Assembly (NCBI GenBank): GCA_019359495.1
Contig: JAHHHF010000077.1
Span: 1-64,000 of the forward strand
Reading direction: 5' to 3'
Source of the DNA: Goleter apudmare HA4340-LM2
GTDB lineage: Bacteria > Cyanobacteriota > Cyanobacteriia > Cyanobacteriales > Nostocaceae
DNA length: 64,000 bases
Shown here: positions 1-64,000 of the stretch, piece after piece
Layout: each line of letters opens with the position of its first letter
How positions within the stretch are numbered: position 1 is the stretch's first letter
Notes under the pieces: generated by a model
The model's input: only the letters and a program-made list of their open reading frames with translations
Told to the model about the DNA's origin: nothing
Databases searched by the model: none
Made by a program: the position numbers and the translations under genes

Positions 1-112
1 AAGCAAATTCAACTCATTCGGAGGTCTAACAGATTATGCGTAGCTTGACTGCGGTTAAAACCGCGTCATCGCTTTTCCTCCCCGCCTTGAAAGGACGGGG
101 ATTCCAAGCTCT
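1..112 (+). mobile_element. Right-end relic of an IS200/IS605-type element
   Basis: The stretch holds two close hairpins: GCGGTT/AACCGC at 51-64 and CCCCG/CGGGG at 80-100, the latter in the context CCCCGCCTTGAAAGGACGGGG-like. In cyanobacteria this second hairpin is the usual right end downstream of tnpB in IS200/IS605-family elements, where it also forms part of the omega RNA. An open frame enters from the left edge and stops at 41-43 (last residues S-F-G-G-L-T-D-Y-A), which could be the tail of tnpB, but it is too short to recognise. The body of the element lies outside the window. The family assignment rests on the hairpin only. Confidence 0.45.
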
Positions 113-149
113 TAGTTATTTGCTTGAGTAACGGAGAGGAAATTATAGG

Positions 150-326
150 ATGAGCGACTATTTAAATTTCTCAGAAAAAGAACTGCGGGAATACGTCAAA
201 GCCAATCCTCAGGATGAGGAAGCATTTCAATATTTTCTCACCATCATCAGAGCCAAACCAGGGCGTGTAGTCGTCAACACTGAAGAACAGCTAGAAGCAG
301 AGCTGAGAAAAAGACTGGCATCCTGA
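150..326 (+). CDS. Small acidic protein, possibly DUF6887 family
   Basis: A 58-residue protein starts at ATG 150 after a GGAGAGGA ribosome binding site at about 132-139 and ends with TGA at 324-326. It begins M-S-D-Y-L-N-F-S-E-K-E-L-R-E-Y-V-K-A-N-P and is rich in Glu and Lys, so it is probably a short helical cytoplasmic protein. The pattern 'EL..YVKANP.DEEAF' resembles small cyanobacterial DUF6887 proteins, which often sit beside a second tiny gene, but no partner follows here. A strong intrinsic terminator comes 23 bases after the stop, so it looks like a complete single-gene unit next to transposon debris. Function unknown. Confidence 0.6.
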   Translation: MSDYLNFSEKELREYVKANPQDEEAFQYFLTIIRAKPGRVVVNTEEQLEAELRKRLAS

Positions 327-348
327 CAGATTTGTAAATAAACATAAA

Positions 349-384
349 CAGCCCCCACAAAATGCGGGGGCTGGTTGTTTTTAT
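349..384 (+). terminator. Intrinsic terminator after the small gene at 150-326
   Basis: An 8-bp perfect stem CAGCCCCC (349-356) / GGGGGCTG (366-373) with a 9-base loop is followed by a T-rich run (375-383). It ends the plus-strand unit and lies 28 bases before the 3' end of the convergent mraY, so it may stop both. Confidence 0.85.
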
Positions 385-411
385 TAAACTATTTTTTCTA
401 GGGCATTTGAG

Positions 412-1509
412 TTAAGCGATCGCCATACAAATTGCTGCCAAAAGAGCGGCGATGATATAAAACACAGCAACGACTTGCAATTCCGACCAGCCAGTCAGTT
501 CCAAATGATGGTGTAAGGGGGCCATTTTCAACAGGCGTTTGCCTTTACCATCAGGGCCTTTAGTGGCTTTGTAATAACTCACCTGCGCCATCACAGACAG
601 GGTTTCTACAAAGAAGATGCCACTGAGAATGAACAATGCTACTAAGCTGTTAGTCAGCAATGCCACAGCAGCTAAAGCCCCTCCCAGCGCCAGAGAACCG
701 GTATCTCCCATAAAAACGCGAGCTGGGTTACGGTTATGAGCCAAGAAACCTAAACAGCTGCCACTTAAAGCAGCACAGAAAATCATCAATCCTGGGGAAG
801 TGGGTGCAACCAGTGCCCCAAGTGTCAATAGTGCGATCGCAACTGTTCCTCCAGCCAAGCCATCAATGCCATCTGTGAGGTTAGTAGCATTACTCTCTGC
901 CACCAGCACAAACCCAGCTACAGGCCAGAATAGTAATCCCAGAGGCAGTGAAAAACTCACCCAAGGCAAAGCAATATTTGTCATGTTGGCAGGTTGATTA
1001 AACATCAGCCAAATACAAAACACTGCCGCAAAACCAACCTGCAAAGCTAGCTTCATCTTTGGGGATATACCTTTATTCGACTTCCGGCGAAGAATTTGCC
1101 AATCGTCGAGCCAGCCGATGAAACCGTAGCTCAGTGTTAATGCGGAAACGGCCAGTACCTCTGTAGCAAACTTAGAACCTACACAGGCAATAATCAGTGC
1201 TACTGGTATAAAGAATACACCACCCATCGTTGGTGTGCCGGCTTTTTTCAGATGAGCTTGCGGGCCATCTTCACGGATGATTTGCCCAGTTTTGAGTGCT
1301 TGTAGCAGTGGTATTACCCAGAAACCGACGACTGCTGAACTCAGGGCACATAATAAAAGTGGTAGAGTTAGTGACGTCAATTCCCAAGGCAATCTATTCG
1401 CCAGTCGATCCAAAATCAATGCTGCTGCGCCTAACCCTACGGCTAAACAAGAGGCTAGACCAATACCAGAAAAGTTTAACCCTTGATCGGGTGATAATTT
1501 AGCGTCCAC
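412..1509 (-). CDS. mraY: Phospho-N-acetylmuramoyl-pentapeptide transferase MraY
   Basis: MraY moves phospho-MurNAc-pentapeptide from UDP to undecaprenyl phosphate and makes lipid I, the first membrane step of peptidoglycan synthesis. The 365-residue protein is polytopic. It shows the family signatures E-D-G-P-Q..H..K-A-G-T-P-T-M-G-G near residues 80-97, the Asp-rich W-L-D-D-W near 132, N-L-T-D-G-I-D-G-L-A near 210-219, G-D-T-G-S near 268 and the H-H-H cluster near 333. Length is normal for the cyanobacterial form, which carries an N-terminal extension before the first conserved loop. Start at ATG 1509 (M-D-A-K-L-S). The DUF3134 gene lies 78 bases upstream on the same strand. No other cell-wall gene is adjacent. 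Confidence 0.97.
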   Translation of the reverse strand: MDAKLSPDQGLNFSGIGLASCLAVGLGAAALILDRLANRLPWELTSLTLPLLLCALSSAVVGFWVIPLLQALKTGQIIREDGPQAHLKKAGTPTMGGVFFIPVALIIACVGSKFATEVLAVSALTLSYGFIGWLDDWQILRRKSNKGISPKMKLALQVGFAAVFCIWLMFNQPANMTNIALPWVSFSLPLGLLFWPVAGFVLVAESNATNLTDGIDGLAGGTVAIALLTLGALVAPTSPGLMIFCAALSGSCLGFLAHNRNPARVFMGDTGSLALGGALAAVALLTNSLVALFILSGIFFVETLSVMAQVSYYKATKGPDGKGKRLLKMAPLHHHLELTGWSELQVVAVFYIIAALLAAICMAIA

Positions 1510-1587
1510 AGAAATTTCCCTTCACTCCACACTTACAAAACTGAACTAGAGGGACAATGCATACCATAGAGTCCCAGCCTTTACGGA

Positions 1588-1827
1588 CTAATTCTCGTCT
1601 ATAGCTATATCGTCATCATCATCGATATCGTAATCACCAATACCGTCATTCCCACCCAGAAACTCTGAGATTTCCTCTTCTTCATCCTGAAAATCAGGTT
1701 CATGAACATCACGGGATATCAGACGACCATGAGCTTGCAACCAGTCTAAAAGGGAGGACTCTTGCTTTAATGGGATCACAATAGCTCGTTGGTTACGGGG
1801 TGCTTCACGTAATGGAGAATTCAACAT
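1588..1827 (-). CDS. DUF3134 family protein
   Basis: A 79-residue cyanobacterial protein. The N-terminal half carries the conserved block R-N-Q-R-A-I-V-I-P-L-K-Q-E-S-S-L-L-D-W-L followed by G-R-L-I, which I recognise as DUF3134. The C-terminal third is almost entirely Asp and Glu, giving a strongly acidic tail. No signal peptide or membrane segment. It lies upstream of mraY on the same strand (78-base gap) and may be co-transcribed with it. Its role is unknown; the acidic tail could suggest binding to a basic partner, but that is inference. Confidence 0.85.
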   Translation of the reverse strand: MLNSPLREAPRNQRAIVIPLKQESSLLDWLQAHGRLISRDVHEPDFQDEEEEISEFLGGNDGIGDYDIDDDDDIAIDEN

Positions 1828-2069
1828 ATCGACAAAGACGCGAAAATACGGATGTAACTAGACATTAAGAGTCTATCACTGGATACGAGATAATTTAGTT
1901 ATTCATTCAACTCTCTACTAACCAAATCCGCAACCCTACAAAAATTTTTATTCAATGCCTTTATTGTAGACAGGAAGGGATTATTGGCGGTTAGTAAGGC
2001 TCGATACATTTGATATTTATATCTATTTAATTCTGGGTTTCATCCTGATAATTTTTGAGGTGACAAGCG

Positions 2070-2654
2070 ATGATTGGAAAATCCGCTCTCTTAGATGCGA
2101 TCGCTGGTACAAACCGTGGTTTACTGGCTAGTGATCAACAGAAACAGGCTATTTTGGCAGCGATCGCCAAATTGGAAGACCTCAATCCTACACCGCGCCC
2201 CGTGGCAGCGACTAATTTGCTTGATGGCAATTGGCGACTACTGTATACCACCAGCAAGGCTCTCTTAAACTTGGATGGATTACCTTTACTTAAACTCGGA
2301 CAAATTTATCAGTGTATTCGAGTAGAGACAACCAGCGTTTACAATATAGCCGAGATTTATGGCTTACCTTATCTTGAGGGATTGGTCAGCGTTGCAGCTA
2401 GTTTTGAGCCAGTTTCTGACCGCCGTGTCCAAGTTAAATTTCAGCGCTCTATTATCGGCTTCAAACGGTTAATACGTTACAGTTCTCCGACAGATTTTAT
2501 CCAACAAATTGAAGTTGGTAAAAAATTTAAGGCGATTGATACCGCTATTAACAGTGATAGACAACAAGGCTGGTTGGATATCACTTATCTAGATCACGAT
2601 TTACGCATTGGCAGGGGTAACGAGGGTAGTGTGTTTGTTTTAAGCAAAGCATAA
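2070..2654 (+). CDS. PAP/fibrillin family protein (plastid-lipid-associated type)
   Basis: A 194-residue protein of the PAP/fibrillin family, whose plant members coat plastoglobules or sit at thylakoids and bind hydrophobic molecules; cyanobacterial members are less studied. The family pattern is visible: an N-terminal helical part (L-L-D-A-I-A-G-T-N-R-G), then the lipocalin-like opening L-L-D-G-N-W-R-L-L-Y-T-T-S near residues 50-62, and the ending L-D-I-T-Y-L-D-H-D-L-R-I-G-R-G-N-E-G-S near 170-188. The start at ATG 2070 follows GAGGTGACAAG, with the GAGG core 11 bases before the ATG. It stands alone, divergent from the DUF3134 gene. Probable role in thylakoid lipid or quinone handling, by family only. 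Confidence 0.88.
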   Translation: MIGKSALLDAIAGTNRGLLASDQQKQAILAAIAKLEDLNPTPRPVAATNLLDGNWRLLYTTSKALLNLDGLPLLKLGQIYQCIRVETTSVYNIAEIYGLPYLEGLVSVAASFEPVSDRRVQVKFQRSIIGFKRLIRYSSPTDFIQQIEVGKKFKAIDTAINSDRQQGWLDITYLDHDLRIGRGNEGSVFVLSKA

Positions 2655-3088
2655 CTTGTTCCTATCAGTGGCATTTGCGAACGAACTTAATTCATCATAT
2701 TAACTTTGTCAAGAAGGGTCTGATGCCATTTTATATTTGGATCACCCAATTGAGAAGTGGCTTCTGGGGGAGATGGAGAAGATAAGGTCGCCGCTACACG
2801 TAGCAAGATCCCCTTCGGACAGAACGTCCTAACGCACCGAAGATCTCGGATGGTGTGGCGCTTGGCGACAACACACCCTTGACCACTGACACCTATTCAC
2901 GAAAGTCTTGAAACAGATTCAAACCGAGAAACCCTTGCCAAATCAGGATTTCTTAATTTTGAATTGGTATGACACCTATTCAGTAAGACAAATAACTTAA
3001 CAAAGCCTCTTGTAGCGGCCTTCAGGTTGTAGAGTGAAAACAATTAGCCCTATGTATTGGCGATTGATAACTAAAAGGGAAGATAATC
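2655..3088. other. Intergenic stretch with an interspersed repeat; psaE leader at its end
   Basis: No gene seen. Positions 2787-2850 contain a GC-richer block with GCCGCTACACGTAGC and CCCCTTCGGA, typical of dispersed Nostoc repeats. The last ~80 bases should carry the psaE promoter and its ribosome binding site (AAGGGAAG at 3075-3082). No clear -10/-35 pair was picked. Confidence 0.5.
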
Positions 3089-3301
3089 ATGGTTCAACGT
3101 GGTTCTAAAGTACGTATTAAACGCCCGGAATCCTACTGGTATAACGATGTCGGAACTGTGGCTTCTATCGACCAAAGCGGTATTAAATACTCAGTCATCG
3201 TCCGGTTTGACAAAGTAAATTATTCTGGTATCAACACCAATAACTTTGCTCCGAACGAATTGGTAGAGGTAGAAGCACCCAAAGCTAAGGCGAAAAAGTA
3301 A
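3089..3301 (+). CDS. psaE: Photosystem I reaction centre subunit IV (PsaE)
   Basis: PsaE is a small peripheral subunit on the cytoplasmic (stromal) face of photosystem I that helps dock ferredoxin and supports cyclic electron flow. The 70-residue protein has the SH3-like PsaE signature: [16 protein letters not shown] at the start, G-T-V-A-S-I-D near 23, [10 protein letters not shown] near 36-45 and the N-N-F-A-P-N-E-L block near 51. A Lys/Ala-rich tail ends it. Length is normal. The ribosome binding site AAGGGAAG lies 6 bases before the ATG. It is a single gene, as is usual for psaE. Finding it shows an oxygenic phototroph. Confidence 0.98.
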
Positions 3302-3506
3302 GCAGGCAAATCATAAGGGGATTGTTTAACTGAATTCCGGCAATAAGTCCCCCTCTATACCGAAGGTTAGCGGTGGCTACTGCACTGGGATGATGAAAGA
3401 ATGTGGGATAGTGCGAAATTCTCCCAATCCCCTCACTACCCCACCTCCCTATTTGTTCTCCTGATCATCTCCCAAAAATATTAACTTGCTTGCTAATTAC
3501 TATTGA

Positions 3507-4346
3507 ATGCCTGAACTGCCTGAAGTTGAAACAGTCCGACGTGGTCTCAATCAATTGACCCTCAATCAGGAAATCACGGGTGGTGATGTGCTGCTTAATC
3601 GCACCATCGCCAACCCGTTTTCTGTTGGTGAATTTATTCATGGAATTAAAGGAAGTGCCATTACTACTTGGCATCGTCGTGGCAAATATCTCCTCGCAGA
3701 ACTCTCCTCCTCTTCTCCTGGCTGGCTGGGTGTCCATCTCCGGATGACAGGCCAACTACTGTGGCTACATCGAGATGAACCATTGCATAAACACACGCGG
3801 GTAAGATTATTCCTAGGAGAAGAACAGGAATTACGCTTTGTTGACCAGCGTACCTTCGGTCAAATGTGGTATGTACCACCTAGAGTTGCTGTAGAAAGCA
3901 TCATGACTGGTTTAGGAAAACTCGCAGTAGACCCATTTTCACCGGAATTCACTGTTGATTATTTGGCTCTTAAGCTGCAAAATCGCCGCCGTCCCATCAA
4001 AACCGCGCTGTTAGATCAGTCAGTCGTGGCGGGATTAGGCAATATTTATGCTGATGAGGCACTGTTTAAAAGTGGAGTCTTGCCAGAAACTCTCTGTACA
4101 AATTTACAGCGATCGCAAATTGAGCGGTTGCAAACTGCGATTATTCAAGTATTAGCAGCCAGCATTGCCGCAGGCGGCACTACTTTTAGCAATTTTCTCA
4201 ATGTTAAGGGTGTCAACGGTAACTATGGCGGCGTAGCGCTAGTATACAACCGCACTGGTGAACCCTGTCGAGTTTGTGGCAATTTGATACAGCGCATTAA
4301 GTTAGCTGGGCGTTCTAGTCACTTTTGCCCCCAGTGTCAGCATTAG
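3507..4346 (+). CDS. mutM: Formamidopyrimidine-DNA glycosylase (Fpg/MutM)
   Basis: This bifunctional DNA repair enzyme removes 8-oxoguanine and other oxidised purines and cuts the abasic site. The 279-residue protein starts M-P-E-L-P-E-V-E-T-V-R; Pro2 is the catalytic amine and Glu3 the partner residue. The helix-two-turn-helix region has L-L-D-Q-S-V-V-A-G-L-G-N-I-Y-A-D-E-A-L near residues 168-186. The C-terminal zinc finger C-R-V-C...C-P-Q-C is complete. It follows psaE by 205 bases; in a phototroph, repair of oxidative damage next to photosystem genes is plausible but the link is only positional. Confidence 0.97.
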   Translation: MPELPEVETVRRGLNQLTLNQEITGGDVLLNRTIANPFSVGEFIHGIKGSAITTWHRRGKYLLAELSSSSPGWLGVHLRMTGQLLWLHRDEPLHKHTRVRLFLGEEQELRFVDQRTFGQMWYVPPRVAVESIMTGLGKLAVDPFSPEFTVDYLALKLQNRRRPIKTALLDQSVVAGLGNIYADEALFKSGVLPETLCTNLQRSQIERLQTAIIQVLAASIAAGGTTFSNFLNVKGVNGNYGGVALVYNRTGEPCRVCGNLIQRIKLAGRSSHFCPQCQH

Positions 4347-4901
4347 ACTGTTGATAAAAGCTTCAGCTTACTATATAGTGCTCTTCAACCCTTAGCTGAA
4401 TTACATTGTAATATAAATCACAAGCTTTCTATCAGAAATTTAGTATTAATACTTAGGTAAAAAGAGAAATATTCATCATCTTTTCATTGAAAATATATGG
4501 ATACTTTACCAAATTGGGTTTTATAGTTTCCTAAACTAGGAGTGTATAGAGAATCACCATAAATCCTCAAAAATACTTGATTGACACCACAAGATTATTG
4601 ATAGCTTCAGCACTGCTTTGGGTGAGGGAATTTCTATGTGTTTGATCGCAGTGTTGATTAATTTTTAGAATTATCCAACTATTTGATATCACATAATAAA
4701 GAAAAATAAGTTAAAGAAAATATTAATTTTACTTCATTTTAACTTCAAAGCTCATAGTATTAATCTTAGGAAAATAGTTAAGTTTAACTTATTAATATTT
4801 TTTCTGGATTACTAAGTATTCTATTCCTTTGAAATTATCTACGATAATTATTTGCATATTTGATAGTATCTTTGACTTTTGATATTAAATGATAGGTAAT
4901 A
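4347..4901. other. AT-rich intergenic stretch, nothing recognised
   Basis: About 555 bases of AT-rich sequence with no coding frame, no clear hairpin terminator and no repeat that I could match elsewhere in the window. Confidence 0.5.
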
Positions 4902-5324
4902 ATGACAGTACGATTACTCACTATAAATCAGCAACTAGAGTCACAGCAAACTAGGCGAGTCTTACTAATTGAAGATAATGATGTCAATAGAATGTTGTTG
5001 AGTGATTACCTCGGTTACTGTGGGTACGATGTTCAAAGTTTATCAAATGGTGCAACTTTATTCTCTACTATAGAGAAATTTCAGCCTGAATTGATGTTAT
5101 TAGACTTAAAATTGCCAGATATTGATGGATTCTTACTACTAGAGCAAATTCAGCAAAAATCAGATTTATCTAAGATACCTGTGATTGTAGTTTCAGCCTT
5201 TGCTTTTAAGGCAGATCAAGAAAGAGCTATGAATTTAGGAGCTTGTCGCTATTTTGTCAAACCAGTGAATCTCACTGAACTAATCTTGACAATTGAAGCA
5301 GAATTAGCTAACAAAAGACTATAA
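4902..5324 (+). CDS. Single-domain response regulator (CheY-like receiver)
   Basis: A 140-residue protein made of one receiver domain after a ~17-residue lead. It shows the acidic pair (I-E-D-N-D, about residues 24-27), the phosphoacceptor Asp in L-L-L-D-L-K-L-P-D near residue 68, the Ser of V-V-S-A-F near 98 and the Lys of V-K-P-V-N near 119. There is no output domain, so it must act through a partner, for example in a phosphorelay or by binding a target. No kinase is adjacent; the nearest are the hybrid kinases from 16643 on. The 5' flank is very AT-rich. The D-V-N-R after the acidic pair is typical of receivers paired with hybrid kinases. Confidence 0.9.
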   Translation: MTVRLLTINQQLESQQTRRVLLIEDNDVNRMLLSDYLGYCGYDVQSLSNGATLFSTIEKFQPELMLLDLKLPDIDGFLLLEQIQQKSDLSKIPVIVVSAFAFKADQERAMNLGACRYFVKPVNLTELILTIEAELANKRL

Positions 5325-5360
5325 CTCTCACTGAGTTATTTCCTATATTTATTAAACTTT

Positions 5361-5540
5361 TTATTCAACTTTCTGATTGTTAATAAACTCTTCAACACTC
5401 TCACTAAGATTGTGTACATAATTACCAATTTCGGAAATCTTACGTTGTACTTGTACTAATAATAAAACTGCTGTTTGAAGTTCATTTAGGGTTTCATCCA
5501 TAGCTGTACGGTACTGGGATTCAAACTCATTGATATTCAT
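5361..5540 (-). CDS. Small conserved helical protein, unknown
   Basis: A 59-residue frame starts at ATG 5540 (M-N-I-N-E-F-E-S-Q-Y-R-T-A-M-D-E) and stops at 5361-5363. The sequence has regular hydrophobic spacing (L-N-E-L-Q-T-A-V-L-L-L-V-Q-V-Q-R-K-I-S-E-I) that fits one long amphipathic or coiled-coil helix. Codon use looks coding and all other frames are broken. It is convergent with the response regulator, 36 bases from its end. I do not recognise a family; the helix might be a protein-interaction element. No Shine-Dalgarno sequence is visible. Confidence 0.6.
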   Translation of the reverse strand: MNINEFESQYRTAMDETLNELQTAVLLLVQVQRKISEIGNYVHNLSESVEEFINNQKVE

Positions 5541-6055
5541 AATAGTTGCTTGTTAATTAAAATATTCTTAGCTTTACAGGTTTAATCATAATCAATAGAG
5601 CTAATTTCCTAAATCCGTTAATTCGCTTAATATTTGACATTTAAAGAACCATCCGGAAGATTGCCGATAAATAATTTAGAACATGACAACTTTACAGAAT
5701 ATAAAACTCTTGTTTAATCAGCATCGATAATCATAAAAACTATTGCAAATGGGCTAAAACCGCCATTTTTTTTAGGTGTGACATCCAGATTATGTAAAAT
5801 AAAAAAATGGTTTTAGCAGTAGTACAAATTGATGCAGGTAGTAAACTATGAGGAGTACTTTAAAAAAATAACTATATAAAATCTAGAGAAACATAAATAA
5901 AGTATGAGGTAACTAGTATCAGTTGTAATTCGATGTGGAGAAAAGCTGTTTATTCCGTAAACTTAACATTAACTTGATACTGGACAGATAAAACCAGCAC
6001 AAAAAAAGAATTTTCTTTAAAATAGAAGTAGGTAAATTTGTAAAATTACCTAGCT
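5541..6055. other. AT-rich intergenic stretch, nothing recognised
   Basis: About 515 bases without a supported frame, repeat or terminator. It should hold the divergent promoters of the small gene at 5361-5540 and uvrC. Confidence 0.45.
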
Positions 6056-7939
6056 TTGATAGTGACGCAATCTGCTCAAACACTAACACTTGTTAAAGAC
6101 CCAGAACGCCTAGAAACCCGTCTAGCTGAAATCCCACCAGAACCGGGGGTTTATTTTATGCGGGATCAAAGCGATCGCATTATCTATATAGGTAAGTCGC
6201 GGAAGTTGCGATCGCGTGTTCGTTCCTATTTCCGGGACGGTTACAACAAGACGGAACGGATAGCCACAATGGTCAAACAGGTGGCGGAAATTGAATTTAT
6301 CGTTACCGATACTGAAGCCGAAGCCTTGGCGTTGGAAGCTAATCTGATTAAGCAGCACCAGCCGTATTTTAACGTGCTGCTCAAGGATGATAAGAAGTAT
6401 CCCTATGTTTGCATTACTTGGTCAGAAGACTATCCCCGAATTTTCATCACCCGCAAACGCCAATTAGGCCAAGAAAAGGATAAATTTTACGGCCCATACA
6501 CCGATTCCGGTCTACTGCGGGAAATATTGCGAATTTGCAAGCGTATTTTTACATTACGACAACGACCGCAACCACTGTTCAAAGATCGTCCTTGCTTAAA
6601 TTATGATATGGGGCGTTGTCCTGGTGTGTGTCAACAGCTAATTTCCTCAGAAGAGTACCGCAAGACTGTACAAAAGGTAGCGATGGTTTTTCAAGGTCGC
6701 ACCCAGGAACTGATTGATATTTTGACTCAACAAATGCAACAAGCAGCACAGGCGCTGAACTTTGAATCAGCAGCACGGATTCGTGACCAAATTAGCGGCT
6801 TAAAATCGCTGACAGCAGATCAAAAGGTTTCTTTACCAGATGATACAGTTTCACGGGATGCGATTGCCCTCGCATCTGACGAAAAACTCGCTCATATTCA
6901 ATTATTCCAAATTCGTGCTGGTCAACTGGTAGGACGCTTGGCATTTGTGGCGGATGCTCACGCCGAACCTGGAGCTATTTTACAACGAGTCTTAGAAGAG
7001 CATTACCAAACTGCCGACTCGGTGGAAATCCCCACAGAAATTTTGGTACAGCATGAGTTACCCGATGGGGAAATTTTGGCTGATGTTTTAACTGGGCGTA
7101 AAGGGAGAAAGGTGACGATTTTAGCTCCCCAGAGGCAAACTAAAGCAGAATTAATTGAGATGGTAGAGCGCAATGCTCAATATGAATTGCAAAGAATGCA
7201 AAAATTAGGCGATCGCAACCATCAAGCTATGCAAGATTTAGCCGCAATTCTAGATTTACCAGATTTACCTCACCGCATTGAAGGTTATGATATTTCCCAC
7301 ATTCAAGGAGCAAATGCTGTAGCGTCGCAAGTTGTGTTTGTTGACGGTTTACCAGCAAAACAGCACTATCGCCACTACAAAATTAAAAATCCTACAGTTA
7401 CCGCCGGACACTCAGACGATTTCGCCAGTCTGGCGGAAGTTATTCAGCGTCGCTTCCGCAAGTATCTTGAAGATCCGCAATTGACACGAGTTGGTAATTC
7501 TGACTGGCCTGATTTGGTGATGATTGATGGTGGTAAAGGTCAATTATCATCGGTTGTCGCCATCTTACAAGAAATAAATTTATTAGAAGACTTGCGAGTT
7601 GTGAGTTTAGCCAAGCGGCGAGAAGAGATTTTTTTACCTGGAGAATCCCAATCTCTAGAAACTAATGCTGAACAGCCTGGTATACAGTTACTCAGGCGAT
7701 TACGAGATGAAGCACACCGATTTGCTGTGAGTTTTCATCGTCAACAACGCAGTGAGAAGATGAGGCGATCACGTTTAGACGAAATTCCGGGTTTGGGACA
7801 CTATCGACAAAAGCAACTCTTAGGGCATTTTCGCTCCGTTGATTATATTCGACAAGCCACACCAGCACAAATATCTGAAGTTCCGGGAATTGGCCCTCGT
7901 TTAGCTCAAGAGATTTACGATTATTTTCATCCTTCTTAA
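6056..7939 (+). CDS. uvrC: Excinuclease ABC subunit C (UvrC)
   Basis: UvrC makes the two incisions of nucleotide excision repair after UvrA/UvrB locate damage. The 627-residue protein shows the N-terminal GIY-YIG nuclease (P-G-V-Y-F-M near 30 and I-I-Y-I-G-K-S near 42), the UVR domain that binds UvrB ([13 protein letters not shown] near 234-246), the RNase H-like C-terminal nuclease (Y-D-I-S-H-I-Q-G near 409 and M-I-D-G-G-K-G-Q-L near 489) and the paired helix-hairpin-helix motifs at the end (I-P-G-L-G-H, V-P-G-I-G-P). The start is uncertain: a TTG at 6056 and a GTG at 6062 are both in frame and no good ribosome binding site decides between them. Confidence 0.97.
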
Positions 7940-8581
7940 GCCAGGTAAATAACCCGCCGTCTGACGCAAAACATACCCTAGAAGAAGCCAGTATTAAGTT
8001 ATGGGTAATTAATCATCGTGCTTGTCTAGGATATCGCCTGCGAAACACCTTTTTTGATAGTTAAATCAAGGGGTCTTACCCTCTATTTACCAGATGTATG
8101 CTTTGAAAAGTCGGTAATCTGAATCTGGCAATTTTCATAAAGCAAATGCATTGCTATGGCTGCATAGAATCTCATCTCCAGATGATTGCACTCAAATATT
8201 AATTAAATCTTAAAATAAATATTTTGTTACTAAATATACAGTATTTCCTGAACTTTATTTTTTTAATAAGAATACAGCTTTGGTTTTTAAAATAACTATA
8301 AATAAGGGTATCTCAAAGCGTTATTCATGGGGATCACTAAATCCCTAAATGGTGAATATGTTAAAAAATAATTTATATATCTAAAGTAGGATAGTAATTG
8401 AGTATAAATATATAAGATAATAAATCTAGGTAATAATTATCGATTTTTTCAACCTTAATTTTTTTGTAAAGTAATTTAGCCGAAATCATGGCTTCCGATG
8501 AAGTTGAGTAAAATCAGTAAATTTACTGGTTTATTTTCTGGTCTTTTCTAATAAAAAATCATTACATCCAGGGGTTATAAA
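7940..8581. other. Long intergenic stretch, nothing recognised
   Basis: About 640 bases, becoming very AT-rich after 8200. No frame of meaningful length, no tRNA-like cloverleaf and no terminator with a clear T-run seen. It precedes the zinc-ribbon mini-gene at 8582. Confidence 0.45.
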
Positions 8582-8761
8582 ATGCAGATAGTACAAAAAA
8601 TTTGCTGCCCAAACTGTGGCAGCCAAGCAGAGCGTTATTATATTTCTGATAGTCAATTGACTCGGACACAATGCCCTACTTGCGACTATTTAATGATTAC
8701 CTGCACCCGCACTGGTAAAGTTATTGAGGCTTATGCGCCGGGGATTTTTGCTAAAAGGTAA
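8582..8761 (+). CDS. Zinc-ribbon mini-protein (often mislabelled PriA in cyanobacteria)
   Basis: A 59-residue protein with two Cys pairs, C-P-N-C-G near residues 9-13 and C-P-T-C-D near 31-35, enough for one zinc ribbon. Between them lies S-Q-A-E-R-Y-Y-I-S-D-S-Q-L-T-R-T-Q, and it ends V-I-E-A-Y-A-P-G-I-F-A-K-R. Closely similar tiny proteins are, as I recall, widespread in cyanobacteria and carry the automatic name 'replication restart DNA helicase PriA', although no helicase domain is present. It may bind nucleic acid or a protein. Start ATG 8582; stop TAA 8759-8761. It converges with rlmN, with a small palindrome (8784-8819) between them. Confidence 0.8.
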   Translation: MQIVQKICCPNCGSQAERYYISDSQLTRTQCPTCDYLMITCTRTGKVIEAYAPGIFAKR

Positions 8762-8783
8762 TTTATAGCCCTATAGGTTCAGA

Positions 8784-8819
8784 AGTTTGTAGTGATGACT
8801 AATGTCCTTAGTACAAACT
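8784..8819. repeat. Short palindromic repeat, third copy of a window-wide family
   Basis: AGTTTGTA (8784-8791) and TACAAACT (8812-8819) are inverted, with an internal GACTAATGTCC. It resembles the better preserved copies at 31010-31057 and 53262-53318, which share GTAGTAAGGACTTTAGTCC. Confidence 0.45.
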
Positions 8820-8842
8820 CAATTAAAACAGCCTGATATTGC

Positions 8843-9928
8843 TTAATATATTTTGTTTGATTTACTGGCTCTGAGCTGTCCACAAGCAGCATCAGCTTCT
8901 AAACCACGAGAATAGCGGACGCTAACAGCAATTTGTTGCTGCTTGAGAATATTAGCAAAAGCTTGAATGCGATCGCTACTAGGACGTTTGTAATCTACTT
9001 CTTGGATGGGATTGTAGGGAATTAAATTGACATGATTTTGGAAACCCCGCAGACATTTCGCTAATTCTAGAGCGTGTTCTGGTAAATCGTTGACACCAGC
9101 GAGCAGGATATATTCAAAAGAGATGCGGCGTCCAGTCATTTCCACATATTCCCGACATTCCGCCAATAAATCTTCTAGAGGATAGGGACGGGCGCTGGGG
9201 ATGAGTTGTTCTCGTAGTGCTTGGTTGGGGGCGTGGAGACTCACCGCTAGAGTAATTTGTAAATGGTGTTGAGCGAGTTGACGGATGCGATCGCGTATCC
9301 CTACCGTAGATAAAGTCAGCGATCGCGCTCCTATACCAACATCCTTATTCAAAGATTTCAAAGCTGCTAATACATGATCAGTATTTAACAACGGTTCACC
9401 CATACCCATGAATACCACATGGCTAACCCGTTGCTGAAAATCTTCCTGTACCGTCAACACCTGATCAACAATTTCATGGCGTCCTAAGTTACGCTTGTAA
9501 CCGCCTTTACCAGTGGCGCAGAAATCACAGGCCATCGGACAACCCACCTGAGTAGAGACGCAAACTGTTAACCGCTTTTCACTGGGTATCCCCACGGTTT
9601 CTACAATTTGCCCGTCTGCGAGTTGCAGGAGGTATTTAACAGTACCATCCCGTGCAACAGATCGGTAGTGTATGGTAGAGCGCCCAACGGGGATATTTGC
9701 TAATTCTGCACGCCAATCTTTCGGGAAAACAGAGATATCAGCAAGCGATCGCACACCTTTGTTATATATCCAATCATGCAGTTGCTTACCCCTGTAACCA
9801 GGTTGTCCCTGTTGCTGCACCCAAGCAGTTAACTCGGCTACGGTTGCACCTAGTAGTGGGGGAATTGCTAGGTCTAATTTTTCTGGAGTGGGTGAGTCAA
9901 GGTGAGAGACAAGGGGCGTAGCAGACAT
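8843..9928 (-). CDS. rlmN: 23S rRNA A2503 / tRNA A37 C2-methyltransferase RlmN
   Basis: RlmN is a radical-SAM enzyme that methylates C2 of A2503 in 23S rRNA (and A37 in some tRNAs) using a methylated Cys intermediate. The 361-residue protein has the radical-SAM cluster motif C-P-M-A-C-D-F-C near residues 129-136, G-E-P-L-L-N near 176, L-S-L-H-A near 230 and the C-terminal catalytic Cys in A-D-A-A-C-G-Q-L near 349. The family's N-terminal accessory domain ([12 protein letters not shown]) is present. Length is normal. It converges with the zinc-ribbon gene and is divergent from the ABC exporter. Confidence 0.97.
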
Positions 9929-10068
9929 AAAAAATTACGAGTTAATCCTGGATCTCTATCCTATAGCTTCTTGTTCTGGATTAGGGTTGACTGAGCAGCT
10001 AAATTCTTGAAGAGCGACTACACCGATGTTCAGACAATTACGGGTGTTTTCGCGCTATAAAAATAATA

Positions 10069-11901
10069 ATGAAGATAAAAAAGCAACGAAACGCCCTGCG
10101 TCAATCACTAGCAGTCTTCCGTTATAGCGGTAGAGCTATAGGTCTGGTTTGGACTACTAGCCGCTCTCTGACAATTATACTTGCTACTTTGACTTTAGTG
10201 GCTGGGCTTCTACCCGCAGCGATCGCCTACTTTGGTAAATTAATCGTGGATGCGGTAGTTTTAACGTCTCAAGTTGGACTTAATAACAGTAATTTTGTCA
10301 ATAGTTCTCACCCTTTATTGTATGTAGGCTTAGAAGCGATCGCAGTGGCTTTGTTAGCCGGGAGTCAACGGGGACTTAGCATCTGTCAATCATTGTTACG
10401 GGTATTGCTTGGTCAACGCGTCAATGTACTTATCTTAGAGAAAGCACTCACCCTTGATCTCACCCAGTTTGAAGACTCAGAATTTTATGACAAATTAGCC
10501 AATGCGCGACGAGAAGCTTCAGTTCGTCCCCTATCGTTGGTCAATCGCACCTTTGGTTTAGTGCAAAATGCCCTATCTCTGATTACCTACGGTATTTTGT
10601 TAGTAAATTTTTCTGTTTGGGCAGTGGTAGTGCTAATTTTAGCAGCCATGCCTGCATTCATTGCAGAGACAAAGTTTGCTGGGGAAGCCTTTCGCCTGTT
10701 CAGTTGGCGAGCACCAGAAACCCGCCAACAACACTACTTAGAAAATCTACTGGCGAGAGAAGACTTTGTCACAGAAGTCAAACTTTACCAGTTAGGAGAG
10801 ATGTTGCTGGGGCGTTACCGTGAACTATTTCACCGACTTTACGGCGCAGACCGTGACTTGACGCTGCGGCGGGGATGGTGGGGATATCTGCTCAGTTTAG
10901 TCAGTACAGTTGCCTTTTACATCGCCTATGCTTGGATTGTCTTAGAAACGGTGCAGGGTAGGATTTCTTTGGGAGATATGACAATGTATCTCACAGTTTT
11001 CCGCCAAGGACAGTCTACATTCTCGGCTGCGCTCACTTCTATTGGCGGCATGTATGAAGATAACTTGTATCTATCTAATCTTTACGATTTCCTAGAAGAG
11101 AAAGTACCAACGTCTTGGGGTCAAGCAACTAAAGGTATCAAGCCTCAAGATGGTATCCGATTCGAGAACGTCTGGTTTACTTATCCGGGGAGTTCCCAGC
11201 CGGCTTTAAAGAATATTTCCCTACATTTAAAACCCGGAGAAAAGTTGGCAATTGTTGGTGAAAATGGTTCTGGTAAGACTACGTTAATCAAACTCCTGAC
11301 GCGACTTTACACCCCAGAATCTGGGCGGATTTTACTTGATGGTTTAGACTTGCAAGAGTGGGATGTAGATGTGTTGCGGCGTCGTATTGGTGTGATTTTT
11401 CAGAACTTTGTCCGCTACCAATTCACAGTTGGCGAAAACATTGGCGTCGGTGATGTAGAACATTTAGCAGACACAAATCGCTGGCAAACTGCTGCGGAAA
11501 AAGGTATGGCTGATACTTTCATCAAAGAATTACCTCAAAGTTATCAGATGCAACTTGGGCGATGGTTTAAAGGCGGACAGGAACTTTCTGGAGGACAATG
11601 GCAAAAAATCGCCCTAGCCCGTGCTTTTATGCGAACTCAGGCAGATATTTTAGTGCTAGATGAACCAACATCAGCAATGGACGCCCAGGCAGAGTTTAAT
11701 ATTTTCAATCATTTTCGCACACTGACTCAAAATCAGATGGTATTCTTAATTTCCCATCGTTTCTCTACGGTACGCATGGCTGACAAAATCATAGTTATAG
11801 AAAGCGGGGAAGTTGTAGAACAGGGAACTCACCAAGAGTTGTTAGCCTGTGGGGGACGTTATGCCAAGTTGTTTTGGTTGCAAGCGGTAGGGTATCAGTA
11901 A
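10069..11901 (+). CDS. ABC exporter half-transporter (fused membrane and ATPase domains)
   Basis: A 610-residue type-I exporter subunit: membrane domain in residues ~20-325 with about six segments, then a nucleotide-binding domain. Walker A is G-E-N-G-S-G-K-T-T near 398, the signature is L-S-G-G-Q-W-Q-K near 506, Walker B is I-L-V-L-D-E-P-T-S near 530 and the H-loop is I-S-H-R-F-S near 562. It probably works as a homodimer at the plasma membrane. The substrate cannot be read from the sequence; relatives export lipids, peptides or drugs. The signature's Trp after the second Gln is seen in cyanobacterial relatives of this group. It stands alone, divergent from rlmN. Confidence 0.92.
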   Translation: MKIKKQRNALRQSLAVFRYSGRAIGLVWTTSRSLTIILATLTLVAGLLPAAIAYFGKLIVDAVVLTSQVGLNNSNFVNSSHPLLYVGLEAIAVALLAGSQRGLSICQSLLRVLLGQRVNVLILEKALTLDLTQFEDSEFYDKLANARREASVRPLSLVNRTFGLVQNALSLITYGILLVNFSVWAVVVLILAAMPAFIAETKFAGEAFRLFSWRAPETRQQHYLENLLAREDFVTEVKLYQLGEMLLGRYRELFHRLYGADRDLTLRRGWWGYLLSLVSTVAFYIAYAWIVLETVQGRISLGDMTMYLTVFRQGQSTFSAALTSIGGMYEDNLYLSNLYDFLEEKVPTSWGQATKGIKPQDGIRFENVWFTYPGSSQPALKNISLHLKPGEKLAIVGENGSGKTTLIKLLTRLYTPESGRILLDGLDLQEWDVDVLRRRIGVIFQNFVRYQFTVGENIGVGDVEHLADTNRWQTAAEKGMADTFIKELPQSYQMQLGRWFKGGQELSGGQWQKIALARAFMRTQADILVLDEPTSAMDAQAEFNIFNHFRTLTQNQMVFLISHRFSTVRMADKIIVIESGEVVEQGTHQELLACGGRYAKLFWLQAVGYQ

Positions 11902-12080
11902 ATTTGAGTCAAGGGTCAAGGGAGAAAAGTTAATAATGATTGCGCCTTTAAGGCTGGAAATTTATGTTCGTAACACGACGGTTCTTGTTTGGAACACGAC
12001 ATTTGAGGCTTAGAAGTTACAACTTCCAGTTTGAACCTGGACTCTTGACCGTTGACTAAATTATTAGGGAGTAACCACCA

Positions 12081-13652
12081 ATGAACTTGATATCCGAACC
12101 AACAATTCCGGTAAAAATCCAAAAGATGTGTGAACGGGTGAGGTGGAAGCATCCCAGTATTGTACAACGGGGGATTGATCAAACTAGTTTGGTGATTAGC
12201 GATCGCCAGGATCACAATCCTGAATTTTCGTTTATGGTCATTGGTGATACTGGCACAAAGACTCATTACGGTTATCATCCCCAACGACAAGTTGCAGAAC
12301 TGATGCTACCCCACAAGGATGAATGCCGTTTTGTATTGCACACTGGCGATGTGATTTATACAGTAGGCTCTCGTGAATATTACCCTGCCAACTTTATTGA
12401 ACCATACCGTGATTTTTTAGTGGATGGCGATCGCCCCCAGCGTATTGCCTATGACCGCATGGTCTTTAATCAGCCCTTTCTCCCAGTCTTAGGCAACCAT
12501 GATTACTACGATGTGCCCCTGATGTATCGTATAGTTACAGGTAGCACCCTGCAACTACGCCGTCTATTCCGCTACAAAGATTTTGAAATTGGTTGGCATG
12601 GCTCAAATCAAGGTGACGCTTATGCACGAGCATTTTTAGATTACCTAGCAGCACTAACTTCCCCAGAAGAATTACAGCGTCATTTAGACAATCACTACAC
12701 CGCTAAAACTGACACAGGGCGCTGTCTGAGTTACGAACCAGGACAATTCACTCGGCTACCCAATCGCTACTATACTTTCCGTTATGGCGGTATTGACTTT
12801 TTCGCCCTAGATTCCAATACCTTTAATACACCATCACCTTTGCCTGCAACTCAAGCAGGAGACACCAGCCGCCGAGAATTACAAAAGCGTCGCCAAGAAA
12901 TCGACCAAGAAGAAGAGCAAATTTTAGCAACCTGTGACAAACTTAACTCCTATATACCCGCCGAAGCTGAACAACTCGACGACCTCAGCGCTAAATTAGA
13001 CCAAATCAATGAGGTCAAACTCGATATTGAAAAACAACTCGCGTCTCACGACACACCAACTATTGACTTTGAACAACTCGAATGGTTACGTAATCGGTTG
13101 ATTGAATCTTGGAACACCTCCGAAGTGCGTGGACGCATCATCTATTTTCACCATCCACCTTATGTAACGGAAGCAACCAAGTGGAAGCAAGCACAAACCC
13201 TGGCTGTACGCCATCGGCTACGCTGGGTTTTAGAACAAGTGGCGGAAACTTTGGGTTTACAGGTGAAAGAACGTCCCTTAGTTGATTTAATTTTCAGTGG
13301 CCACGCCCACTGCCTAGAATATCTCCGCACAGTTGATACAGGTTACGCCGACTCTCACATCAACTGCATCATCTCCGGTGGTAGCGGTCGCCGTCCCCGC
13401 CGACAAAGACCAGAGGGAACTGAATTGATGGAAACCTTTGCTGATATTCCCCACAGTCCCACCCGCAAAGTTGCAGATTCACTGCTGTATGTAGGTCGCA
13501 GTGGTCACGGTTTCCAAAAGCGATTACCTTACTCAGCCGTGCGAATTGATGTTCAGGACGGTAGTCCACCCAAATTCATCGTTAGACCCTTAATAGCTGA
13601 ACGCGTCGGGGAAAATTGGCACAGTCGCCAGGTTGAGCCTTTTGTTATTTAG
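12081..13652 (+). CDS. Calcineurin-like metallophosphoesterase with a coiled-coil insert
   Basis: A 523-residue protein with the dinuclear-metal phosphoesterase motifs in order: V-I-G-D-T-G near residue 53, H-T-G-D-V-I-Y near 90, L-G-N-H-D-Y near 136, F-H-H-P-P near 355 and S-G-H-A-H near 404. Between the fourth and fifth motifs, about residues 265-330, lies a Glu/Lys/Leu-rich stretch (R-R-E-L-Q-K-R-R-Q-E...L-D-Q-I-N-E-V-K-L-D-I) that reads as a coiled coil inserted in the catalytic fold. No signal peptide, so probably cytoplasmic. Substrate unknown. It starts at ATG 12081 after GGGAG. No operon partner. Confidence 0.88.
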   Translation: MNLISEPTIPVKIQKMCERVRWKHPSIVQRGIDQTSLVISDRQDHNPEFSFMVIGDTGTKTHYGYHPQRQVAELMLPHKDECRFVLHTGDVIYTVGSREYYPANFIEPYRDFLVDGDRPQRIAYDRMVFNQPFLPVLGNHDYYDVPLMYRIVTGSTLQLRRLFRYKDFEIGWHGSNQGDAYARAFLDYLAALTSPEELQRHLDNHYTAKTDTGRCLSYEPGQFTRLPNRYYTFRYGGIDFFALDSNTFNTPSPLPATQAGDTSRRELQKRRQEIDQEEEQILATCDKLNSYIPAEAEQLDDLSAKLDQINEVKLDIEKQLASHDTPTIDFEQLEWLRNRLIESWNTSEVRGRIIYFHHPPYVTEATKWKQAQTLAVRHRLRWVLEQVAETLGLQVKERPLVDLIFSGHAHCLEYLRTVDTGYADSHINCIISGGSGRRPRRQRPEGTELMETFADIPHSPTRKVADSLLYVGRSGHGFQKRLPYSAVRIDVQDGSPPKFIVRPLIAERVGENWHSRQVEPFVI

Positions 13653-13681
13653 CATGGTAGCCTGTGTGAGTCTGCGGTATA

Positions 13682-13857
13682 AGAGGCTGTTTGAAAAGTC
13701 TAAATTCATACCATATCCGGCGATTAGAAATCGCGTCTACACAGACAAAACCCACCTTCGTGGGTTTGAAAGACCTAATTTTACGTTAGTCCGCGCAGGC
13801 GGACTTAGCCTGTGTAGTAGCGAATTATATTCGCCCAAAACTTTTCAAACAGGCTCT
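13682..13857. mobile_element. MITE-like element with 18-bp terminal inverted repeats
   Basis: AGAGGCTGTTTGAAAAGT (13682-13699) is repeated inverted as ACTTTTCAAACAGGCTCT (13840-13857), with one mismatch. Inside, GTCTACACAGAC and GCCTGTGTAGTA form a second pair of arms, with AAACCCACC/GGGTTT and TCCGC/GCGGA hairpins between them. It has no coding capacity and the size (176 bp) fits a miniature element folding as one long hairpin. The same internal words occur widely in Nostoc genomes, as I recall. Confidence 0.75.
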
Positions 13858-13929
13858 AACACAACGCTTGAAATTATCCAATTTCTGGAATTTTTCACCC
13901 CCCTGCTCTCTTGCAGGTTTTATGATCAT

Positions 13930-14021
13930 AGGACTTACGCAAAAAACCTCTCAAACTTTTATGACTCCGTGACCTCTGCGTCTGGAGTGGTGCGATTTTC
14001 CGTAGTCTGTGCGTAAGTCCT
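13930..14021. mobile_element. Small MITE-like element with AGGACTTACGCA termini
   Basis: AGGACTTACGCA (13930-13941) and its exact inverse TGCGTAAGTCCT (14010-14021) bracket 68 bases containing CCTCTGCGTCTGGAG, a sequence also seen at 36621-36640. Non-coding; 92 bp. Confidence 0.7.
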
Positions 14022-14213
14022 GAATTCAGTCTTTAAACATACACGATATGGCTAGAGGTCGTCTACCACTTGCTCATGGGTGAAATATACCCCTGTTGAT
14101 TAGTTGGATATTTCTTAAGGTATCAATTTAAAAAGAAATACAGATTTTCATGGTTATATCTAAAAAATTCTCATAATATTAATGTATATGGTTATTATCC
14201 GATGGTATTTACT

Positions 14214-14240
14214 ACAGCGCCTAATGTCGCTGTTTTTTTT
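14214..14240 (+). terminator. Terminator-like hairpin with no assigned gene
   Basis: ACAGCG (14214-14219) pairs with CGCTGT (14228-14233), followed by seven more T. Nothing coding lies upstream on the plus strand for over 500 bases, so it could end a small RNA. Confidence 0.55.
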
Positions 14241-14352
14241 GCAGATAGTTAAGCTGTACTTAAATTACCTCACTATACTGTTAGGGAATACCAAAAAATA
14301 AATTATCCCTCAGTAGAGAACATCCAAAAACCTCCAGTAAAACAGACATCTT

Positions 14353-14406
14353 AAGTAGCTAGGCAAAAATAAATACCCTCATGAAGTTCAGGAATGGGGC
14401 ATAGAG
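14353..14406 (+). repeat. Partial copy of the AGTAGC-GGCAAAAATAAATA repeat family
   Basis: The words AGTAGCTAGGCAAAAATAAATA and CTCATGAAG and GGGGCATAG match, in reverse orientation, the fuller copies at 42408-42494 and 39756-39840. The left arm of the element is not found here, so the copy looks truncated. Confidence 0.55.
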
Positions 14407-14521
14407 GAAAGCTGATTGCTATAGAAGAATTTTTTACTATCCAAGCCAAAATGGCTACACAGCCAAGGTAAATACCTATATTATTGAATCTTGGTTTACT
14501 GTTCAGAATACTAAGTTTCAT

Positions 14522-14550
14522 TCCCTCCTGAATCCCCTGGAGGGATTTTT
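14522..14550 (+). terminator. Second terminator-like hairpin with no assigned gene
   Basis: TCCCTCC (14522-14528) pairs with GGAGGGA (14539-14545), followed by TTTTT. It is a good intrinsic terminator by shape but no coding frame ends before it. Confidence 0.6.
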
Positions 14551-14930
14551 ATTGGAGAGATACTTGCAATCAGCTGACCGGGTAGCGTTTTTAACCTAAC
14601 CGAAGCATATTGCTTGGTGTACTAGCCATGCAAGGAAGTTGTGTCACCAAGTAAAGTTGCTATATGCCAGTGTTATTTATTTACAGTCATTTTCATAGAA
14701 TCGCTTTCTCAACTAAAACTAGAATAATTGGATTGCAAGATGAATCCTAGTGTCAAAATAACTAGTAATGTTGTTACTAAAGGCAAAAAAATCGGTATTG
14801 AATATTGGTCGCTGGTCACAGCGAAGAATATAAATGACTAACTAAAACACCCTAGAACCACTGCCAAAATCGTTTCGTTCTGGATATTTTCATACTCCTT
14901 GTAAAAAAGAGAAAGAAGAGGCATAAGAGC

Positions 14931-15692
14931 ATGTCAGTATTTAATAGACAAAAACCCCCTGTATTCGAGACAGTTGAAGACGAACGCTTACATCGTCAGC
15001 AACGCCTAGCAGCAGCTTTTCGCCTATTTGCCAGGTTTGGATTTAGCGAGGGTATAGCTGGACATATCACAGCTCGTGATCCGGAGTTTCCTGACCATTT
15101 TTGGGTAAATCCCTTTGGTGTATACTTTGGTCATATCCGAGTCTCTGACCTAATTTTAGTCAACAAAGAGGGCGAAGTTGTCAAAGGCGATCGCCCCGTG
15201 AATGGAGCCGCCTTCGCTATCCACTCCCAAATTCATGAAGCTAGACCCGATGTAGTTGCGGCCGCCCATGCTCATTCCATCTACGGTAAGGCCTGGTCTA
15301 GTTTGGGTCGCCTCCTTGACCCCCTAACTCAAGATGCTTGTGCTTTCTACGAAGACCACAGTGTCTTTAATGAATATACAGGAGTCGTTTTGGATACTTT
15401 AGAAGGCAGGCAGATTGCAGAAACCTTGGGTAATAAAAAAGCTGTCATCTTGCGTAACCACGGACTTTTGACCGTAGGACACACAGTAGACGAAGCAGCT
15501 TGGTGGTTCATCACCTTAGAACGCTCTAGCCAAGCACAACTACTAGCTGAGGCTGCCGGTAGACCCCATATCATTGAGCATGAAACTGCACGCTTAACCC
15601 AAACTCAAGTAGGGTCACACATCGGCGGCTGGTTCAGCTTTCAGCCACTGTATGACAGGATAGCGCGGGAAGAACCAGATTTATTTGAGTAG
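14931..15692 (+). CDS. Class II aldolase/adducin family protein
   Basis: A 253-residue protein of the zinc-dependent class II aldolase/adducin family (L-fuculose-phosphate aldolase fold). Visible: F-S-E-G-I-A-G-H-I-T near residue 39, N-P-F-G near 62, the metal ligands of A-H-A-H-S near 113-117 and the third His in R-N-H-G-L-L-T-V-G near 176-184. The usual catalytic Glu region is V-N-G-A-A-F-A-I-H-S near 88. Many cyanobacterial members are annotated only as 'class II aldolase family'; the substrate is not known. Start ATG 14931 after AAGAAGAGG. It converges with moaE; no pathway partner adjoins. Confidence 0.9.
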   Translation: MSVFNRQKPPVFETVEDERLHRQQRLAAAFRLFARFGFSEGIAGHITARDPEFPDHFWVNPFGVYFGHIRVSDLILVNKEGEVVKGDRPVNGAAFAIHSQIHEARPDVVAAAHAHSIYGKAWSSLGRLLDPLTQDACAFYEDHSVFNEYTGVVLDTLEGRQIAETLGNKKAVILRNHGLLTVGHTVDEAAWWFITLERSSQAQLLAEAAGRPHIIEHETARLTQTQVGSHIGGWFSFQPLYDRIAREEPDLFE

Positions 15693-15728
15693 CGGGGTGT
15701 GGGTGGATAGGCAATCACTCGGGGAGTT

Positions 15729-16214
15729 TTAGCAATTTTCTCCTAACTGTTCACAAGCACCAATACTCACCCAACTGCTAGAACCATCACCCCAGTGTTC
15801 TTTTTTCCAAATGGGCGCGTTATGTTTGAGGGTATCAATCGCATAACGACAAGCCTCAAAAGCCTCACTACGATGAGGACAGCCCACCGCCACTAAAACG
15901 CTGATTTCTCCAACTCGCAAACGCCCGATGCGATGATGAATCACCACGCGATTAATATCAGGCCACAGGGAACGAATATCTGCGGCTATTTGCCAAAATA
16001 TCCGCAACGCCATTGGTTCATAAGCTTGATACTCTAAGGCAACTACGGGTTTACCATCTGTTTGATTGCGAACCATTCCACTCATCAGCACCACTGCACC
16101 ATTGGCTGCATCGTCGGCTTTCGCGTAAATTTCTGCAATAGACAAAGGTACTAAGGTAATCGCAAAGCTGTCTACAGCTTTGGGTTTAATGGGAGGGGTT
16201 AATGTATTTGTCAC
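15729..16214 (-). CDS. moaE: Molybdopterin synthase catalytic subunit MoaE
   Basis: MoaE, with the sulfur carrier MoaD, converts cyclic pyranopterin monophosphate to molybdopterin. The 161-residue protein shows G-M-V-R-N near 46, L-E-Y-Q-A-Y near 60-65, V-V-I-H-H-R-I-G near 90, E-A-F-E-A-C-R near 118 and the active-site region P-I-W-K-K-E-H-W near 134-141. The start is GTG 16214. MoaD and the other Mo-cofactor genes are not adjacent. The product is needed by the molybdenum-containing xanthine dehydrogenase encoded at 23710-26310, a functional though not operonic link. Confidence 0.95.
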   Translation of the reverse strand: MTNTLTPPIKPKAVDSFAITLVPLSIAEIYAKADDAANGAVVLMSGMVRNQTDGKPVVALEYQAYEPMALRIFWQIAADIRSLWPDINRVVIHHRIGRLRVGEISVLVAVGCPHRSEAFEACRYAIDTLKHNAPIWKKEHWGDGSSSWVSIGACEQLGENC

Positions 16215-16400
16215 AAGAAAATTCCTATGATTTGACTAAAATAATTACTAGTGGCGTTGTGGCAATTTTCTAGGATGTTGGACAACTCAGTTTAATGCAC
16301 CTGACTCCATAGTCAGTGCCTTTGGGCGTCCACACACCCTTGTATCTGAGAGGTAGTAAGTTTAGCTACACAGTAAATACTTTAGATAAATAGGGTTCTG

Positions 16401-16536
16401 TACAAAATTTTAACGGCAATTGATGGCACTGAAGCCATAACACTTTACGCTCAACATCAGGATAAAATTAGTGCGGCAATTTATAGATGGAGCCACAACC
16501 ATTCAAACATTACGAAAGATGAATCCAATGGTATAG
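16401..16536 (+). pseudogene. Relic of a receiver domain
   Basis: In one frame 16401-16465 reads Y-K-I-L-T-A-I-D-G-T-E-A-I-T-L-Y-A-Q-H-Q-D-K-I-S, and after a shift of frame 16485-16533 reads D-G-A-T-T-I-Q-T-L-R-K-M-N-P-M-V. These match, in order, the last receiver domain of the hybrid kinase at 20149-22044 ([17 protein letters not shown] and [14 protein letters not shown]). The segment with the phosphoacceptor Asp is deleted and there is no start codon or beginning of the domain. It is a decayed fragment, probably left when a kinase gene was lost. Confidence 0.75.
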
Positions 16537-16599
16537 GGGCAGCCCTGCTCGACTAGAGTTCCCCGGCATATAACAAGTGGCGTCATAGGGTATGGGATA

Positions 16600-16648
16600 A
16601 ATGACAAATAACTAATAACCAATAACCAATAACCAATAATAAATGACT
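16600..16648 (+). repeat. Heptanucleotide tandem array running into a start codon
   Basis: Seven successive 7-base units of the form AATRAYN (AATGACA, AATAACT, AATAACC three times, AATAATA, AATGACT) end inside the first codons of the kinase gene; the ATG at 16643-16645 belongs to the last unit. This is the STRR kind of short repeat known from heterocystous cyanobacteria. Confidence 0.85.
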
Positions 16649-19600
16649 CAACAAGATTCTGCCCTGATTCTAGTTGTGGATGATGACAATTTAACGCGCA
16701 TACATTTGTGTGAACTGCTGGCAGCAGCAGGTTATCAAGTAGTAGAGGCTAGTAACGGTTCAGAGGCTTTAGCTGCCTACACTCACTGCCAACCAGATTT
16801 AGTATTACTAGATGCTCTAATGCCAGTCATGGATGGGTTTACTTGCTGCGCTCAATTGCAAAAACTACCCAATGCCGACAACACGCCTGTATTAATGATT
16901 ACGGCTCTTTACGATCAAGCATCGGTAGCAGAAGCCTTTGCTGTAGGCGCAACTGATTTCATTACTAAGCCGATTCATTGGCCAGTATTAAGTCAAAGAG
17001 TGCATCGCCTTTTAGAAGCTAATCGCACTATGCAAGAATTACGCCAGCAAACTGAGCAGGCAAAGCTACGAGAGGCACAACTGCAATTAGCATTAGAGGC
17101 AGCTTGTATGGGTGTTTGGGATTGGGATATTGTTAACAACAAAGTTACTTGGTCGGAGAACAAAGAAGCACTTTTGGGCTTGGAAAAAGGTGCTTTTGAC
17201 GGTACTTATGAAAGTTTTATTCGCAGTATTCATCCCCAAGACCGCAATTTTGTTAGCTACTCGGTAACACGGGCTGTGAAAGAAGGAGCAGAATACGACA
17301 TCGAATTTCGGGCTGTGTTACCTGATGGTAGTATTCGCTGGTTGGCTAGCAAAGGAATAGTTTTACGTAATGCCTCTGGAGTGGCTGTGCGGATGTCAGG
17401 TGTGGATGTAGACATTACCAAGCGCAAACAAGCAGAGGCCAAGTTAGAATCTCATGCCCAGCAACAGGCAATAGTAGCAGAACTTAGTCAAATAGCACTC
17501 GCGGGTAAAGATTTAAGCAGCTTAATCAATTCTTGTGTAACACTGGTTGCCCAATGTCTCCAGGTTGAGTCTTGCAAGGTTTTAGAATTGTTATCAGATG
17601 GTGATGCTTTGTTGTTACGGGCGGGAGTAGGTTGGCAACAAGGGCTGGTAAGCAATGCAAGTATTAGCACCCTGCTTGCTCAGGAGTCAATTTCTGTTGA
17701 GAACGTCCACACAGAAAGACGATTTTATGAATCACAAATGCTGCATGAGCAGCCAATGGTGGGTGGTGTTAGCGTTGTCATTCATGGCAAAGATAGACCG
17801 TTTGGAGTTTTAGGGGTATACACAACTCAGGAACATATCTTTACCAAAGATGATATTTATTTTTTGGAAGCTGTAGCCAATGTTCTCGCTACGGCGATAG
17901 AGCGACAACGTGTCGAAGAAGCACTCAAAAAAAGTGAAGAACGGGCTTCGTTAGCGGTACGAGGTAATAATGATGGTATTTGGGATTGGAATGTCAAAAC
18001 CAATGAAGTGTTTTTCTCTACACGCTGGAAGGAAATGCTCGGTTATGAAGACCAGGAAATTAACAATGATTTAGATGAATGGGCAACGCGAGTACATCCA
18101 GATGATCTTAGGGCGGTGAGACAAGCAATTAGTGACCATTTTGCCAAAAAAAGCAAGTTTTATATTAGTGAACATCGCGTCCGATGTAAAGATGGTACTT
18201 ACAAATGGATTTTAGATCGTGGTCAGGCGGTGTGGGATCTAGATGGTAATGTAGTGCGGATGGCTAGTTCTCATACGGATATCACGGAACGTAAACTAGC
18301 AGAAGAGCAACTGCGTCAGAGTGAAGAGCGGTTTCAGATAGTCGCCCGTGCTACTAATGATGCTGTCTGGGACTGGGATTTACTGACAAATCAAGTTTGG
18401 TGGAATTTAGCTGTACAGACACTTTTTGGTTATTCAACAGAGCAAGTAAATGCCAACCCTTACTGGTGGCTGGAAAATCTGCATCCTGATGATAGACACA
18501 GAATTGCTACTGATATGCGGGCTGTAATTGATAGTGGTAAAAAATTTTGGTCAAATGAGTACCGCTTTCGCCGCAGTGATGGTTCTTATGCAGATATTTT
18601 TGATCGAGGTTATGTCGTCCATGACCACACAGGTCAGCCAGTACAGATGATTGGTGGGATGATGGATATTAGCGATCGCAAACGCACACAAGCAGAATTA
18701 CAACGGCAAAATTTGCGATCGCAATTGTTCGCAGATGTCACCCTGAAAATTCGCCAGTCTTTACGCATTGATGAAATTCTGCAAACTAGCGTCACAGAAG
18801 TGCAAAAATTGCTGCAAGCAGACCGAGTGTTAATTTTGCGGCTGAAGTCTAATGGCTCCTTTCTCACAGTTGAAGAAGCACTAGTTCCCGGTTTACCCGT
18901 CCTGCTAGGAAAACAAATCATTGACCCGTGCTTTGGTGAAAGTTACATCCAGAAGTACCATGAAGGTCATATTGGCGCTGTTACCGACATATATCAGGCA
19001 GATATTCAACCTTGTCACATCGAATTCCTCGAAAAATTTGCTGTTAGAGCCAACCTTGTTGTGCCGATTTTTCGCCAAAATCAACTTTGGGGATTGCTCA
19101 TCACCCATCAGTGTTACAGTCCCCGCCAGTGGACTGACTGGGAAATTGAACTATTGCGACAACTAGCAGATCAAATAGGTATAGCTTTGGCTCAAAGCCG
19201 GATTTTAGAACAAGAAACTCGTCAGCGTCTAGAACTTGCCCGTTCTAATGAGGAATTGCAACAATTTGCTTTTATCGCTTCCCATGATTTACAAGAACCA
19301 CTGCGGAAAATTAAAACTTTTGGTGAGCGACTGCAAGCCATTTGTGGTGGGTGTTTAAGCGAACAAGGGTTGGACTATCTGGAAAGGATGCAAAACGCCG
19401 CCCAGAGAATGGAAACCTTAATTAATGATTTGTTGATACTTTCACGAGTTACTACTAGGGCACAGCCTTTTGTGGCGGTAGATTTAGCACATATCACCCA
19501 AGAAGTATTATCTGATTTGGAAGTGCGGATTGAACAAACTAGAGGAAATGTCGAAGTAGGTGAATTGCCCACTATCAAAGCTGATCCTCTACAGATGCGG

Positions 19601-19957
19601 CAATTACTGCAAAATTTGATTGCTAATGCTCTCAAGTTCCATCGCCCACAAGTACCGCCTGTCGTGAAAATCTCTAGTGAATTGATCAATAATCCATCAG
19701 ATAAAATTGCTGTGGGTTTTGAATTATGTCAAATCATTATTGAAGATAATGGTATTGGGTTTGAAGAGAAATATTTGGATCGCATCTTCAATGTTTTTCA
19801 GCGTCTGCATAGTCGTAGAGACTACGAAGGTACTGGCATCGGGTTAGCAATCTGCCGCAAAATTGTTGAACGTCATTATGGGAGCATTACAGCACAAAGC
19901 CAGCCAGGAGAAGGAGCACGGTTTGTGGTCACCTTACCTGTGAATTTGTCTATCTAA
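16643..19957 (+). CDS. Soluble multi-sensor hybrid histidine kinase (REC-PAS-GAF-PAS-PAS-GAF-kinase)
   Basis: A 1104-residue cytoplasmic kinase with no membrane segment. In order: a receiver domain (residues ~8-125; D-D-D near 13-15, Asp in L-L-D-A-L-M-P near 57, K-P near 111), a PAS domain with PAC (~148-262), GAF (~280-430), two more PAS/PAC units (~435-555 and ~565-685), a second GAF (~700-860), then the kinase core. The H-box is A-S-H-D-L-Q-E-P with His near 881, typical of phytochrome-like kinases; the ATPase has N-L-I-A-N-A near 994, D-N-G-I-G-F and G-T-G-I-G-L-A-I. No bilin-binding Cys was evident in the GAFs, so the signal is unknown. Start is embedded in a heptamer array. Confidence 0.92.
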   Translation: MTQQDSALILVVDDDNLTRIHLCELLAAAGYQVVEASNGSEALAAYTHCQPDLVLLDALMPVMDGFTCCAQLQKLPNADNTPVLMITALYDQASVAEAFAVGATDFITKPIHWPVLSQRVHRLLEANRTMQELRQQTEQAKLREAQLQLALEAACMGVWDWDIVNNKVTWSENKEALLGLEKGAFDGTYESFIRSIHPQDRNFVSYSVTRAVKEGAEYDIEFRAVLPDGSIRWLASKGIVLRNASGVAVRMSGVDVDITKRKQAEAKLESHAQQQAIVAELSQIALAGKDLSSLINSCVTLVAQCLQVESCKVLELLSDGDALLLRAGVGWQQGLVSNASISTLLAQESISVENVHTERRFYESQMLHEQPMVGGVSVVIHGKDRPFGVLGVYTTQEHIFTKDDIYFLEAVANVLATAIERQRVEEALKKSEERASLAVRGNNDGIWDWNVKTNEVFFSTRWKEMLGYEDQEINNDLDEWATRVHPDDLRAVRQAISDHFAKKSKFYISEHRVRCKDGTYKWILDRGQAVWDLDGNVVRMASSHTDITERKLAEEQLRQSEERFQIVARATNDAVWDWDLLTNQVWWNLAVQTLFGYSTEQVNANPYWWLENLHPDDRHRIATDMRAVIDSGKKFWSNEYRFRRSDGSYADIFDRGYVVHDHTGQPVQMIGGMMDISDRKRTQAELQRQNLRSQLFADVTLKIRQSLRIDEILQTSVTEVQKLLQADRVLILRLKSNGSFLTVEEALVPGLPVLLGKQIIDPCFGESYIQKYHEGHIGAVTDIYQADIQPCHIEFLEKFAVRANLVVPIFRQNQLWGLLITHQCYSPRQWTDWEIELLRQLADQIGIALAQSRILEQETRQRLELARSNEELQQFAFIASHDLQEPLRKIKTFGERLQAICGGCLSEQGLDYLERMQNAAQRMETLINDLLILSRVTTRAQPFVAVDLAHITQEVLSDLEVRIEQTRGNVEVGELPTIKADPLQMRQLLQNLIANALKFHRPQVPPVVKISSELINNPSDKIAVGFELCQIIIEDNGIGFEEKYLDRIFNVFQRLHSRRDYEGTGIGLAICRKIVERHYGSITAQSQPGEGARFVVTLPVNLSI

Positions 19958-20131
19958 TTTTTCTTCCCAGAGAGGGATTACTATTAAACTCAAAAATAAG
20001 GTTAATTATACAACTATATGGAGTAATACTAATTGATGAATGATAATCAACTATGAGAAGTCTGATAAGTAATTCCGATATTTTATTGTATTGGGGAAAA
20101 TAGCTGTTAATTGCTGACTGTTAAAACATTA

Positions 20132-20160
20132 CAAATAATAAATAACAAATGACAAACAAC
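20132..20160 (+). repeat. Heptamer repeat spanning the start of the second hybrid kinase
   Basis: Units CAAATAA, TAAATAA, CAAATGA and CAAACAA follow one another; the ATG at 20149-20151 lies in the third unit, so the first codons (M-T-N-N) are repeat-derived. Confidence 0.7.
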
Positions 20161-22044
20161 AAAAACTTAATTAGAGTTCTATTAGTTGATGATGACGAAG
20201 ATGATTATATCTTAACTCGTTATTGGTTTAGTGAATTTCAGGTAGCTGGTTGTGAGTTAGAGTGGATAGATAGTTATGAAGCAGCATGGAATGCGATCGC
20301 TCATCAGCGACATGATATTTATTTGGTAGATTACCGCTTAGGTACACGCAACGGATTGGAATTACTACGGGATGCGATCGACAATGGTTGTAGTGTACCA
20401 ATTATTCTCTTAACTGGTCAAGGCGATCAAGAAATAGATCTAGATGCCATGCGCGCCGGGGCCGCAGATTATTTAGAAAAAAGCCAATTGACAGCACCTC
20501 TACTAGAGCGTTCTATTCGCTATGCTATTGAACGCAAACAAACAGAACAAAAAATCCGCGAACAAGCTGCTTTGCTTGATGTCGCCACCGATGCAATTTT
20601 TGTACATGCTTTAGACGACCAAATTTTATTTTGGAACAAAGCTGCTGAAAGTCTTTATGGTTGGAAACAAGAAGAAGCAATTGGCAAGAAAACCCAGAAT
20701 CTTTTACAAGAAAAAAACTTATCTTTATTACAAGAAGCTCTAAATAATCTCATGAAAAATGGCTCATGGGAAGGAGAATTACATCAAAGAACAAAATCTA
20801 ATCAAGAAATTATTGTCGAAAGCCGTTGGACATTAGTACCAGAGTTTGATAAAACAGCACCATCTATCCTGGTAGTTAACACCGATATTACTCAAAAAAA
20901 GCAACTAGAAGCGCAATTCCTCCGTGCCCAGCGATTAGAAAGCATTGGTACTTTGGCAAGCGGTATCGCCCATGATTTGAACAATGTCCTGGCTCCTATT
21001 CTCATGACTGCACAGCTTTTAGAATCACAAACACTCGATGAACGTTCTCGGCGTCTACTACCAATATTGATTTCTAATGCTAAACGTGGAGCAAGTTTAG
21101 TTAAGCAGGTACTGTCTTTTACTCGCGGACTTGAAGGCGAACGTACACTTTTACAGTTAAAGCATTTAATTATAGAAATACAGCAAATTATTAAAGAAAC
21201 ATTTCCTAAATCCATTGAACTTAACACCCAAATACAGCAGCATCTTTGGAATGTATGTGGTGATCCTACCCAACTGCATCAAGTGTTAATGAATTTGTGT
21301 GTTAATGCTCGTGATGCTATGCCGAATGGAGGAGTTTTAAAAATCCATACCGAAAACTTTTTAATTGATGAAAATTATGCCAGTATGAATCTCGATGCTA
21401 AAGTTGGCGCGTATGTTGTCATTACAGTTACTGATACTGGAACTGGTATTAAACCGGAAATATTAGATCGCATCTTTGAGCCATTTTTTACTACTAAAGA
21501 ATTTGGTAAAGGTACAGGGCTAGGTCTTTCGACAGTACTGGGAATTGTTAAAAGCCACGGAGGTTTTATCAAAGTCTCTAGTCAAGAAAGAAAAGGCAGC
21601 CAATTTAAAATATTTTTACCTGCACAAGAGGCACAAGAAATATTAGAAGAATCAAACTTAGCATTACCCACAGGCAACGGAGAATTAATTTTAGTTGTAG
21701 ATGATGAAGCTGCAATTCGAGATATTACTAAAGCATCTCTAGAAAGTTATAATTACAAAGCTATAACCGCCTGTGATGGCATTGAAGCCATAGCATTATA
21801 TGCAGAACATCGTAACGAAATATCTTTAGTTTTAACTGATATGGTGATGCCCTCTATGGATGGTATCACTACCATTAGAACATTGCAAAAAATCAACCCA
21901 GACGTCAAAATTATCGCTGTTAGTGGATTGACTTCTAGTGATAAGGTTAATGTAGCTTATGAGATAGGCATTAAAGCCTTTTTATCGAAACCTTTTACAG
22001 CTAACCAACTATTACAAACTATCAGTAATGTGAAAAATAATTAA
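20149..22044 (+). CDS. Hybrid sensor kinase REC-PAS-kinase-REC
   Basis: A 631-residue soluble hybrid kinase. Receiver 1 covers ~8-130 (V-D-D-D-E-D-D near 13; acceptor in L-V-D-Y-R-L-G near 61). A PAS domain follows (~140-250; [15 protein letters not shown]). The H-box is S-G-I-A-H-D-L-N-N near residues 271-279, N-box L-C-V-N-A-R-D-A-M near 383, G boxes D-T-G-T-G-I and G-K-G-T-G-L-G-L-S. The C-terminal receiver (~505-625) has its Asp in L-T-D-M-V-M-P near 564 and K-P near 616. It follows the larger hybrid kinase by 191 bases on the same strand, and the two may form one phosphorelay. Its last receiver is the closest relative of the relic at 16401. Confidence 0.93.
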
Positions 22045-22361
22045 TAGGCAATGGGTAATATAGGACTCATATTTGATTTTTGAACAGATACGTAGTGGCG
22101 TGTCTAAACTAATTTTGTGTATTAGCAATCTCTTGTAGTACGGGCATCTTGCCCGTTCTAATTAGCGGGCAAGATGCCCGCACCACAAGAAAATTTTTTG
22201 CACCATTTTAGCCTTGACACACCCTACACATACTGAGATTTTTTCAGATATCAAATCGGATTCCTATAGATAATTAGCTACCGATTTTTCTCACTATTAA
22301 CTAAAGACAAAATGACAGCATTCAGCGAATAATCAAAGAATGGCAATAAATAGATAATAAG
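22045..22361. other. Intergenic region dominated by a nested inverted repeat
   Basis: Apart from the nested palindromic element at 22091-22226, no gene or terminator is seen. The last ~90 bases should hold the promoter of the DoxX-like gene. Confidence 0.5.
22091..22226. mobile_element. Nested palindromic MITE-like element
   Basis: The core is ACGGGCATCTTGCCCG (22140-22155) and GCGGGCAAGATGCCCGC (22164-22180), nearly perfect inverted copies, themselves flanked by CTTGTAGT/ACCACAAG. Further out, GTAGTGGCGTGTCTAAAC (from 22092) faces GACACACCCTAC (ending 22226), an imperfect outer pair. This looks like one palindrome inside another. Confidence 0.55.
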
Positions 22362-22811
22362 ATGCAACTAATACACAAGAACAAGGAACTTCTACGCGTC
22401 ATTCTAGCCGTGGCAATCATTATCGTTGGCATGACGCACTTTTTAGTACCAGAACCATACGTCAAAATTATGCCACCACAACTTCCTTATCCATTAGAAC
22501 TAGTTTATCTCAGTGGATTTTATGAAATATTGGGTGGTATTGGGTTATTAGTTCCACCTGTGAGTCAAGCTGCGGCTTGGGGATTAATTGCACTATTTAT
22601 TGCAGTTTTTCCTGCTAATATCAACATGGCAGTGAATCATATTAAACTTGAAAGTATCCCCTACTCAGATTCACCTTGGTTGCAAGCAATCAGACTACCT
22701 TTCCAAGCAGTTTTAATTGCTTGGGCTTGGTGGTATACAAAACCTTCAGATAAAGATAAACAAGCTTCTGTAATTCCTAAATCGTTAATTCCTCAAGAAT
22801 TGGATTGGTAA
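22362..22811 (+). CDS. DoxX-like small membrane protein
   Basis: A 149-residue integral membrane protein with four hydrophobic segments (about 10-28, 48-66, 72-90, 115-133). The pattern I-V-G-M-T-H-F-L-V-P-E-P-Y and Y-L-S-G-F-Y-E-I-L-G-G-I-G-L-L matches the DoxX/DoxX-like family, whose members are linked to redox processes but mostly unassigned. It is followed after 12 bases by the AllA-fold gene at 22824 and is probably co-transcribed with it. Nothing in the sequence shows a substrate; a role tied to the purine island is only suggested by position. Confidence 0.8.
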   Translation: MQLIHKNKELLRVILAVAIIIVGMTHFLVPEPYVKIMPPQLPYPLELVYLSGFYEILGGIGLLVPPVSQAAAWGLIALFIAVFPANINMAVNHIKLESIPYSDSPWLQAIRLPFQAVLIAWAWWYTKPSDKDKQASVIPKSLIPQELDW

Positions 22812-22823
22812 TTTGGTAATTTT

Positions 22824-23318
22824 ATGGCTAAATCACAAATAGTACAACAATTGCAAGCTGCATGGATAACGCCAGAAAATTTTCAGCGTTATGGACAGGT
22901 AATTTTTCCTAGTGAAGATGGTAAGGCTTTTGATGCCGAAGAAGCGCAATTAAATTTGCAAAATGGGATGCCACGATTTTATATTATGCAGTTGCAAAAA
23001 CGCGGGCGGCAATTTCATAAAATTACTCGGCATACAAAATGTACTCAATGTTTGGGTTCATTGCAGGGTAAAGATTGGTTAATTGCCGTTTGTCCTCCTA
23101 ATAATCATGTGAATGAACCTGCACTAGAAGAGATTGCAGCTTTTCGGATTCCAGGAAATTGTTTTATTAAGTTAGAGGTGGGAACTTGGCACGCTGGGCC
23201 GTATTTTGAGCATGAAGTTGTAGATTTTTATAATTTGGAGTTGAGTGATACCAATGTAGTGGATCATTTCACTCATAATTTTCTTCAAAGTCATCATTTA
23301 GAGTTGGAAATAATTTAA
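22824..23318 (+). CDS. AllA-fold protein (ureidoglycolate lyase family), first copy
   Basis: A 164-residue cupin-like protein of the ureidoglycolate lyase (AllA) superfamily. Visible are H-K-I-T-R-H-T-K-C-T-Q-C-L-G-S near 66-80, D-W-L-I-A-V-C-P-P near 84-92, A-F-R-I-P-G near 104 and E-V-G-T-W-H-A-G-P-Y near 116-125, followed by V-D-F-Y-N-L-E-L. AllA splits ureidoglycolate into glyoxylate and urea in allantoin breakdown. It opens the nitrogen island, next to xanthine dehydrogenase (convergent). A second, divergent AllA-like protein is encoded at 27320-27892, so one of the two may have another substrate. Exact reaction not proven. Confidence 0.78.
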   Translation: MAKSQIVQQLQAAWITPENFQRYGQVIFPSEDGKAFDAEEAQLNLQNGMPRFYIMQLQKRGRQFHKITRHTKCTQCLGSLQGKDWLIAVCPPNNHVNEPALEEIAAFRIPGNCFIKLEVGTWHAGPYFEHEVVDFYNLELSDTNVVDHFTHNFLQSHHLELEII

Positions 23319-23325
23319 GTTAAAG

Positions 23326-23697
23326 TTAGTTCACTGTTTCAAAAAAGAGAACTGCTTGCAGCCTGGTTTTACCTGATTTCTTTTCTTGCTCACTAATATC
23401 TGCTAATTCTCTAGAATACTTTAATAAACGGAATAAGCCACAGTATTGCCAATTTTTGTTTTCCTGTTTTAGAAAAATTGGGATAGGTTCATTTTGTTGG
23501 ATTAGTATTTCTGCTGATTCTAGAATTTTTTTCTTATCGCCTATGAGAATTTCCCAAGGCGCATTAGGACTAATTTCACTTGTAAAAGCACCATATAATA
23601 CTTTGTTGCCTTTCCTCGGAAGACACCATCGGTGATTTCCTCCCAATACTTTGCTAATTTCATGACGTGAGTAAGAATTTCCGATTTGAAATAACAT
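23326..23697 (-). CDS. Unknown protein at the end of the xanthine dehydrogenase operon
   Basis: A 123-residue soluble protein I do not recognise. It begins M-L-F-Q-I-G-N-S-Y-S-R-H-E-I and contains G-G-N-H-R-W-C-L-P near 19-27, G-A-F-T-S-E near 36, W-E-I-L-I-G near 48, W-Q-Y-C-G-L-F-R near 82-89 and R-L-Q-A-V-L-F-F-E near 112-120. The W-x-Y-C-G-x-F-R block recalls PUA-like or restriction-associated small domains, but this is a guess. It lies 12 bases after the xanthine dehydrogenase stop on the same strand and only 7 bases from the convergent AllA-fold gene. Confidence 0.6.
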   Translation of the reverse strand: MLFQIGNSYSRHEISKVLGGNHRWCLPRKGNKVLYGAFTSEISPNAPWEILIGDKKKILESAEILIQQNEPIPIFLKQENKNWQYCGLFRLLKYSRELADISEQEKKSGKTRLQAVLFFETVN

Positions 23698-23709
23698 TGA
23701 TATTTGATA

Positions 23710-26310
23710 TTACTTGCTGCTATTTTTAAGTTCTCGCCAAACCCTTTCAGATGTCATGGGGAGTTGGCGTAGTCTGCAACCTGTGGCGTGGGCGATCGCA
23801 TTGGCTATGGCAGGTGCTGTACAATTGGTGGTAATTTCCCCCACGCCTTTAGCGCCAAAGGGGCCGTAGGGGTCGGCTTGTTCGATTAAAATTACTTCTA
23901 TCGGTGGGATGTCTGCGGCGGTGGGGATACGATATTCCCGCAATTTGGGGTTAAGGATGCGTCCTTGGGAATCAAATAATAGTTCTTCAGTTAAAGCATA
24001 ACCAATTCCCATGGCAATACCCCCTGTGGCTTGTCCGTGACAAATGCGGGGATTAATTGCTTTACCAATATCAATGGCTTGCACACATCGTAAAACTTGA
24101 GTTTTACCTGTTTGTGTATCAACTTCTACTTCTACTCCTTGTACAGCAAAAGTTAAGGTTGACTCATCGGCTACATAGCTAATTTCTGCACTGGTTTCAT
24201 TACTGGCGAGTAATTTTTCGGCGGCTAATTTCACAGCTTGTCCAGAAATATAAACTGTTGCAGAAGCGTAAGAACCAGAGTCAAATGGTGCATTTTGTGT
24301 ATCACCAGAAATGATCATAATATCAGCTACATTCACACCTAAAATTGCTGCGGCTATTTGTCTTAAAGTAGTATCCGAACCGGTACCCACATCGACGGAA
24401 CCAGTTCTTAATTCATATTTACCATCAGGTAAACGTGATAATTTCACATTAGCCACATGGATTTTCGATAAACCACTACCTTGCATAGAAATAGCAAACC
24501 CCACACCAAGACGGCGAGAACCTAAAACTTGTGGTGGACTGCCAGGAACATAACCTAATGCCTGAGTTACTGCTTCCCAACATTCATTAACAGCGTAGCT
24601 ACCAATTAAATTAAAGTGGTCTTCTGACTTACCTAAATTAATATTATCCCCTGGACAAATTAGGTTTTTTTGCCGCATTTCTATGGGGTCAATATTTAAC
24701 TGTTGAGCAATTTCATCGATTTGACTTTCCATAGCAAAAGCGCCTTGAGTTGCCCCATAACCTCGAAATGCACCCCCAGGCATAGTATTTGTATAAACTG
24801 CAAAACCGCGAAATCTTTTATGAGGGCAACGATATAATCCAAGAGGAATATAACCTGATAAAAATACTACAGTTTGTCCATGATTGCCATAGGCACCAGT
24901 ATTAGCTATGACTTCTAAATCTTGAGCAATCAGTGTACCATCAGTCTTGACACCGCTTTTAATTTTAATTTGCATAGCATGGCGGCTATTTGTAGCAGTA
25001 AATTCCTCCGTTCTGGTAAATTCCCACTGTACTGGTTTACCTGTACGCAGAGTTGCCAAAGCACAAAGGTCTTCTGATAATATCTCTTGTTTATTACCAA
25101 ATCCCCCACCGAGTTGTGCTTTATAAACACGGATTGTCTCTTTGGGTAAATTGAATAATTGCGAGAGTAATCTTTGACAATGAAATGGTACTTGAGTGCT
25201 GGAACGTACTACTAAAGTGCCATCAGTTTCTAGCCAACTAATAGTGATGTGGGGTTCTAAATGTACATGTTGGATTGCAGGTAAATCATAGGTATTTTCG
25301 ACTATCAAAGCGGCTTCTTGGAATCCTTGTTCCACATCACCAGATTCCAGAAATATTTGCCCAGCAATATTATGATTCCTGTCAGGAATCTGAGTTGATT
25401 CTGGTTCATCATGAATGATGACACTACCAGCCTGCATTGCTAATACTGGGTCAATAACGTGGGGTAAAATTTCGTAATCAACTACAATTAATTGACATGC
25501 TTGTGCCGCAATACTAACTGATTCTGCCACCACAGCCGCAATGCGATCGCCAATAAATCTTACCTTATCATCTAATAAGTAATGATCCAACGGATCGGGT
25601 ACTGGTTGTGCGTGTCCAGCGGTAGTGTAAGGTATCCTGGGGACATCTGCGTGGGTGAAAATTGCCACTACACCAGGGAGTGCTTTGGCTTGGGTGGTGT
25701 CGATGTGGCGGATGCAGGCGTGGGCATAAGGCGATCGCAATACTTTAAGATGTAGTAATCCAGGCGGTGCAATATCTGCTGTGTAGGAAGCTTTCCCAGT
25801 AACAATTGCTTCCCCATCTTGTTTGGGAACACTTTGTCCCACCGACGAAGATGAGAGTGAGGAGTCAGGATATGGGGAGTTGAGAACACTTGCAATAATC
25901 GCCTGATAACCAGTACAGCGACACAAATTTCCCTTCAAAGCCAAGCGTAATTCATCTGGTGATAATTCCGGTAACTTTGCCGCACTCATAATTACCCCAG
26001 GAGTGCAAAAACCGCATTGAAACCCTTGTGCTGCTAAAAATGCTTGTTGTATGGGCGCAAGTTCGCCATTTTGTGAAAGTCCTGCAATTGTCCTTACCGA
26101 TTGATTAGCAACTCGCATTGCCGGATAAATGCAACTATGGATAGGTGTATCGTTTACCCAAACCGTACAAGCACCACAATCACCAGTGTCACATGCACGA
26201 TGTACATCAAACCAACCCAACTGTCGTAATAAACTCAAAAGACTAGTCCCTGGTTGACAAGTTGTTGTAAAAGATTGCTGATTCACACACAATTTTATTG
26301 GTTCTGACAT
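23710..26310 (-). CDS. Xanthine dehydrogenase-type fusion: 2Fe-2S plus molybdenum subunit
   Basis: A molybdo-flavoenzyme subunit of about 866 residues that fuses the iron-sulfur part directly to the Mo-binding part without an FAD domain. Numbered from the GTG at 26322: plant-type cluster Cys 44, 49, 52, 64; second cluster Cys 103, 106, 134, 136; then Mo-cofactor motifs Q-L-G-G-G-F-G-N-K near 405, F-R-G-Y-G-A-T-Q-G near 515 and G-A-K-G-V-G-E near 822, the last holding the catalytic Glu. The FAD subunit is encoded next upstream (26495-27298). Substrate is probably hypoxanthine/xanthine given the allantoin and urease genes around. Start chosen at ATG 26310; GTG 26322 is an alternative. Confidence 0.9.
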   Translation of the reverse strand: MSEPIKLCVNQQSFTTTCQPGTSLLSLLRQLGWFDVHRACDTGDCGACTVWVNDTPIHSCIYPAMRVANQSVRTIAGLSQNGELAPIQQAFLAAQGFQCGFCTPGVIMSAAKLPELSPDELRLALKGNLCRCTGYQAIIASVLNSPYPDSSLSSSSVGQSVPKQDGEAIVTGKASYTADIAPPGLLHLKVLRSPYAHACIRHIDTTQAKALPGVVAIFTHADVPRIPYTTAGHAQPVPDPLDHYLLDDKVRFIGDRIAAVVAESVSIAAQACQLIVVDYEILPHVIDPVLAMQAGSVIIHDEPESTQIPDRNHNIAGQIFLESGDVEQGFQEAALIVENTYDLPAIQHVHLEPHITISWLETDGTLVVRSSTQVPFHCQRLLSQLFNLPKETIRVYKAQLGGGFGNKQEILSEDLCALATLRTGKPVQWEFTRTEEFTATNSRHAMQIKIKSGVKTDGTLIAQDLEVIANTGAYGNHGQTVVFLSGYIPLGLYRCPHKRFRGFAVYTNTMPGGAFRGYGATQGAFAMESQIDEIAQQLNIDPIEMRQKNLICPGDNINLGKSEDHFNLIGSYAVNECWEAVTQALGYVPGSPPQVLGSRRLGVGFAISMQGSGLSKIHVANVKLSRLPDGKYELRTGSVDVGTGSDTTLRQIAAAILGVNVADIMIISGDTQNAPFDSGSYASATVYISGQAVKLAAEKLLASNETSAEISYVADESTLTFAVQGVEVEVDTQTGKTQVLRCVQAIDIGKAINPRICHGQATGGIAMGIGYALTEELLFDSQGRILNPKLREYRIPTAADIPPIEVILIEQADPYGPFGAKGVGEITTNCTAPAIANAIAHATGCRLRQLPMTSERVWRELKNSSK

Positions 26311-26322
26311 ATAGTATTCCAC

Positions 26323-26494
26323 TGTGATTTTTGAACTTATTCTTGGAGACAGAAAATGGATTTTGCTATAGCATCAACTAATATAGTGAACTGCTGGGAT
26401 TTTTATTTTTACACTAGAGCAGATTATTCTTCTCTCTGCGCCTCTGCGGTTCGTTAAAAAAAGTATTTCTCACAAAGCAAATAGCATCACAATA
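26323..26494. other. Intergenic gap with a dispersed repeat word
   Basis: CTCTGCGCCTCTGCGG at about 26436-26451 is the same word found near 27906 and 13974, a common Nostoc interspersed sequence. No terminator seen. Confidence 0.4.
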
Positions 26495-27298
26495 TTAAAT
26501 CTTTAATTCTTGCAGCATCTCCCTCATTAAAACTGCCGTAACTTCTCGCCGATAAATTGCACTCGCCCTAGCATCCTCAATAAAACTTACCCCTTCCAAA
26601 ACATTAATCAACCCTGTTTCTAAAAACTCATCATTTGCAACTTCCACTAAACAAGGTGCAACAACACTAGCACCAATCACACAACTTATCTGTTGCTGAT
26701 TTCTCACACCAACTACAATAGCCAAAGCCGGCTCACTCGCTGTCACACTAAAGCGTTGGTAATTAACTTGCCATTTTAAATTAGATATTGGAATCAAAAC
26801 TCGCCGGAGTATTTCCCCTGTTTTTAATATAGTCTGACAATGACCGAGTTGAAAATTCTTAGCTGCAACTCGCCGTGACTCTCCATTTAAATTCCAAATT
26901 TCATAAATTGCTTCCAACGCCACCATCATTGGTGCTAGAGTTCCCACCGATAAAGCCAGACAAATATTACCTCCCACCGTCGCCATATTAATGACTTTAA
27001 ATGACGCCGCTAGTGCAGCAATAGCACTTTTAAATCCCTCGGCTGCTGTCCATTCTGATAACCACGGATATTCTAATAACTTAATTAACGGACAAGTAGC
27101 CCCAATAATTAAATAATCATCCTCAACTATAATTTCTGACCAACCTAAATCTTGTATATCAACTAATACTTTCAGATGTGGTTGCGGTTCGGAAAATAGC
27201 CATGTTCCACCAGCTAACCACACCCAACCCTCACCCCAGTTGGTGATATTTTCCAGGTTATGAGGTGTGAGATATGTTTCTACATTGGGCAAATCCAT
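26495..27298 (-). CDS. FAD-binding subunit of a xanthine dehydrogenase-type enzyme
   Basis: A 267-residue protein of the molybdopterin dehydrogenase FAD-binding family. It shows the adenine/pyrophosphate-binding loop reduced to W-L-A-G-G-T-W-L near 27-34, followed by L-V-D-I-Q-D-L, then A-T-V-G-G-N-I-C near 107-114, both typical. C-terminal part fits the CO_deh_flav_C-like domain. With the fused 2Fe-2S/Mo subunit downstream it would complete the electron path Mo to Fe-S to FAD to NAD. Same strand, 172-186 bases upstream of the large subunit; start ATG 27298. Upstream neighbour is the AllA-like gene at a 21-base gap. Confidence 0.88.
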   Translation of the reverse strand: MDLPNVETYLTPHNLENITNWGEGWVWLAGGTWLFSEPQPHLKVLVDIQDLGWSEIIVEDDYLIIGATCPLIKLLEYPWLSEWTAAEGFKSAIAALAASFKVINMATVGGNICLALSVGTLAPMMVALEAIYEIWNLNGESRRVAAKNFQLGHCQTILKTGEILRRVLIPISNLKWQVNYQRFSVTASEPALAIVVGVRNQQQISCVIGASVVAPCLVEVANDEFLETGLINVLEGVSFIEDARASAIYRREVTAVLMREMLQELKI

Positions 27299-27319
27299 TG
27301 TTTAGATAAACCAGAAGGA

Positions 27320-27892
27320 TTAAATATCCAATTGTATTTCATAGCCCAATCTTTTTGGCAGGGAAATTTTATAGACATCGCCTTGATTCATTTCCCCTGG
27401 TGATTGCATTTGACTCAAAGCGGTGACGACTTCATCAGAATTGGCTGTGAGGATCACAACTGGGCGATCGCACGCTATGGGAAAATCATGCCAAGTACCA
27501 AGATGCAGTAGGAGTCCGTGGCCTGGGGGAAACCGCAATGCTTGCACTTGATTTAAATCTGGAAGATTTTCGCCGTGGGTGTGATTTGGTGGTGCTAACA
27601 CCATAATAAATGGCGACTGACCCAAAGCAATAAACATTTGGGTCATGTGCAGATGTCTTTCTAGCCAAACAATTGGCGGATATCCAGGGAGAATTTTGGC
27701 GGTTCTAAATGTTGCAGTTCCTCGATAGGTGAAGTCTATATTTTCACCTTCTAATACTCGTTCTTGATAAAAGGGAATACCTAAGCCGGGTTTGCTAACA
27801 TCATCGCCTAGGAGATGTCCGTAGGGTTTGATGTTTTCTTGTGTGGCATCTATTACGGTAATTTTTAAAGTTTTGGTGGGGGAATTTGTCAT
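27320..27892 (-). CDS. allA: Ureidoglycolate lyase AllA-like, second copy
   Basis: A protein of about 190 residues starting at ATG 27892 (M-T-N-S-P-T-K); the frame is open 23 codons further upstream but that part lies in a dispersed repeat, so I exclude it. Key features, numbered from this start: G-L-G-I-P-F-Y near 35, W-L-E-R-H-L-H-M-T-Q near 75-84, F-I-M-V-L-A-P-P-N near 94, A-L-R-F-P-P-G-H-G near 120 and H-L-G-T-W-H-D-F-P near 130-138. These fit AllA, which forms glyoxylate and urea from ureidoglycolate. It sits between the allantoinase and the xanthine dehydrogenase subunits in one minus-strand run, which supports the assignment. Confidence 0.82.
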   Translation of the reverse strand: MTNSPTKTLKITVIDATQENIKPYGHLLGDDVSKPGLGIPFYQERVLEGENIDFTYRGTATFRTAKILPGYPPIVWLERHLHMTQMFIALGQSPFIMVLAPPNHTHGENLPDLNQVQALRFPPGHGLLLHLGTWHDFPIACDRPVVILTANSDEVVTALSQMQSPGEMNQGDVYKISLPKRLGYEIQLDI

Positions 27893-27899
27893 AAGATTT

Positions 27900-27985
27900 A
27901 TTAACCGCAGAGGCGCAGCGAAAAGTCTGAGCGGAGGCTTCCTTCGCTCAGAACTTTTCAAGACAGAGAAAGCAGAGAGTAAAAA
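27900..27985. repeat. Dispersed repeat with inverted arms upstream of allA
   Basis: GAAAAGTCTGAGCGGAGG and CCTTCGCTCAGAACTTTTC (about 27920-27959) form an imperfect hairpin, flanked by CCGCAGAGGCGCAG. It contributes a false N-terminal extension to the allA frame. Confidence 0.5.
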
Positions 27986-28084
27986 CCAAATATTCCAATT
28001 TATAAAGTAGGGGTGGTGTCTCCCCGCCCTTCCTCACAAGAATATATATTATGTTGTAAACATTATAGGAATTGATATTTATTA

Positions 28085-28936
28085 CTATCCTTGATTCATC
28101 CATTCGTAAATGCCTTCACCTGTGGTTAGCCAAGTTTCAGGTTGATTTTTGATATGCAATAAACATTGTTTTAAATATTTTAATCTTAAAGGTTGACCCA
28201 CAATAAAGGGATGTAAGCCAATAGCCATCACTCGCCCTTGAGATTTGCCATCTTGCCATAACTGGTCAAATTGGTCTGTAATCGCTTGGGCAAATTCTGC
28301 ACCAGAAAAGCGATTATTTAAGCATAAGCTAATATCATTGGCTTCTATGGTGTAGGGAATTGCTAATAGGCGACCATTGGGTAAGGGATACCAATATGGT
28401 TGGTCATCGTTTACCCAGTCAGCAGTGTAAGTAATGCCGGCTGCATGTAATAATTCAAAGGTTAATTCGGTAATTGAGAAGCCGGGGGTTAACCAGCCTT
28501 GAGGAGTCTTATTTGTGGCTTGTCGAAATAAATCTAGAGTTTGATTAATGATACTAATTTCTGTTTCCCTATCCATGCCACTATGCCCAGTGGAATTATT
28601 AATGCCATGTGCCATAATTTCCCAACCGTGTTGCTGGATGGCGGTGATAATTTCCGGGTAAAGTGAACAAATTTCGCCATTGACTGCGGCTGTGACGGGA
28701 ATTTCTAACTCAGAAAAGAGTTCCAATAATCGCCAACTACCTACACGATTACCGTAATCTCGCCAGCCATAATTAGCAATTTCCGGATAACTATTTAAAT
28801 GGGGTTGAATTGCTGTTCCCAGTTTACCAAAAGTAAAGTGTTCGATGTTCATCACTACCCACACAGCAACTCTGGCATTATTGGGTAATTTTAAAGTTGG
28901 ACGCTGGCTAATGGGTTGAAAAGATGGAGGTTGCAT
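28085..28936 (-). CDS. puuE: Allantoinase of the PuuE/polysaccharide-deacetylase family
   Basis: A 283-residue NodB-fold protein. It has the features of the PuuE group rather than of sugar deacetylases: V-W-V-V-M-N-I-E near 25-32, W-R-D-Y-G-N-R-V-G near 58-66, the block G-W-E-I-M-A-H-G-I-N-N-S near 105-116, W-L-T-P-G near 148 and G-L-H-P-F-I-V-G-Q-P near 241-250. PuuE-type allantoinases open the allantoin ring to allantoate without a bound metal. It is upstream of allA and the xanthine dehydrogenase genes on the same strand (192-base gap to the allA start), which strongly supports a purine breakdown role. Confidence 0.85.
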   Translation of the reverse strand: MQPPSFQPISQRPTLKLPNNARVAVWVVMNIEHFTFGKLGTAIQPHLNSYPEIANYGWRDYGNRVGSWRLLELFSELEIPVTAAVNGEICSLYPEIITAIQQHGWEIMAHGINNSTGHSGMDRETEISIINQTLDLFRQATNKTPQGWLTPGFSITELTFELLHAAGITYTADWVNDDQPYWYPLPNGRLLAIPYTIEANDISLCLNNRFSGAEFAQAITDQFDQLWQDGKSQGRVMAIGLHPFIVGQPLRLKYLKQCLLHIKNQPETWLTTGEGIYEWMNQG

Positions 28937-29020
28937 TGATTTGTGATTTTAAGCTATCCAGTTTTTATTTGAAATTTGTGTTTTATTTTAAACGTAAATA
29001 CATTACACACACGTCTCTTC

Positions 29021-29056
29021 AAATAACAAATGACCAATAACAAATAACCAATGACG
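29021..29056. repeat. Heptamer tandem repeat
   Basis: AAATAAC, AAATGAC, CAATAAC, AAATAAC, CAATGAC follow each other in the gap between the allantoinase and the BMP lipoprotein gene. Confidence 0.7.
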
Positions 29057-29067
29057 ACTTAATCAAA

Positions 29068-30210
29068 TTAAGATTTTTGCAGGGGAAGAGAACCTTCTAT
29101 ACCTTCAACATACCAATCCATCGCTAGTTGTTTGGCATCTTCCAACACTTTGCCTTTGAGTACTCTTACTACTCCTGCTTGGTCTTTTACCGGGCCAGCA
29201 AAAGGATGGGTGACACCTTGAATAAATTCCTCACGTTTGGCGTTAACTAACTGCTGTACATCAGTGGGAATGACTGGATTCATGGGAGAAATATCTACCA
29301 TGCCTTTCCCTATACCATACCAATTGGCTTTGGATTTCCATGTGCCATTCATGACTGCTAAGGCTGTATCTGTATAAAATTTACCCCACTTATGAATTGT
29401 TGCTGTTAAGTGTGATTTGGTTGCAAACCTGCTCATGTCAGTATTGTAACCAAAAGCATAAATGCCTTTTTCTCCTGCTAATTGCACAGTTGCAGTGGAA
29501 TCTGTATGCTGTGCCAACACATCTGCACCCAGATTGATTAAAGCTTGTGCTGTTTGTCTTTCTTTTGGTGAATCATACCAACTCTGCACCCAAAGTACTT
29601 GCACTTTGGCTTGGGGATTTGTCAGCCGTAATCCTTGAGTAAAGGCATTTATTGTGCGAATTACTTCGGGAATTGGGTATGTGCCAATAAAACCAATGAT
29701 GTTGGATTTAGTCATTTTGCCAGCAATCATCCCTGTTAAGTATCGCGCTTCTTCAAAACGTCCTAAATATGTGCCTACATTCTTAGCGCGTTTGTATCCC
29801 TGACAGTTTTCAAAAATCACATCAGGAAATTCCTGGGCTACTTTGATAGTTGGGTTCATGTAGCCTAAGGAAGTTGTAAAAATCAACTTGTTCCCATCCA
29901 ATGCTAGTTGACGAATCACCTTTTGGGCGTCGGCGTCTTCGTTGACATTTTCTAAAAAAGTAGTTTTGACTTTATCCTGCAAATAGGCCTCCATTTCTCT
30001 ACGGCCTAAATCATGGTAGTAAGTCCAACCAAAATCTCTAACGGATCTAGTGTAGACAAATCCTACTTTCAGGGGTTCACTCGCTACCACAGGTGACAGT
30101 GTGGGCGATACCTCAACTTGTAAATTAGGTCTTCTGGTGGAAATACAGCTTGGCAAGGCTAAACTAGACCCTGCTAAAGTTGCATACTTGAGAAAATTCC
30201 GACGATCCAT
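29068..30210 (-). CDS. BMP-family ABC transporter substrate-binding lipoprotein
   Basis: A 380-residue periplasmic receptor of the BMP (basic membrane protein/PnrA-like) family, which binds nucleosides or purines in the characterised members. Start ATG 30210 gives M-D-R-R-N-F-L-K, a twin-arginine type leader, ending in a lipobox L-P-S-C near residue 22; an upstream in-frame extension of 24 codons has no signal character. Core features: G-F-V-Y near 49, D-F-G-W-T-Y-Y near 57, G-F-I-G near 172 and D-V-L-A-Q-H-T-D-S near 211. No permease or ATPase gene is beside it, so partners must be elsewhere. Position at the head of the minus-strand purine run suggests purine-derivative uptake. Confidence 0.85.
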   Translation of the reverse strand: MDRRNFLKYATLAGSSLALPSCISTRRPNLQVEVSPTLSPVVASEPLKVGFVYTRSVRDFGWTYYHDLGRREMEAYLQDKVKTTFLENVNEDADAQKVIRQLALDGNKLIFTTSLGYMNPTIKVAQEFPDVIFENCQGYKRAKNVGTYLGRFEEARYLTGMIAGKMTKSNIIGFIGTYPIPEVIRTINAFTQGLRLTNPQAKVQVLWVQSWYDSPKERQTAQALINLGADVLAQHTDSTATVQLAGEKGIYAFGYNTDMSRFATKSHLTATIHKWGKFYTDTALAVMNGTWKSKANWYGIGKGMVDISPMNPVIPTDVQQLVNAKREEFIQGVTHPFAGPVKDQAGVVRVLKGKVLEDAKQLAMDWYVEGIEGSLPLQKS

Positions 30211-30426
30211 TTTTATCGACTGCTTTATACTTGCTGCACAAGATAGTTTTGATAGCTGGTAGCGGCAGACACATTCTGGCATTGCCTATCTGCTCGATTT
30301 TAGCGCTTTATTTTTAGCTATTTCAGCAGGTAGAAATTTAAATGTAACCGTGGGCGATCGCTCTCTCACTGGTTTATACGGTAGAATTTGCCAGGTTATT
30401 AAACTTCATGCTCTAAAATCACAGCT

Positions 30427-31005
30427 ATGGCATACACACCCAAAATCCTGGCCTTTGCAGGCAGTACCCGGAAAGACTCTTATAACAAACAAGTGGTAAA
30501 AATTGCCGCAGCTGGTGCTGAAGCCGCAGGTGCTGAGGTAACTTACTTAGATTTGCGCGATTTGCCCCTACCTCTTTATGATCAGGATTTGGAGGATCAA
30601 GAAGGGCTACCTGCAAATGCACTAGCACTGAAAGATTTGCTAATTTCTCACCAAGGTTTATTAATTGCGTCGCCAGAATACAACAGTTCTGTCACAGCAG
30701 TTCTCAAGAATGCTATTGACTGGGCTTCCCGTCCCTCACCTAATGAACCTCCACTAGCAGCTTTTGCGGGTAAGGTGGCAACAATTATGAGTGCTTCACC
30801 AGGAAATTTGGGCGGTTTGCGGGGGTTGGTTCACTTGCGGGCTATCCTAGGCAATATTAAAGTTTTAGTACTGCCTGAGCAAATAGCTGTACCAAAAGTT
30901 TATGAAGCCTTGAATGCTGATGGCACACTCAAAGATCCAAAGCAACAGGAAGCGGTGGAAAAGTTGGGTGAGAATTTAGCCAAGATATTAGTGAAGCTGA
31001 ATTGA
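30427..31005 (+). CDS. NADPH-dependent FMN reductase family flavoprotein
   Basis: A 192-residue flavodoxin-fold protein. The FMN phosphate loop is A-F-A-G-S-T-R-K-D-S-Y-N near residues 9-20, and the second FMN contact is S-P-E-Y-N-S-S-V near 80-87 followed by L-K-N-A-I-D-W. Members reduce FMN, quinones or chromate with NAD(P)H. Length is normal. It is divergent from the BMP lipoprotein gene with a 216-base gap. A direct link to purine oxidation is not shown. A palindromic repeat follows its stop codon directly. Confidence 0.88.
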   Translation: MAYTPKILAFAGSTRKDSYNKQVVKIAAAGAEAAGAEVTYLDLRDLPLPLYDQDLEDQEGLPANALALKDLLISHQGLLIASPEYNSSVTAVLKNAIDWASRPSPNEPPLAAFAGKVATIMSASPGNLGGLRGLVHLRAILGNIKVLVLPEQIAVPKVYEALNADGTLKDPKQQEAVEKLGENLAKILVKLN

Positions 31006-31009
31006 AATG

Positions 31010-31057
31010 TTCGTAGTAAGGACTTTAGTCCTGCATTCTTAAGCACTAAAGTGCTGA
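31010..31057. repeat. Palindromic repeat (GTAGTAAGGACTTTAGTCC family)
   Basis: TTCGTAGTAAGGACTTTAGTCCT then AAGCACTAAAGTGCT: two small hairpins (AGGAC/GTCCT and AGCAC/GTGCT). The same arrangement is at 53262-53318. Here the right terminal arm is degenerate. Confidence 0.7.
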
Positions 31058-31196
31058 TAGCTTTCTCAGTTGGATGTAACACAATCGAGGGCGGGGAGAC
31101 CCTGCCCCTACCGGTTATGGGATTTAAAACTATACTTCACTGGTGTGAAAACCGCTATAACGGTGGGTGGACTTTGAAAAACTTGTTGAATTGGTG

Positions 31197-31565
31197 TTAA
31201 TTAATTAAATAACGCGCTCCTAAAAGTAACAAAAAGATGCCATACAACTTCTTCATTGTTTCACTACTAATAAATGGTTGATTGGCAAATAGTGCCCCAA
31301 ATAAATTACCTACTATCAAACCAGCAGCAATCAACAAGGCATATTTGATATTCAAATTACCACTGCGATAATAAACGGCTGCTCCTAAAATCCCAATTGG
31401 TAAAATTTGAGCCGCGATGGAAGTACCTGTGGCAAACTTTTGATCTAGACCCAAAAGCAGCACCATTGCTGGTACCATAATCGCGCCGCCACCAATCCCA
31501 AACATACCACCAGCTACACCAGCTACAAGACCGATGAGCAGCATTTGGATGACTATGTTAGACAT
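31197..31565 (-). CDS. TauE/SafE-type half-size membrane transporter
   Basis: A 122-residue polytopic membrane protein with the family start G-L-V-A-G-V-A-G-G-M-F-G-I-G-G-G near residues 12-27 followed by A-I-M-V-P, then T-G-T-S near 47. TauE/SafE proteins (DUF81) export sulfite or organosulfur anions and usually have ~250 residues as two similar halves. This one is a single half, as many cyanobacterial ones are, and would need to pair. It lies 27 bases downstream of the formamidase gene on the same strand, suggesting co-transcription. Substrate unknown. Confidence 0.8.
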   Translation of the reverse strand: MSNIVIQMLLIGLVAGVAGGMFGIGGGAIMVPAMVLLLGLDQKFATGTSIAAQILPIGILGAAVYYRSGNLNIKYALLIAAGLIVGNLFGALFANQPFISSETMKKLYGIFLLLLGARYLIN

Positions 31566-31592
31566 AATAAATTGTCAAGCTTTTTTGATGAG

Positions 31593-32558
31593 TTATAAAT
31601 TCATTTTATGGGAAAGGATGACTTTTGGTAGCATACCGTGGACGCCTTTTATAGGATGATTTACCACTTGCGTGATGCGAAAATTCACAGCTAAACTACA
31701 TAAGACATAGGCATCTTCTGGTGATAGCTTGAGGAAAGTTACCAGAAAATCAATCATATTTTTTAAAGCTAATTCTAAGGCAGTATCTAAAGTTTCAGCA
31801 AACCCCATTGTGATGATATCTGTAGGAGTTTCCGCAATAGGTGTTGTCAGTTGTAAATCTTGACGAAGCTTGAGTTTAATTCTACCATTCATCGAAGTTT
31901 CAATGGCGGTAACATTCACTTCACCGTCTCCTTGGGCTGCATGTCCATCACCAATGGAAAATAATGCACCAGCAACAAAGATTGGTAAGAAAACTTTTGC
32001 ACCTGCTTGTAATTCGCGGTTATCGATATTACCACCATAAGTGCCTGGAGGAATTGAGTTGCGGGAATTTTCGGGAGTGGCGACACCGAGTATGCCAAAA
32101 AATGGATGCAGGGGAATTTTGATGTTTTTGTCAGCAGGAAATTCGGCGATATTGTGAGTTAAATCTAAGGGAATGAATCTGAGTGCAGGTTGGGAAAATA
32201 GTTGTGGTAATGCACCCCAACCTGTACGAATGGCATTAAAACCAATGGGTAGGCTGGGTGCGATCGCCTTTAATTCTACTTCTAAAACATCCCCTGGTTG
32301 CGCTCCTCTGACATAAATCGGCCCTGTGAGTAAGTGTGGTCCCTCATCGATAATGCGTTCTGGTGGGAGATTTTGACAAATATCCGCAAATTCCGGTGTG
32401 AGAAACTCTGGCGGTGCTTTGTCGTACAGATAGTATCCGGTATAGGTTTCTACATCTATAGTGTCACCAGAATCTATAGTGAGTGCTGGTGGTAATAAAT
32501 GAGAAAAGCCACCGAGATGTACTGTTTCTCTGGTAGCTTTTAAAATGTGATGAGTCAT
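31593..32558 (-). CDS. Acetamidase/formamidase family amidohydrolase
   Basis: A 321-residue protein of the FmdA/AmdA family, which hydrolyses formamide or short amides to ammonia and the acid. Family features: D-S-G-D-T-I-D-V-E-T near 29, L-L-T-G-P-I-Y-V-R-G near 97-106, P-G-D-V-L-E-V-E-L near 109, G-D-G-H-A-A-Q-G-D-G-E-V near 204-215 with likely metal ligands, and a C-terminal helical part (D-A-Y-V-L-C-S-L-A). It sits between the AIM24-like gene and the TauE-like gene, all on the minus strand, and adds another ammonia-releasing step to the island. Confidence 0.9.
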   Translation of the reverse strand: MTHHILKATRETVHLGGFSHLLPPALTIDSGDTIDVETYTGYYLYDKAPPEFLTPEFADICQNLPPERIIDEGPHLLTGPIYVRGAQPGDVLEVELKAIAPSLPIGFNAIRTGWGALPQLFSQPALRFIPLDLTHNIAEFPADKNIKIPLHPFFGILGVATPENSRNSIPPGTYGGNIDNRELQAGAKVFLPIFVAGALFSIGDGHAAQGDGEVNVTAIETSMNGRIKLKLRQDLQLTTPIAETPTDIITMGFAETLDTALELALKNMIDFLVTFLKLSPEDAYVLCSLAVNFRITQVVNHPIKGVHGMLPKVILSHKMNL

Positions 32559-32574
32559 TGAAGGTTGATTTTTA

Positions 32575-33240
32575 TTAAGAAGTTTTTGGAATAGCGGCGG
32601 TAATTTGACGTAACATCATTACTTGCCAGTAAGGAACAGGGGCGAGTAAAACTGTGCCTGTTCCTTCAAAAGTATTGACGAGAAATTCACCAGAAGTCAT
32701 GGAACCTAAAAGGGACTTTGTGGCTTTTTCGACACGATAATTTAAATTGCTGGTGCGGGCGATCGCAAAGTTGCCATCTACTACTAGGCGATCGTTTCGT
32801 AAATTTACCACTTCTACAGGGCCTTGTGCTACCATTACCACTTTACCCCTGCCTTTGACTTTGGTTTGGAACAAGCCTTCACCACCAATAAAGCCAGAGA
32901 TCAATTTATTGCGTTCAATGCCAATTTCAACACCGCCATCACTCGCCCAGTAAGCGCCACTGTCTAAAATCCATTCGTTGCCGTCTAATTCTAAAATGTG
33001 ATATCCCGATAAAGAAGGCTCTAAATATAATTCGCCAGTTCCTTTATAAGTGGGGCGAAAAATATTTTCACCTGTAGCTAATGATTTCAAAAAACCACCA
33101 GCAGAAGGGGCTTTTGATTCCATCACAATATTGCCCCGCATATAATACATCGCCCCAGATTCGGTGCGTACTGTTTCGTTCTGTAACGTTATCTTGACTA
33201 AATGCAGGCTTTCGCGTTCGATAATTTCAAAATTTGCCAT
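32575..33240 (-). CDS. AIM24 / TIGR00266 family protein
   Basis: A 221-residue protein starting at ATG 33240 (M-A-N-F-E-I-I-E-R); the 18 codons upstream lie in a heptamer repeat and are left out. It is all-beta, with repeated G-x-G-x-L/V-x-L turns: F-R-P-T-Y-K-G-T-G-E-L-Y-L near 61, L-D-S-G-A-Y near 91, and F-L-V-N-T-F-E-G-T-G-T-V-L-L near 183-196. AIM24 family members have a TRAP-like beta fold and no known enzymatic role in bacteria. It precedes the formamidase by 16 bases and is probably in one unit with it. Function unknown. Confidence 0.85.
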   Translation of the reverse strand: MANFEIIERESLHLVKITLQNETVRTESGAMYYMRGNIVMESKAPSAGGFLKSLATGENIFRPTYKGTGELYLEPSLSGYHILELDGNEWILDSGAYWASDGGVEIGIERNKLISGFIGGEGLFQTKVKGRGKVVMVAQGPVEVVNLRNDRLVVDGNFAIARTSNLNYRVEKATKSLLGSMTSGEFLVNTFEGTGTVLLAPVPYWQVMMLRQITAAIPKTS

Positions 33241-33589
33241 AAGTTGGTGTTTGTTATTTGTTATTCTTACAAAGTTCTGATTGGAGGAAACCACCGCTCA
33301 GACTTTGGGCTTTGTCATTGGTGAAGAGTCTCGTAGGCACAAGTCTGGAAATAGACAATGGGAAAGGTAAGAGGTAATCAGCAACAATTGCCTCTTACCT
33401 GCTTACCAACTTTTCGCTAAGGGTATAGTAGTTATGAGCCAGAATTTACCTACAGTTGTGGCAGATACTTTTTCGGATGGCAAGAAAAATTTTTTCTATA
33501 GACCCTGTAGAGACTTTGCACTGCAACATCTCTACCAAATACCAGATATCAAATTACGTCCCTTATTAGTTAGCTTGATTTACATCTAT
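33241..33589. other. Gap between AIM24-like gene and ureG with a small hairpin repeat
   Basis: GTAGAGACTTTGCA / TGCAACATCTCTAC at 33507-33535 is an imperfect inverted repeat of a kind common in Nostoc. A heptamer run (ATAACAA units) lies at about 33247-33264. A plus-strand frame across 33434-33712 overlaps the end of ureG and does not look real. Confidence 0.5.
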
Positions 33590-34189
33590 CTAGCTGATAT
33601 GGGTGGCGACAAACTTAATCACTTCTGTCAGTCCTGCTTGAGTTTTGAGGTTAGTGAACACAAAAGGCTTGTCACCACGCATTTTTTTTGCATCTCGTTC
33701 CATGACATTTAAATCTGCACCAACATAAGGTGCAAGGTCAGTTTTATTAATCACTAATAAATCAGATTTAGTAATTCCAGGGCCGCCTTTGCGGGGAATC
33801 TTATCGCCTGCGGCGACATCAATAACATATATTGTTAAATCCACTAATTCTGGACTAAATGTTGCAGCTAAATTATCACCACCACTTTCTAAGAATACTA
33901 AATCCAAATTCAGAAATCGCTGCTCTAACTGTTCAATTGCTGCCAAGTTCATCGAAGCATCTTCACGAATTGCTGTGTGGGGACAACCCCCAGTTTCTAC
34001 TCCTAAAATGCGATCGCTTGCTAATGCCTGAGAACGTACCAAAAATTGAGCATCTTCTTGAGTATAAATATCATTCGTCACCACGGCAATCTGATATTGT
34101 TCCCTTAATGCTTTACATAAAGCATCCACTAATGCCGTCTTCCCCGAACCCACAGGGCCAGCCACCCCAACGCGAAATGTGTTTGTCAT
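33590..34189 (-). CDS. ureG: Urease accessory GTPase UreG
   Basis: UreG is the SIMIBI-class GTPase that drives nickel insertion into urease. The 199-residue protein has the P-loop [12 protein letters not shown] near residues 8-19, [12 protein letters not shown] near 65-76 containing the C-P-H nickel/zinc site, F-L-E-S-G-G-D-N-L near 99 and the guanine-binding N-K-T-D near 148. The start codon lies inside a heptamer repeat (CAAATGACAAAC). It is the last gene of the minus-strand ureE-ureF-ureG set, 49 bases after ureF. Confidence 0.97.
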
Positions 34190-34210
34190 TTGTTATTTGT
34201 TATTTGTTTC
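34190..34210. repeat. Heptamer repeat giving the ureG start codon
   Basis: On the minus strand AACAAAT is repeated three times and the ATG of ureG (34187-34189) is the last AT of the array plus G. Confidence 0.75.
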
Positions 34211-34238
34211 TCCCCATCTCCCTTATCTCCCCCATGCC

Positions 34239-34934
34239 CTAACTCCTAAACAACCTTGTATATTGAGTTTCATGCTGCATACTAGCTAAAGATAAACCCC
34301 AAGTGCAACAGGCAAGGTCGTCATCTGCTAAGGATAAAATTTCATTGGCCGCAGTGCTAAATAGTGGTTGTAAATCTAGTAATAATTCTTGTCCTGCGGT
34401 TTGTCCTAGAGGAATGAGTTTAACGCCCGCAGTAATCAAATTACTCGCCCAACTGTGGAGATATGCTAACAAAGCGGCTTGGTGATTGATTTGCCAATGG
34501 GCTGCGGCGATGCCAAAAGCGATCGCATAATTACAAGGATTACGCACGGTGTTGACAATGGGCATAATTCGTGAATCTAGTTTACCAAGCAATTGTAGGA
34601 GCGATCGCCCCATTTGCCAGCTAGAGGTGCGTAATTCTGCGGTTTCTCTGGCAGCAGATAACCACAAGTTCCAACGGCATAAAGCCTCGAAATCAGCGAT
34701 TTTCATAGCTTCAACGGCTCGTAGCATCACCCCTGCCTCTAAGCGAATTGCCCCATAACGCAGTTGAGATTCTAACCAGTGCTTAAGACTTGCTTGATGA
34801 ATAATTGTGCCATTTTCTACCAGTATTTCTAAACCCTCAGAATAACTGTATGCGCCTACAGGTAAGCTGGGGCTAGCCAATTGCAAAATAGACAAAAAAT
34901 GGCTATCCGTGAGCGTGATCTCCATAAGCACCAA
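34239..34934 (-). CDS. ureF: Urease accessory protein UreF
   Basis: UreF acts with UreD/UreH as the platform that receives UreG and opens the nickel path into urease. The 231-residue protein shows [20 protein letters not shown] near residues 17-36, the family hallmark, and the helical remainder with [10 protein letters not shown] near 132-141. It overlaps the end of ureE: starts at 34934 or 34925 are both inside ureE, so translation is likely coupled. Normal length. Confidence 0.95.
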
Positions 34935-35346
34935 CTTCGGGATAAAAGGGTAAACTTTCTGCTTTAATTTCTAAACCCAACTGTTCCAACATTATACGTA
35001 AAACAGGATCGGGCGATAGGCGTAAATAGCTTGGCGTAATTTCTACAGGTAAATGCCGATTGCCTAAATGGTACGCTGCTCGCAGTAACAAAAGTGGTGT
35101 GTCGGCAGATACAGTCAAAACTGGCTCAGATTTAGCAGTGATTTTAATGAAATTACTTTGGCTTTCGTCTTGCAGAATATCACCATCTTTTAAAACAGTG
35201 CCCCTAGGTAAACGCAAAAATATAACTGTGCCATCTTCTAGTTCAAAACGATGACGGCTGCGGGTGCGTTCTTCTGCTGTTAACGCTAGTGTAAAAGTAA
35301 TTATTGCATCCAAGTTAGGCGGTTTTCGTTGGGTTAATGTCAACAT
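34903..35346 (-). CDS. ureE: Urease accessory nickel chaperone UreE
   Basis: UreE carries nickel to the urease maturation complex. The 147-residue protein has the N-terminal peptide-binding domain ([12 protein letters not shown] near 23-34, L-R-L-P-R-G-T near 49) and the C-terminal metal-binding domain with Y-H-L-G-N-R-H near 92-98 (His ligand) and the end G-D-H-A-H-G, a short His tail. First gene of the accessory set. ureA, ureB, ureC and ureD are absent from the window, so structural genes must be elsewhere. A sequence GTG-N8-TAC (35401-35414) upstream is one base away from an NtcA site. Confidence 0.95.
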
Positions 35347-35590
35347 AATTTAAATAGAATAGGGAAGACATTGCTTGCCGTTTAAATCCCGACAAGTTCA
35401 GTGAATATTTATACTCTGGTTGCAACTAGATAATTGTTCACTGATTTAATCTGCAAGCTTACTACAATAACGGCATCACTATCCTCAACTTACTCAGTGA
35501 TATGATAAATTTTCTGGGCAATGTCTAGTAATTCTGTCAGTCCAGTGATTTCAACAATACAATCAGGTCTCAAGAAACCTTTTTAGCGAG

Positions 35591-36541
35591 TTGGGCATGC
35601 TGGCGGTTCTTTTATCCTCCTTTGTGTTGGCGTTTCACAACGTGACTGTGCGAGTTTTGTTTTCAGAACATCTCGTAGTCGGTTTATTTTTACTTGGTGG
35701 ATACGTTAAACCAGATTTGCAGAATTCATTCTTGCTGATGTTTATGCGGATGCTGTTAGTGGTTCCACTTATGGCATCTCTAGCATTTAAGTTATATCCA
35801 TCTGCTGGCAAAGAATTCCGCGATTTGTTCAGACGAGAAAGCTTCGATGTTCTCATCCAAGCCTTGGGTTGTGGGGTACTAATGTTTGTGTACATCGCCT
35901 CACTCTACGTTGGTATTGGCTTGATTCCTACCAGCATTGCCATGACCCTCTTCTTTACCTATCCCGTGTTTACAACGCTACTGGCTTGGAGGTTTTTTGG
36001 CGATCGCCCCACACTCTTCCGTTGGTTAGTTATGGGTATTATTCTAGGGGGCAGCATACTCACATTACCCCCATTTGCTTCTATCTCCAGCAGTGATACC
36101 ATGACTACGGGCATTGCCGCTAGCTTTATTTCTGGGATAGTTTACGCTTTCTATAATGTCACCGCCCAAAAATGTTTAGCGAGATTACATCCAGTTCCTT
36201 TTACCTGGATTAGTTTTGCCTGTACTCTACTACTTTCTGGTATTTGTTTGCTGTTTTGGCAACCTCCCAGCACTCAAATGAATTGGACACCCCTGTGGAT
36301 TGGCAGTATTTTTTCGGGTGTGGTCAGTTTTTTAGGACACACTCTCAACAATCTAGGAATTCGCATGATTGGCGCAACCAAGGCTTCCATCATTGGTGCT
36401 AGCAGTCCAGCATTAACTGCTATAGTCGCATGGGCCACGATCAGCGAAACTTTAAATCTGATTCAGATTTTGGGGATTGGTGTTGTCACCTTGGGAATGG
36501 CGCTGCTGAGTGGTGAAGGCTTTGTGCATAGGGCTAGCTGA
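35591..36541 (+). CDS. EamA/DMT-family transporter
   Basis: A 316-residue membrane protein with about ten hydrophobic segments in two EamA repeats (first ~5-145, second ~165-310), typical of drug/metabolite transporters. It begins at TTG 35591 or ATG 35597. The frame is open upstream only to a stop at 35546-35548. From memory, many Nostoc relatives carry a long coiled-coil stretch before a similar first membrane helix (S-x-L-G-x-L-x-V-L-L-S), which would make this a shortened copy. Substrate unknown. A loop between helices 1 and 2 is longer than usual (S-E-H...G-G-Y-V-K-P-D). Confidence 0.85.
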   Translation: MGMLAVLLSSFVLAFHNVTVRVLFSEHLVVGLFLLGGYVKPDLQNSFLLMFMRMLLVVPLMASLAFKLYPSAGKEFRDLFRRESFDVLIQALGCGVLMFVYIASLYVGIGLIPTSIAMTLFFTYPVFTTLLAWRFFGDRPTLFRWLVMGIILGGSILTLPPFASISSSDTMTTGIAASFISGIVYAFYNVTAQKCLARLHPVPFTWISFACTLLLSGICLLFWQPPSTQMNWTPLWIGSIFSGVVSFLGHTLNNLGIRMIGATKASIIGASSPALTAIVAWATISETLNLIQILGIGVVTLGMALLSGEGFVHRAS

Positions 36542-36599
36542 TCATATAAATATGTTAAATTTTTAGGCGTTGCTGAATCAGGGGATGAACTGTGATGTT

Positions 36600-36700
36600 T
36601 TGAAATCTCAGACTCTTGATTCTCTCTGCGTCTGGAGCGCGACGCCACTTGCTTCAAGTCGGGGAACCCGCCCAACGCGGAGGCTCCTCTGCGTGAAATA
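36600..36700. repeat. Dispersed Nostoc repeat between the EamA gene and hisC
   Basis: Contains CTCTGCGTCTGGAG, GCGACGCCACTTGCTTCAAG and GAACCCGCCCAACGC in sequence, a GC-rich block unlike its AT-rich flanks. Part of it is shared with the element at 13930-14021. Confidence 0.5.
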
Positions 36701-36733
36701 CATCATCCCGCATTTATGCAACACCAATTTTTG

Positions 36734-37798
36734 TTATACTCTCCCCTTCTCGATCAAATCACTCAAAGCCTGTACTAAGATTTGATTTTGCTCATCAGTA
36801 CCAACTGTGATGCGTAATTTATCTTCTAATCTTGGTTGTTTGAAGTAGCGGATTAAGATTTTCTGTTCTTTGAGTTTTTGATAGAGGTATTCGGCGTTTC
36901 CTTGGGGGGGTTGGGTGAGTAAAAAATTGGTTTGAGAATCCCAAACACGAAAACCTAATTTTTTTAAGTCTGATGCTAGCTGTGTCCTGGATGCTTTCAC
37001 CTTTGCTACACAACCATTTTTATAAGCTTGGTCGGTAATAGCAGCTGCGCCAACTGCACAGGCGATCGCATCAATGTTATAGCTATCTTTAACTTTAAAC
37101 AATCCCTGTAATAGCTTGGGATTTGCCACCCCAAAACCCAAACGCAGTCCTGCTAAAGAGTATCCCTTAGACAGTGTCCGAATAGCGATCGCATTCTCGT
37201 ATTCTTTTACCACAGCCAAGGCACTTTCTTCGGCAAAGTCTGTGTAGGCTTCGTCAATCACTAACACCCCAGATAAACAGCTGGCTAATTGCCGTAACTC
37301 ATCAACTGGTATCACCTGCCCCGATGGACTATTGGGAGATGCAATAAATGTCACAGCACCATCGGCAGCAATCAGTTCTTCTATGGGCAACTCATAGTTT
37401 TTGCCGTAGGCAACCTCAGCAATTTCCGCATCCTGTGCCTCAGTCAATGTGTGATATAGCACGTAAGTTGGTATGGGATAGACCACTTTCCGCCCAGGTT
37501 CTGTACAAGCTCGGATCACCACACTTAGTAACTCATCACTGCCATTTCCTACAATGATCCAATCACTAGGAACACCTAAAACCTGACTTGCAGCTTGTCG
37601 GAATTCTTCCCCAAATGGTTCTGGATACCGTCGCAACCATTCACCATCAATATTCTTGAGCACAGCTAATGCCGCAGGTGAAGGAGGATAGGGATTCTCA
37701 TTACTATTGAGTTTAATCACCTGCGTACCCCGTGGTGGTTGTTCACCAGGGATGTAGCTAGCCATTGCATCAATATTAGGGCGGAAGTAGTTGGTCAT
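36734..37798 (-). CDS. hisC: Histidinol-phosphate aminotransferase HisC
   Basis: This PLP enzyme converts imidazole acetol phosphate and glutamate to histidinol phosphate in histidine synthesis; some cyanobacterial copies also act on aromatic amino acids. The 354-residue protein has L-N-S-N-E-N-P-Y near 30-37, G-N-G-S-D-E-L near 84, S-P-N-S-P-S-G near 155-161, D-E-A-Y near 184 and the PLP lysine in T-L-S-K-G-Y-S near 209-215, followed by G-L-R-L-G-F. The ATG (37796-37798) sits in a heptamer repeat, giving the N-terminus M-T-N-Y. The DUF442 gene is 56 bases upstream on the same strand. Confidence 0.95.
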   Translation of the reverse strand: MTNYFRPNIDAMASYIPGEQPPRGTQVIKLNSNENPYPPSPAALAVLKNIDGEWLRRYPEPFGEEFRQAASQVLGVPSDWIIVGNGSDELLSVVIRACTEPGRKVVYPIPTYVLYHTLTEAQDAEIAEVAYGKNYELPIEELIAADGAVTFIASPNSPSGQVIPVDELRQLASCLSGVLVIDEAYTDFAEESALAVVKEYENAIAIRTLSKGYSLAGLRLGFGVANPKLLQGLFKVKDSYNIDAIACAVGAAAITDQAYKNGCVAKVKASRTQLASDLKKLGFRVWDSQTNFLLTQPPQGNAEYLYQKLKEQKILIRYFKQPRLEDKLRITVGTDEQNQILVQALSDLIEKGRV

Positions 37799-37817
37799 TT
37801 GTTATTTGTTATTTGTC
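37799..37817. repeat. Heptamer repeat giving the hisC start codon
   Basis: On the minus strand the units AAATAAC, AAATAAC and AAATGAC run into the hisC ATG, exactly as at ureG and the kinase at 20149. Confidence 0.75.
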
Positions 37818-37853
37818 GAAATTTATTCCTCCCCATGCCCAATACCCCATTCC

Positions 37854-38333
37854 CTATTCAACTAACACAACTACCTTGCCATACTTTGCCAGATAGTCCA
37901 CAAATAGTTGCTTCAGGCGGGGATTGACTCCAGCGTGTTCAAAGAACCCAAAGCCGAGATGTTTAGCTTTTTCTAAAGTTTGCTCCGGTGTTAATCCTTC
38001 TGCGATCGCTATACTTAACAATGCAATTCCTGTTGATCGCATGGCTGCGGCACAATGTATGAGCACCGGTTTGGGCAGATGTTCTAGTGTGGTGAGAATT
38101 TCGGTAACTAGCTCTTCATTGATGGCTTCTAGCTTGAGCGGCATATTGATGTAATGCAACCCCAAGGCTTCTACTATTTGTTGTTCATCCTTGAGATATC
38201 CTAGTTCACTTGGCGATCGCAAATTTAAAACTGATTGAAAACCCTCTTGGCTAGCTTGTTGCAGTTGTTGTTTTGTAACTTGCCCTGTTGTTGTCAAGTT
38301 TTCATTAATCCGGATGGCGTTGTTCACTTTCAT
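37854..38333 (-). CDS. DUF442/tyrosine-phosphatase-like protein
   Basis: A 159-residue soluble protein. The active-site-like loop is I-H-C-A-A-A-M-R-S near residues 92-100, a C-x4-R-S pattern as in DUF442 (beta-lactamase-hydrolase-like phosphatase) and rhodaneses, rather than the C-x5-R of classical tyrosine phosphatases. The N-terminal part (N-E-N-L-T-T-T-G-Q-V-T near 10-20 and S-V-L-N-L-R-S-P-S-E near 35-44) is the DUF442 hallmark. It could be a phosphatase or a sulfur transferase. Located upstream of hisC on the same strand. Confidence 0.83.
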   Translation of the reverse strand: MKVNNAIRINENLTTTGQVTKQQLQQASQEGFQSVLNLRSPSELGYLKDEQQIVEALGLHYINMPLKLEAINEELVTEILTTLEHLPKPVLIHCAAAMRSTGIALLSIAIAEGLTPEQTLEKAKHLGFGFFEHAGVNPRLKQLFVDYLAKYGKVVVLVE

Positions 38334-38635
38334 TCCCTTTGACTTTTTATCCCCTTCGGCTGGGCAATTGCTCTATTAAACCAGCTTTGAGAACCTATTC
38401 AAAACAACTGCGGTGAATTTTCCCAAATCCCCATGAGGTTGATTATTGATTGGTTTGTTCATAATGCACGGCTCGTTTTATGAAGGAACCTTGAAGTTGT
38501 ATTGTATGCCTGACCTATAGGTTTACCGGAGTTTTATTTATGCCCTAAACTTTAAGCGTTACCTACAGTATCTTGAGCATGACTGCCTATGCTGTATCTT
38601 GGGTGACAAAATTTTCCAGACAACCTGCAAATTCC
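38334..38635. other. Intergenic, nothing recognised
   Basis: About 300 bases between the DUF442 gene and the 3' end of pyrB. No gene, strong hairpin or shared repeat seen. Confidence 0.4.
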
Positions 38636-39676
38636 TTAAACCTTACCGCTACCGATTAAATACAATAGCGCCATCCGAACAGCGACACCACTAGTCACTT
38701 GCGATTGAATAAGGCTAAATTCTGGGTCATCCATTAAATCAGAGCTGATTTCCACACCACGATTAACCGGGCCGGGATGGAGAACTTTGACATCAGGTTG
38801 ACATAATGTGAGTTTGTGACGTGTAATCCCAAACAATTGATGATATTCTCGCAGACTGGGGAGTAAATGAGTCGTCATCCGTTCTTTTTGCAGGCGTAGA
38901 GTCATGACAAAATCAGCATCACGCAAAGCTGGTTCTAATTGCCAATGAAGAAATAGCGGACGATGGGGAACTGGGGGTTGGGGATAAGGGGCAATTGGGA
39001 TTGGGGAATTTGTGGTTTCTTCAGAAAAATAATCGGCAAAAAACTTGGGTAACAAAGTGGGTGGTGCTGCTAGATGGACTTCTGCCCCGCTAGCAGTTAA
39101 GCTCCAAATATTCGATCGCGCGACGCGAGAATGTAAAATATCCCCCACAATCGCAATCTTTTTGCCCTTTAATAGTTCTATGCGTGGATTGGCAGGGTCA
39201 ATTAAAGTACAGATGGTAAATAAATCTAGCAATCCTTGAGAAGGATGCTCATGTTGTCCATCACCGGCATTGAGCACACTAACTCGCACACCTAAACGAT
39301 CCATTTCTTGAGCGATCGCATTTGGTACTCCTGCCTCTCGATGGCGAATCACCATGATATCAGTTCCCATCGCCAAATAGGTCTTGGCTGTGTCGAGAAT
39401 TGTTTCACCCTTGGTCATGGATGAAGTTGAAGCCGCAAAATTCAGCGTATCTGCACTGAGACGCTTGGCAGCAATTTCAAAACTGCTGCGAGTCCGGGTA
39501 GAGGGTTCAAAAAATAAATTCGCCACCACCTGTCCCTGCAAGGTTGGCACTTTCTTTGTCCGTCGTGATAGCACCTCTTGAAAACTAGCCGCAGTTTGCA
39601 AAACAGTATCATATTCAACGGCAGTAAAATCAGCCAATGAAAGAATGTGATGACGATTCCAGGTGGTAGTAGGCAT
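38636..39676 (-). CDS. pyrB: Aspartate carbamoyltransferase catalytic subunit PyrB
   Basis: PyrB joins carbamoyl phosphate and aspartate in pyrimidine synthesis. The 346-residue protein shows [10 protein letters not shown] near residues 54-63, the carbamoyl phosphate loop, D-G-Q-H-E-H-P-S-Q near 137-145 and L-R-L-Q-K-E-R near 275. It is longer than the usual ~310 residues mainly because of an insertion near residues 222-238, [16 protein letters not shown], encoded by CCCC-rich heptamer-like repeat DNA (about 38964-39010). The insertion keeps the frame and lies before F-L-H-W-Q-L-E, in a surface loop by position. No regulatory pyrI nearby. Confidence 0.95.
38964..39010 (-). repeat. STRR1-like heptamer array inside pyrB
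   Basis: On the coding strand the units CCCCAAT, CCCAATT, CCCCTTAT, CCCCAAC, CCCCAGT and CCCCAT follow each other. They fit the CCCCRRT unit of short tandemly repeated repetitive sequences described for heterocystous cyanobacteria, here translated as a Pro-rich stretch. Confidence 0.75.
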
Positions 39677-39755
39677 AAATAGCTATGAATTTTTGGTGTA
39701 GAGATAGGATTGAAAGCTTCTCTACAGCTTTTTAATTTACAGGAATGTACAAATT

Positions 39756-39840
39756 AAGTAACTGGAGATAATTAATTTCCAATATGTTTCATGCCCCATG
39801 CCCAACCCTCATGAGTGTATTTATGTTCATCCAGTTACTT
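39756..39840. mobile_element. MITE-like element overlapping the end of padR
   Basis: AAGTAACTGGA (39756-39766) and TCCAGTTACTT (39830-39840) are perfect 11-bp inverted ends of an 85-bp element. The right end contains the stop codon and the last Lys codon of the padR gene (39835-39840). The interior (ATAATTAATTTC, ATGCCCCATGCCC, CTCATGAGTGTATTTAT) matches the copy at 42408-42494. Confidence 0.8.
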
Positions 39841-40401
39841 ACCTGATATTTTTTCTGCCATTTGATTCAGTTTAGCTAAAGTTTCTTCACACCAAGCAAT
39901 CAGAGCCTGAGTTATGTGCAGCTTATAACTATTTGTGATCAGCCAGTAGGGAGCATTAGGGTTTTCAGCCTCATTCGCCTTGACCTCTTGGGCGATCGCT
40001 TGATACTTTTGCAATAATTGCTGTTGCAGTTTCTGGAATTGTTCTACGTGTCGAATATTTTCAGCTACAGTCATCTGTTGTCCAAAGAACAACTTTAACA
40101 GAATCTCGATTCTGTCTACATGCGGTTCCACAGGTTCTGTTAACCAGTGTTGCAATTCTTCCAGACCTTTGTCTGTGAGCATATAGATGTGGCGGTCTGG
40201 CTTGCCAACTTGTGGCTTAATCGATTGAGTTGCCAGTCCTTCGGCCACAAATCGTTTGAGAATCGGATAAATCTGCCCGTAACTTTCACTCCAAAAATTG
40301 CCAGTGCTGGTTTCAATCTTCTTTTTGATGTCGTAACCAGAATGAGGGCCAAAACTCAATATCCCCAGGATGGCGTACTTACTCTTATTTTCTCTTGGCA
40401 T
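39835..40401 (-). CDS. PadR-family transcriptional regulator
   Basis: A 188-residue regulator. The N-terminal winged helix covers ~8-80: A-I-L-G-I-L-S-F-G-P-H-S-G-Y-D-I-K-K near 9-26, Y-G-Q-I-Y-P-I-L-K-R-F near 41-51, L-T-D-K-G near 75. The C-terminal ~90 residues are a helical dimerisation arm (PadR_C/Vir-type), so it is the long PadR subfamily. A 17-bp palindrome lies 17 bases before the ATG and a second one further up, which suggests self-regulation. Its stop codon is supplied by a MITE-like element. Target genes unknown; mgtE upstream on the same strand is separated by 160 bases. Confidence 0.9.
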   Translation of the reverse strand: MPRENKSKYAILGILSFGPHSGYDIKKKIETSTGNFWSESYGQIYPILKRFVAEGLATQSIKPQVGKPDRHIYMLTDKGLEELQHWLTEPVEPHVDRIEILLKLFFGQQMTVAENIRHVEQFQKLQQQLLQKYQAIAQEVKANEAENPNAPYWLITNSYKLHITQALIAWCEETLAKLNQMAEKISGK

Positions 40402-40417
40402 TACTATTTAGTGGGCA

Positions 40418-40434
40418 TATATCTATAAGATATA
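40418..40434. promoter_or_regulatory. Palindrome upstream of padR, candidate operator
   Basis: TATATCT (40418-40424) and AGATATA (40428-40434) are perfect inverted arms with a 3-base centre, placed in the likely 5' leader or promoter of padR. A second dyad, AAGTGGAAT/ATTCCACTT (40441-40449/40456-40464), stands just upstream. Confidence 0.55.
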
Positions 40435-40562
40435 AATGTGAAGTGGAATAGTAATATTCCACTTCCGGATTGCTATACATCAGCAGCATGTGAGGCAAAA
40501 GCAATACTTGGAACGGATACTGAGTGAACTTACCCCAATTAGTAAGTAAAATTGCCGCCAGA

Positions 40563-41915
40563 TTAAGTTGGGAGATGAAACACCTTTAAAGCCAGAGAAA
40601 TCAGGCTGAGAAAAGTTAAAAAACCCACCATATCGAGCATAGTCGTTAACAAAGGCCCGCTAACTAGAGCCGGATCTAACTTGAGTCGCTTCAAACCCAT
40701 TGGTAGTAAGGTGCCAAGAGTCACAGCTACAACCGTATTAGTTGCCATTACTACGCCGGCAATAAAAGCTACCCAACGCTCTTGGGGTTGCGCCCAAATC
40801 AAAGACAACATAATCATCGTCATTGATAAAACTAAGGCAGTACCTAAACCAGCGCAAAGTTCCTTACGCAAAATCTTCAGTGTATCTTTAGGTGTCACTT
40901 CTCCTACACCCAAGCCGCGAATTGTTACTGTTAATGCTTGAATGCCGACAGTTCCACCAGTGTTAGAAAAAATGGGCATAATGACTGCGAGAACTGGCAC
41001 GGCAGCAATCACTGATTGAAAAGGAGCGATGACACTAGCAGCACCAATGTAAAGTGCCATAATTCCCAGCAACCAAGGTAAGCGCTTACGAATGGTGACG
41101 CGGGGAGCAGACAAAGCCGCCTCATCACCACTTACACCTGCCAGTTTTTGAATATCTTCTGTGGCTTCCTCCTCCAAAATATCGATCACATCATCAATCG
41201 TGATGATGCCCACTAATCGATCTTCCCTGTCTACCACCGGAATAGCGATTAAGTCATAGCGCTTCATAATTTGGGCGACATCTTCTTGGGGAGTCTCAGT
41301 CCTTACCTTAATCACGCGATCGCTAGCAATATCTCGGATAAGAACATCAGGGAAGGTAAATAACAGCTGGCGCAAAGAAACCACACTAACTAGGGTGCGA
41401 TTGTCATCTGTGACGTAAGCGTAATAAATCGTTTCCTTGTCTTCATCCTGACGGCGGATTTTACTTAAGGCTTCGCCTACAGTTAATCCTTGCCGTAACC
41501 GGACATATTCTGTGGTCATTACCCGTCCAGCAGTACCTTCGGGATAGCCAAGAATTGTGGCGGTGGCTTGCCTTTGTTCGGGACTTAATTCTTGCAATAA
41601 GCGTTTGATGACGCCAGCAGGTAGTTCATCAAACAATTCTGCCCGTTCATCGGGACTCATGGCTTCCACAAGTTGCACTACTTGCACATCATGTAGAGAA
41701 TTAATTAGTTCTTCTTGTACTTCTGTGGGCAGATATTCAAAAACATCAATTGCTTGAGCTTTGTTGAGTAGGCGAAAAGCGATCGCTCTTTGTTTTTCAG
41801 GCAATTGTGTAATGTACTCGCCAGCATCAACGGGTTGCACATGGTTCAAATCCCATTTGAGCTGGTTCAGGTCAGAAACGTCAACAAGTGAATTGCGAAC
41901 ATCCTGTGTGAGCAT
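40563..41915 (-). CDS. mgtE: Magnesium transporter MgtE
   Basis: A 450-residue homodimeric Mg2+ channel/transporter of the inner membrane. The N-terminal superhelical domain (~20-135) has repeated L-P-x-E/A units such as Y-L-P-T-E-V-Q-E and L-F-D-E-L-P-A-G; two CBS domains follow (~140-260; V-V-S-L-R-Q-L and G-I-I-T-I-D-D-V-I-D-I-L), which sense Mg2+; five membrane segments fill ~280-445, with P-I-F-S-N-T-G-G-T-V-G-I-Q near 316-328 lining the pore. Two tandem Shine-Dalgarno sequences precede the ATG, in a leader that can fold to hide them. Confidence 0.95.
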   Translation of the reverse strand: MLTQDVRNSLVDVSDLNQLKWDLNHVQPVDAGEYITQLPEKQRAIAFRLLNKAQAIDVFEYLPTEVQEELINSLHDVQVVQLVEAMSPDERAELFDELPAGVIKRLLQELSPEQRQATATILGYPEGTAGRVMTTEYVRLRQGLTVGEALSKIRRQDEDKETIYYAYVTDDNRTLVSVVSLRQLLFTFPDVLIRDIASDRVIKVRTETPQEDVAQIMKRYDLIAIPVVDREDRLVGIITIDDVIDILEEEATEDIQKLAGVSGDEAALSAPRVTIRKRLPWLLGIMALYIGAASVIAPFQSVIAAVPVLAVIMPIFSNTGGTVGIQALTVTIRGLGVGEVTPKDTLKILRKELCAGLGTALVLSMTMIMLSLIWAQPQERWVAFIAGVVMATNTVVAVTLGTLLPMGLKRLKLDPALVSGPLLTTMLDMVGFLTFLSLISLALKVFHLPT

Positions 41916-41985
41916 AATACCTCCATACCTCCTATGGTCTCCCCCGCGCTGGGAGACTTACTCACCAGTTCAGAGGAGGTTAATA
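41916..41985 (-). promoter_or_regulatory. mgtE leader with ribosome-binding-site sequestering hairpin
   Basis: Reading the minus strand: AACCTCCTC (41981-41973) is complementary to the ribosome binding site AGGAGGT (41933-41927), and between them GTCTCCC/GGGAGAC (41957-41951 / 41943-41937) makes a strong inner hairpin. A second GGAGGT (41924-41919) sits 3 bases before the ATG. Folding would block both the SD and ribosome entry; an alternative fold further up (GGAC/GTCC near 42000-42010) could compete. Confidence 0.5.
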
Positions 41986-42534
41986 CTGCCGTCTTGTGGA
42001 CTATGGTCCATAAAATTTAACAATTCAATATCGATAATCCGATCAAGCACCGTTAAGTCATAATACTAACCCGGAATAGTGTTGTCCGGCAGATACAAGT
42101 ATTAGTGTGTAGAAGTTGTGGCATTCCACACAAGCAATTAACTCACGTCCCTGATGTATTCGTTTGATTAGAGTAATCTTACTACTGTCACAATCTGTGT
42201 CAAGTCAATAACCGAAATTACTCGTAAACTTCAAAAAGTCAAATTATTTACATCTATGTTAGTAATTTTTAATTTGTCATTGAGGCAATAATTATGTGAT
42301 TTTACGCAATAAGCCCGCTATTACTAAGCAACGCTAGTATCAAAAGTTTTACTACTTAATTAAAAAAGATTAGTTAGAACACTATACTAGGCAGTTATTA
42401 GGCTGTTAAGTAATCGGGCATAATTAATTTCAAATATTTTTTACTATGCCCTATGCCCGATCTTCATGAGAGTATTTATTTTTGCCTCGCTACTGACAAC
42501 AATCGAATTTAGATGTTGTTGATCTTTTCTGCAT
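41986..42534. other. Upstream region of mgtE and downstream region of sbcC
   Basis: No gene. It includes more self-complementary sequence possibly belonging to the mgtE leader (CCGG/CCGG near 42072-42088), AT-rich sequence, and the repeat copy at 42408-42494. Confidence 0.45.
42408..42494. mobile_element. Second full copy of the 85-bp MITE-like family
   Basis: It aligns along its length with 39756-39840: AAGTAA, CATAATTAATTTC, ATGCCCTATGCCC, CTTCATGAGAGTATTTAT. Its ends (AAGTAATCGGG and CCTCGCTACT) are only partly inverted copies. A third, partial copy is at 14353-14406. Confidence 0.65.
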
Positions 42535-45500
42535 CTAAATTAACAACTGGATCTGTGAGCCTTGCTGACTTTTATTAACTTCGATGCGGGCTTGAAAGGC
42601 TTCTTTGAGGTGGGGCATGTGGGTAACAGTGAGGATACAAGCAAAATCGGCAGCGATCGCATTAATCGCAGCAATCAAGCGATCGCATCCTTCAGCATCC
42701 TGGGTACCAAAGCCCTCATCTACAATTAACAATTGCAACGCCGCCCCTGCACGTTGTGCCAATAATTTTGCCAGGGCTAACCGAATCGCAAAGTTAATTC
42801 TAAAGGCTTCCCCGCCAGAGTAGGTTTCATAAGCTCGTGTGCCTCTGGCATCAGCAATTAAGATATCTAGGGTATCTATCAATTTGACGTTCTTCTTGCT
42901 TGATTTACTGTTTTTTCCAGCTTTTTGGGTAATAAATTGTACATGCAACTGGTTCGCACTCAGCCGCGAAAGCAATTGATTTGTCTCAGCTTCCAGTTGG
43001 GGTAGCACATTCTCAATCATCAGAGCTTGGATGCCATTTTTACCAAATGCTTGCGCTAATTCCTGATAAACTCGATATTGCTGTTTACACGATTGCAGTT
43101 GCAATTGCTGCTGTTCATACTGAGTTTGCAGGGTTTCCAGTTGGAGAGCTTGCTGTTCTAGGCGCCCCAACTTGGCAATTTTTTCATCCAGTTCCCGCCT
43201 GCGGATTTGTAGCTGCTGCTCTAAAGCTTGAATTTGTCCAGCCGGGTTGGCTGTGGCTGTTAACTGTTGGGCAAGACTTTCAATTTGGGAGGCGAGTGTT
43301 TGGCGCTCAGTCAAGCGAGCGTTTCTCGCAGCTACCAACTCATGTAATCTTGTCTGGAGTTGGGGATACTGCTGTTGGGCTGACAACATTTGTTGATAGC
43401 GCAATTGCCAAGATTGTCCTTGGCGTACTGCCATCCGAATTTGATTGTGCTGCTCGGAACTATAACCAAGTTCACTAATATGGCGCTCCAGAGCAATGAT
43501 TTGTTTAGCGCCATCAGAATCAATTTGTTCTTGTTGGATTCTGGTTTCTAATTGGGCAATATGCGCTTGTAATTCTGGTTTGCGGGCTGCTAGCTGTGCT
43601 TGGCGCTTGGTAGCATCTTTAATCTGCCCTTGTTTAATCTCTGCCCATCGCCAACGCTCGACTTCGCTACGAGCTAGGGCATGGTCTTGTTCATTGTAAT
43701 TGAGTTGTTGCAGATATTGGTCTAATTGTTGTAGTTCGGCTTGTTTATCAGGAGCATAATCACCAGCATAGAGCGATCGCTCTAGGTGTTGCTTTTCTGC
43801 CGCAATTTGTTGTAATTGCTGTTCCACATCGCTGGTAGCTTGTAACTGGGCTGCCAGCTGTCCCCGTTGTTCCCGTAAAGTATCATAACTGGCTAATTGT
43901 TGCGAAATTTCCCGGTATTCTTGCCTAAGTACCTGAATTTCCCTGTCTGACACCGCCATTTGTTCCCGAACTACCCAAAATTGCCCTTGGGTGTCCTGTA
44001 ACTCGGTTTCGGTTTTGTCTACCACACGGTTCCAGTGATGTTCATCCAAAGGACGCTCACACAACGGACACAAAGCATTGGGGTTCTGGAGCATTTGCAG
44101 TTTTTGCTCTAGTTCTCCCAGCAGTTTTTCATAGTCTCGTTGATGAGCTTGCAGACGTTCAATAAAATGACGCCTCTCCTGTCCTTTTTCCTGTACTCGT
44201 TGCAGATAAACCCGCTTTTTCTCCAATTCCTCAATTTGGATACCCACATCCATCACCGCTTGTTGCAGTTGGGGTTGGCGTCCCTGTTGGCGTTGTAATT
44301 GGTTTTCCGTCGCTTGCAATTGTTCAACTCGTGCAACTAAACCAGCATGAGTGCGATCAAGTTGGCTTTGTAGAGTCGCCCGTTGTTGCAACAAGGGTGT
44401 GACTCGCATTTGTAACTCATCTAGATGCACCACACGCTGACGCGCTGCGGCTAATTGTGCCAAACCAGCTTCGACATCACTTGACTTGGTGAGAGTTTGT
44501 TGAATTTCCCGCTCTTGTTGCTGTAACGCTTCTAGTTGGGCTTGGGCTTGTTGCAGTTGTCGTTCCAGATCGTGGATTTGCTTTGTGAGTTGTTGTTGCT
44601 GTTGTTGGCGAGACTGTTGGGCACGGGTGTATGCTTCAAATTTGGCAGCTAGGGCTTCTTCTTGCGATTGCAGATTTTGATATTGGGTGTATCCCGCTTT
44701 AATCTCTGCTTCCTGATTTAATAGCTTTTCTAAAGTTGCTAGCTGATTCTGCACCGATGACTGTTCTTGTTGGAGGCGATCGCAGTCTTGGGTAAGATTT
44801 TGGTATTGTTGCCTCACAAAACTGAGTTGTTGTTCCCAATTTTGGCGCTGGTGCTGTACAACTTGCAAACTTTGTAATTGGATATTATCAAAAGCCTGCA
44901 CCTGTTGTAATTGATTGAGTTCCGCTTCTAATTCGGCTCTTTGCGTCTGAGTGAATTCGCGTTGTTGCAGCTGGGTTTTAATGGCTTCTAAAGAACGTTC
45001 CAACTCTTCATATCTAGCTTTCAACTGACGCGACGATTCCTTGGCTCTCTCTTCCAACTCATCATACTGATTCAGTTTCAACAACTCCGCTAAAATCTCT
45101 TTCCGTTCGGCGGGGCGCTTCAGCATGAATTCATCTGCACGACCTTGACGCAGGTAGGCAGAATTAATAAAAGTATCATAATCGAGCTTAATATGTTCTA
45201 GAATCAAATCCTGCGTCGCCCTTACTCCTTTACCAGTTAAGGAGCGAAAACCAGAAGGCGTTTCTATTTGAAATTCCAAGACGCTAGCCCCACTGCGAAT
45301 GCGGGTGCGAATCACACGATATTTTTGCTGATTATTTTCAAAAGTGAAATCAACCCGGACTTCTTTCGAGCCGGAATGAATCACATCATCTTCAGCAGCA
45401 GCACGGCTTTCGCCCCAAATTGCCCAAGTGATTGCTTCCAGGAGGGAAGATTTACCTGCACCATTGGAACCACAAATACAAGCCGTATGCAGACCGCGAA

Positions 45501-45561
45501 AATCTAAAGTTGCATCACGGTAACTAAGAAAGTTTTTGAGGATAAGTTGTACTGGGATCAT
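42535..45561 (-). CDS. sbcC: Exonuclease subunit SbcC (Rad50-like ATPase)
   Basis: SbcC is the SMC-like ATPase partner of the SbcD nuclease; together they open DNA hairpins and process double-strand breaks. The 1008-residue protein has Walker A G-S-N-G-A-G-K-S-S near residues 33-41, two very long Gln-rich coiled-coil arms (~170-480 and ~520-840), the zinc hook C-P-L-C-E-R-P-L near 490, then the ABC signature Y-S-G-G-E-A near 907 and Walker B L-L-I-V-D-E-G-F-G near 945. sbcD is not adjacent in this window. In a genome full of long palindromes, as seen here, hairpin processing is a natural need, but that link is inference. Confidence 0.95.
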   Translation of the reverse strand: MIPVQLILKNFLSYRDATLDFRGLHTACICGSNGAGKSSLLEAITWAIWGESRAAAEDDVIHSGSKEVRVDFTFENNQQKYRVIRTRIRSGASVLEFQIETPSGFRSLTGKGVRATQDLILEHIKLDYDTFINSAYLRQGRADEFMLKRPAERKEILAELLKLNQYDELEERAKESSRQLKARYEELERSLEAIKTQLQQREFTQTQRAELEAELNQLQQVQAFDNIQLQSLQVVQHQRQNWEQQLSFVRQQYQNLTQDCDRLQQEQSSVQNQLATLEKLLNQEAEIKAGYTQYQNLQSQEEALAAKFEAYTRAQQSRQQQQQQLTKQIHDLERQLQQAQAQLEALQQQEREIQQTLTKSSDVEAGLAQLAAARQRVVHLDELQMRVTPLLQQRATLQSQLDRTHAGLVARVEQLQATENQLQRQQGRQPQLQQAVMDVGIQIEELEKKRVYLQRVQEKGQERRHFIERLQAHQRDYEKLLGELEQKLQMLQNPNALCPLCERPLDEHHWNRVVDKTETELQDTQGQFWVVREQMAVSDREIQVLRQEYREISQQLASYDTLREQRGQLAAQLQATSDVEQQLQQIAAEKQHLERSLYAGDYAPDKQAELQQLDQYLQQLNYNEQDHALARSEVERWRWAEIKQGQIKDATKRQAQLAARKPELQAHIAQLETRIQQEQIDSDGAKQIIALERHISELGYSSEQHNQIRMAVRQGQSWQLRYQQMLSAQQQYPQLQTRLHELVAARNARLTERQTLASQIESLAQQLTATANPAGQIQALEQQLQIRRRELDEKIAKLGRLEQQALQLETLQTQYEQQQLQLQSCKQQYRVYQELAQAFGKNGIQALMIENVLPQLEAETNQLLSRLSANQLHVQFITQKAGKNSKSSKKNVKLIDTLDILIADARGTRAYETYSGGEAFRINFAIRLALAKLLAQRAGAALQLLIVDEGFGTQDAEGCDRLIAAINAIAADFACILTVTHMPHLKEAFQARIEVNKSQQGSQIQLLI

Positions 45562-46415
45562 TGAGGCTATAGCGCCACATCTAAAGTTTTAGTCATTAAC
45601 AGTACAGATGCACTTTTTGTTAGTTTAACTAGGTAAAATTCAGGTTTCTAGTGTTTAAGACCGCAAATTTACAAAAATTAACATTATCTTGATGAGGTTA
45701 TTCATGATGGGTCAATTTTTTTACTATTTTCGTAGAAAAAATGAGCAACTTGAGAGCTTCTCCTTGATTACCTGCTGTTGAAGGAGAAAAAAGCTGATAA
45801 AGAACATCTGAAATTGGCGTCAAAAATATTATTACATCTGAGCTTTCTTAGCTGCTGTTATTTTCAAGTCAGTTTATCGTCAGTATTTTAGTGCTGAGAA
45901 ATCCAGTCCTAAAATGCTGAGTAAGAACTAAATTTTTCATTTTTCAAAAACTTATAATAAAATCCACACTATAAACAAAAATTAATATTTATAGGACATC
46001 CTAGCTAATTTTTTAAAAAACTCAGTACACATCTATGATCTTTTTCCTGTTCCCTCTCTTGCAAAGTTGCTCTACTTGGGGAAACTCCTACACCAGGCCC
46101 TAGCCTCTCCCTTTGTGAGAAGACCGCACTTTTTGCTGTTAAGAGTTCCTTCCCTATCCCGCTAGCGCTACACTTTTCTGTGAAACGCTTCTCGAACGCC
46201 CACCACGCAAGAAATTTCAGAAAATCAAATCAGATTGATATATTGATGAATAGCTATTAGCGGTAAAAAATGCTGAGGAACAATAGTCACTACACCGCGT
46301 CTTAAAAAGCTCTCTACTTTCGGAATATGCCGACAGAGAGGTTCAAAACAGCCAGAAACAATCTCAGTGAATTAGCGTCATAAAACATATCTCAGATATT
46401 AACGGAAACCCTCCT
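45562..46415. other. 850-base intergenic region
   Basis: No gene seen. AT-rich up to ~46010, then a mixed stretch (46030-46210) with GC-richer words (GCTAGCGCTACAC, GTGAAACGCTTCTCG) typical of dispersed Nostoc repeats. The promoter of the secreted protein at 46416 should lie in the last ~100 bases. Confidence 0.45.
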
Positions 46416-47135
46416 ATGACTCGCCTTTATACCTGGAAACCTAAAACAGTTGCACTCATGGCAATGGCGATTACCACGGGTGCTATTACTCCTCTATTTA
46501 CCTTGGCTTCTGCTCAAGCCCAATACATTAATAATAATGGGCAATACAATCTTGGTCAGTCTCGAACAGTAACCATTCCTGGTAATCGGAATGTGGTTTT
46601 TCCTGTCACCTACGAAAAAGAGAAGATTGTTGTTAATCCAGGAGAAACTTTACCACTAACATTAAGGATAGCCAGCGATATTATTGACTCTAACAGAAGA
46701 GTCTTAATTCAAGCTGGAACTCAAGTAGTTGGCAGGCTAGAACCTGTGAGCTTATATGGCAGCTATAGTACAAACAATAATGATCAAAGACAAGGTGTAA
46801 GATTCGTAGCGCAAGAATTGGTATTTGCCTCTGGTCAGCGTCAGTCAGTCAATGCTACCTCTCGCACATTTAGCCAAACTGAAAGAATTTCCCAAGGCAG
46901 TGACACCGGCAGTATATTAACAGATGCAGCTATTGGTGCTGGTGCTGCCAGTGTGATTTCACTACTTACCGGTAACAAGAGAATTGAAGTTTTAGAACCA
47001 GTTGCTGGTGCGGCTGCGGGTGCTTTAGCAAGTGTATTATTACGGAAAAAATCAGCTGATGTTTACGTCCTCAGACCAGACACAGATTTGGCGTTAACAC
47101 TCAACTCCAATTTAGTACTCAATCCCTCTTACTAG
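46416..47135 (+). CDS. Secreted protein, single-domain paralog of the SLH protein downstream
   Basis: A 239-residue protein with a signal peptide (residues 1-~36, A-S-A-Q-A-Q cleavage region). The mature part has an all-beta looking domain: V-T-I-P-G-N-R-N-V near 49, V-V-N-P-G-E-T-L-P-L-T-L-R near 69-81, V-L-I-Q-A-G-T-Q-V-V-G-R-L near 96-108, F-V-A-Q-E-L-V-F-A-S-G-Q near 130, then a glycine-zipper stretch A-I-G-A-G-A-A near 170-176 and V-A-G-A-A-A-G-A-L near 195. The same layout makes up the C-terminal half of the next gene. The pattern 'IPAG..V.G.L' resembles the TrbI/VirB10 beta domain, which is only a hypothesis. Confidence 0.75.
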   Translation: MTRLYTWKPKTVALMAMAITTGAITPLFTLASAQAQYINNNGQYNLGQSRTVTIPGNRNVVFPVTYEKEKIVVNPGETLPLTLRIASDIIDSNRRVLIQAGTQVVGRLEPVSLYGSYSTNNNDQRQGVRFVAQELVFASGQRQSVNATSRTFSQTERISQGSDTGSILTDAAIGAGAASVISLLTGNKRIEVLEPVAGAAAGALASVLLRKKSADVYVLRPDTDLALTLNSNLVLNPSY

Positions 47136-47175
47136 ACTTAACTAAAATTAAGTCGTGACTCTAATCATCCCGAAT

Positions 47176-47218
47176 AGCGATCGCCACCTTGATGATGTGT
47201 GCGATCGCTTATTTTTTT
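47176..47218 (+). terminator. Terminator built from two HIP1 sites
   Basis: AGCGATCGC (47176-47184) pairs with GCGATCGCT (47201-47209), followed by TATTTTTTT. The stem is two HIP1 octamers in inverted position; since HIP1 is itself palindromic, any two can pair. Confidence 0.7.
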
Positions 47219-47494
47219 AGCTCTCCAACTTCTATTTCCCTGCAACTATTTTCTTGTCAGCATCGTCCTGTTAGTTATTGAAATTTTTGGGAATAATAAA
47301 TATAACAGAATAAGTAATAGCGGAATTAATCTATTACTTATTACCTATTCCCTTTGACAAATTTTATTTAATTATGACTAGATTTCTCAAGCAATAGTTT
47401 TTACCAAAAAACAGAAAATACGGGAACTTTAAACCTGAGAAATTGTCTAATTAGTTAAGAGAAGAAAAAATAAATTTACTTGGAGTAAAAAACA
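47219..47494. other. Upstream region of the SLH-protein gene
   Basis: Nothing recognised beyond the AT-rich promoter area; the ribosome binding site TTGGAG is at 47480-47485. Confidence 0.4.
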
Positions 47495-48736
47495 ATGTTT
47501 GCTTTAAATCGTTGGCAATCTGGAACAGCTGCACTCATGGCTTTAAGCGTCACAGTCGGTACTGTAGCCCCTTTGATCACAGCTGCTCCAGCTTTTGCTC
47601 AAACTACTTTTTCTGACGTTCAATCTAACTATTGGGCTGCACAATTTATCCAACAATTATCACAACGAGGCGTCATTGCGGGATTTCCTGATGGTAGTTT
47701 CCGCCCAGAAGAAGCAGTCACACGCGCTCAATTTGCAGCGATGGTTAACAAGGCTTTCCCCAAATCACCACAACGCCAAGCCATCAGTTTTGTTGATGTA
47801 CCCAGCAATTATTGGGCATCCAGTGCGATTCAACAAGCCTACACCATCGGTTTCTTATCAGGATATCCTGGTAATCGCTTCGAGCCTAACCAAGCCATCC
47901 CTCGTCAGCAAGTATTGGTTTCCTTATCCAACGGTCTAGCATACAGCCCCACTGTAAACACCGAAACCACTCTGCAATACTTCAACGATGCCTTCAGCAT
48001 CGCTGATTATGCCCGTAGCCCCATCGCCGCCGCCACAGAGAAGCAAATTGTGGTGAACTATCCAAATGTGAAGTTCCTCAATCCCACTGCAACCGCCACA
48101 CGCGCCCAGGTAGCAGCCTTCATCTACCAAGCGTTGGTTAGTTCTAATCAAGCCTCAGCCATTAACTCGCCCTACATTGTGGCTGGACAAACCACCACTC
48201 CCACACCTATATCAGTCACCATTCCTCAAGGGACTGCTATCCCTGTGAAGTATGACAAGGCGGAAAAAATTCTGGTAACTAAGGATGAGAGTGCTCCTTT
48301 GACCCTCACAGTCGCCCAAAGCGTAGTTACCCAGGAAGGATCTGTAGTGATTCCTGCGGGTAGTCAAGTGGTTGGTCAACTGAAACCTGCTCAAGGTGGC
48401 TCTCAATTCATTGCTGAAAAACTCGTTTTGACCACAGGTCAAGAGTATCAAATCAATGCCACTTCGGAAGTAATTACCAAAACCGAAACTGTGAATAAGG
48501 GTACTAATACTGGAACCATTATTAAGAATACCGTATTAGGTGCTGGTGCGGCGGCGGCGGTATCTGCTGTCACAGGCGATCGCGCGATCGCTACAGAAGA
48601 AGTCCTCGGCGGTGCTGGTATCGGTGCATTGATTGGTTTGTTCTTCGGTAAAAATAGTGTTGACTTAATCGCTATCGACCCAGACACCGATTTACAAATG
48701 ACCGTCAATCAAAGCTTGTTGGTTTCATTAAGATAA
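47495..48736 (+). CDS. S-layer-homology (SLH) domain protein with a secreted beta domain
   Basis: A 413-residue exported protein. Signal peptide ~1-36 (A-P-A-F-A-Q). Three SLH units follow: F-S-D-V-Q-S-N-Y-W-A near 39, F-V-D-V-P-S-N-Y-W-A near 100 and a degenerate one at Y-F-N-D-A-F near 161, with the usual endings V-T-R-A-Q-F-A-A, I-P-R-Q-Q-V-L and A-T-R-A-Q-V-A-A. In cyanobacteria such domains bind cell-wall polymers. Residues ~235-413 repeat the domain of the upstream gene: V-V-I-P-A-G-S-Q-V-V-G-Q-L, F-I-A-E-K-L-V-L-T-T-G-Q, then a Gly/Ala-rich zipper. Probably a duplication in which one copy lost or gained the wall anchor. Confidence 0.85.
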   Translation: MFALNRWQSGTAALMALSVTVGTVAPLITAAPAFAQTTFSDVQSNYWAAQFIQQLSQRGVIAGFPDGSFRPEEAVTRAQFAAMVNKAFPKSPQRQAISFVDVPSNYWASSAIQQAYTIGFLSGYPGNRFEPNQAIPRQQVLVSLSNGLAYSPTVNTETTLQYFNDAFSIADYARSPIAAATEKQIVVNYPNVKFLNPTATATRAQVAAFIYQALVSSNQASAINSPYIVAGQTTTPTPISVTIPQGTAIPVKYDKAEKILVTKDESAPLTLTVAQSVVTQEGSVVIPAGSQVVGQLKPAQGGSQFIAEKLVLTTGQEYQINATSEVITKTETVNKGTNTGTIIKNTVLGAGAAAAVSAVTGDRAIATEEVLGGAGIGALIGLFFGKNSVDLIAIDPDTDLQMTVNQSLLVSLR

Positions 48737-48831
48737 TGGGGAACAGGCAACAAGTACAGACAGACGAGAAGCCGCTCTACGAGCGTCTACGCGTCAGAGT
48801 ATAATCGCGTCTCCTGACCCTTGACAAACAC

Positions 48832-50163
48832 CTAACCCCCAACTTCCCGCAACCAAATAATAAACGTCGTTCCTGGGGCACTGGGTGATGTGATAGTCGA
48901 GTTGATTGCAGGGCTGAAAACTTCTATTTCGCCCTGCATTTGCTCGATTAATTGTTTAGCGATCGCTAACCCCAAACCTGTACCAGGAATTGCTGTTTGG
49001 GCTTGTACACCTCTGTAATGCCTCTCTCCCAGGTGTGCTAAATCTTGCGGTGGAATTCCTGGGCCAGTATCACTAATGATAATTCCCAGCAAATTAGCTT
49101 TTTCCTGCCCTACCTGAATCAAAATTTTGCCACCAGGAGGCGTATATTTCAAGGCATTATCAATGATATTGTTCAACACTTCTTGTAATGCTTTAACATT
49201 GGCACGCACTAGTGGCAAGTTCCGAGGAATTTGAGCTTTTAATTGTAGATTTCGCTCTTGGGCGATCGCCTTCGCTGACACTAGCAATGGTGTCAATAAA
49301 TCTGCCAGAGAACAGTCAGTTTCTTTCTCTCCTGTCCCCGGTAATAATAAAGCTGGTTTAGCTTCTTTTTGGATAGTGGCTTCGACAAATACATCACTTT
49401 CTGGCAGTGAAAGCGTCGCCAAATCTTCCTCTGTCAAGTCAATTACTTGATCAAACTGTAGCAGTAATTCTTGTAAGCGATCGCTTTCTCGCACAATATT
49501 AGTTGCCACATCCCGGTTAGGGTCTCCGGTTCGCAGTCGCTTGAATAATAGCTTACCAAAAGTTCGTAGTGCCGTGAGCGGGTTGCGAAACTGGTGCAAC
49601 AGGTTATCTAGTAAATCTCGCTGTTGTTCTTGGAGAATTTGTTGTTGATGTAGCTGGTGTTGCAACCAGGCACGACGCTGATCCAAAATACAAGCGATCG
49701 CTAGGGTTTGTGCTATTCGTTGAATTTCACTTTGCTCTTGCTCATTCCATGCCCGGTCTTCTCTACCCGTCACTAATAACCCCATCATCATCCCCTCATG
49801 AATTAGGGGTAAAACAATTTGGTTACTACTAAGCAAATATTCCTCTGGTTTTGCCGATTCCTGTGAAGAGGCAGGAGATTCCAACCCTGCTGTCAATAAT
49901 TTCCCTTGATTCTGGGGTAAGACCAAAATATTCTTAATATCAAGTTGCTTGGGTGCTGTCGCCTCCGTAGGCTCCTCTCCTGGCATTAATATTGCCCTAT
50001 CTGGGTAGACCACTACAGGAATTAGTTTTGCCTCACCTGTAGGAGCCTCTACCAATTCTTGTGTTAAGTACACAACACTTAACGATGCTCCAAACCCTTG
50101 GGTGAGCAATGCTATTTGCTCTCGGCATAGAGCCACAAAATCTGAACTGGCAGACATTAACAT
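48832..50163 (-). CDS. GAF-domain sensor histidine kinase, probable Hik2/CSK-type
   Basis: A 443-residue soluble kinase. The N-terminal ~170 residues form a GAF-like domain starting F-V-A-L-C-R-E-Q-I-A-L-L-T-Q-G-F near 9-24. The H-box is H-Q-F-R-N-P-L-T-A-L-R-T-F-G-K near 189-203. ATPase motifs: N-I-I-D-N-A-L-K-Y near 322, D-T-G-P-G-I near 361, G-T-G-L-G-L-A-I near 391. The R-N-P-L-x-A-L-R-T-F-G-K pattern and the early Cys13 recall Hik2, the cyanobacterial relative of chloroplast sensor kinase, which senses plastoquinone redox state through an Fe-S cluster; this comes from memory of the family. No response regulator adjoins. Confidence 0.85.
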   Translation of the reverse strand: MLMSASSDFVALCREQIALLTQGFGASLSVVYLTQELVEAPTGEAKLIPVVVYPDRAILMPGEEPTEATAPKQLDIKNILVLPQNQGKLLTAGLESPASSQESAKPEEYLLSSNQIVLPLIHEGMMMGLLVTGREDRAWNEQEQSEIQRIAQTLAIACILDQRRAWLQHQLHQQQILQEQQRDLLDNLLHQFRNPLTALRTFGKLLFKRLRTGDPNRDVATNIVRESDRLQELLLQFDQVIDLTEEDLATLSLPESDVFVEATIQKEAKPALLLPGTGEKETDCSLADLLTPLLVSAKAIAQERNLQLKAQIPRNLPLVRANVKALQEVLNNIIDNALKYTPPGGKILIQVGQEKANLLGIIISDTGPGIPPQDLAHLGERHYRGVQAQTAIPGTGLGLAIAKQLIEQMQGEIEVFSPAINSTITSPSAPGTTFIIWLREVGG

Positions 50164-50433
50164 TTTTCAGAATATTCTTGGTTTAGATTACAGAATTTGA
50201 GGGAAGATTAAGGTAGAGGCTTTATTTTTCCCTAGCTCATTTCATCAAGCTTAACTAAATTTTCTTAGTAATGCTTTGTCCCTGGGAATTATATCCTCCA
50301 CCGTCTGGGATTTCTCTACCTTTAAAAATATTATCTTTGTGGGAGTCAAGAGTTAAAAACCCTTGATTTTTATAACTAGAACCTATATAATTACGACGGA
50401 TTTTGTAGCTAAAACTACAATCTACAGCTTGAA

Positions 50434-50440
50434 AGAGGAG
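50434..50440 (+). promoter_or_regulatory. Strong ribosome binding site fixing a TTG start
   Basis: GAGGAGG, 9 bases before TTG 50450, where conservation of the DUF3155 protein also begins. Confidence 0.75.
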
Positions 50441-50449
50441 GAAAATAGG

Positions 50450-50767
50450 TTGGCTAGGAGACGGAAGCGCAAAAGTCGTCGTCGCCAAGAAGGGCGGCGC
50501 ATTCTGGAGCATGTGCCTCAATATAGCATCGAGAGTGGCGAAGAAAAACCTGTGACCGCAGCGAGAAAATTCATTCAAGCTGAAGGAATCGCACCACCTG
50601 CGTTGCTACTAGTAAAGCGAAATGAACACACCACAGACCGTTATTTCTGGGCAGAAAAGGGTTTGTTCGGTGCTCAATATGTAGAAGAAAACCATTTCTT
50701 ATTTCCCAGCTTGAGGACATTAGAAGCACCTGCGGGTCAGGAAGCTCTAGTTTTAGCTGGTCGATGA
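50450..50767 (+). CDS. DUF3155 family protein
   Basis: A 105-residue cyanobacterial protein. It starts very basic (A-R-R-R-K-R-K-S-R-R-R-Q-E-G-R-R) and continues with V-T-A-A-R-K-F-I near 44, P-A-L-L-L-V-K-R-N-E-H-T-T-D-R near 60 and Y-F-W-A-E-K-G-L-F-G-A-Q-Y near 75, which I recognise as DUF3155. The start is decided by the ribosome binding site GAGGAGG (50434-50440) 9 bases before TTG 50450; the ATG further upstream at 50363 would add a non-conserved extension. The basic start suggests nucleic-acid or membrane contact. Divergent from the Hik2-like kinase. Function unknown. Confidence 0.85.
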   Translation: MARRRKRKSRRRQEGRRILEHVPQYSIESGEEKPVTAARKFIQAEGIAPPALLLVKRNEHTTDRYFWAEKGLFGAQYVEENHFLFPSLRTLEAPAGQEALVLAGR

Positions 50768-51189
50768 ACTCCAGATGGTTATCTTACGCATCAAATGCGG
50801 CTTCTGACAAGATTAACTGGCGAAACTACTCAGTTTATGCAAAAATTTATGTTTTTTTTATTTTGTAGCTGATTTGCCAGTCAAGCTAGTTCAGGCGATA
50901 GGACAGTCAACTCATTCCAAGTCATGCTTGCGTGGATTGGTTTTCAGTCTGAATCATGCAAAAGGGAGTTAGGATAGAGCGCGTCCAGAAGCAAGGGTGA
51001 AGTTGCACGCTCATCCGGTAGATTACTCGGGACGCTTCGTCAAAAGACATAATTATTTCCTGATGATTTGTCTCGAAGGAAAAACTAGCATCGTATGAGT
51101 TATCTTTCCTGCTCCCCAATGCTATTTCCGGAACATTTGCTCAGAAGTCTGCATCTTATGCTATGTCGTGGGCAAGAAAAGTCCAATCC
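50768..51189. other. Intergenic, nothing recognised
   Basis: About 420 bases between convergent genes. A T-rich run at 50851-50865 has no clear stem. Frames here are short and lack coding character. Confidence 0.4.
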
Positions 51190-51720
51190 TTATTCAATAA
51201 TCTTTAACTGTAGTACCCTCTGTAACTCACTGAGTTCATCACGGTGGGCAATTACAGTCATCTTACTTGAGGGGTGTTGCTGGCTGGGAGTTGCTTCCAA
51301 CTTGATTGACACTCTCTCAAGCCTTCCAGCTTTTTGCCAATAAAAAATACCACTCAACGGCGCTAGTAGTACCATTCCGAGAGGAAGGACACCTAAGCCA
51401 GGAGCAAGCAGCCACACAACCAGTGATAAACAAACAAGGCCAATCGCTGCTAGTAGGGTCAAAAAAACTGCTAAAAACCAGCTTGGTTTAACAAACCCTT
51501 CAAAAGTCACTTGGTTGAGTTCTTGGTCTACCGCTGCCACTCGGTAAGACCGCGAGTGGAAATACTCCTTTAATTGAGGCATTAAAGAAGCTTCATCTTG
51601 TTCTGATACCAGTTGTGCTTTTTCTATACGGTCTTTAGTTGAGGCACGAATAAAGAAAAATAGCCCAACTGATAACAACAAAGTTAGCAGCAACGTGGAT
51701 GGCAGAATAGCAGTATCCAT
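51190..51720 (-). CDS. CCB-type cofactor assembly protein of complex C (cytochrome b6f)
   Basis: A 176-residue membrane protein with one N-terminal segment (~5-24), a soluble middle, and a pair of segments (~80-125). The patterns F-F-F-I-R-A-S-T-K-D-R near 20-30, V-K-P-S-W-F-L-A-V near 76 and L-A-P-L-S-G-I-F-Y-W-Q-K-A-G-R near 118-132 fit the DUF2930 family, cyanobacterial relatives of CCB2/CCB4, which help attach heme ci to cytochrome b6. That would place it in assembly of the photosynthetic electron chain. It lies downstream of the PadR/Pex-like gene on the same strand (42-base gap). Confidence 0.75.
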   Translation of the reverse strand: MDTAILPSTLLLTLLLSVGLFFFIRASTKDRIEKAQLVSEQDEASLMPQLKEYFHSRSYRVAAVDQELNQVTFEGFVKPSWFLAVFLTLLAAIGLVCLSLVVWLLAPGLGVLPLGMVLLAPLSGIFYWQKAGRLERVSIKLEATPSQQHPSSKMTVIAHRDELSELQRVLQLKIIE

Positions 51721-51762
51721 AGCTAAATTATTGGAGGAGATTTATTCATTATTAATTATTCG

Positions 51763-52110
51763 TTAGTTTGTCCTCTGATGCATGTACTCTTGCCACAGAT
51801 GGGCCAAATCCTGTGCTTGAACTTGCCATTCTGGAGAAACTTGGTACATCCGCCTGGGGCGTCCCCGCCCTTCGAGTTTCTTCCAATACCCAGTGACTGC
51901 CCTTTGGTCTTCGAGAAATTTGATTGCACTGTAAAGTACAGTATCTGAAAGCCTATAGGTTGGATATTCATTCTCCAGTTGCTGAATCAACTCGGTTCCG
52001 TAGGACTCACCTTGCAGTAAAACGTACAAGATGTAACAAACTGCTAGTTCCTGACAGAGGTAAGTTGGCGGAGGATTTTCAAAGAAGTGATATATATCCT
52101 CAAGTTTCAT
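51763..52110 (-). CDS. PadR-family regulator, short form (Pex-like)
   Basis: A 115-residue winged-helix protein starting at ATG 52110 (M-K-L-E-D-I-Y-H-F-F); the frame is open 25 codons upstream, but that part overlaps an operator-like palindrome region and is left out. Motifs: Y-L-C-Q-E-L-A-V-C-Y-I-L near 17-28, S-Y-G-T-E-L-I near 36, L-S-D-T-V-L-Y-S-A-I-K-F-L near 54-66 and L-E-G-R-G-R-P-R-R-M-Y near 79-89, the wing. The short form without a long C-terminal arm resembles Pex, the PadR-like clock-period regulator of Synechococcus; orthology is not proven. Possibly in one operon with the CCB gene. Confidence 0.82.
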   Translation of the reverse strand: MKLEDIYHFFENPPPTYLCQELAVCYILYVLLQGESYGTELIQQLENEYPTYRLSDTVLYSAIKFLEDQRAVTGYWKKLEGRGRPRRMYQVSPEWQVQAQDLAHLWQEYMHQRTN

Positions 52111-52167
52111 GGTTAGTGAATGGCTCAAAAAATGCCTTAGGTTGGTATCTACAAATCCTTGTAGACA

Positions 52168-52203
52168 GTATATAGGGATACTCAATAATGAGTAAGTATA
52201 TAC
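52168..52203. promoter_or_regulatory. Long dyad upstream of the PadR/Pex-like gene, candidate operator
   Basis: GTATATA (52168-52174) and TACTCA (52179-52184) are mirrored by TGAGTA (52189-52194) and TATATAC (52197-52203). The centre TACT-N8-AGTA has the eight-base spacing seen in PadR-family operators of the ATGT-N8-ACAT kind. A smaller dyad, CTACAA/TTGTAG, is at 52150-52163. Confidence 0.6.
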
Positions 52204-52670
52204 CGCTACTTAGGCAAGATTTCTAAAGCGTGAACGTCAAAATAGTGACCCACGCTTTTTAAATCGTGAGAATAGTGTGTGAGTTTTAGGGGCGCAAAAC
52301 ATTACGTCCCTATCCAAGCTCAAGACGGTGTGTGTGGTGAGGAGCAATCAGACAGTGGTTTTGCCACAGTCTTGGTGTCAAGTGATGCCGAGCTGGTTAG
52401 AACTGCTGAAGCATAAAATGCCATCGAAGAAATTTTACAGGTAAAACTCGATTTTGTCTGCAAAACTTAATAAACACTTTTTTTACGGCGATTGTACCAG
52501 TGCTAAACCTAAAATATGCAGCTAAGTGAGGTATCTGGGTAAAAACCATGATGACTGAAGACACACGCAAATAACATGAAATACTGATCTGCCAGACTTG
52601 AGATATTCTTATCTCATCTGGTAAGTGTGATAGTAACTTTATCAAGCGCCTAGCTTATCGGTAATCAAAT
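52204..52670. other. Intergenic, nothing further recognised
   Basis: About 470 bases between the divergent PadR-like and DUF3611 genes; no gene, repeat copy or terminator identified. Confidence 0.4.
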
Positions 52671-53249
52671 ATGTCACAAGACCGCGACGCCCCTCCTTCT
52701 GCCTCTGCTCTGCGGGCAATTGGGCAAACATTTCGCCTTACAGGTTGGATTAGCTTCTGGATTCAGTTAGTACTAGGTGTTGTCTCTGGGATTATTGTGT
52801 TGCTATTTGCTGTATTTAGTCAGAGAGCAGGCAGTCCCAGTAATAATCCAGGTACAGGCTTTGGTGTCTTCCTCGCCGTTTGCGGACTCATTGTTTTGGG
52901 AGGAGGTATTTATTTAGCTTATCGTTATGCCAGAATTGGCAACCAACTACTATCTGCCAATCCCAATAACCGCCCTCGTAAAAGTGAGAGTGTGCAAGTA
53001 TTACGCTTGGGACTGTGGATAAATTTAGGCGGAACCTTGGTGACTCTTTTGGGGGCACAGGCGATCGTTGGTACATTGGTAGCACGGTCTATATCGCCCC
53101 AAGCCATCACTACCCAAATTTTTGACCCCACACGGATTATTAGCGGTCTAGACATGCTTGTAGTACAGGCAAATATCAATACCGTCTCAGCGCACTTTGC
53201 GGGCTTGGTGGCTTCACTATGGCTACTAAATCGGGTGACTCGTCCTTAG
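52671..53249 (+). CDS. DUF3611 family membrane protein
   Basis: A 192-residue protein with four hydrophobic segments (about 27-50, 62-84, 103-130, 165-187). The features L-R-A-I-G-Q-T-F-R-L-T-G-W-I-S-F-W near 14-30, Y-R-Y-A-R-I-G near 84-90 and a third helix reading L-R-L-G-L-W-I-N-L-G-G-T-L near 105-117 are those of DUF3611, found in cyanobacteria and plant chloroplasts. The N-terminus (S-Q-D-R-D-A-P-P-S-A-S) is soluble. Probably in the thylakoid or plasma membrane; function unknown. A palindromic repeat follows its stop. Confidence 0.85.
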   Translation: MSQDRDAPPSASALRAIGQTFRLTGWISFWIQLVLGVVSGIIVLLFAVFSQRAGSPSNNPGTGFGVFLAVCGLIVLGGGIYLAYRYARIGNQLLSANPNNRPRKSESVQVLRLGLWINLGGTLVTLLGAQAIVGTLVARSISPQAITTQIFDPTRIISGLDMLVVQANINTVSAHFAGLVASLWLLNRVTRP

Positions 53250-53261
53250 AGGATGTTTGAA

Positions 53262-53318
53262 GTTCGTAGTAAGGACTTTAGTCCTGACCTTCCAAGCACT
53301 GAAGTGCTTACTACAAAC
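53262..53318. mobile_element. Intact 57-bp palindromic repeat (GTAGTAAGGACTTTAGTCC family)
   Basis: GTTCGTAGTAAG (53262-53273) and CTTACTACAAAC (53307-53318) form terminal inverted arms with one mismatch; inside are AGGACTTTAGTCCT and AGCACTGAAGTGCT, two small hairpins. Best preserved of three copies in the window. Confidence 0.75.
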
Positions 53319-53433
53319 TCCTCCCCTATTCCCTATGCATAATTTGTATTGGGAATGACTGTAATAGCAGACCAAAATCAGGCTATGCTGATGTTTTGGC
53401 AGGAAGACACTAGGCGAAAAACAAAAAAAATCT

Positions 53434-54714
53434 GTGCTGGATATTAAGCAAATACGGGAAAATCCCCAATTAATCCAAGAACGGTTGAATAGTCGTAGTG
53501 GTAAGTACGACATTGAACCGATATTACAGTTAGATCGGCAACAACGGGAAATAGAGGTGACACGCTCTCAATTCCAAGCCCGGAGTAATGAAATTGGTAA
53601 ACTTGTTGGGCAAAAAATTAAATCTGGTATTGATGCTCAATCAGCAGAAATTCAGGGTTTGCGGGATGAAGGTAACTCTATCAAAGCCCAATTGAGCGAA
53701 CTAGAACCGCAAGAAAAAGCTCTCAAAGCGGAAATCGAACAACTTGTATTAGCATTACCCAATTTGCCCAGCGACTCCACACCTATTGGCAAAACTGAGG
53801 ATGATAATCAAGAGGTGCGGCGCTGGGGTGATGAATATCTCCCCCAAAACCCAAATATTGCCCCTCATTGGGAAATTGGCGAGAAATTAGGGATACTCAA
53901 TTTTGAGCGCGCTGTGAAAGTTGCCCAGAGTCGGTTTGTGACCCTCGTTGGTGCCGGTGCAGCCTTAGAAAGGGCATTAATTCAGTTTATGCTGAAGACG
54001 CAAACTGAAGCTGGCTATGTGGAAGTTAGCCCGCCGTTGTTAGTGAATACTGATTCTTTAACAGGAACTGGTCAGTTACCAAAGTTTGCCGAAGAAAGCT
54101 TTAAATGTGCTGATGATGAGTTGTGGTTGATACCAACAGCAGAAGTTCCCGTTACCAACCTGTATCGGGGAGAAATTCTGGCTGCGGAAGATTTACCAAT
54201 TTATCACTGTGCTTATACTCCCTGTTTTCGTCGGGAAGCGGGAAGTTATGGGCGAGATATGCGGGGTTTAATTCGTCTGCATCAATTCAATAAAGTGGAG
54301 TTAGTGAAAGTTGTTCATCCCAGTTCTTCTTTTGATGAATTAGAAAAATTGGTGGGGAATGCCGAAGCAATTTTACAGGCTTTAAAATTACCTTATCGTG
54401 TAATTAATTTATGTACTGGTGATTTAGGTTTTGGGGCAACGAAAACTTATGATTTAGAAGTATGGCTACCATCTTCTGGTAAGTATCGGGAAATTTCCAG
54501 TTGTTCTAATTGTTTTGATTTCCAAGCAAGACGGGCTGATATTCGCTTTAAAGAAGCGGGTAAGAAGGGGACACAGTTTGTCCATACTTTAAATGGTTCT
54601 GGCTTGGCTGTGGGCAGAACTATGGCGGCGATTTTGGAAAATTATCAACAACCGGATGGGACAGTAAAAATACCAGAAGTGTTGCAACCTTTCTTAGGAC
54701 GAGAAGTGTTGTAA
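53434..54714 (+). CDS. serS: Seryl-tRNA synthetase
   Basis: SerS charges tRNA-Ser. The 426-residue class II enzyme has the N-terminal tRNA-binding coiled coil (~30-105), motif 2 F-R-R-E-A-G-S near residue 266 preceded by T-A-E-V-P-V-T near 235, and motif 3 with G-S-G-L-A-V-G-R-T near 389-397. The start is GTG 53434 ([11 protein letters not shown]), where family conservation begins; no ATG fits. Normal length. Followed by a 13-bp perfect dyad. Confidence 0.97.
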
Positions 54715-54793
54715 TTTGGAGGAAAAGCAGGGTAAAGCCATCAAATTTGGCATAGTTCAGCAATTACAAGTCTAGTGGACTGCGAACACCTCC

Positions 54794-54832
54794 ACCACCA
54801 TGATTTATAGTCATGTTTTAAATCATGGTGGT
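54794..54832. repeat. 13-bp perfect inverted repeat downstream of serS
   Basis: ACCACCATGATTT (54794-54806) and AAATCATGGTGGT (54820-54832) with a 13-base loop. No T-run follows, so it is not a classical intrinsic terminator; it may protect the 3' end, or bind a regulator of the methyltransferase gene 35 bases on. Confidence 0.6.
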
Positions 54833-54867
54833 CTTCACCTTGTAAGAACCTAAATCAATCGCTCGAT

Positions 54868-55701
54868 ATGAATGATTCATCGTTAAGTGCTTACAAACAG
54901 CAGATTATTCATGATTTCAACAACCGCCCAAACTACGAGAATGAGTTTCATAGACGAGCTGCAAGTCGATTAGTAGATTTGGCAAAGTTACAACTAGGTT
55001 ATCAAGTTTTAGATATCGCTACTGGAACAGGTTTAGCAGCTATTGCTGCGGCTCAGATAGTTGGTTCCACAGGTCGTGTTTTGGGAATTGACTTGGCTTC
55101 AGGAATGTTGCAGCAAGCTCAACAGAAAATTGAGGCTTTGGGGCTAACTAATATCATGTTTGAGAAAGTGGATGCAGATGAGCAAGAATTCCACGAAAGC
55201 CAATTTGATGCTATTTTATGCTCATCAGCGATCGCCTACTTGACAGATATTCCGACATCACTTCGTCGATGGCACAATGCTTTGAAACCGGGAGGAGTTG
55301 TGGCATTTTCCTGTCTTGCAGAAACTTCCCCTACCGCGTCTGTTTTGTTTCGAGCAGTGGTACAAAAGTACGGCATCACTATCCGGAATCCCAATGAGTT
55401 ACTGGGAACGCCTGACAGGTGTTGTCAAATACTTGAAATGATTGGGTTTGCAGAAATCGAAATTACAACTGAGCAATTTGGTTTCTATTTGCAAGATGCG
55501 AAAGTTGCTTGGACTGGTAATGCCAAGAGTGCATTTGGGCTTCAGGATGCAAAATGGTCAGAGGAACAGTTAGAGCAATGTAAGCAAGAATACTTTACAG
55601 AGGTGAATCAAGCTGCAACCAAAGAAGGCTATTGGAATGATATCACAATGTTCTTTGTAACAGCTCGCAAACTAAATGCGATCGCCTCTCCCCTAGCTTA
55701 G
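54868..55701 (+). CDS. Class I SAM-dependent methyltransferase
   Basis: A 277-residue soluble enzyme. SAM-binding motif I is V-L-D-I-A-T-G-T-G-L-A near residues 48-58, followed by G-I-D-L-A-S-G-M near 75-82 and the motif IV-like D-A-I-L-C-S-S-A near 114-121; P-G-G-V near 146. This is the UbiE/Coq5-like methyltransferase layout with a C-terminal cap that probably chooses the substrate. The substrate is unknown. Stands alone after serS. Confidence 0.88.
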   Translation: MNDSSLSAYKQQIIHDFNNRPNYENEFHRRAASRLVDLAKLQLGYQVLDIATGTGLAAIAAAQIVGSTGRVLGIDLASGMLQQAQQKIEALGLTNIMFEKVDADEQEFHESQFDAILCSSAIAYLTDIPTSLRRWHNALKPGGVVAFSCLAETSPTASVLFRAVVQKYGITIRNPNELLGTPDRCCQILEMIGFAEIEITTEQFGFYLQDAKVAWTGNAKSAFGLQDAKWSEEQLEQCKQEYFTEVNQAATKEGYWNDITMFFVTARKLNAIASPLA

Positions 55702-55863
55702 TTAAAGCACTTTTGGAACCATAGATGATGAATGACAAGAAGTTATTACATTCATTGCCAGCTACGGCAATTATACGCGGTTTGATTTTAGTTTCTAATG
55801 ATTCGGATTTGCTAAAAGTGTAGGGAATTAATTTAAAAAATTGGGCAAAAGCATAACTGGGGT

Positions 55864-55886
55864 AGTGCGATCGCTCAAACTATATC
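55864..55886 (+). promoter_or_regulatory. Promoter-like sequence shared by both toxin-antitoxin modules
   Basis: AGTGCGATCGCTCAAACTAT here and AGTGCGATCGCCCAAACTAT at 56615-56634 differ at one of 20 positions, each about 40-65 bases before an antitoxin-like gene. The copy at 56615 continues into TATAAT-like sequence. Confidence 0.5.
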
Positions 55887-55929
55887 AACCTATAATTAAG
55901 GTTGGGAAAAGGTAACCTGTGAAAATAAT

Positions 55930-56241
55930 ATGTTAACTACAAGCTATCCACATATCGAAAAAAACGCAAATCAGCCCGCCAGATTACAGCGTTTACCTCG
56001 TATTAGAGTAGCGCAAATTGTTATGGACTATCTTGCCTATGGTTGGTCAGTAGAAGAAATGTGTCGCCAACATCCTCATTTAACTCATGCTGAAGCTCAT
56101 GCTGCTATGGGTTATTACTTCGACAATCAAGAAGAAGTTGACCAAGAAATCAGGGAAGAATGGGAACAAGTGCAAACAAGTAACAACCAATCAGTAAAAT
56201 CTCCCTTTTATAGCAGAATGAAAGCAAAAGGACTGCTGTAA
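55930..56241 (+). CDS. DUF433 family antitoxin-like protein
   Basis: A 103-residue protein with R-I-R-V-A-Q-I-V-M-D-Y near 24-34, G-W-S-V-E-E-M-C near 38-45 and H-P-H-L-T-H-A-E-A-H-A-A-M-G-Y-Y near 47-62, the DUF433 helix-turn-helix pattern. DUF433 proteins are usually the first gene of a pair with a DUF5615 protein and are regarded as antitoxins. The next gene starts at the very next base after the stop, which fits coupled translation. The C-terminal tail probably binds the toxin. Confidence 0.85.
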   Translation: MLTTSYPHIEKNANQPARLQRLPRIRVAQIVMDYLAYGWSVEEMCRQHPHLTHAEAHAAMGYYFDNQEEVDQEIREEWEQVQTSNNQSVKSPFYSRMKAKGLL

Positions 56242-56592
56242 GTGCCTATTTCTCTCTATATGGATGTTCATGTCCCTGAAGCTATTACATCACAATTGCG
56301 TCGTCGGGGTGTAGATGTGTTAACGTCCTTGGAAGATGATATGCAAGAATTGCCTGATGATAAGTTATTAGAGAGAGTGACGGAGCTTAAACGAGTGCTA
56401 TTTACCCAAGATATTCGTTTTCGGGTCTTAGCTGAAACTTGGCAAATAGTAGGAAAACAGTTTTCAGGATTAATTTTTGGACATCAACTTGGTGGCACAA
56501 TTGGTCAATTCGTTCAAGATTTAGAATTTATTGCCAAGGCTTCAGATATTGATGAATGGATTAATGTAGTCGCATATATTCCTTTCAAATAA
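56242..56592 (+). CDS. DUF5615 (PIN-like) toxin candidate
   Basis: A 116-residue protein, GTG start at 56242 directly after the DUF433 stop. The PIN-like pattern is S-L-Y-M-D-V-H-V-P near 4-12 (first Asp), R-G-V-D-V-L-T near 22, and L-F-T-Q-D-I-R-F near 53-60 (second acidic site), typical of DUF5615. Such proteins are predicted RNases and form toxin-antitoxin-like pairs with DUF433. Toxicity has not been shown for this pair. Probably transcribed from the promoter-like repeat at 55864. Confidence 0.83.
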   Translation: MPISLYMDVHVPEAITSQLRRRGVDVLTSLEDDMQELPDDKLLERVTELKRVLFTQDIRFRVLAETWQIVGKQFSGLIFGHQLGGTIGQFVQDLEFIAKASDIDEWINVVAYIPFK

Positions 56593-56614
56593 TTTTAGTA
56601 ATTCTATCTTCAGA

Positions 56615-56637
56615 AGTGCGATCGCCCAAACTATAAT
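56615..56637 (+). promoter_or_regulatory. Second copy of the shared promoter-like sequence
   Basis: AGTGCGATCGCCCAAACTAT followed by AAT; contains a HIP1 site and a TATAAT-like box at 56632-56637, about 36 bases before the ATG at 56673. Confidence 0.5.
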
Positions 56638-56672
56638 AAAAGAGCGCAAAGATTAATCATATCAGGCTAGCG

Positions 56673-56855
56673 ATGCTAAAAAGTTACGAAGCCATTTATG
56701 AGAACGGTCAAATAAAATGGGTATCGGAACAGCCCCAAGTTAATGCAGTTCGTGTAATTGTTACCTTCATTGAAGAGACCTTACCATCCAAAAAACGACG
56801 CACTCCGCCAGCATCTATTGCAGGTAAAGGTAAAACATTGGGAGATATTGTTTAG
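56673..56855 (+). pseudogene. Shortened antitoxin-like gene
   Basis: A 60-residue protein (M-L-K-S-Y-E-A-I-Y-E-N-G-Q-I-K-W, then R-V-I-V-T-F-I-E-E, then P-P-A-S-I-A-G-K-G-K-T-L-G-D-I-V). From memory, relatives in Nostoc go on after G-D-I-V with S-P-I-V-D-E-E-D-W and end a few residues later. Here a stop (TAG) comes right after V; one frame over, the DNA reads V-S-P-M-M, as if a single base had been gained at TTTAG. The gene therefore looks cut short by a frameshift, with its tail replaced by the next gene. It may still be translated. Confidence 0.5.
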
Positions 56856-56859
56856 TCCA

Positions 56860-57105
56860 ATGATGAAAACATTAGAAATAATCATCACTATTACCCAAAA
56901 TGGTAAGTTGTTAGTTAATTCTCCTGTAGACCTACCTGTAGGTGAATATAATGCTGTTCTCGTACTAGAAGATCAACCAATCCGTAATAGCGTTCAAACT
57001 TCTGTCCAAGAAGCTCAGGCTCTTTTGAGAAAATATATTCCTGCTAGTAGAAAACTTTCTCAAGAGTTGATTGAGGAGCGAAGATTGGAGAGTTTGAATG
57101 AGTGA
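56860..57105 (+). CDS. Antitoxin-like protein of a PIN toxin module
   Basis: An 81-residue protein starting at ATG 56860 or 56863 (M-M-K-T-L-E-I-I-I-T). The first half is a small beta domain (Q-N-G-K-L-L-V-N-S-P near 14-23, G-E-Y-N-A-V-L-V-L-E near 30-39); the second half is helical and charged (L-L-R-K-Y-I-P near 55, L-I-E-E-R-R-L-E near 70), as in antitoxins that wrap a toxin. It overlaps the PIN gene by 8 bases. A longer frame upstream reads through the shortened gene in another frame and is not used. Confidence 0.75.
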   Translation: MMKTLEIIITITQNGKLLVNSPVDLPVGEYNAVLVLEDQPIRNSVQTSVQEAQALLRKYIPASRKLSQELIEERRLESLNE

Positions 57106-57481
57106 AGTTGTTGTAGATACCTCTGCTGTTTTGGCGTTGCTTAATCAAGAAACTGGTAGCGAAGAAATTTTGCAGTTAATTGACAATGCAGCAATTAGTA
57201 GTGTCAACCTATCGGAAGTTATAGTAAAGCTAGCAGAAGCAGGAATCCCTGAAGAAGAGATTAGGCAAATTATCTTGAATCTCAATCTTGAGGTGATTCT
57301 TTTTAATGAAGAACAAGCATTAAAGGCGGGAATGTTGCGTCCAGCGACTAAATCTATCGGGCTTTCATTTGGAGACCGTGCTTGTCTGGCTTTAGGTGTT
57401 GTTCTGAACCAGCCTGTGATAAGCACTGATTGTTTGTGGACTAACCTTAACATGGGAATTGAAATTCGAGTGATGCGTTAG
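57098..57481 (+). CDS. PIN-domain RNase toxin, VapC-like
   Basis: A 127-residue PIN protein. Acidic active-site candidates: D7 in V-V-V-D-T-S-A-V, E40 in N-L-S-E-V-I, D93 in S-F-G-D-R-A-C-L-A, and D110 in I-S-T-D. VapC-type toxins cut tRNA or rRNA. Starts inside the end of its antitoxin (8-base overlap), a standard arrangement. All four acidic sites are intact, so it should be active if the family prediction holds. Confidence 0.88.
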   Translation: MSEVVVDTSAVLALLNQETGSEEILQLIDNAAISSVNLSEVIVKLAEAGIPEEEIRQIILNLNLEVILFNEEQALKAGMLRPATKSIGLSFGDRACLALGVVLNQPVISTDCLWTNLNMGIEIRVMR

Positions 57482-57624
57482 TGTCCAGGGGGAACATCAT
57501 CATAGAAATTGGCTAGCTCAACCTAGGCATCATCTGAGATCGTAGGATAGCTGGAGCCTATGTGCTTGTTCTTGAACTACTACAATAAGAAGATATATCC
57601 GAAATATTTTGATTAATTTGCTCT

Positions 57625-58722
57625 ATGTCAGTTTTAGCAGCGATCGCAGTTTTAGCTGTTTTGATCTTGGTACACGAACTAGGACACTTTATTGCAGCAC
57701 GTTCTCAAGGGATTTACGTTAACCGCTTCTCTTTGGGTTTTGGCCCAGTTATTTGGAAGTACCAAGGTTCAGAGACCGAATATGCCATCCGCGCCTTTCC
57801 TCTAGGAGGCTTTGTCGGCTTTCCTGATGATGACCCAGATAGTGATATTCCACCCCATGACCCGAATCTGCTGCGTAACCGACCCATTTTAGATCGGGCG
57901 ATCGTGATTAGCGCGGGTGTGATCGCCAATTTAGTATTTGCTTACTTGTTACTGGTGGGACAAGTTAGCGTTGTTGGTGTCGGTCAAGCTAGCCAACCTG
58001 GTGTGTTAATCCAACAGCTAGCACCAGATACGAGTTCTGTAGCCACCAACGCTGGACTTAAGCCAGGAGATGTGATCTTAGCTGCTGATCAAAAGCAATT
58101 TGGTACGGCGCTCCAAGAAATAGATGCTTTCCGGGAAATCATTAAAAACAATCCTGGTAAGTCAATTCAATTAGACGTGGTGCGTGGCGACCAAAAGCTA
58201 TCTGTAAACGTTGTTCCAGAAGCAAAGTCTAGTGGTGGCACAATTGGCATTGGACTTTCTCCCAATGGTAAAGTTGAGCGGCGGCGCATAACTAATCCAG
58301 TAGCAGCTTTGAATGCTGGTGCTACAGAGTTTCAGCGCATTGTCACACTGACATTTAAAGGCTTTGGGCAACTAATTACCAACTTTGGGGAAACCGCTAG
58401 TCAAGTAGCAGGGCCTGTGAAAATTGTAGAAATTGGTGCAAACATTGCCCAAAATGATACAGGTAGCTTATTCTTCTTTGCGGCTCTGATTAGTATTAAC
58501 TTGGCAATCATCAATATTTTGCCTCTACCAGCTTTAGATGGGGGACAGCTGGCTTTTCTGTTGATTGAAGGTGTGCGTGGTAAGCCCATACCTAACCGCA
58601 TTCAAGAAGGCGTCATGCAAACTGGTTTAATGTTACTGTTAGGTTTGGGAATTTTCTTGATTGTTAAGGAAACTACCCAGTTAACTACTCAGTTGGAGTG
58701 GGTACAAAAGTTATTCCAGTGA
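57625..58722 (+). CDS. rseP: Site-2 metalloprotease RseP
   Basis: RseP cuts membrane-bound anti-sigma factors and cleared signal peptides within the membrane. The 365-residue protein has the zinc motif V-H-E-L-G-H near residues 16-21, the first-helix surroundings F-G-P-V near 44, one PDZ domain (~115-200; G-L-K-P-G-D-V-I-L near 143) and the second metal motif N-I-L-P-L-P-A-L-D-G-G near 297-307. Four membrane segments. One PDZ is usual for cyanobacterial forms. Overlaps the downstream nth start (GTGA), suggesting coupling. Confidence 0.95.
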   Translation: MSVLAAIAVLAVLILVHELGHFIAARSQGIYVNRFSLGFGPVIWKYQGSETEYAIRAFPLGGFVGFPDDDPDSDIPPHDPNLLRNRPILDRAIVISAGVIANLVFAYLLLVGQVSVVGVGQASQPGVLIQQLAPDTSSVATNAGLKPGDVILAADQKQFGTALQEIDAFREIIKNNPGKSIQLDVVRGDQKLSVNVVPEAKSSGGTIGIGLSPNGKVERRRITNPVAALNAGATEFQRIVTLTFKGFGQLITNFGETASQVAGPVKIVEIGANIAQNDTGSLFFFAALISINLAIINILPLPALDGGQLAFLLIEGVRGKPIPNRIQEGVMQTGLMLLLGLGIFLIVKETTQLTTQLEWVQKLFQ

Positions 58723-59372
58723 CCACAAAGCGCAAATCGCCAGCCAAAAAGCAGCGTGCTTTAGAAATTCTCAGCCGCCTGAAGCGTCTGTATCCAGATG
58801 CAACCTGCTCCTTGACTTATTCAACGCCAGTACAGCTACTAGTAGCAACAATTCTCTCTGCTCAGTGTACAGATGAGCGAGTGAATAAAGTTACACCCGC
58901 ATTATTTAGTCGGTTTCCCGATGCAGCGAGTTTGGCAAATGCTGATTTAACAGAATTAGAGAACTTGGTGCGTTCTACAGGGTTTTATCGCAATAAGGCG
59001 AAGAATATTCAAGCTGCCTGTAGAATGATTGTCTCTGAGTTTGACTCTGTTGTACCCAATCAAATGGAGCAGTTGTTAAAGCTTCCGGGTGTGGCGCGTA
59101 AGACAGCCAATGTGGTTTTGGCTCATGCCTATGGTATTAATGCTGGGGTGACAGTAGATACTCACGTCAAGCGCCTTAGCCAACGCTTAGGTTTAACTGA
59201 GCATCCAGACCCCATCCGCATTGAAAAAGATTTGATGGGGTTATTACCACAACCAGATTGGGAAAATTGGTCAATCCGACTGATTTATCACGGTCGTGCT
59301 GTTTGTAAAGCCCGTTCTCCCGCTTGTATATCATGTGAACTGGCTGATTTGTGTCCGGCGGCTGATAACTAA
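58719..59372 (+). CDS. nth: Endonuclease III (Nth)
   Basis: Nth removes oxidised pyrimidines and nicks abasic sites. Start chosen at GTG 58719, which overlaps the rseP stop as GTGA; an earlier GTG at 58698 would add 7 residues. Protein ~217 residues. Motifs: S-A-Q-C-T-D near 46, the helix-hairpin-helix L-P-G-V-A-R-K-T-A-N-V-V-L with the catalytic Lys near 119 region, V-D-T-H-V near 137 with the catalytic Asp, and the [4Fe-4S] cluster C-x6-C-x2-C-x5-C at the end (C-K-A-R-S-P-A-C-I-S-C...L-C). All catalytic residues are present. Confidence 0.95.
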   Translation: MTTKRKSPAKKQRALEILSRLKRLYPDATCSLTYSTPVQLLVATILSAQCTDERVNKVTPALFSRFPDAASLANADLTELENLVRSTGFYRNKAKNIQAACRMIVSEFDSVVPNQMEQLLKLPGVARKTANVVLAHAYGINAGVTVDTHVKRLSQRLGLTEHPDPIRIEKDLMGLLPQPDWENWSIRLIYHGRAVCKARSPACISCELADLCPAADN

Positions 59373-59447
59373 TTGTTGAAATAGGGGCGAAACATCTATC
59401 CTCACTGTAGAATAGAAAATGCTGTCTTTAAATAAGTTAGAGAGTGT

Positions 59448-59750
59448 ATGGCAAAAAAGAGCATGATTGAGCGCGAGAAAAAACGCGCCAAGTTGGTAGA
59501 AAAATATGCTGAAAAGCGGGAAGCGTTGCTAGACGACTTTAGAAGCGCTGAATCTCCCCTGGAGAAGCTAGAAATTCACCGCCAAATTCAACAACTACCC
59601 CGCAATAGTGCGCCCACCCGTCGCCGTAACCGTTGCTGGGTTACAGGTCGTCCCAGAGGCTTTTATCGTGACTTTGGTCTGTCTCGGAACGTTCTGAGAG
59701 AATGGGCGCATGAAGGTCTGTTACCTGGAGTAGTGAAGTCTAGTTGGTAG
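59448..59750 (+). CDS. rpsN: 30S ribosomal protein S14
   Basis: A 100-residue S14 of the long, zinc-free type. It begins M-A-K-K-S-M-I-E-R and shows [12 protein letters not shown] near residues 59-70 and the universal ending [18 protein letters not shown]. It is a single gene, as in other cyanobacteria, outside the main ribosomal protein operon. An imperfect hairpin (59763-59792) follows the stop. Confidence 0.98.
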
Positions 59751-59762
59751 TTAAGAGTCAAT

Positions 59763-59792
59763 AGTCAATAGTCGAGAGATAGACTTTTGACT
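59763..59792. repeat. Hairpin made of AGTCAAT heptamers after rpsN
   Basis: AGTCAATAGTC (59763-59773) faces GACTTTTGACT (59782-59792), ten of eleven pairs. It may help end rpsN transcription from both sides; the T-run is weak. Confidence 0.45.
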
Positions 59793-59803
59793 GTAGACTT
59801 TCT

Positions 59804-60133
59804 TTATTGACCACAACAACGGTCGATCCCTAGACTTTCTAAGAGTAGATCGCTGACGGCGTTGGCGATCGCAAACTCTCCATAAAAGCTTTTGGAAAAA
59901 TCAAACGCCTGCATCTCTGTGACAATGGCAATTACCAGAGAACCAAGGTCGTTTTCTCCTTCCATTCGTTGGCGCATAAAAATTTGTGCAGCCCGCTGGG
60001 CAATTTTTTGGTTGACTGCTTCTGGAAGAAATTCTGTATCTAGCCACCGCAGTAAACTCTCTTGTAGCCATTCGCTTTCAAGCTGGGGATGTTCAGATGG
60101 CGGAAGGGTGATTGATGGGATGGGTTCTGTCAT
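59804..60133 (-). CDS. Conserved cyanobacterial protein, unknown
   Basis: A 109-residue soluble protein, convergent with rpsN. It contains W-L-Q-E-S-L-L-R-W-L-D-T-E-F-L-P-E near 22-38, A-Q-R-A-A-Q-I-F-M-R-Q-R near 44-55, N-D-L-G-S-L-V-I-A-I-V near 60-70 and ends C-C-G-Q. It reads as all-helical. I do not recognise a named family, but the codon pattern and the ordered hydrophobic spacing support a real gene. Divergent from aat (86-base gap). Confidence 0.7.
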   Translation of the reverse strand: MTEPIPSITLPPSEHPQLESEWLQESLLRWLDTEFLPEAVNQKIAQRAAQIFMRQRMEGENDLGSLVIAIVTEMQAFDFSKSFYGEFAIANAVSDLLLESLGIDRCCGQ

Positions 60134-60219
60134 TGTTTTAAACGCAGAGGGTGAGGCAGAGGAAGGCAGAGAATGGCTGTTACCATCAAGTTGCTTTCCT
60201 CTAAAAATTTTTTATATTT

Positions 60220-60795
60220 ATGCAATATGATATCGCTGCAATTATTCAAGGTTATGCACAAGGCTATTTTCTCATGGCTGATGACAGCGAACGCCTGTCT
60301 TGGTATGGTAGCCGCGATCGCACACTAATTCCTCTAGATGAGCGATTTCGCTATCCTAAGTCGTTGCAGCGGGTTTTGAATCAAGAACGGTTTACGGTGG
60401 CGGTTAACCGTGATTTTCCGGCGGTAGTGGCTGGGTGTGCTAACCGCGAAACAACTTGGATTTCGCAGGAGTTACGAGAAATATACTGGCTACTTTACGA
60501 AAAAGGTTTTGCTTATAGCTTTGAAACTTGGCAAGGTGATGAACTAGCTGGGGGAATTTTAGGGATTGTCATCGGTGGTGCTTTCATTGGCGAATCGATG
60601 TTTTACAGGATTCCTGAAGGCTCGAAGGTGGCGATGGTGAAGTTGGTAGAAAGATTGCGTCAGAGGAAATTTCTGCTATTTGACGCCCAGATGATGAATC
60701 CCCACTTGGAAAGATTTGGGGCTTATCGGGTGATGGATGAAGAGTATCAAGCTTTACTCAGCAAAGCATTACAATGTCAGTATGATTTGGTATAA
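60220..60795 (+). CDS. aat: Leucyl/phenylalanyl-tRNA-protein transferase (Aat)
   Basis: Aat adds Leu or Phe to proteins with N-terminal Arg or Lys, marking them for ClpS/ClpAP-type breakdown. The 191-residue protein has G-Y-F-L-M-A near 15-20, L-S-W-Y near 26-29, R-x-L-I-P-L-D near 34-40 and G-A-F-I-G-E-S-M-F near 119-127, then K-V-A-M-V-K-L near 135 and F-D-A-Q-M near 154. It is slightly shorter than the E. coli enzyme (234) at the N-terminus, as in other cyanobacteria. Single gene. Confidence 0.92.
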
Positions 60796-60886
60796 AGGTT
60801 GAGTACCTGGACAGCTTGTGTTGTGAGCGATTAAAATCAGTGGTTTCCTGTGATTAGGGAAAATAATTGATTGGAAATCCTAAATA

Positions 60887-61288
60887 ATGACACTATTTAC
60901 AAATATTCGCTGGCGAACCATTCTTTCTCTGGCTATTGTTCTCCCTATTGGACTTTTATACAGCCACTATCGCTATTCTATTGGGTGGTTGAACCAAGAG
61001 GTAGGAGGGATTTTTTATGAGATATTTTGGTGCTTGTTCGCCTTTTTATTTATACCCACTCGCCGAGCAGTTTGGCAAATCCCTTTATGGGTATTGGTTA
61101 TTACTTGCTTATTGGAGTTTATGCAATTGTGGCATCCACCTTTTTTAACTTGGGTACGTTCTTTTTGGTGGGGAAAAATGTTAATTGCTACCAGTTTTAC
61201 TTGGGCTGATTTTCCCTATTATTTTATTGGGAGTGGGTTAGGATGGCTGTGGTTGTGGCTAATAGTTCGGGGAACAAAGCTAAAATAA
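60887..61288 (+). CDS. DUF2809 family membrane protein
   Basis: A 133-residue protein with four hydrophobic segments (about 12-28, 42-58, 65-82, 103-126). W-C-L-F-A-F-L-F-I-P near 48-57, L-E-F-M-Q-L-W near 76-82 and the D-F-P-Y-Y-F-I-G-S-G-L-G pattern near 108-119 fit DUF2809, related to VanZ-like proteins. Function unknown. It ends 7 bases before the convergent DUF29 gene. Confidence 0.83.
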   Translation: MTLFTNIRWRTILSLAIVLPIGLLYSHYRYSIGWLNQEVGGIFYEIFWCLFAFLFIPTRRAVWQIPLWVLVITCLLEFMQLWHPPFLTWVRSFWWGKMLIATSFTWADFPYYFIGSGLGWLWLWLIVRGTKLK

Positions 61289-61294
61289 TCTATA

Positions 61295-61798
61295 TTATAA
61301 TTCCAATTCATTAACTAACTCACTGAGTTCGCCAGGATAAAATTGTTTATTCAATATATCTACTAAACTGTAAGGGCACTCAGAGGGGAAGGTATAACTT
61401 GGTAATTCTGTTTCTTTAATAGCTAGTTCAACACCTCTTAGGTAGGCTTTTTGCCGTGCTTCTTCCAGATCAGGCTTGAGACTGGGATTTTCTTCCAGCA
61501 ATTCAGCTGTATCTAAGCGTTGAATGCGAAGGGTAGCCAGCCAACTGCGACTGCGATTTTGTGGTTGATACTCCCATTTGAGGAGATGTCCAATTAAAAT
61601 GCTGAGACGGTTTCGCAGTTCTTGGCGTTGCTGTTTTCCCAAAGATGCAATTTCCTCAATTAGATTATCGATGTCAACTTGACTCCATTGTTGATCACGC
61701 AGTAAAGATACTTGTTCCTGTGTCCAGGCGTAGAAGTCACTTTCATAAAGGCTGGTGTCATGTATCGTGGTTTTTGGATTTATATCAGGCAAGTGCAT
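61295..61798 (-). CDS. DUF29 family protein
   Basis: A 167-residue protein of DUF29: Y-E-S-D-F-Y-A-W-T-Q-E-Q near 18-29, I-D-N-L-I-E-E-I-A-S-L-G near 42-53, H-L-L-K-W-E-Y-Q-P near 70-78 and W-L-A-T-L-R-I-Q-R near 85-93. DUF29 is very common in filamentous cyanobacteria, often in several copies, and has no firmly known role. The first ~15 residues (M-H-L-P-D-I-N-P-K-T) are variable and a start a little downstream is possible. No partner gene adjoins. Confidence 0.85.
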   Translation of the reverse strand: MHLPDINPKTTIHDTSLYESDFYAWTQEQVSLLRDQQWSQVDIDNLIEEIASLGKQQRQELRNRLSILIGHLLKWEYQPQNRSRSWLATLRIQRLDTAELLEENPSLKPDLEEARQKAYLRGVELAIKETELPSYTFPSECPYSLVDILNKQFYPGELSELVNELEL

Positions 61799-61850
61799 CA
61801 GGTTTTTCCTACCTCAACAACTCCATTTTAGATGCGCTGATCCTTTAAAA

Positions 61851-62552
61851 TTATGCCTGTTGACGGACTGGAAGTTCAATAATAAATTCTGCTCCTTGAC
61901 CGATTTGGGAACAACAGTACAAGTTGCCACCATGTTTTTCTACCACGATTTGACGAGCGATCGCTAATCCTAGTCCTGTGCCTTTGCCCAGCGCTTTGGT
62001 CGTGAACGATTGATTAAAAATACATGCTTTCACATCTGGTGTCATACCAGGCCCATTGTCAGCAATGTGAATTAAAACCTGTTGTCCATCTTCAGATAAT
62101 TGTGTGCGAATTTCGATCCGATGGGGATTAACTTTCATCTCTTCAAAACTGCATCCCTGCACCGATTCTTCTAAGGCATTGATCGCATTTGCCAACAAGT
62201 TTATAAAGACCTGATTCAATTGTTCGGCATAACATTCAACAGCAGGCAAATCTCCATAGTCTGTCACCACTGCAATTTCAGGTCGAGTAGCATTGGCTTT
62301 CAGGCGATGTTTCAGAATCAATAGAGTACTTTCAAGACCTTGGTGAATGTTGAAAGAAATGGGGCGATCGCTATCTGTTCGTGAGAAGATACGCAGGCTG
62401 GTGCTAATCTCTTTGAGACGATTCACCCCTTCTTGCATGGAAATAATCAACTTCGGTAAATCTTCCCGCAAATACTCCAGATCAATAGCCTCAATTTCAA
62501 AGTGAATGTCTGGATCAGTAATGGGGTATTTCTCCTGATATAAATCAATCAA
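61851..62552 (-). pseudogene. Histidine kinase fragment lacking the phosphoacceptor helix
   Basis: A 233-residue C-terminal piece of a histidine kinase. It begins (TTG 62552) with L-I-D-L-Y-Q-E-K-Y, which in full-length Nostoc kinases stands just after the H-box H-E-I-N-N-P; the His itself and all sensor domains are missing, and an in-frame stop closes the frame at 62580-62582. The ATPase part is whole: N-L-L-A-N-A-I-N-A-L near 118, D-N-G-P-G-M near 168 and [10 protein letters not shown] near 190-199. It could still bind ATP but cannot autophosphorylate. Most likely a truncated gene; a deletion just before the DUF3598 gene is the simplest cause. Confidence 0.8.
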
Positions 62553-62566
62553 GCCAAAATTCGAGA

Positions 62567-63376
62567 TTACAGCCTTGCTTCAGTAACTAAAGTTAGGCTT
62601 GTCCATTCACCCTTTTCGTTATAGCTGCGAATCATCCGTTGGCGCAGATTTGGCTTGATTAACCAACCCACCTCAAGGATAAAACTTTGGCGTAAATTTA
62701 CTTTTAGGGGAGATGTAGCAGACGCGCCGTTAGGTAATAGTAATACTTGTACCTGCTTTTGGGTATCTTCATCAAAGTGAATGATAGAACCGTTGATAGT
62801 AGCACTGGAAGTAATTATATGTTCACCAAAACTCAGACTTTGAATCAATCGCCCAGTCGTATCAAGTTCTAATTTGAGGTTTGTAGAAGTAGTTGTAGAT
62901 GGTCTTAAATCTGTATATATTGTGATGGCTTCACCTTGCCATGCACCCAACAGATCATCAATCTTTAATTGTGAGTTTTCTGTGAATTCAGTACCCGCCA
63001 AATGTTCTCGAATTAAGGTAAGTTTGTCTAGTTGACCATTTTTATTAAACAATTGCACCAACCGCAAACGGCGATTTTCATGAATTAAACCCAGTTCCGC
63101 CCCAAATTCGGTAAAAGGTGCCAGTTGAATCGAACCTTGAGAAAATGCACCATTTTCAAACAACAAGGTACTTTTCCCTAAAGAACTATATTCTAGAAAC
63201 AAATCTTCTTGTCCCTGGCGGCGGACAATCTGGCGCATTGTTTGGTTGTTGTTCAACCCTTCAAAGGAAACTATGCTGGGAATATCTTCTAAAAGCGTAC
63301 CTTGGGGTGAGAAACGAGTGAATGAACCTTGCCATTCACCAAGATTTTCCAGCAAACATAACCACTGAGATTTCAT
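62567..63376 (-). CDS. DUF3598 family protein (calycin-like)
   Basis: A 269-residue protein starting at ATG 63376 (M-K-S-Q-W-L-C-L-L-E-N-L-G-E-W-Q-G-S-F-T); the frame is open 15 codons more but conservation begins here. Two similar halves each start with G-x-W-x-G (G-E-W-Q-G near 13 and G-A-W-Q-G-E-A near 145), as expected for DUF3598, whose members form lipocalin-like barrels. G-W-L-I-K-P-N-L-R-Q-R-M-I-R-S-Y near 237-252 is typical. A role in binding a pigment, lipid or tetrapyrrole is possible by fold (phycobilin lyase relatives), not shown. Confidence 0.85.
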   Translation of the reverse strand: MKSQWLCLLENLGEWQGSFTRFSPQGTLLEDIPSIVSFEGLNNNQTMRQIVRRQGQEDLFLEYSSLGKSTLLFENGAFSQGSIQLAPFTEFGAELGLIHENRRLRLVQLFNKNGQLDKLTLIREHLAGTEFTENSQLKIDDLLGAWQGEAITIYTDLRPSTTTSTNLKLELDTTGRLIQSLSFGEHIITSSATINGSIIHFDEDTQKQVQVLLLPNGASATSPLKVNLRQSFILEVGWLIKPNLRQRMIRSYNEKGEWTSLTLVTEARL

Positions 63377-63424
63377 AGCGATTTTGTCCTTTGTCAGTTG
63401 TCTTTTACCGATGATGACCAATGA

Positions 63425-64000
63425 CTATCGTTTAGCAAAACGCCTCACAGCAAATAAGCTCCCCATTAATCCTACAGCTGCACCAAAGCTTAAGAGAATC
63501 AGGGGTAATAATAAAATTTGCCCTGTTGTGAGTTTTAAGCCGTTAGTAATAAATTGGATAAATTCCGGTTGCTTGGCTAGCAACTGATGAAGAAACTGTT
63601 GAATTACAGAAATGAAACTCCAGGCGATCGCGCCACCAACCAAGCCAAAAGTGATACCTTGCAAAATAAATGGTAAGTAGATCCACGCAGTAGTTGCACC
63701 TACAAGCTGCATAATTTCAATTTCTTGGCGTCGCGCCATCACAATTAGGCGGATGGTAGTGGTAGTCACAGCGATCGCAGTTAAGGTGAGAATAATTGTA
63801 ATTGTCACAGTAATCCAGTTCAGACCTCGGTGCAACTGGGCGACGCGTTTGACAGCTTCATCGACGTACTGCACTACATCCACTCCCTGCAACTTAGCCA
63901 ACTGTGTGGCTAAATTGGGTACAGCTTCAGAGTCACGCGCCTTTACCTTCAGTTCATCAACCAAAGGATTCTCTCCCAATTGCTGGGTAGCACCCTGAAT
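63425..64000 (-). CDS. ftsX: FtsX-like permease, C-terminal part (runs off the right edge)
   Basis: Partial: the frame is open through the right edge of the window, so 192 codons of the 3' part are seen. Three to four membrane segments, the last pair near the end (L-L-L-P-L-I-L-L-S-F-G-A-A-V-G-L). R-R-Q-E-I-E-I-M-Q-L-V-G-A-T near the first segment pair and the ending F-A-V-R-R-F-A match FtsX, the membrane partner of the ATPase FtsE, which controls cell-wall hydrolases at division. The extracytoplasmic loop and start lie beyond the window. It is 48 bases upstream of the DUF3598 start on the same strand. Confidence 0.9.
   Translation of the reverse strand: MQGATQQLGENPLVDELKVKARDSEAVPNLATQLAKLQGVDVVQYVDEAVKRVAQLHRGLNWITVTITIILTLTAIAVTTTTIRLIVMARRQEIEIMQLVGATTAWIYLPFILQGITFGLVGGAIAWSFISVIQQFLHQLLAKQPEFIQFITNGLKLTTGQILLLPLILLSFGAAVGLMGSLFAVRRFAKR

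Follow-up and report, generated by a model that had tools for sequence, protein, structure and literature searches.

A conserved cyanobacterial gene pair, PuuE-like and AllA2, as a likely nitrogen-scavenging module that releases urea

By its gene names, a locus of Goleter apudmare HA4340-LM2 (GCA_019359495.1, contig JAHHHF010000077.1) reads as ordinary purine catabolism. Does it encode that pathway? Within the window, that is, the whole stretch of 64,000 nt analysed here, a sequence-only reading had drawn positions 22362-35346 as a 13-kb island leading from purines through allantoin and ureidoglycolate to urea and ammonia. All the genes that it listed exist, but several of its gene names are too specific, and the conserved unit covers less than the drawn island, since the urease accessory genes ureG, ureF and ureE (33590-35346, minus strand; PF02492, PF01730, PF02814, PF05194), which we confirm, accompany that unit in 2 of 42 loci, and the FmdA-like gene does so in 7. 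These counts rule out the whole 13 kb as a single unit. The supposed formamidase is a protein of the FmdA_AmdA family (31593-32558, minus strand; PF03069, 115.9 bits), but it misses the cut-off of the formamidase FmdA model (NF045496, 75.2 versus 500) and, like ureEFG, is an occasional neighbour. The BMP-family receptor was borne out as a substrate-binding protein and probable importer component (29068-30282, minus strand; PF02608, 196.5 bits). Urease alpha, one of the missing steps expected elsewhere, is indeed unlinked in the same genome (G000:C81:56698), which therefore holds both ureEFG and urease alpha.

The conserved unit is a pair of genes, as shown by their pairing, their co-occurrence and their joint decay in one genome. 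The first encodes a PuuE-like candidate cyclic amidohydrolase (28085-28936, minus strand; PF01522) and the second AllA2 (27320-27892, minus strand, taking the internal ATG at 27892 as start), a candidate urea-releasing enzyme of the ureidoglycolate-lyase family. AllA2 directly follows the PuuE-like gene, in the same orientation, in 36 of the 42 loci, or in 35 of 41 distinct loci, as L031 and L050 apparently belong to one contig. No AllA2 lies next door in L035, L054, L055, L070, L072 and L073, the last five being assessed at the level of the neighbourhood. All of six genomes with a close PuuE-like gene contain AllA2; in G177 the two genes are unlinked, about 0.64 Mb apart, and in G363 and G407, two further genomes with AllA2, they adjoin. 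The decayed locus of G284 keeps the gene order, with remnants of PuuE (4-36 and 241-282), AllA2 (130-212) and XdhFAD (1-47). Other genes join the pair less regularly: xanthine dehydrogenase (XDH) genes lie downstream of AllA2 in 13 of the 42 loci (immediately next in 11), XdhC occurs in 7, BMP in 5, one permease family in 5 and another in 7, the one member scanned of each family being BPD_transp_2.

The first gene of the pair had been called a PuuE-type allantoinase. It does belong to the polysaccharide-deacetylase superfamily, and PuuE (TIGR03212; PDB 3cl6) is its best match by sequence and by structure: the AlphaFold model (pLDDT 80.5) has the polysaccharide-deacetylase fold of PuuE, with 3cl6 as the top Foldseek match (E 7.2e-21, TM 0.80). 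However, it reaches 153.4 bits against the curated TIGR03212 cut-off of 424.6, which Acinetobacter PuuE passes with 490.4, and in a tree of 30 rows, which carried a program warning of long branches joining each other, its place is in a cyanobacterial clade (support 98/96), and true PuuE forms another (99/98, branch 2.15). The separate clade and the low score rule out a plain PuuE. Both proteins share the E of NxE and the DD.P motif, whereas NYEEGGE, GWYTGR and LHCRLxGRP of PuuE are replaced by NxEHF, GWLTPGF and LHPFIVGQP. No second PuuE-family match was found in six genomes with a close PuuE-like gene. As its fold is nearest to that of PuuE itself, the protein may still be an allantoinase. 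This would suit a shortened allantoin pathway, in which allantoin is imported or arises by an unknown or non-enzymatic oxidation of urate, and AllA2, perhaps with AllA1, splits both allantoate and ureidoglycolate in place of allantoicase. We consider such a pathway somewhat unlikely: the structural match to 3cl6 speaks for it, but the replaced signature motifs, the separate clade and the score below the cut-off speak against it.

The second enzyme bears on the same alternative. Two AllA-like proteins had been noted, and both AllA2 (46.4 bits) and AllA1 (22824-23318, plus strand; 40.8 bits) pass the PF04115 cut-off of 23. They thus share a Pfam family with AllA (PDB 1yqc, 1xsq), but reach only about 31 bits on ureidoglycolate lyase models with cut-offs of 212-260; the best NCBIfam equivalog scores are 31.9 versus 230 for AllA1 and 30.8 versus 260 for AllA2, compared with 257.8 versus 230 for the AllA control, so that they are not confirmed as ureidoglycolate lyases in the strict sense. 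Alignment with Escherichia coli AllA places the ERH..Q..WH positions in both AllA and AllA2, where they may be catalytic, and this retention is a further point in favour of the shortened allantoin pathway. AllA2 carries in addition a conserved C-terminal segment, SDEVV..EMN.GDVYKI, that AllA lacks and an Acidithiobacillus caldus relative shares. Its mean column identity is 84% across 27 sequences. The structure model of AllA2 is poor (pLDDT 52), and a fold search with this poor model returned AllA-family structures as its top five matches (best E 5.4e-4). AllA1, which lacks the Glu of ERH in the alignment, lies inside the fetched flank in 2 of the 42 loci and is an accessory at most.

If the locus worked as its names suggest, the remaining enzymes of the pathway should be encoded elsewhere, and the sequence-only reading had accordingly suggested a genome search for uricase and allantoicase. 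Neither was found in the whole genome, where urate oxidation and allantoate hydrolysis gave no match above cut-off. Uricase was absent from 32 genomes (31 with a close PuuE-like gene, plus G215) with a responding control. OHCU decarboxylase was found in none of the 31, the window's own genome included, and in one of the 32, namely G215, whose PuuE complement differs and includes a true PuuE. In a set of 33 genomes, all with a close PuuE-like gene and 29 with demonstrated AllA2, PuuD had no match (responding controls: the source record and an independent record at 38%), and nor did AllC, the allantoate amidohydrolase, whose control responded in 6 of 14 control genomes. Allantoicase was equally unmatched in the 33, the responding control being the query's own source record and not a cyanobacterial allantoicase; one further search in the allantoicase and AllC test had no responding control. 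HpxO exceeded its cut-off of 500 in none of the 33 (control responding); 29 held matches below it, the own genome reaching 100.5 bits at most with a partial match, whereas three HpxO sequences taken from other cyanobacteria reach 604-635. The canonical chain from purine through allantoin to ureidoglycolate is thus not supported here, and, judging by these absences, the known pathway would be unable to operate in these organisms in the form proposed.

The absences also count against the shortened allantoin pathway, in that known urate oxidases never exceed their cut-offs, OHCU decarboxylase is confined to G215, and neither allantoicase nor AllC is matched. However, 20 stretches from true-PuuE cyanobacteria likewise showed no allantoicase in the vicinity of PuuE, which favours the shortened pathway and means that this absence alone does not set the window type apart. 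Genuine PuuE occurs in other cyanobacteria, with uraD beside it in 4 of 18 cases, whereas the window's genome has no uraD or uricase match. The canonical urate genes of other cyanobacteria (HpxO, UraH, UraD, PuuE) share with the window the phylum and the supposed aim of gaining nitrogen from purines, but their PuuE forms a distinct clade. The purine and allantoin operons of SAR11 and SAR116 resemble the window in combining XDH and PuuE with ureidoglycolate lyase and the release of urea and, unlike it, list PuuD, HIU hydrolase, OHCU decarboxylase and allantoicase (PMC11698098). An XDH orthologue (at least 66%) is missing from 10 of the 33 genomes, which recalls the SAR11 allantoin users without upstream purine genes (PMC11698098) and again favours the shortened pathway.

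The missing orthologues also mean that the substrate does not necessarily derive from purines. The XDH-family subunits themselves are present: a fused [2Fe-2S]+Mo protein (23710-26310, minus strand, ATG at 26310; PF01799, PF01315, PF02738, PF20256) and a separate FAD subunit (26495-27298, minus strand; PF00941, 72.6 bits) hold all three Pfam domain types over two genes. The name XDH gains some support from fused homologues of Rhodococcus and Nocardia, which lie beside pucL, uraH and uraD and, in Nocardia, also beside alc and PuuE. These two account for the uricase genes in 2 of 5 fetched stretches with a fused homologue; the stretches from Streptomyces, Shinella and Haloarcula had none. Nevertheless, the Mo subunit misses the XDH equivalog cut-off (best NF043082, 621.9 versus 780), and the alignment has Gln and Leu where classical XDH has Glu and Arg, a purine-pocket pair that we take to be bovine residues 802 and 880. 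The Nocardia, Streptomyces and Shinella homologues likewise have Gln at the first position, as do E. coli XdhA and XdhD. E. coli XdhD/YgfM resembles the window in its fused FeS+Mo subunit and in keeping the FAD subunit apart (33% identity, 485 bits), and belongs to a reductive urate pathway (PMC12507026). This pathway was also considered; YgfK was unmatched in the 33 genomes, in a search without a positive control, which leaves the pathway among the candidates. The window has Gly at the position of XdhD Glu606, amid a gappy alignment.

Another alternative is that the hydroxylase acts on a pyrimidine. In oxidative pyrimidine catabolism, uracil is converted to barbiturate, then to ureidomalonate, and finally to malonate and urea; the hydroxylase would be uracil dehydrogenase, PuuE-like a barbiturase analogue and AllA2 ureidomalonase. 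We know of no genes assigned to uracil dehydrogenase or ureidomalonase. The scheme accounts for three steps with three enzyme classes, none missing, and fits the lack of the classical xanthine-binding Glu/Arg pair; the absent hydroxylase in 10 of 33 genomes and the uricase genes beside two fused XDH homologues weigh against it. A plasmid operon of A. caldus, comprising XDH, an AllA2 relative, a ring-opening amidohydrolase, XdhC, DUF4089, AtzE, HpxZ and GGT, cuts both ways. As here, its AllA2 relative (55%) has as neighbours an XDH FAD subunit, which it follows, and a ring opener. The latter, however, is not PuuE-like: it belongs to the AtzD/cyanuric acid hydrolase family, in which barbiturases are also found, but its score exceeds the cut-off of the cyanuric acid amidohydrolase model (372.3 versus 360). 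Moreover, the A. caldus XDH is unfused and, unlike that of the window, keeps the classical Glu/Arg pair in its Mo subunit, which favours a purine substrate, and the operon has extra amidohydrolases. The parallel consists of two plasmid records from one species. Taken with these points, oxidative pyrimidine catabolism appears quite improbable. A third context for AllA2 was uninformative: a more distant PF04115-like protein (29-35%) occurs on Novosphingobium plasmids in five records, and XDH and PuuE queries had no match in the two stretches examined.

Plasmids also suggest that the pair might hydrolyse or dispose of another cyclic amide, such as a hydantoin, a damaged base or a secondary metabolite, XDH and the BMP receptor then being no more than loose associates. 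A relative occurs in 562 plasmid records, and the six regions examined (38-43% identity) include N-carbamoylsarcosine amidohydrolase (H1, H11), dihydropyrimidinase with N-carbamoyl-D-amino-acid hydrolase and Asp/Glu racemase (H7), amidases (H5, H9) and XDH with XdhC (H27). Yet the recurrence in the 42 loci of XDH downstream of AllA2 and of XdhC, and the adjacency of AllA2 and XDH in A. caldus too, make this distinctly unlikely.

We conclude that the pair is likely a nitrogen-scavenging, urea-releasing module, whose two uncharacterised enzymes probably act by opening a ring rich in nitrogen and freeing urea from it. More tentatively, although we hold it to be quite possible, PuuE-like and AllA2 would form a uricase-independent ureide module, often with the XDH-family molybdenum hydroxylase and sometimes with the XdhC maturation factor and the BMP-type importer; both activities, the substrate and the order of steps are predictions from the gene content. 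The hydroxylase would oxidize a nucleobase, with the conversion of xanthine to urate as the likeliest case. PuuE-like would hydrolyse a ring amide of the cyclic ureide thus formed or imported, giving a ureido acid from which AllA2 would release urea, and the unlinked urease would convert urea to ammonia. The module would thereby bypass the series of uricase, HIU, OHCU, allantoin, allantoate and allantoicase. A stricter version is unlikely, namely that PuuE-like opens urate itself, or a non-enzymatic photo-oxidation product of it, before AllA2 strips off urea, an unrelated opener filling the slot in Acidithiobacillus. If true, both enzyme activities would be new, and so would the route from purine to urea; action on urate or barbiturate would in either case provide enzymes for a step without a known gene in these bacteria. 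The earlier suggestion that the locus holds new enzymes was thus right in spirit, but the best candidates are the named genes PuuE-like and AllA2 rather than the unassigned ones. They are two defined proteins to assay, present in several culture-collection strains. Among the matches listed, in the open literature, no title or abstract described the cyanobacterial pair or the XDH-AllA-AtzD operon; a cyanobacterial ‘ureidoglycolate lyase’ peptide is reported in PMC3949748.

As to regulation, a sigma-70 scan of the window found 6 sites against a mean of 11.7. The window holds 19 NtcA-like GTAN8TAC motifs, compared with a mean of 10.4, and the intergenic stretches that precede PuuE-like and BMP contain none of them.

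The PuuE-like protein (28085-28936, reverse strand) and AllA2, a PF04115 protein (27320-27892, reverse strand), form a conserved, uncharacterised enzyme pair. The named relatives at the window locus are cyanobacterial, and a search for the PuuE-like protein in GTDB genome contigs gave 37 loci, 36 of them cyanobacterial by title and one (L073) from Rokubacteriota. Together with five further stretches, these loci make up our 42-locus neighbour count; a 55% identity threshold left out one locus with a 45% form (L036), and L031 and L050 are apparently one and the same contig. AllA2 lies directly next to the PuuE-like gene, on the same strand, at 36 of the 42 loci. The FAD subunit (XdhFAD, 26495-27298, reverse strand) and the fused [2Fe-2S] and molybdenum subunit (XdhMo, 23710-26310, reverse strand) are found downstream in 13 loci, immediately after AllA2 in 11 (L048 and L052 differ). 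Counts for distant neighbours are lower bounds, because some stretches have less than 10 kb on one side: XdhC (one family member scanned) occurs in 7/42 loci, the BMP receptor in 5/42 and two permease families (one member each scanned) in 5/42 and 7/42.

The sequence-only reading had proposed a 13-kb island leading from purine through allantoin to urea. The genes that it named are present in the window, and urease itself, which it supposed might lie elsewhere, is represented by a urease alpha gene on a different contig of this genome (6.7 Mb, 113 contigs, 99.97% complete). The extent of the island was nevertheless drawn too wide, with ureEFG in 2/42 loci and the FmdA-like gene (31593-32558, reverse strand) in 7/42, and its names were too specific. 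Against curated models, the 'allantoinase' scores 153.4 bits (cut-off 424.6), the two AllA-like proteins, AllA1 (22824-23318, forward strand) and AllA2, at best 31.9 and 30.8 (230 and 260) and the 'formamidase' 75.2 (500), whereas control proteins from a purine cluster pass (PuuE 490.4; AllA 257.8 vs 230). The pathway as stated is unsupported, as its canonical steps were not found.

AllA2 is present in 9/386 genomes, namely all six that carry the close form of the PuuE-like protein (66-100% identity to the window protein) plus G363, G407 and G284. The two genes adjoin in G363 and G407 and are unlinked in G177 (1.56 vs 2.21 Mb). In G284, the PuuE-like gene, AllA2 and XdhFAD have been reduced to fragments in their original order, beside a full-length AllA1 (L132, 9270-10622). 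Among 33 genomes with a close PuuE-like protein, AllA2 was shown in 29, the other four being those of L054, L055, L070 and L072. PuuE-like and AllA2 thus belong together. Xanthine dehydrogenase (XDH) is optional in these genomes: an XdhMo orthologue (at least 66% identity) occurs in 23/33, with the copy of G304 broken, and the same search of G215 and G284 yielded none at this threshold. The G304 copy is in two pieces (C156, 56365-58547), residues 464-606 being unmatched; this is the genome of L049, where PuuE-like and AllA2 stand side by side.

At 1e-20, the PuuE-like protein matched 28 of 292 cyanobacterial genomes. Six of these carry the close form, 21 have nothing but a 28-35% form, and G215 combines a 45% with a 31% form. 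A 30-sequence tree places the 10 close forms from Cyanobacteria in a clade of their own (98/96), apart from that of the control PuuE proteins (99/98, branch 2.15), although the program flagged meeting long branches and warned of false joins. Seven of the eight sampled 28-35% forms fall inside the control clade, L027 outside. Signature motifs also differ between the aligned PuuE-like and PuuE forms. On sequence grounds, the PuuE-like protein is not placed with known PuuE allantoinase. Loci could be fetched from 18 of the 21 genomes with the 28-35% form only, and all 18 match Acinetobacter PuuE at 53-59%. uraD lies near PuuE in four of them, twice with HpxO and twice with uraH; the stretches of the other 14 contain none of the three. 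In G215, HpxO and uraD sit together, on a different contig. Canonical urate-pathway genes (HpxO, UraH, UraD, PuuE) are clustered in varied combinations in cyanobacteria other than that of the window (L147, L153, L160 and L143). Allantoicase and AllA queries matched nothing in the 20 stretches of this comparison, and none of the six close-form genomes has a second PuuE-family match at 1e-20. The close PuuE-like and true PuuE proteins look like alternatives within Cyanobacteria.

Canonical urate and allantoin enzymes were sought in the genomes themselves. Uricase was found in 0/32 (31 with a close PuuE-like protein, plus G215) and OHCU decarboxylase in 1/32, namely G215. Allantoicase, searched again with a protein query because the Pfam search had no working control, was found in 0/33, the query's own source plasmid being recovered. 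PuuD was likewise found in 0/33 (source and independent control records both recovered), AllC in 0/33 (6/14 control genomes positive) and YgfK in 0/33, in a search without a positive control. HpxO reached its cut-off of 500 in 0/33; FAD-monooxygenase matches in 29/33 score at most 262.6, and the best in the window's genome is partial (100.5), as against 604-635 for HpxO of L147, L153 and L160.

The best plasmid-borne relatives of XdhMo, among the best 20 of 1290 records, are 39-43% identical. Of five stretches fetched, those of Rhodococcus and Nocardia carry pucL, uraH and uraD, the latter also PuuE and alc, and those of Streptomyces (L086), Shinella and Haloarcula contain no uricase. At the classical purine-pocket positions XdhMo has Gln and Leu, where Glu and Arg are found in Acidithiobacillus caldus and in two XdhB controls; the first Gln recurs in Nocardia, Streptomyces, Shinella and both Escherichia coli paralogues. 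Given this mixed homologue context and these pocket residues, the hydroxylase is likely, but not certainly, an XDH. E. coli XdhD, 33% identical to the fused subunit, reduces urate to yanthine (PMC12507026). Directly downstream of XdhMo lies a 123-aa protein without Pfam or NCBIfam match (23326-23697, reverse strand).

A parallel arrangement exists outside Cyanobacteria. In the plasmid collection, AllA2 has one close relative (55-56%), on two A. caldus plasmids (L077 and L078), and more distant ones (29-35%) in five Novosphingobium records. The A. caldus order is XDH Mo, FeS and FAD subunits, AllA2, a ring-opening amidohydrolase, XdhC, DUF4089, AtzE, HpxZ and gamma-glutamyltransferase, with an insertion sequence between FAD and AllA2 in one plasmid. 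AllA2 and XDH are thus adjoined by a ring opener from either of two unrelated families. The A. caldus enzyme scores narrowly above the cut-off of the cyanuric acid amidohydrolase model (372.3 vs 360). Chemical oxidation of urate can give cyanuric acid and triuret (PMC7948467), which would be consistent with a ring-opening enzyme placed downstream of XDH. We found no description of this XDH/AllA2/ring opener/AtzE/HpxZ operon in the literature searched.

We propose a route in which the hydroxylase, often present, would make urate, the PuuE-like protein would hydrolyse a ring amide, AllA2 would remove urea and urease would finish. The urate-making step is supported by the genomic context of some hydroxylase homologues, and the pairing of the next two steps by their conservation and one joint loss. 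The chemistry of these two is predicted from family membership, and the ring opened may be that of allantoin, of urate or an oxidation product, or of barbiturate.

The NtcA-like motif GTAN8TAC shows no occurrence near the PuuE-like start in a scan of the window, with 19 in the whole window against a shuffled mean of 10.4, and no shuffle reaches 19. One isolated match to a CRISPR direct repeat (RF01356, 35.4 bits against 35) lies at 13787-13810 on the reverse strand. A 122-aa TauE/SafE protein (31197-31565, reverse strand) spans nearly the whole 237-position profile with a 110-residue match, and is therefore perhaps an internally deleted transporter.
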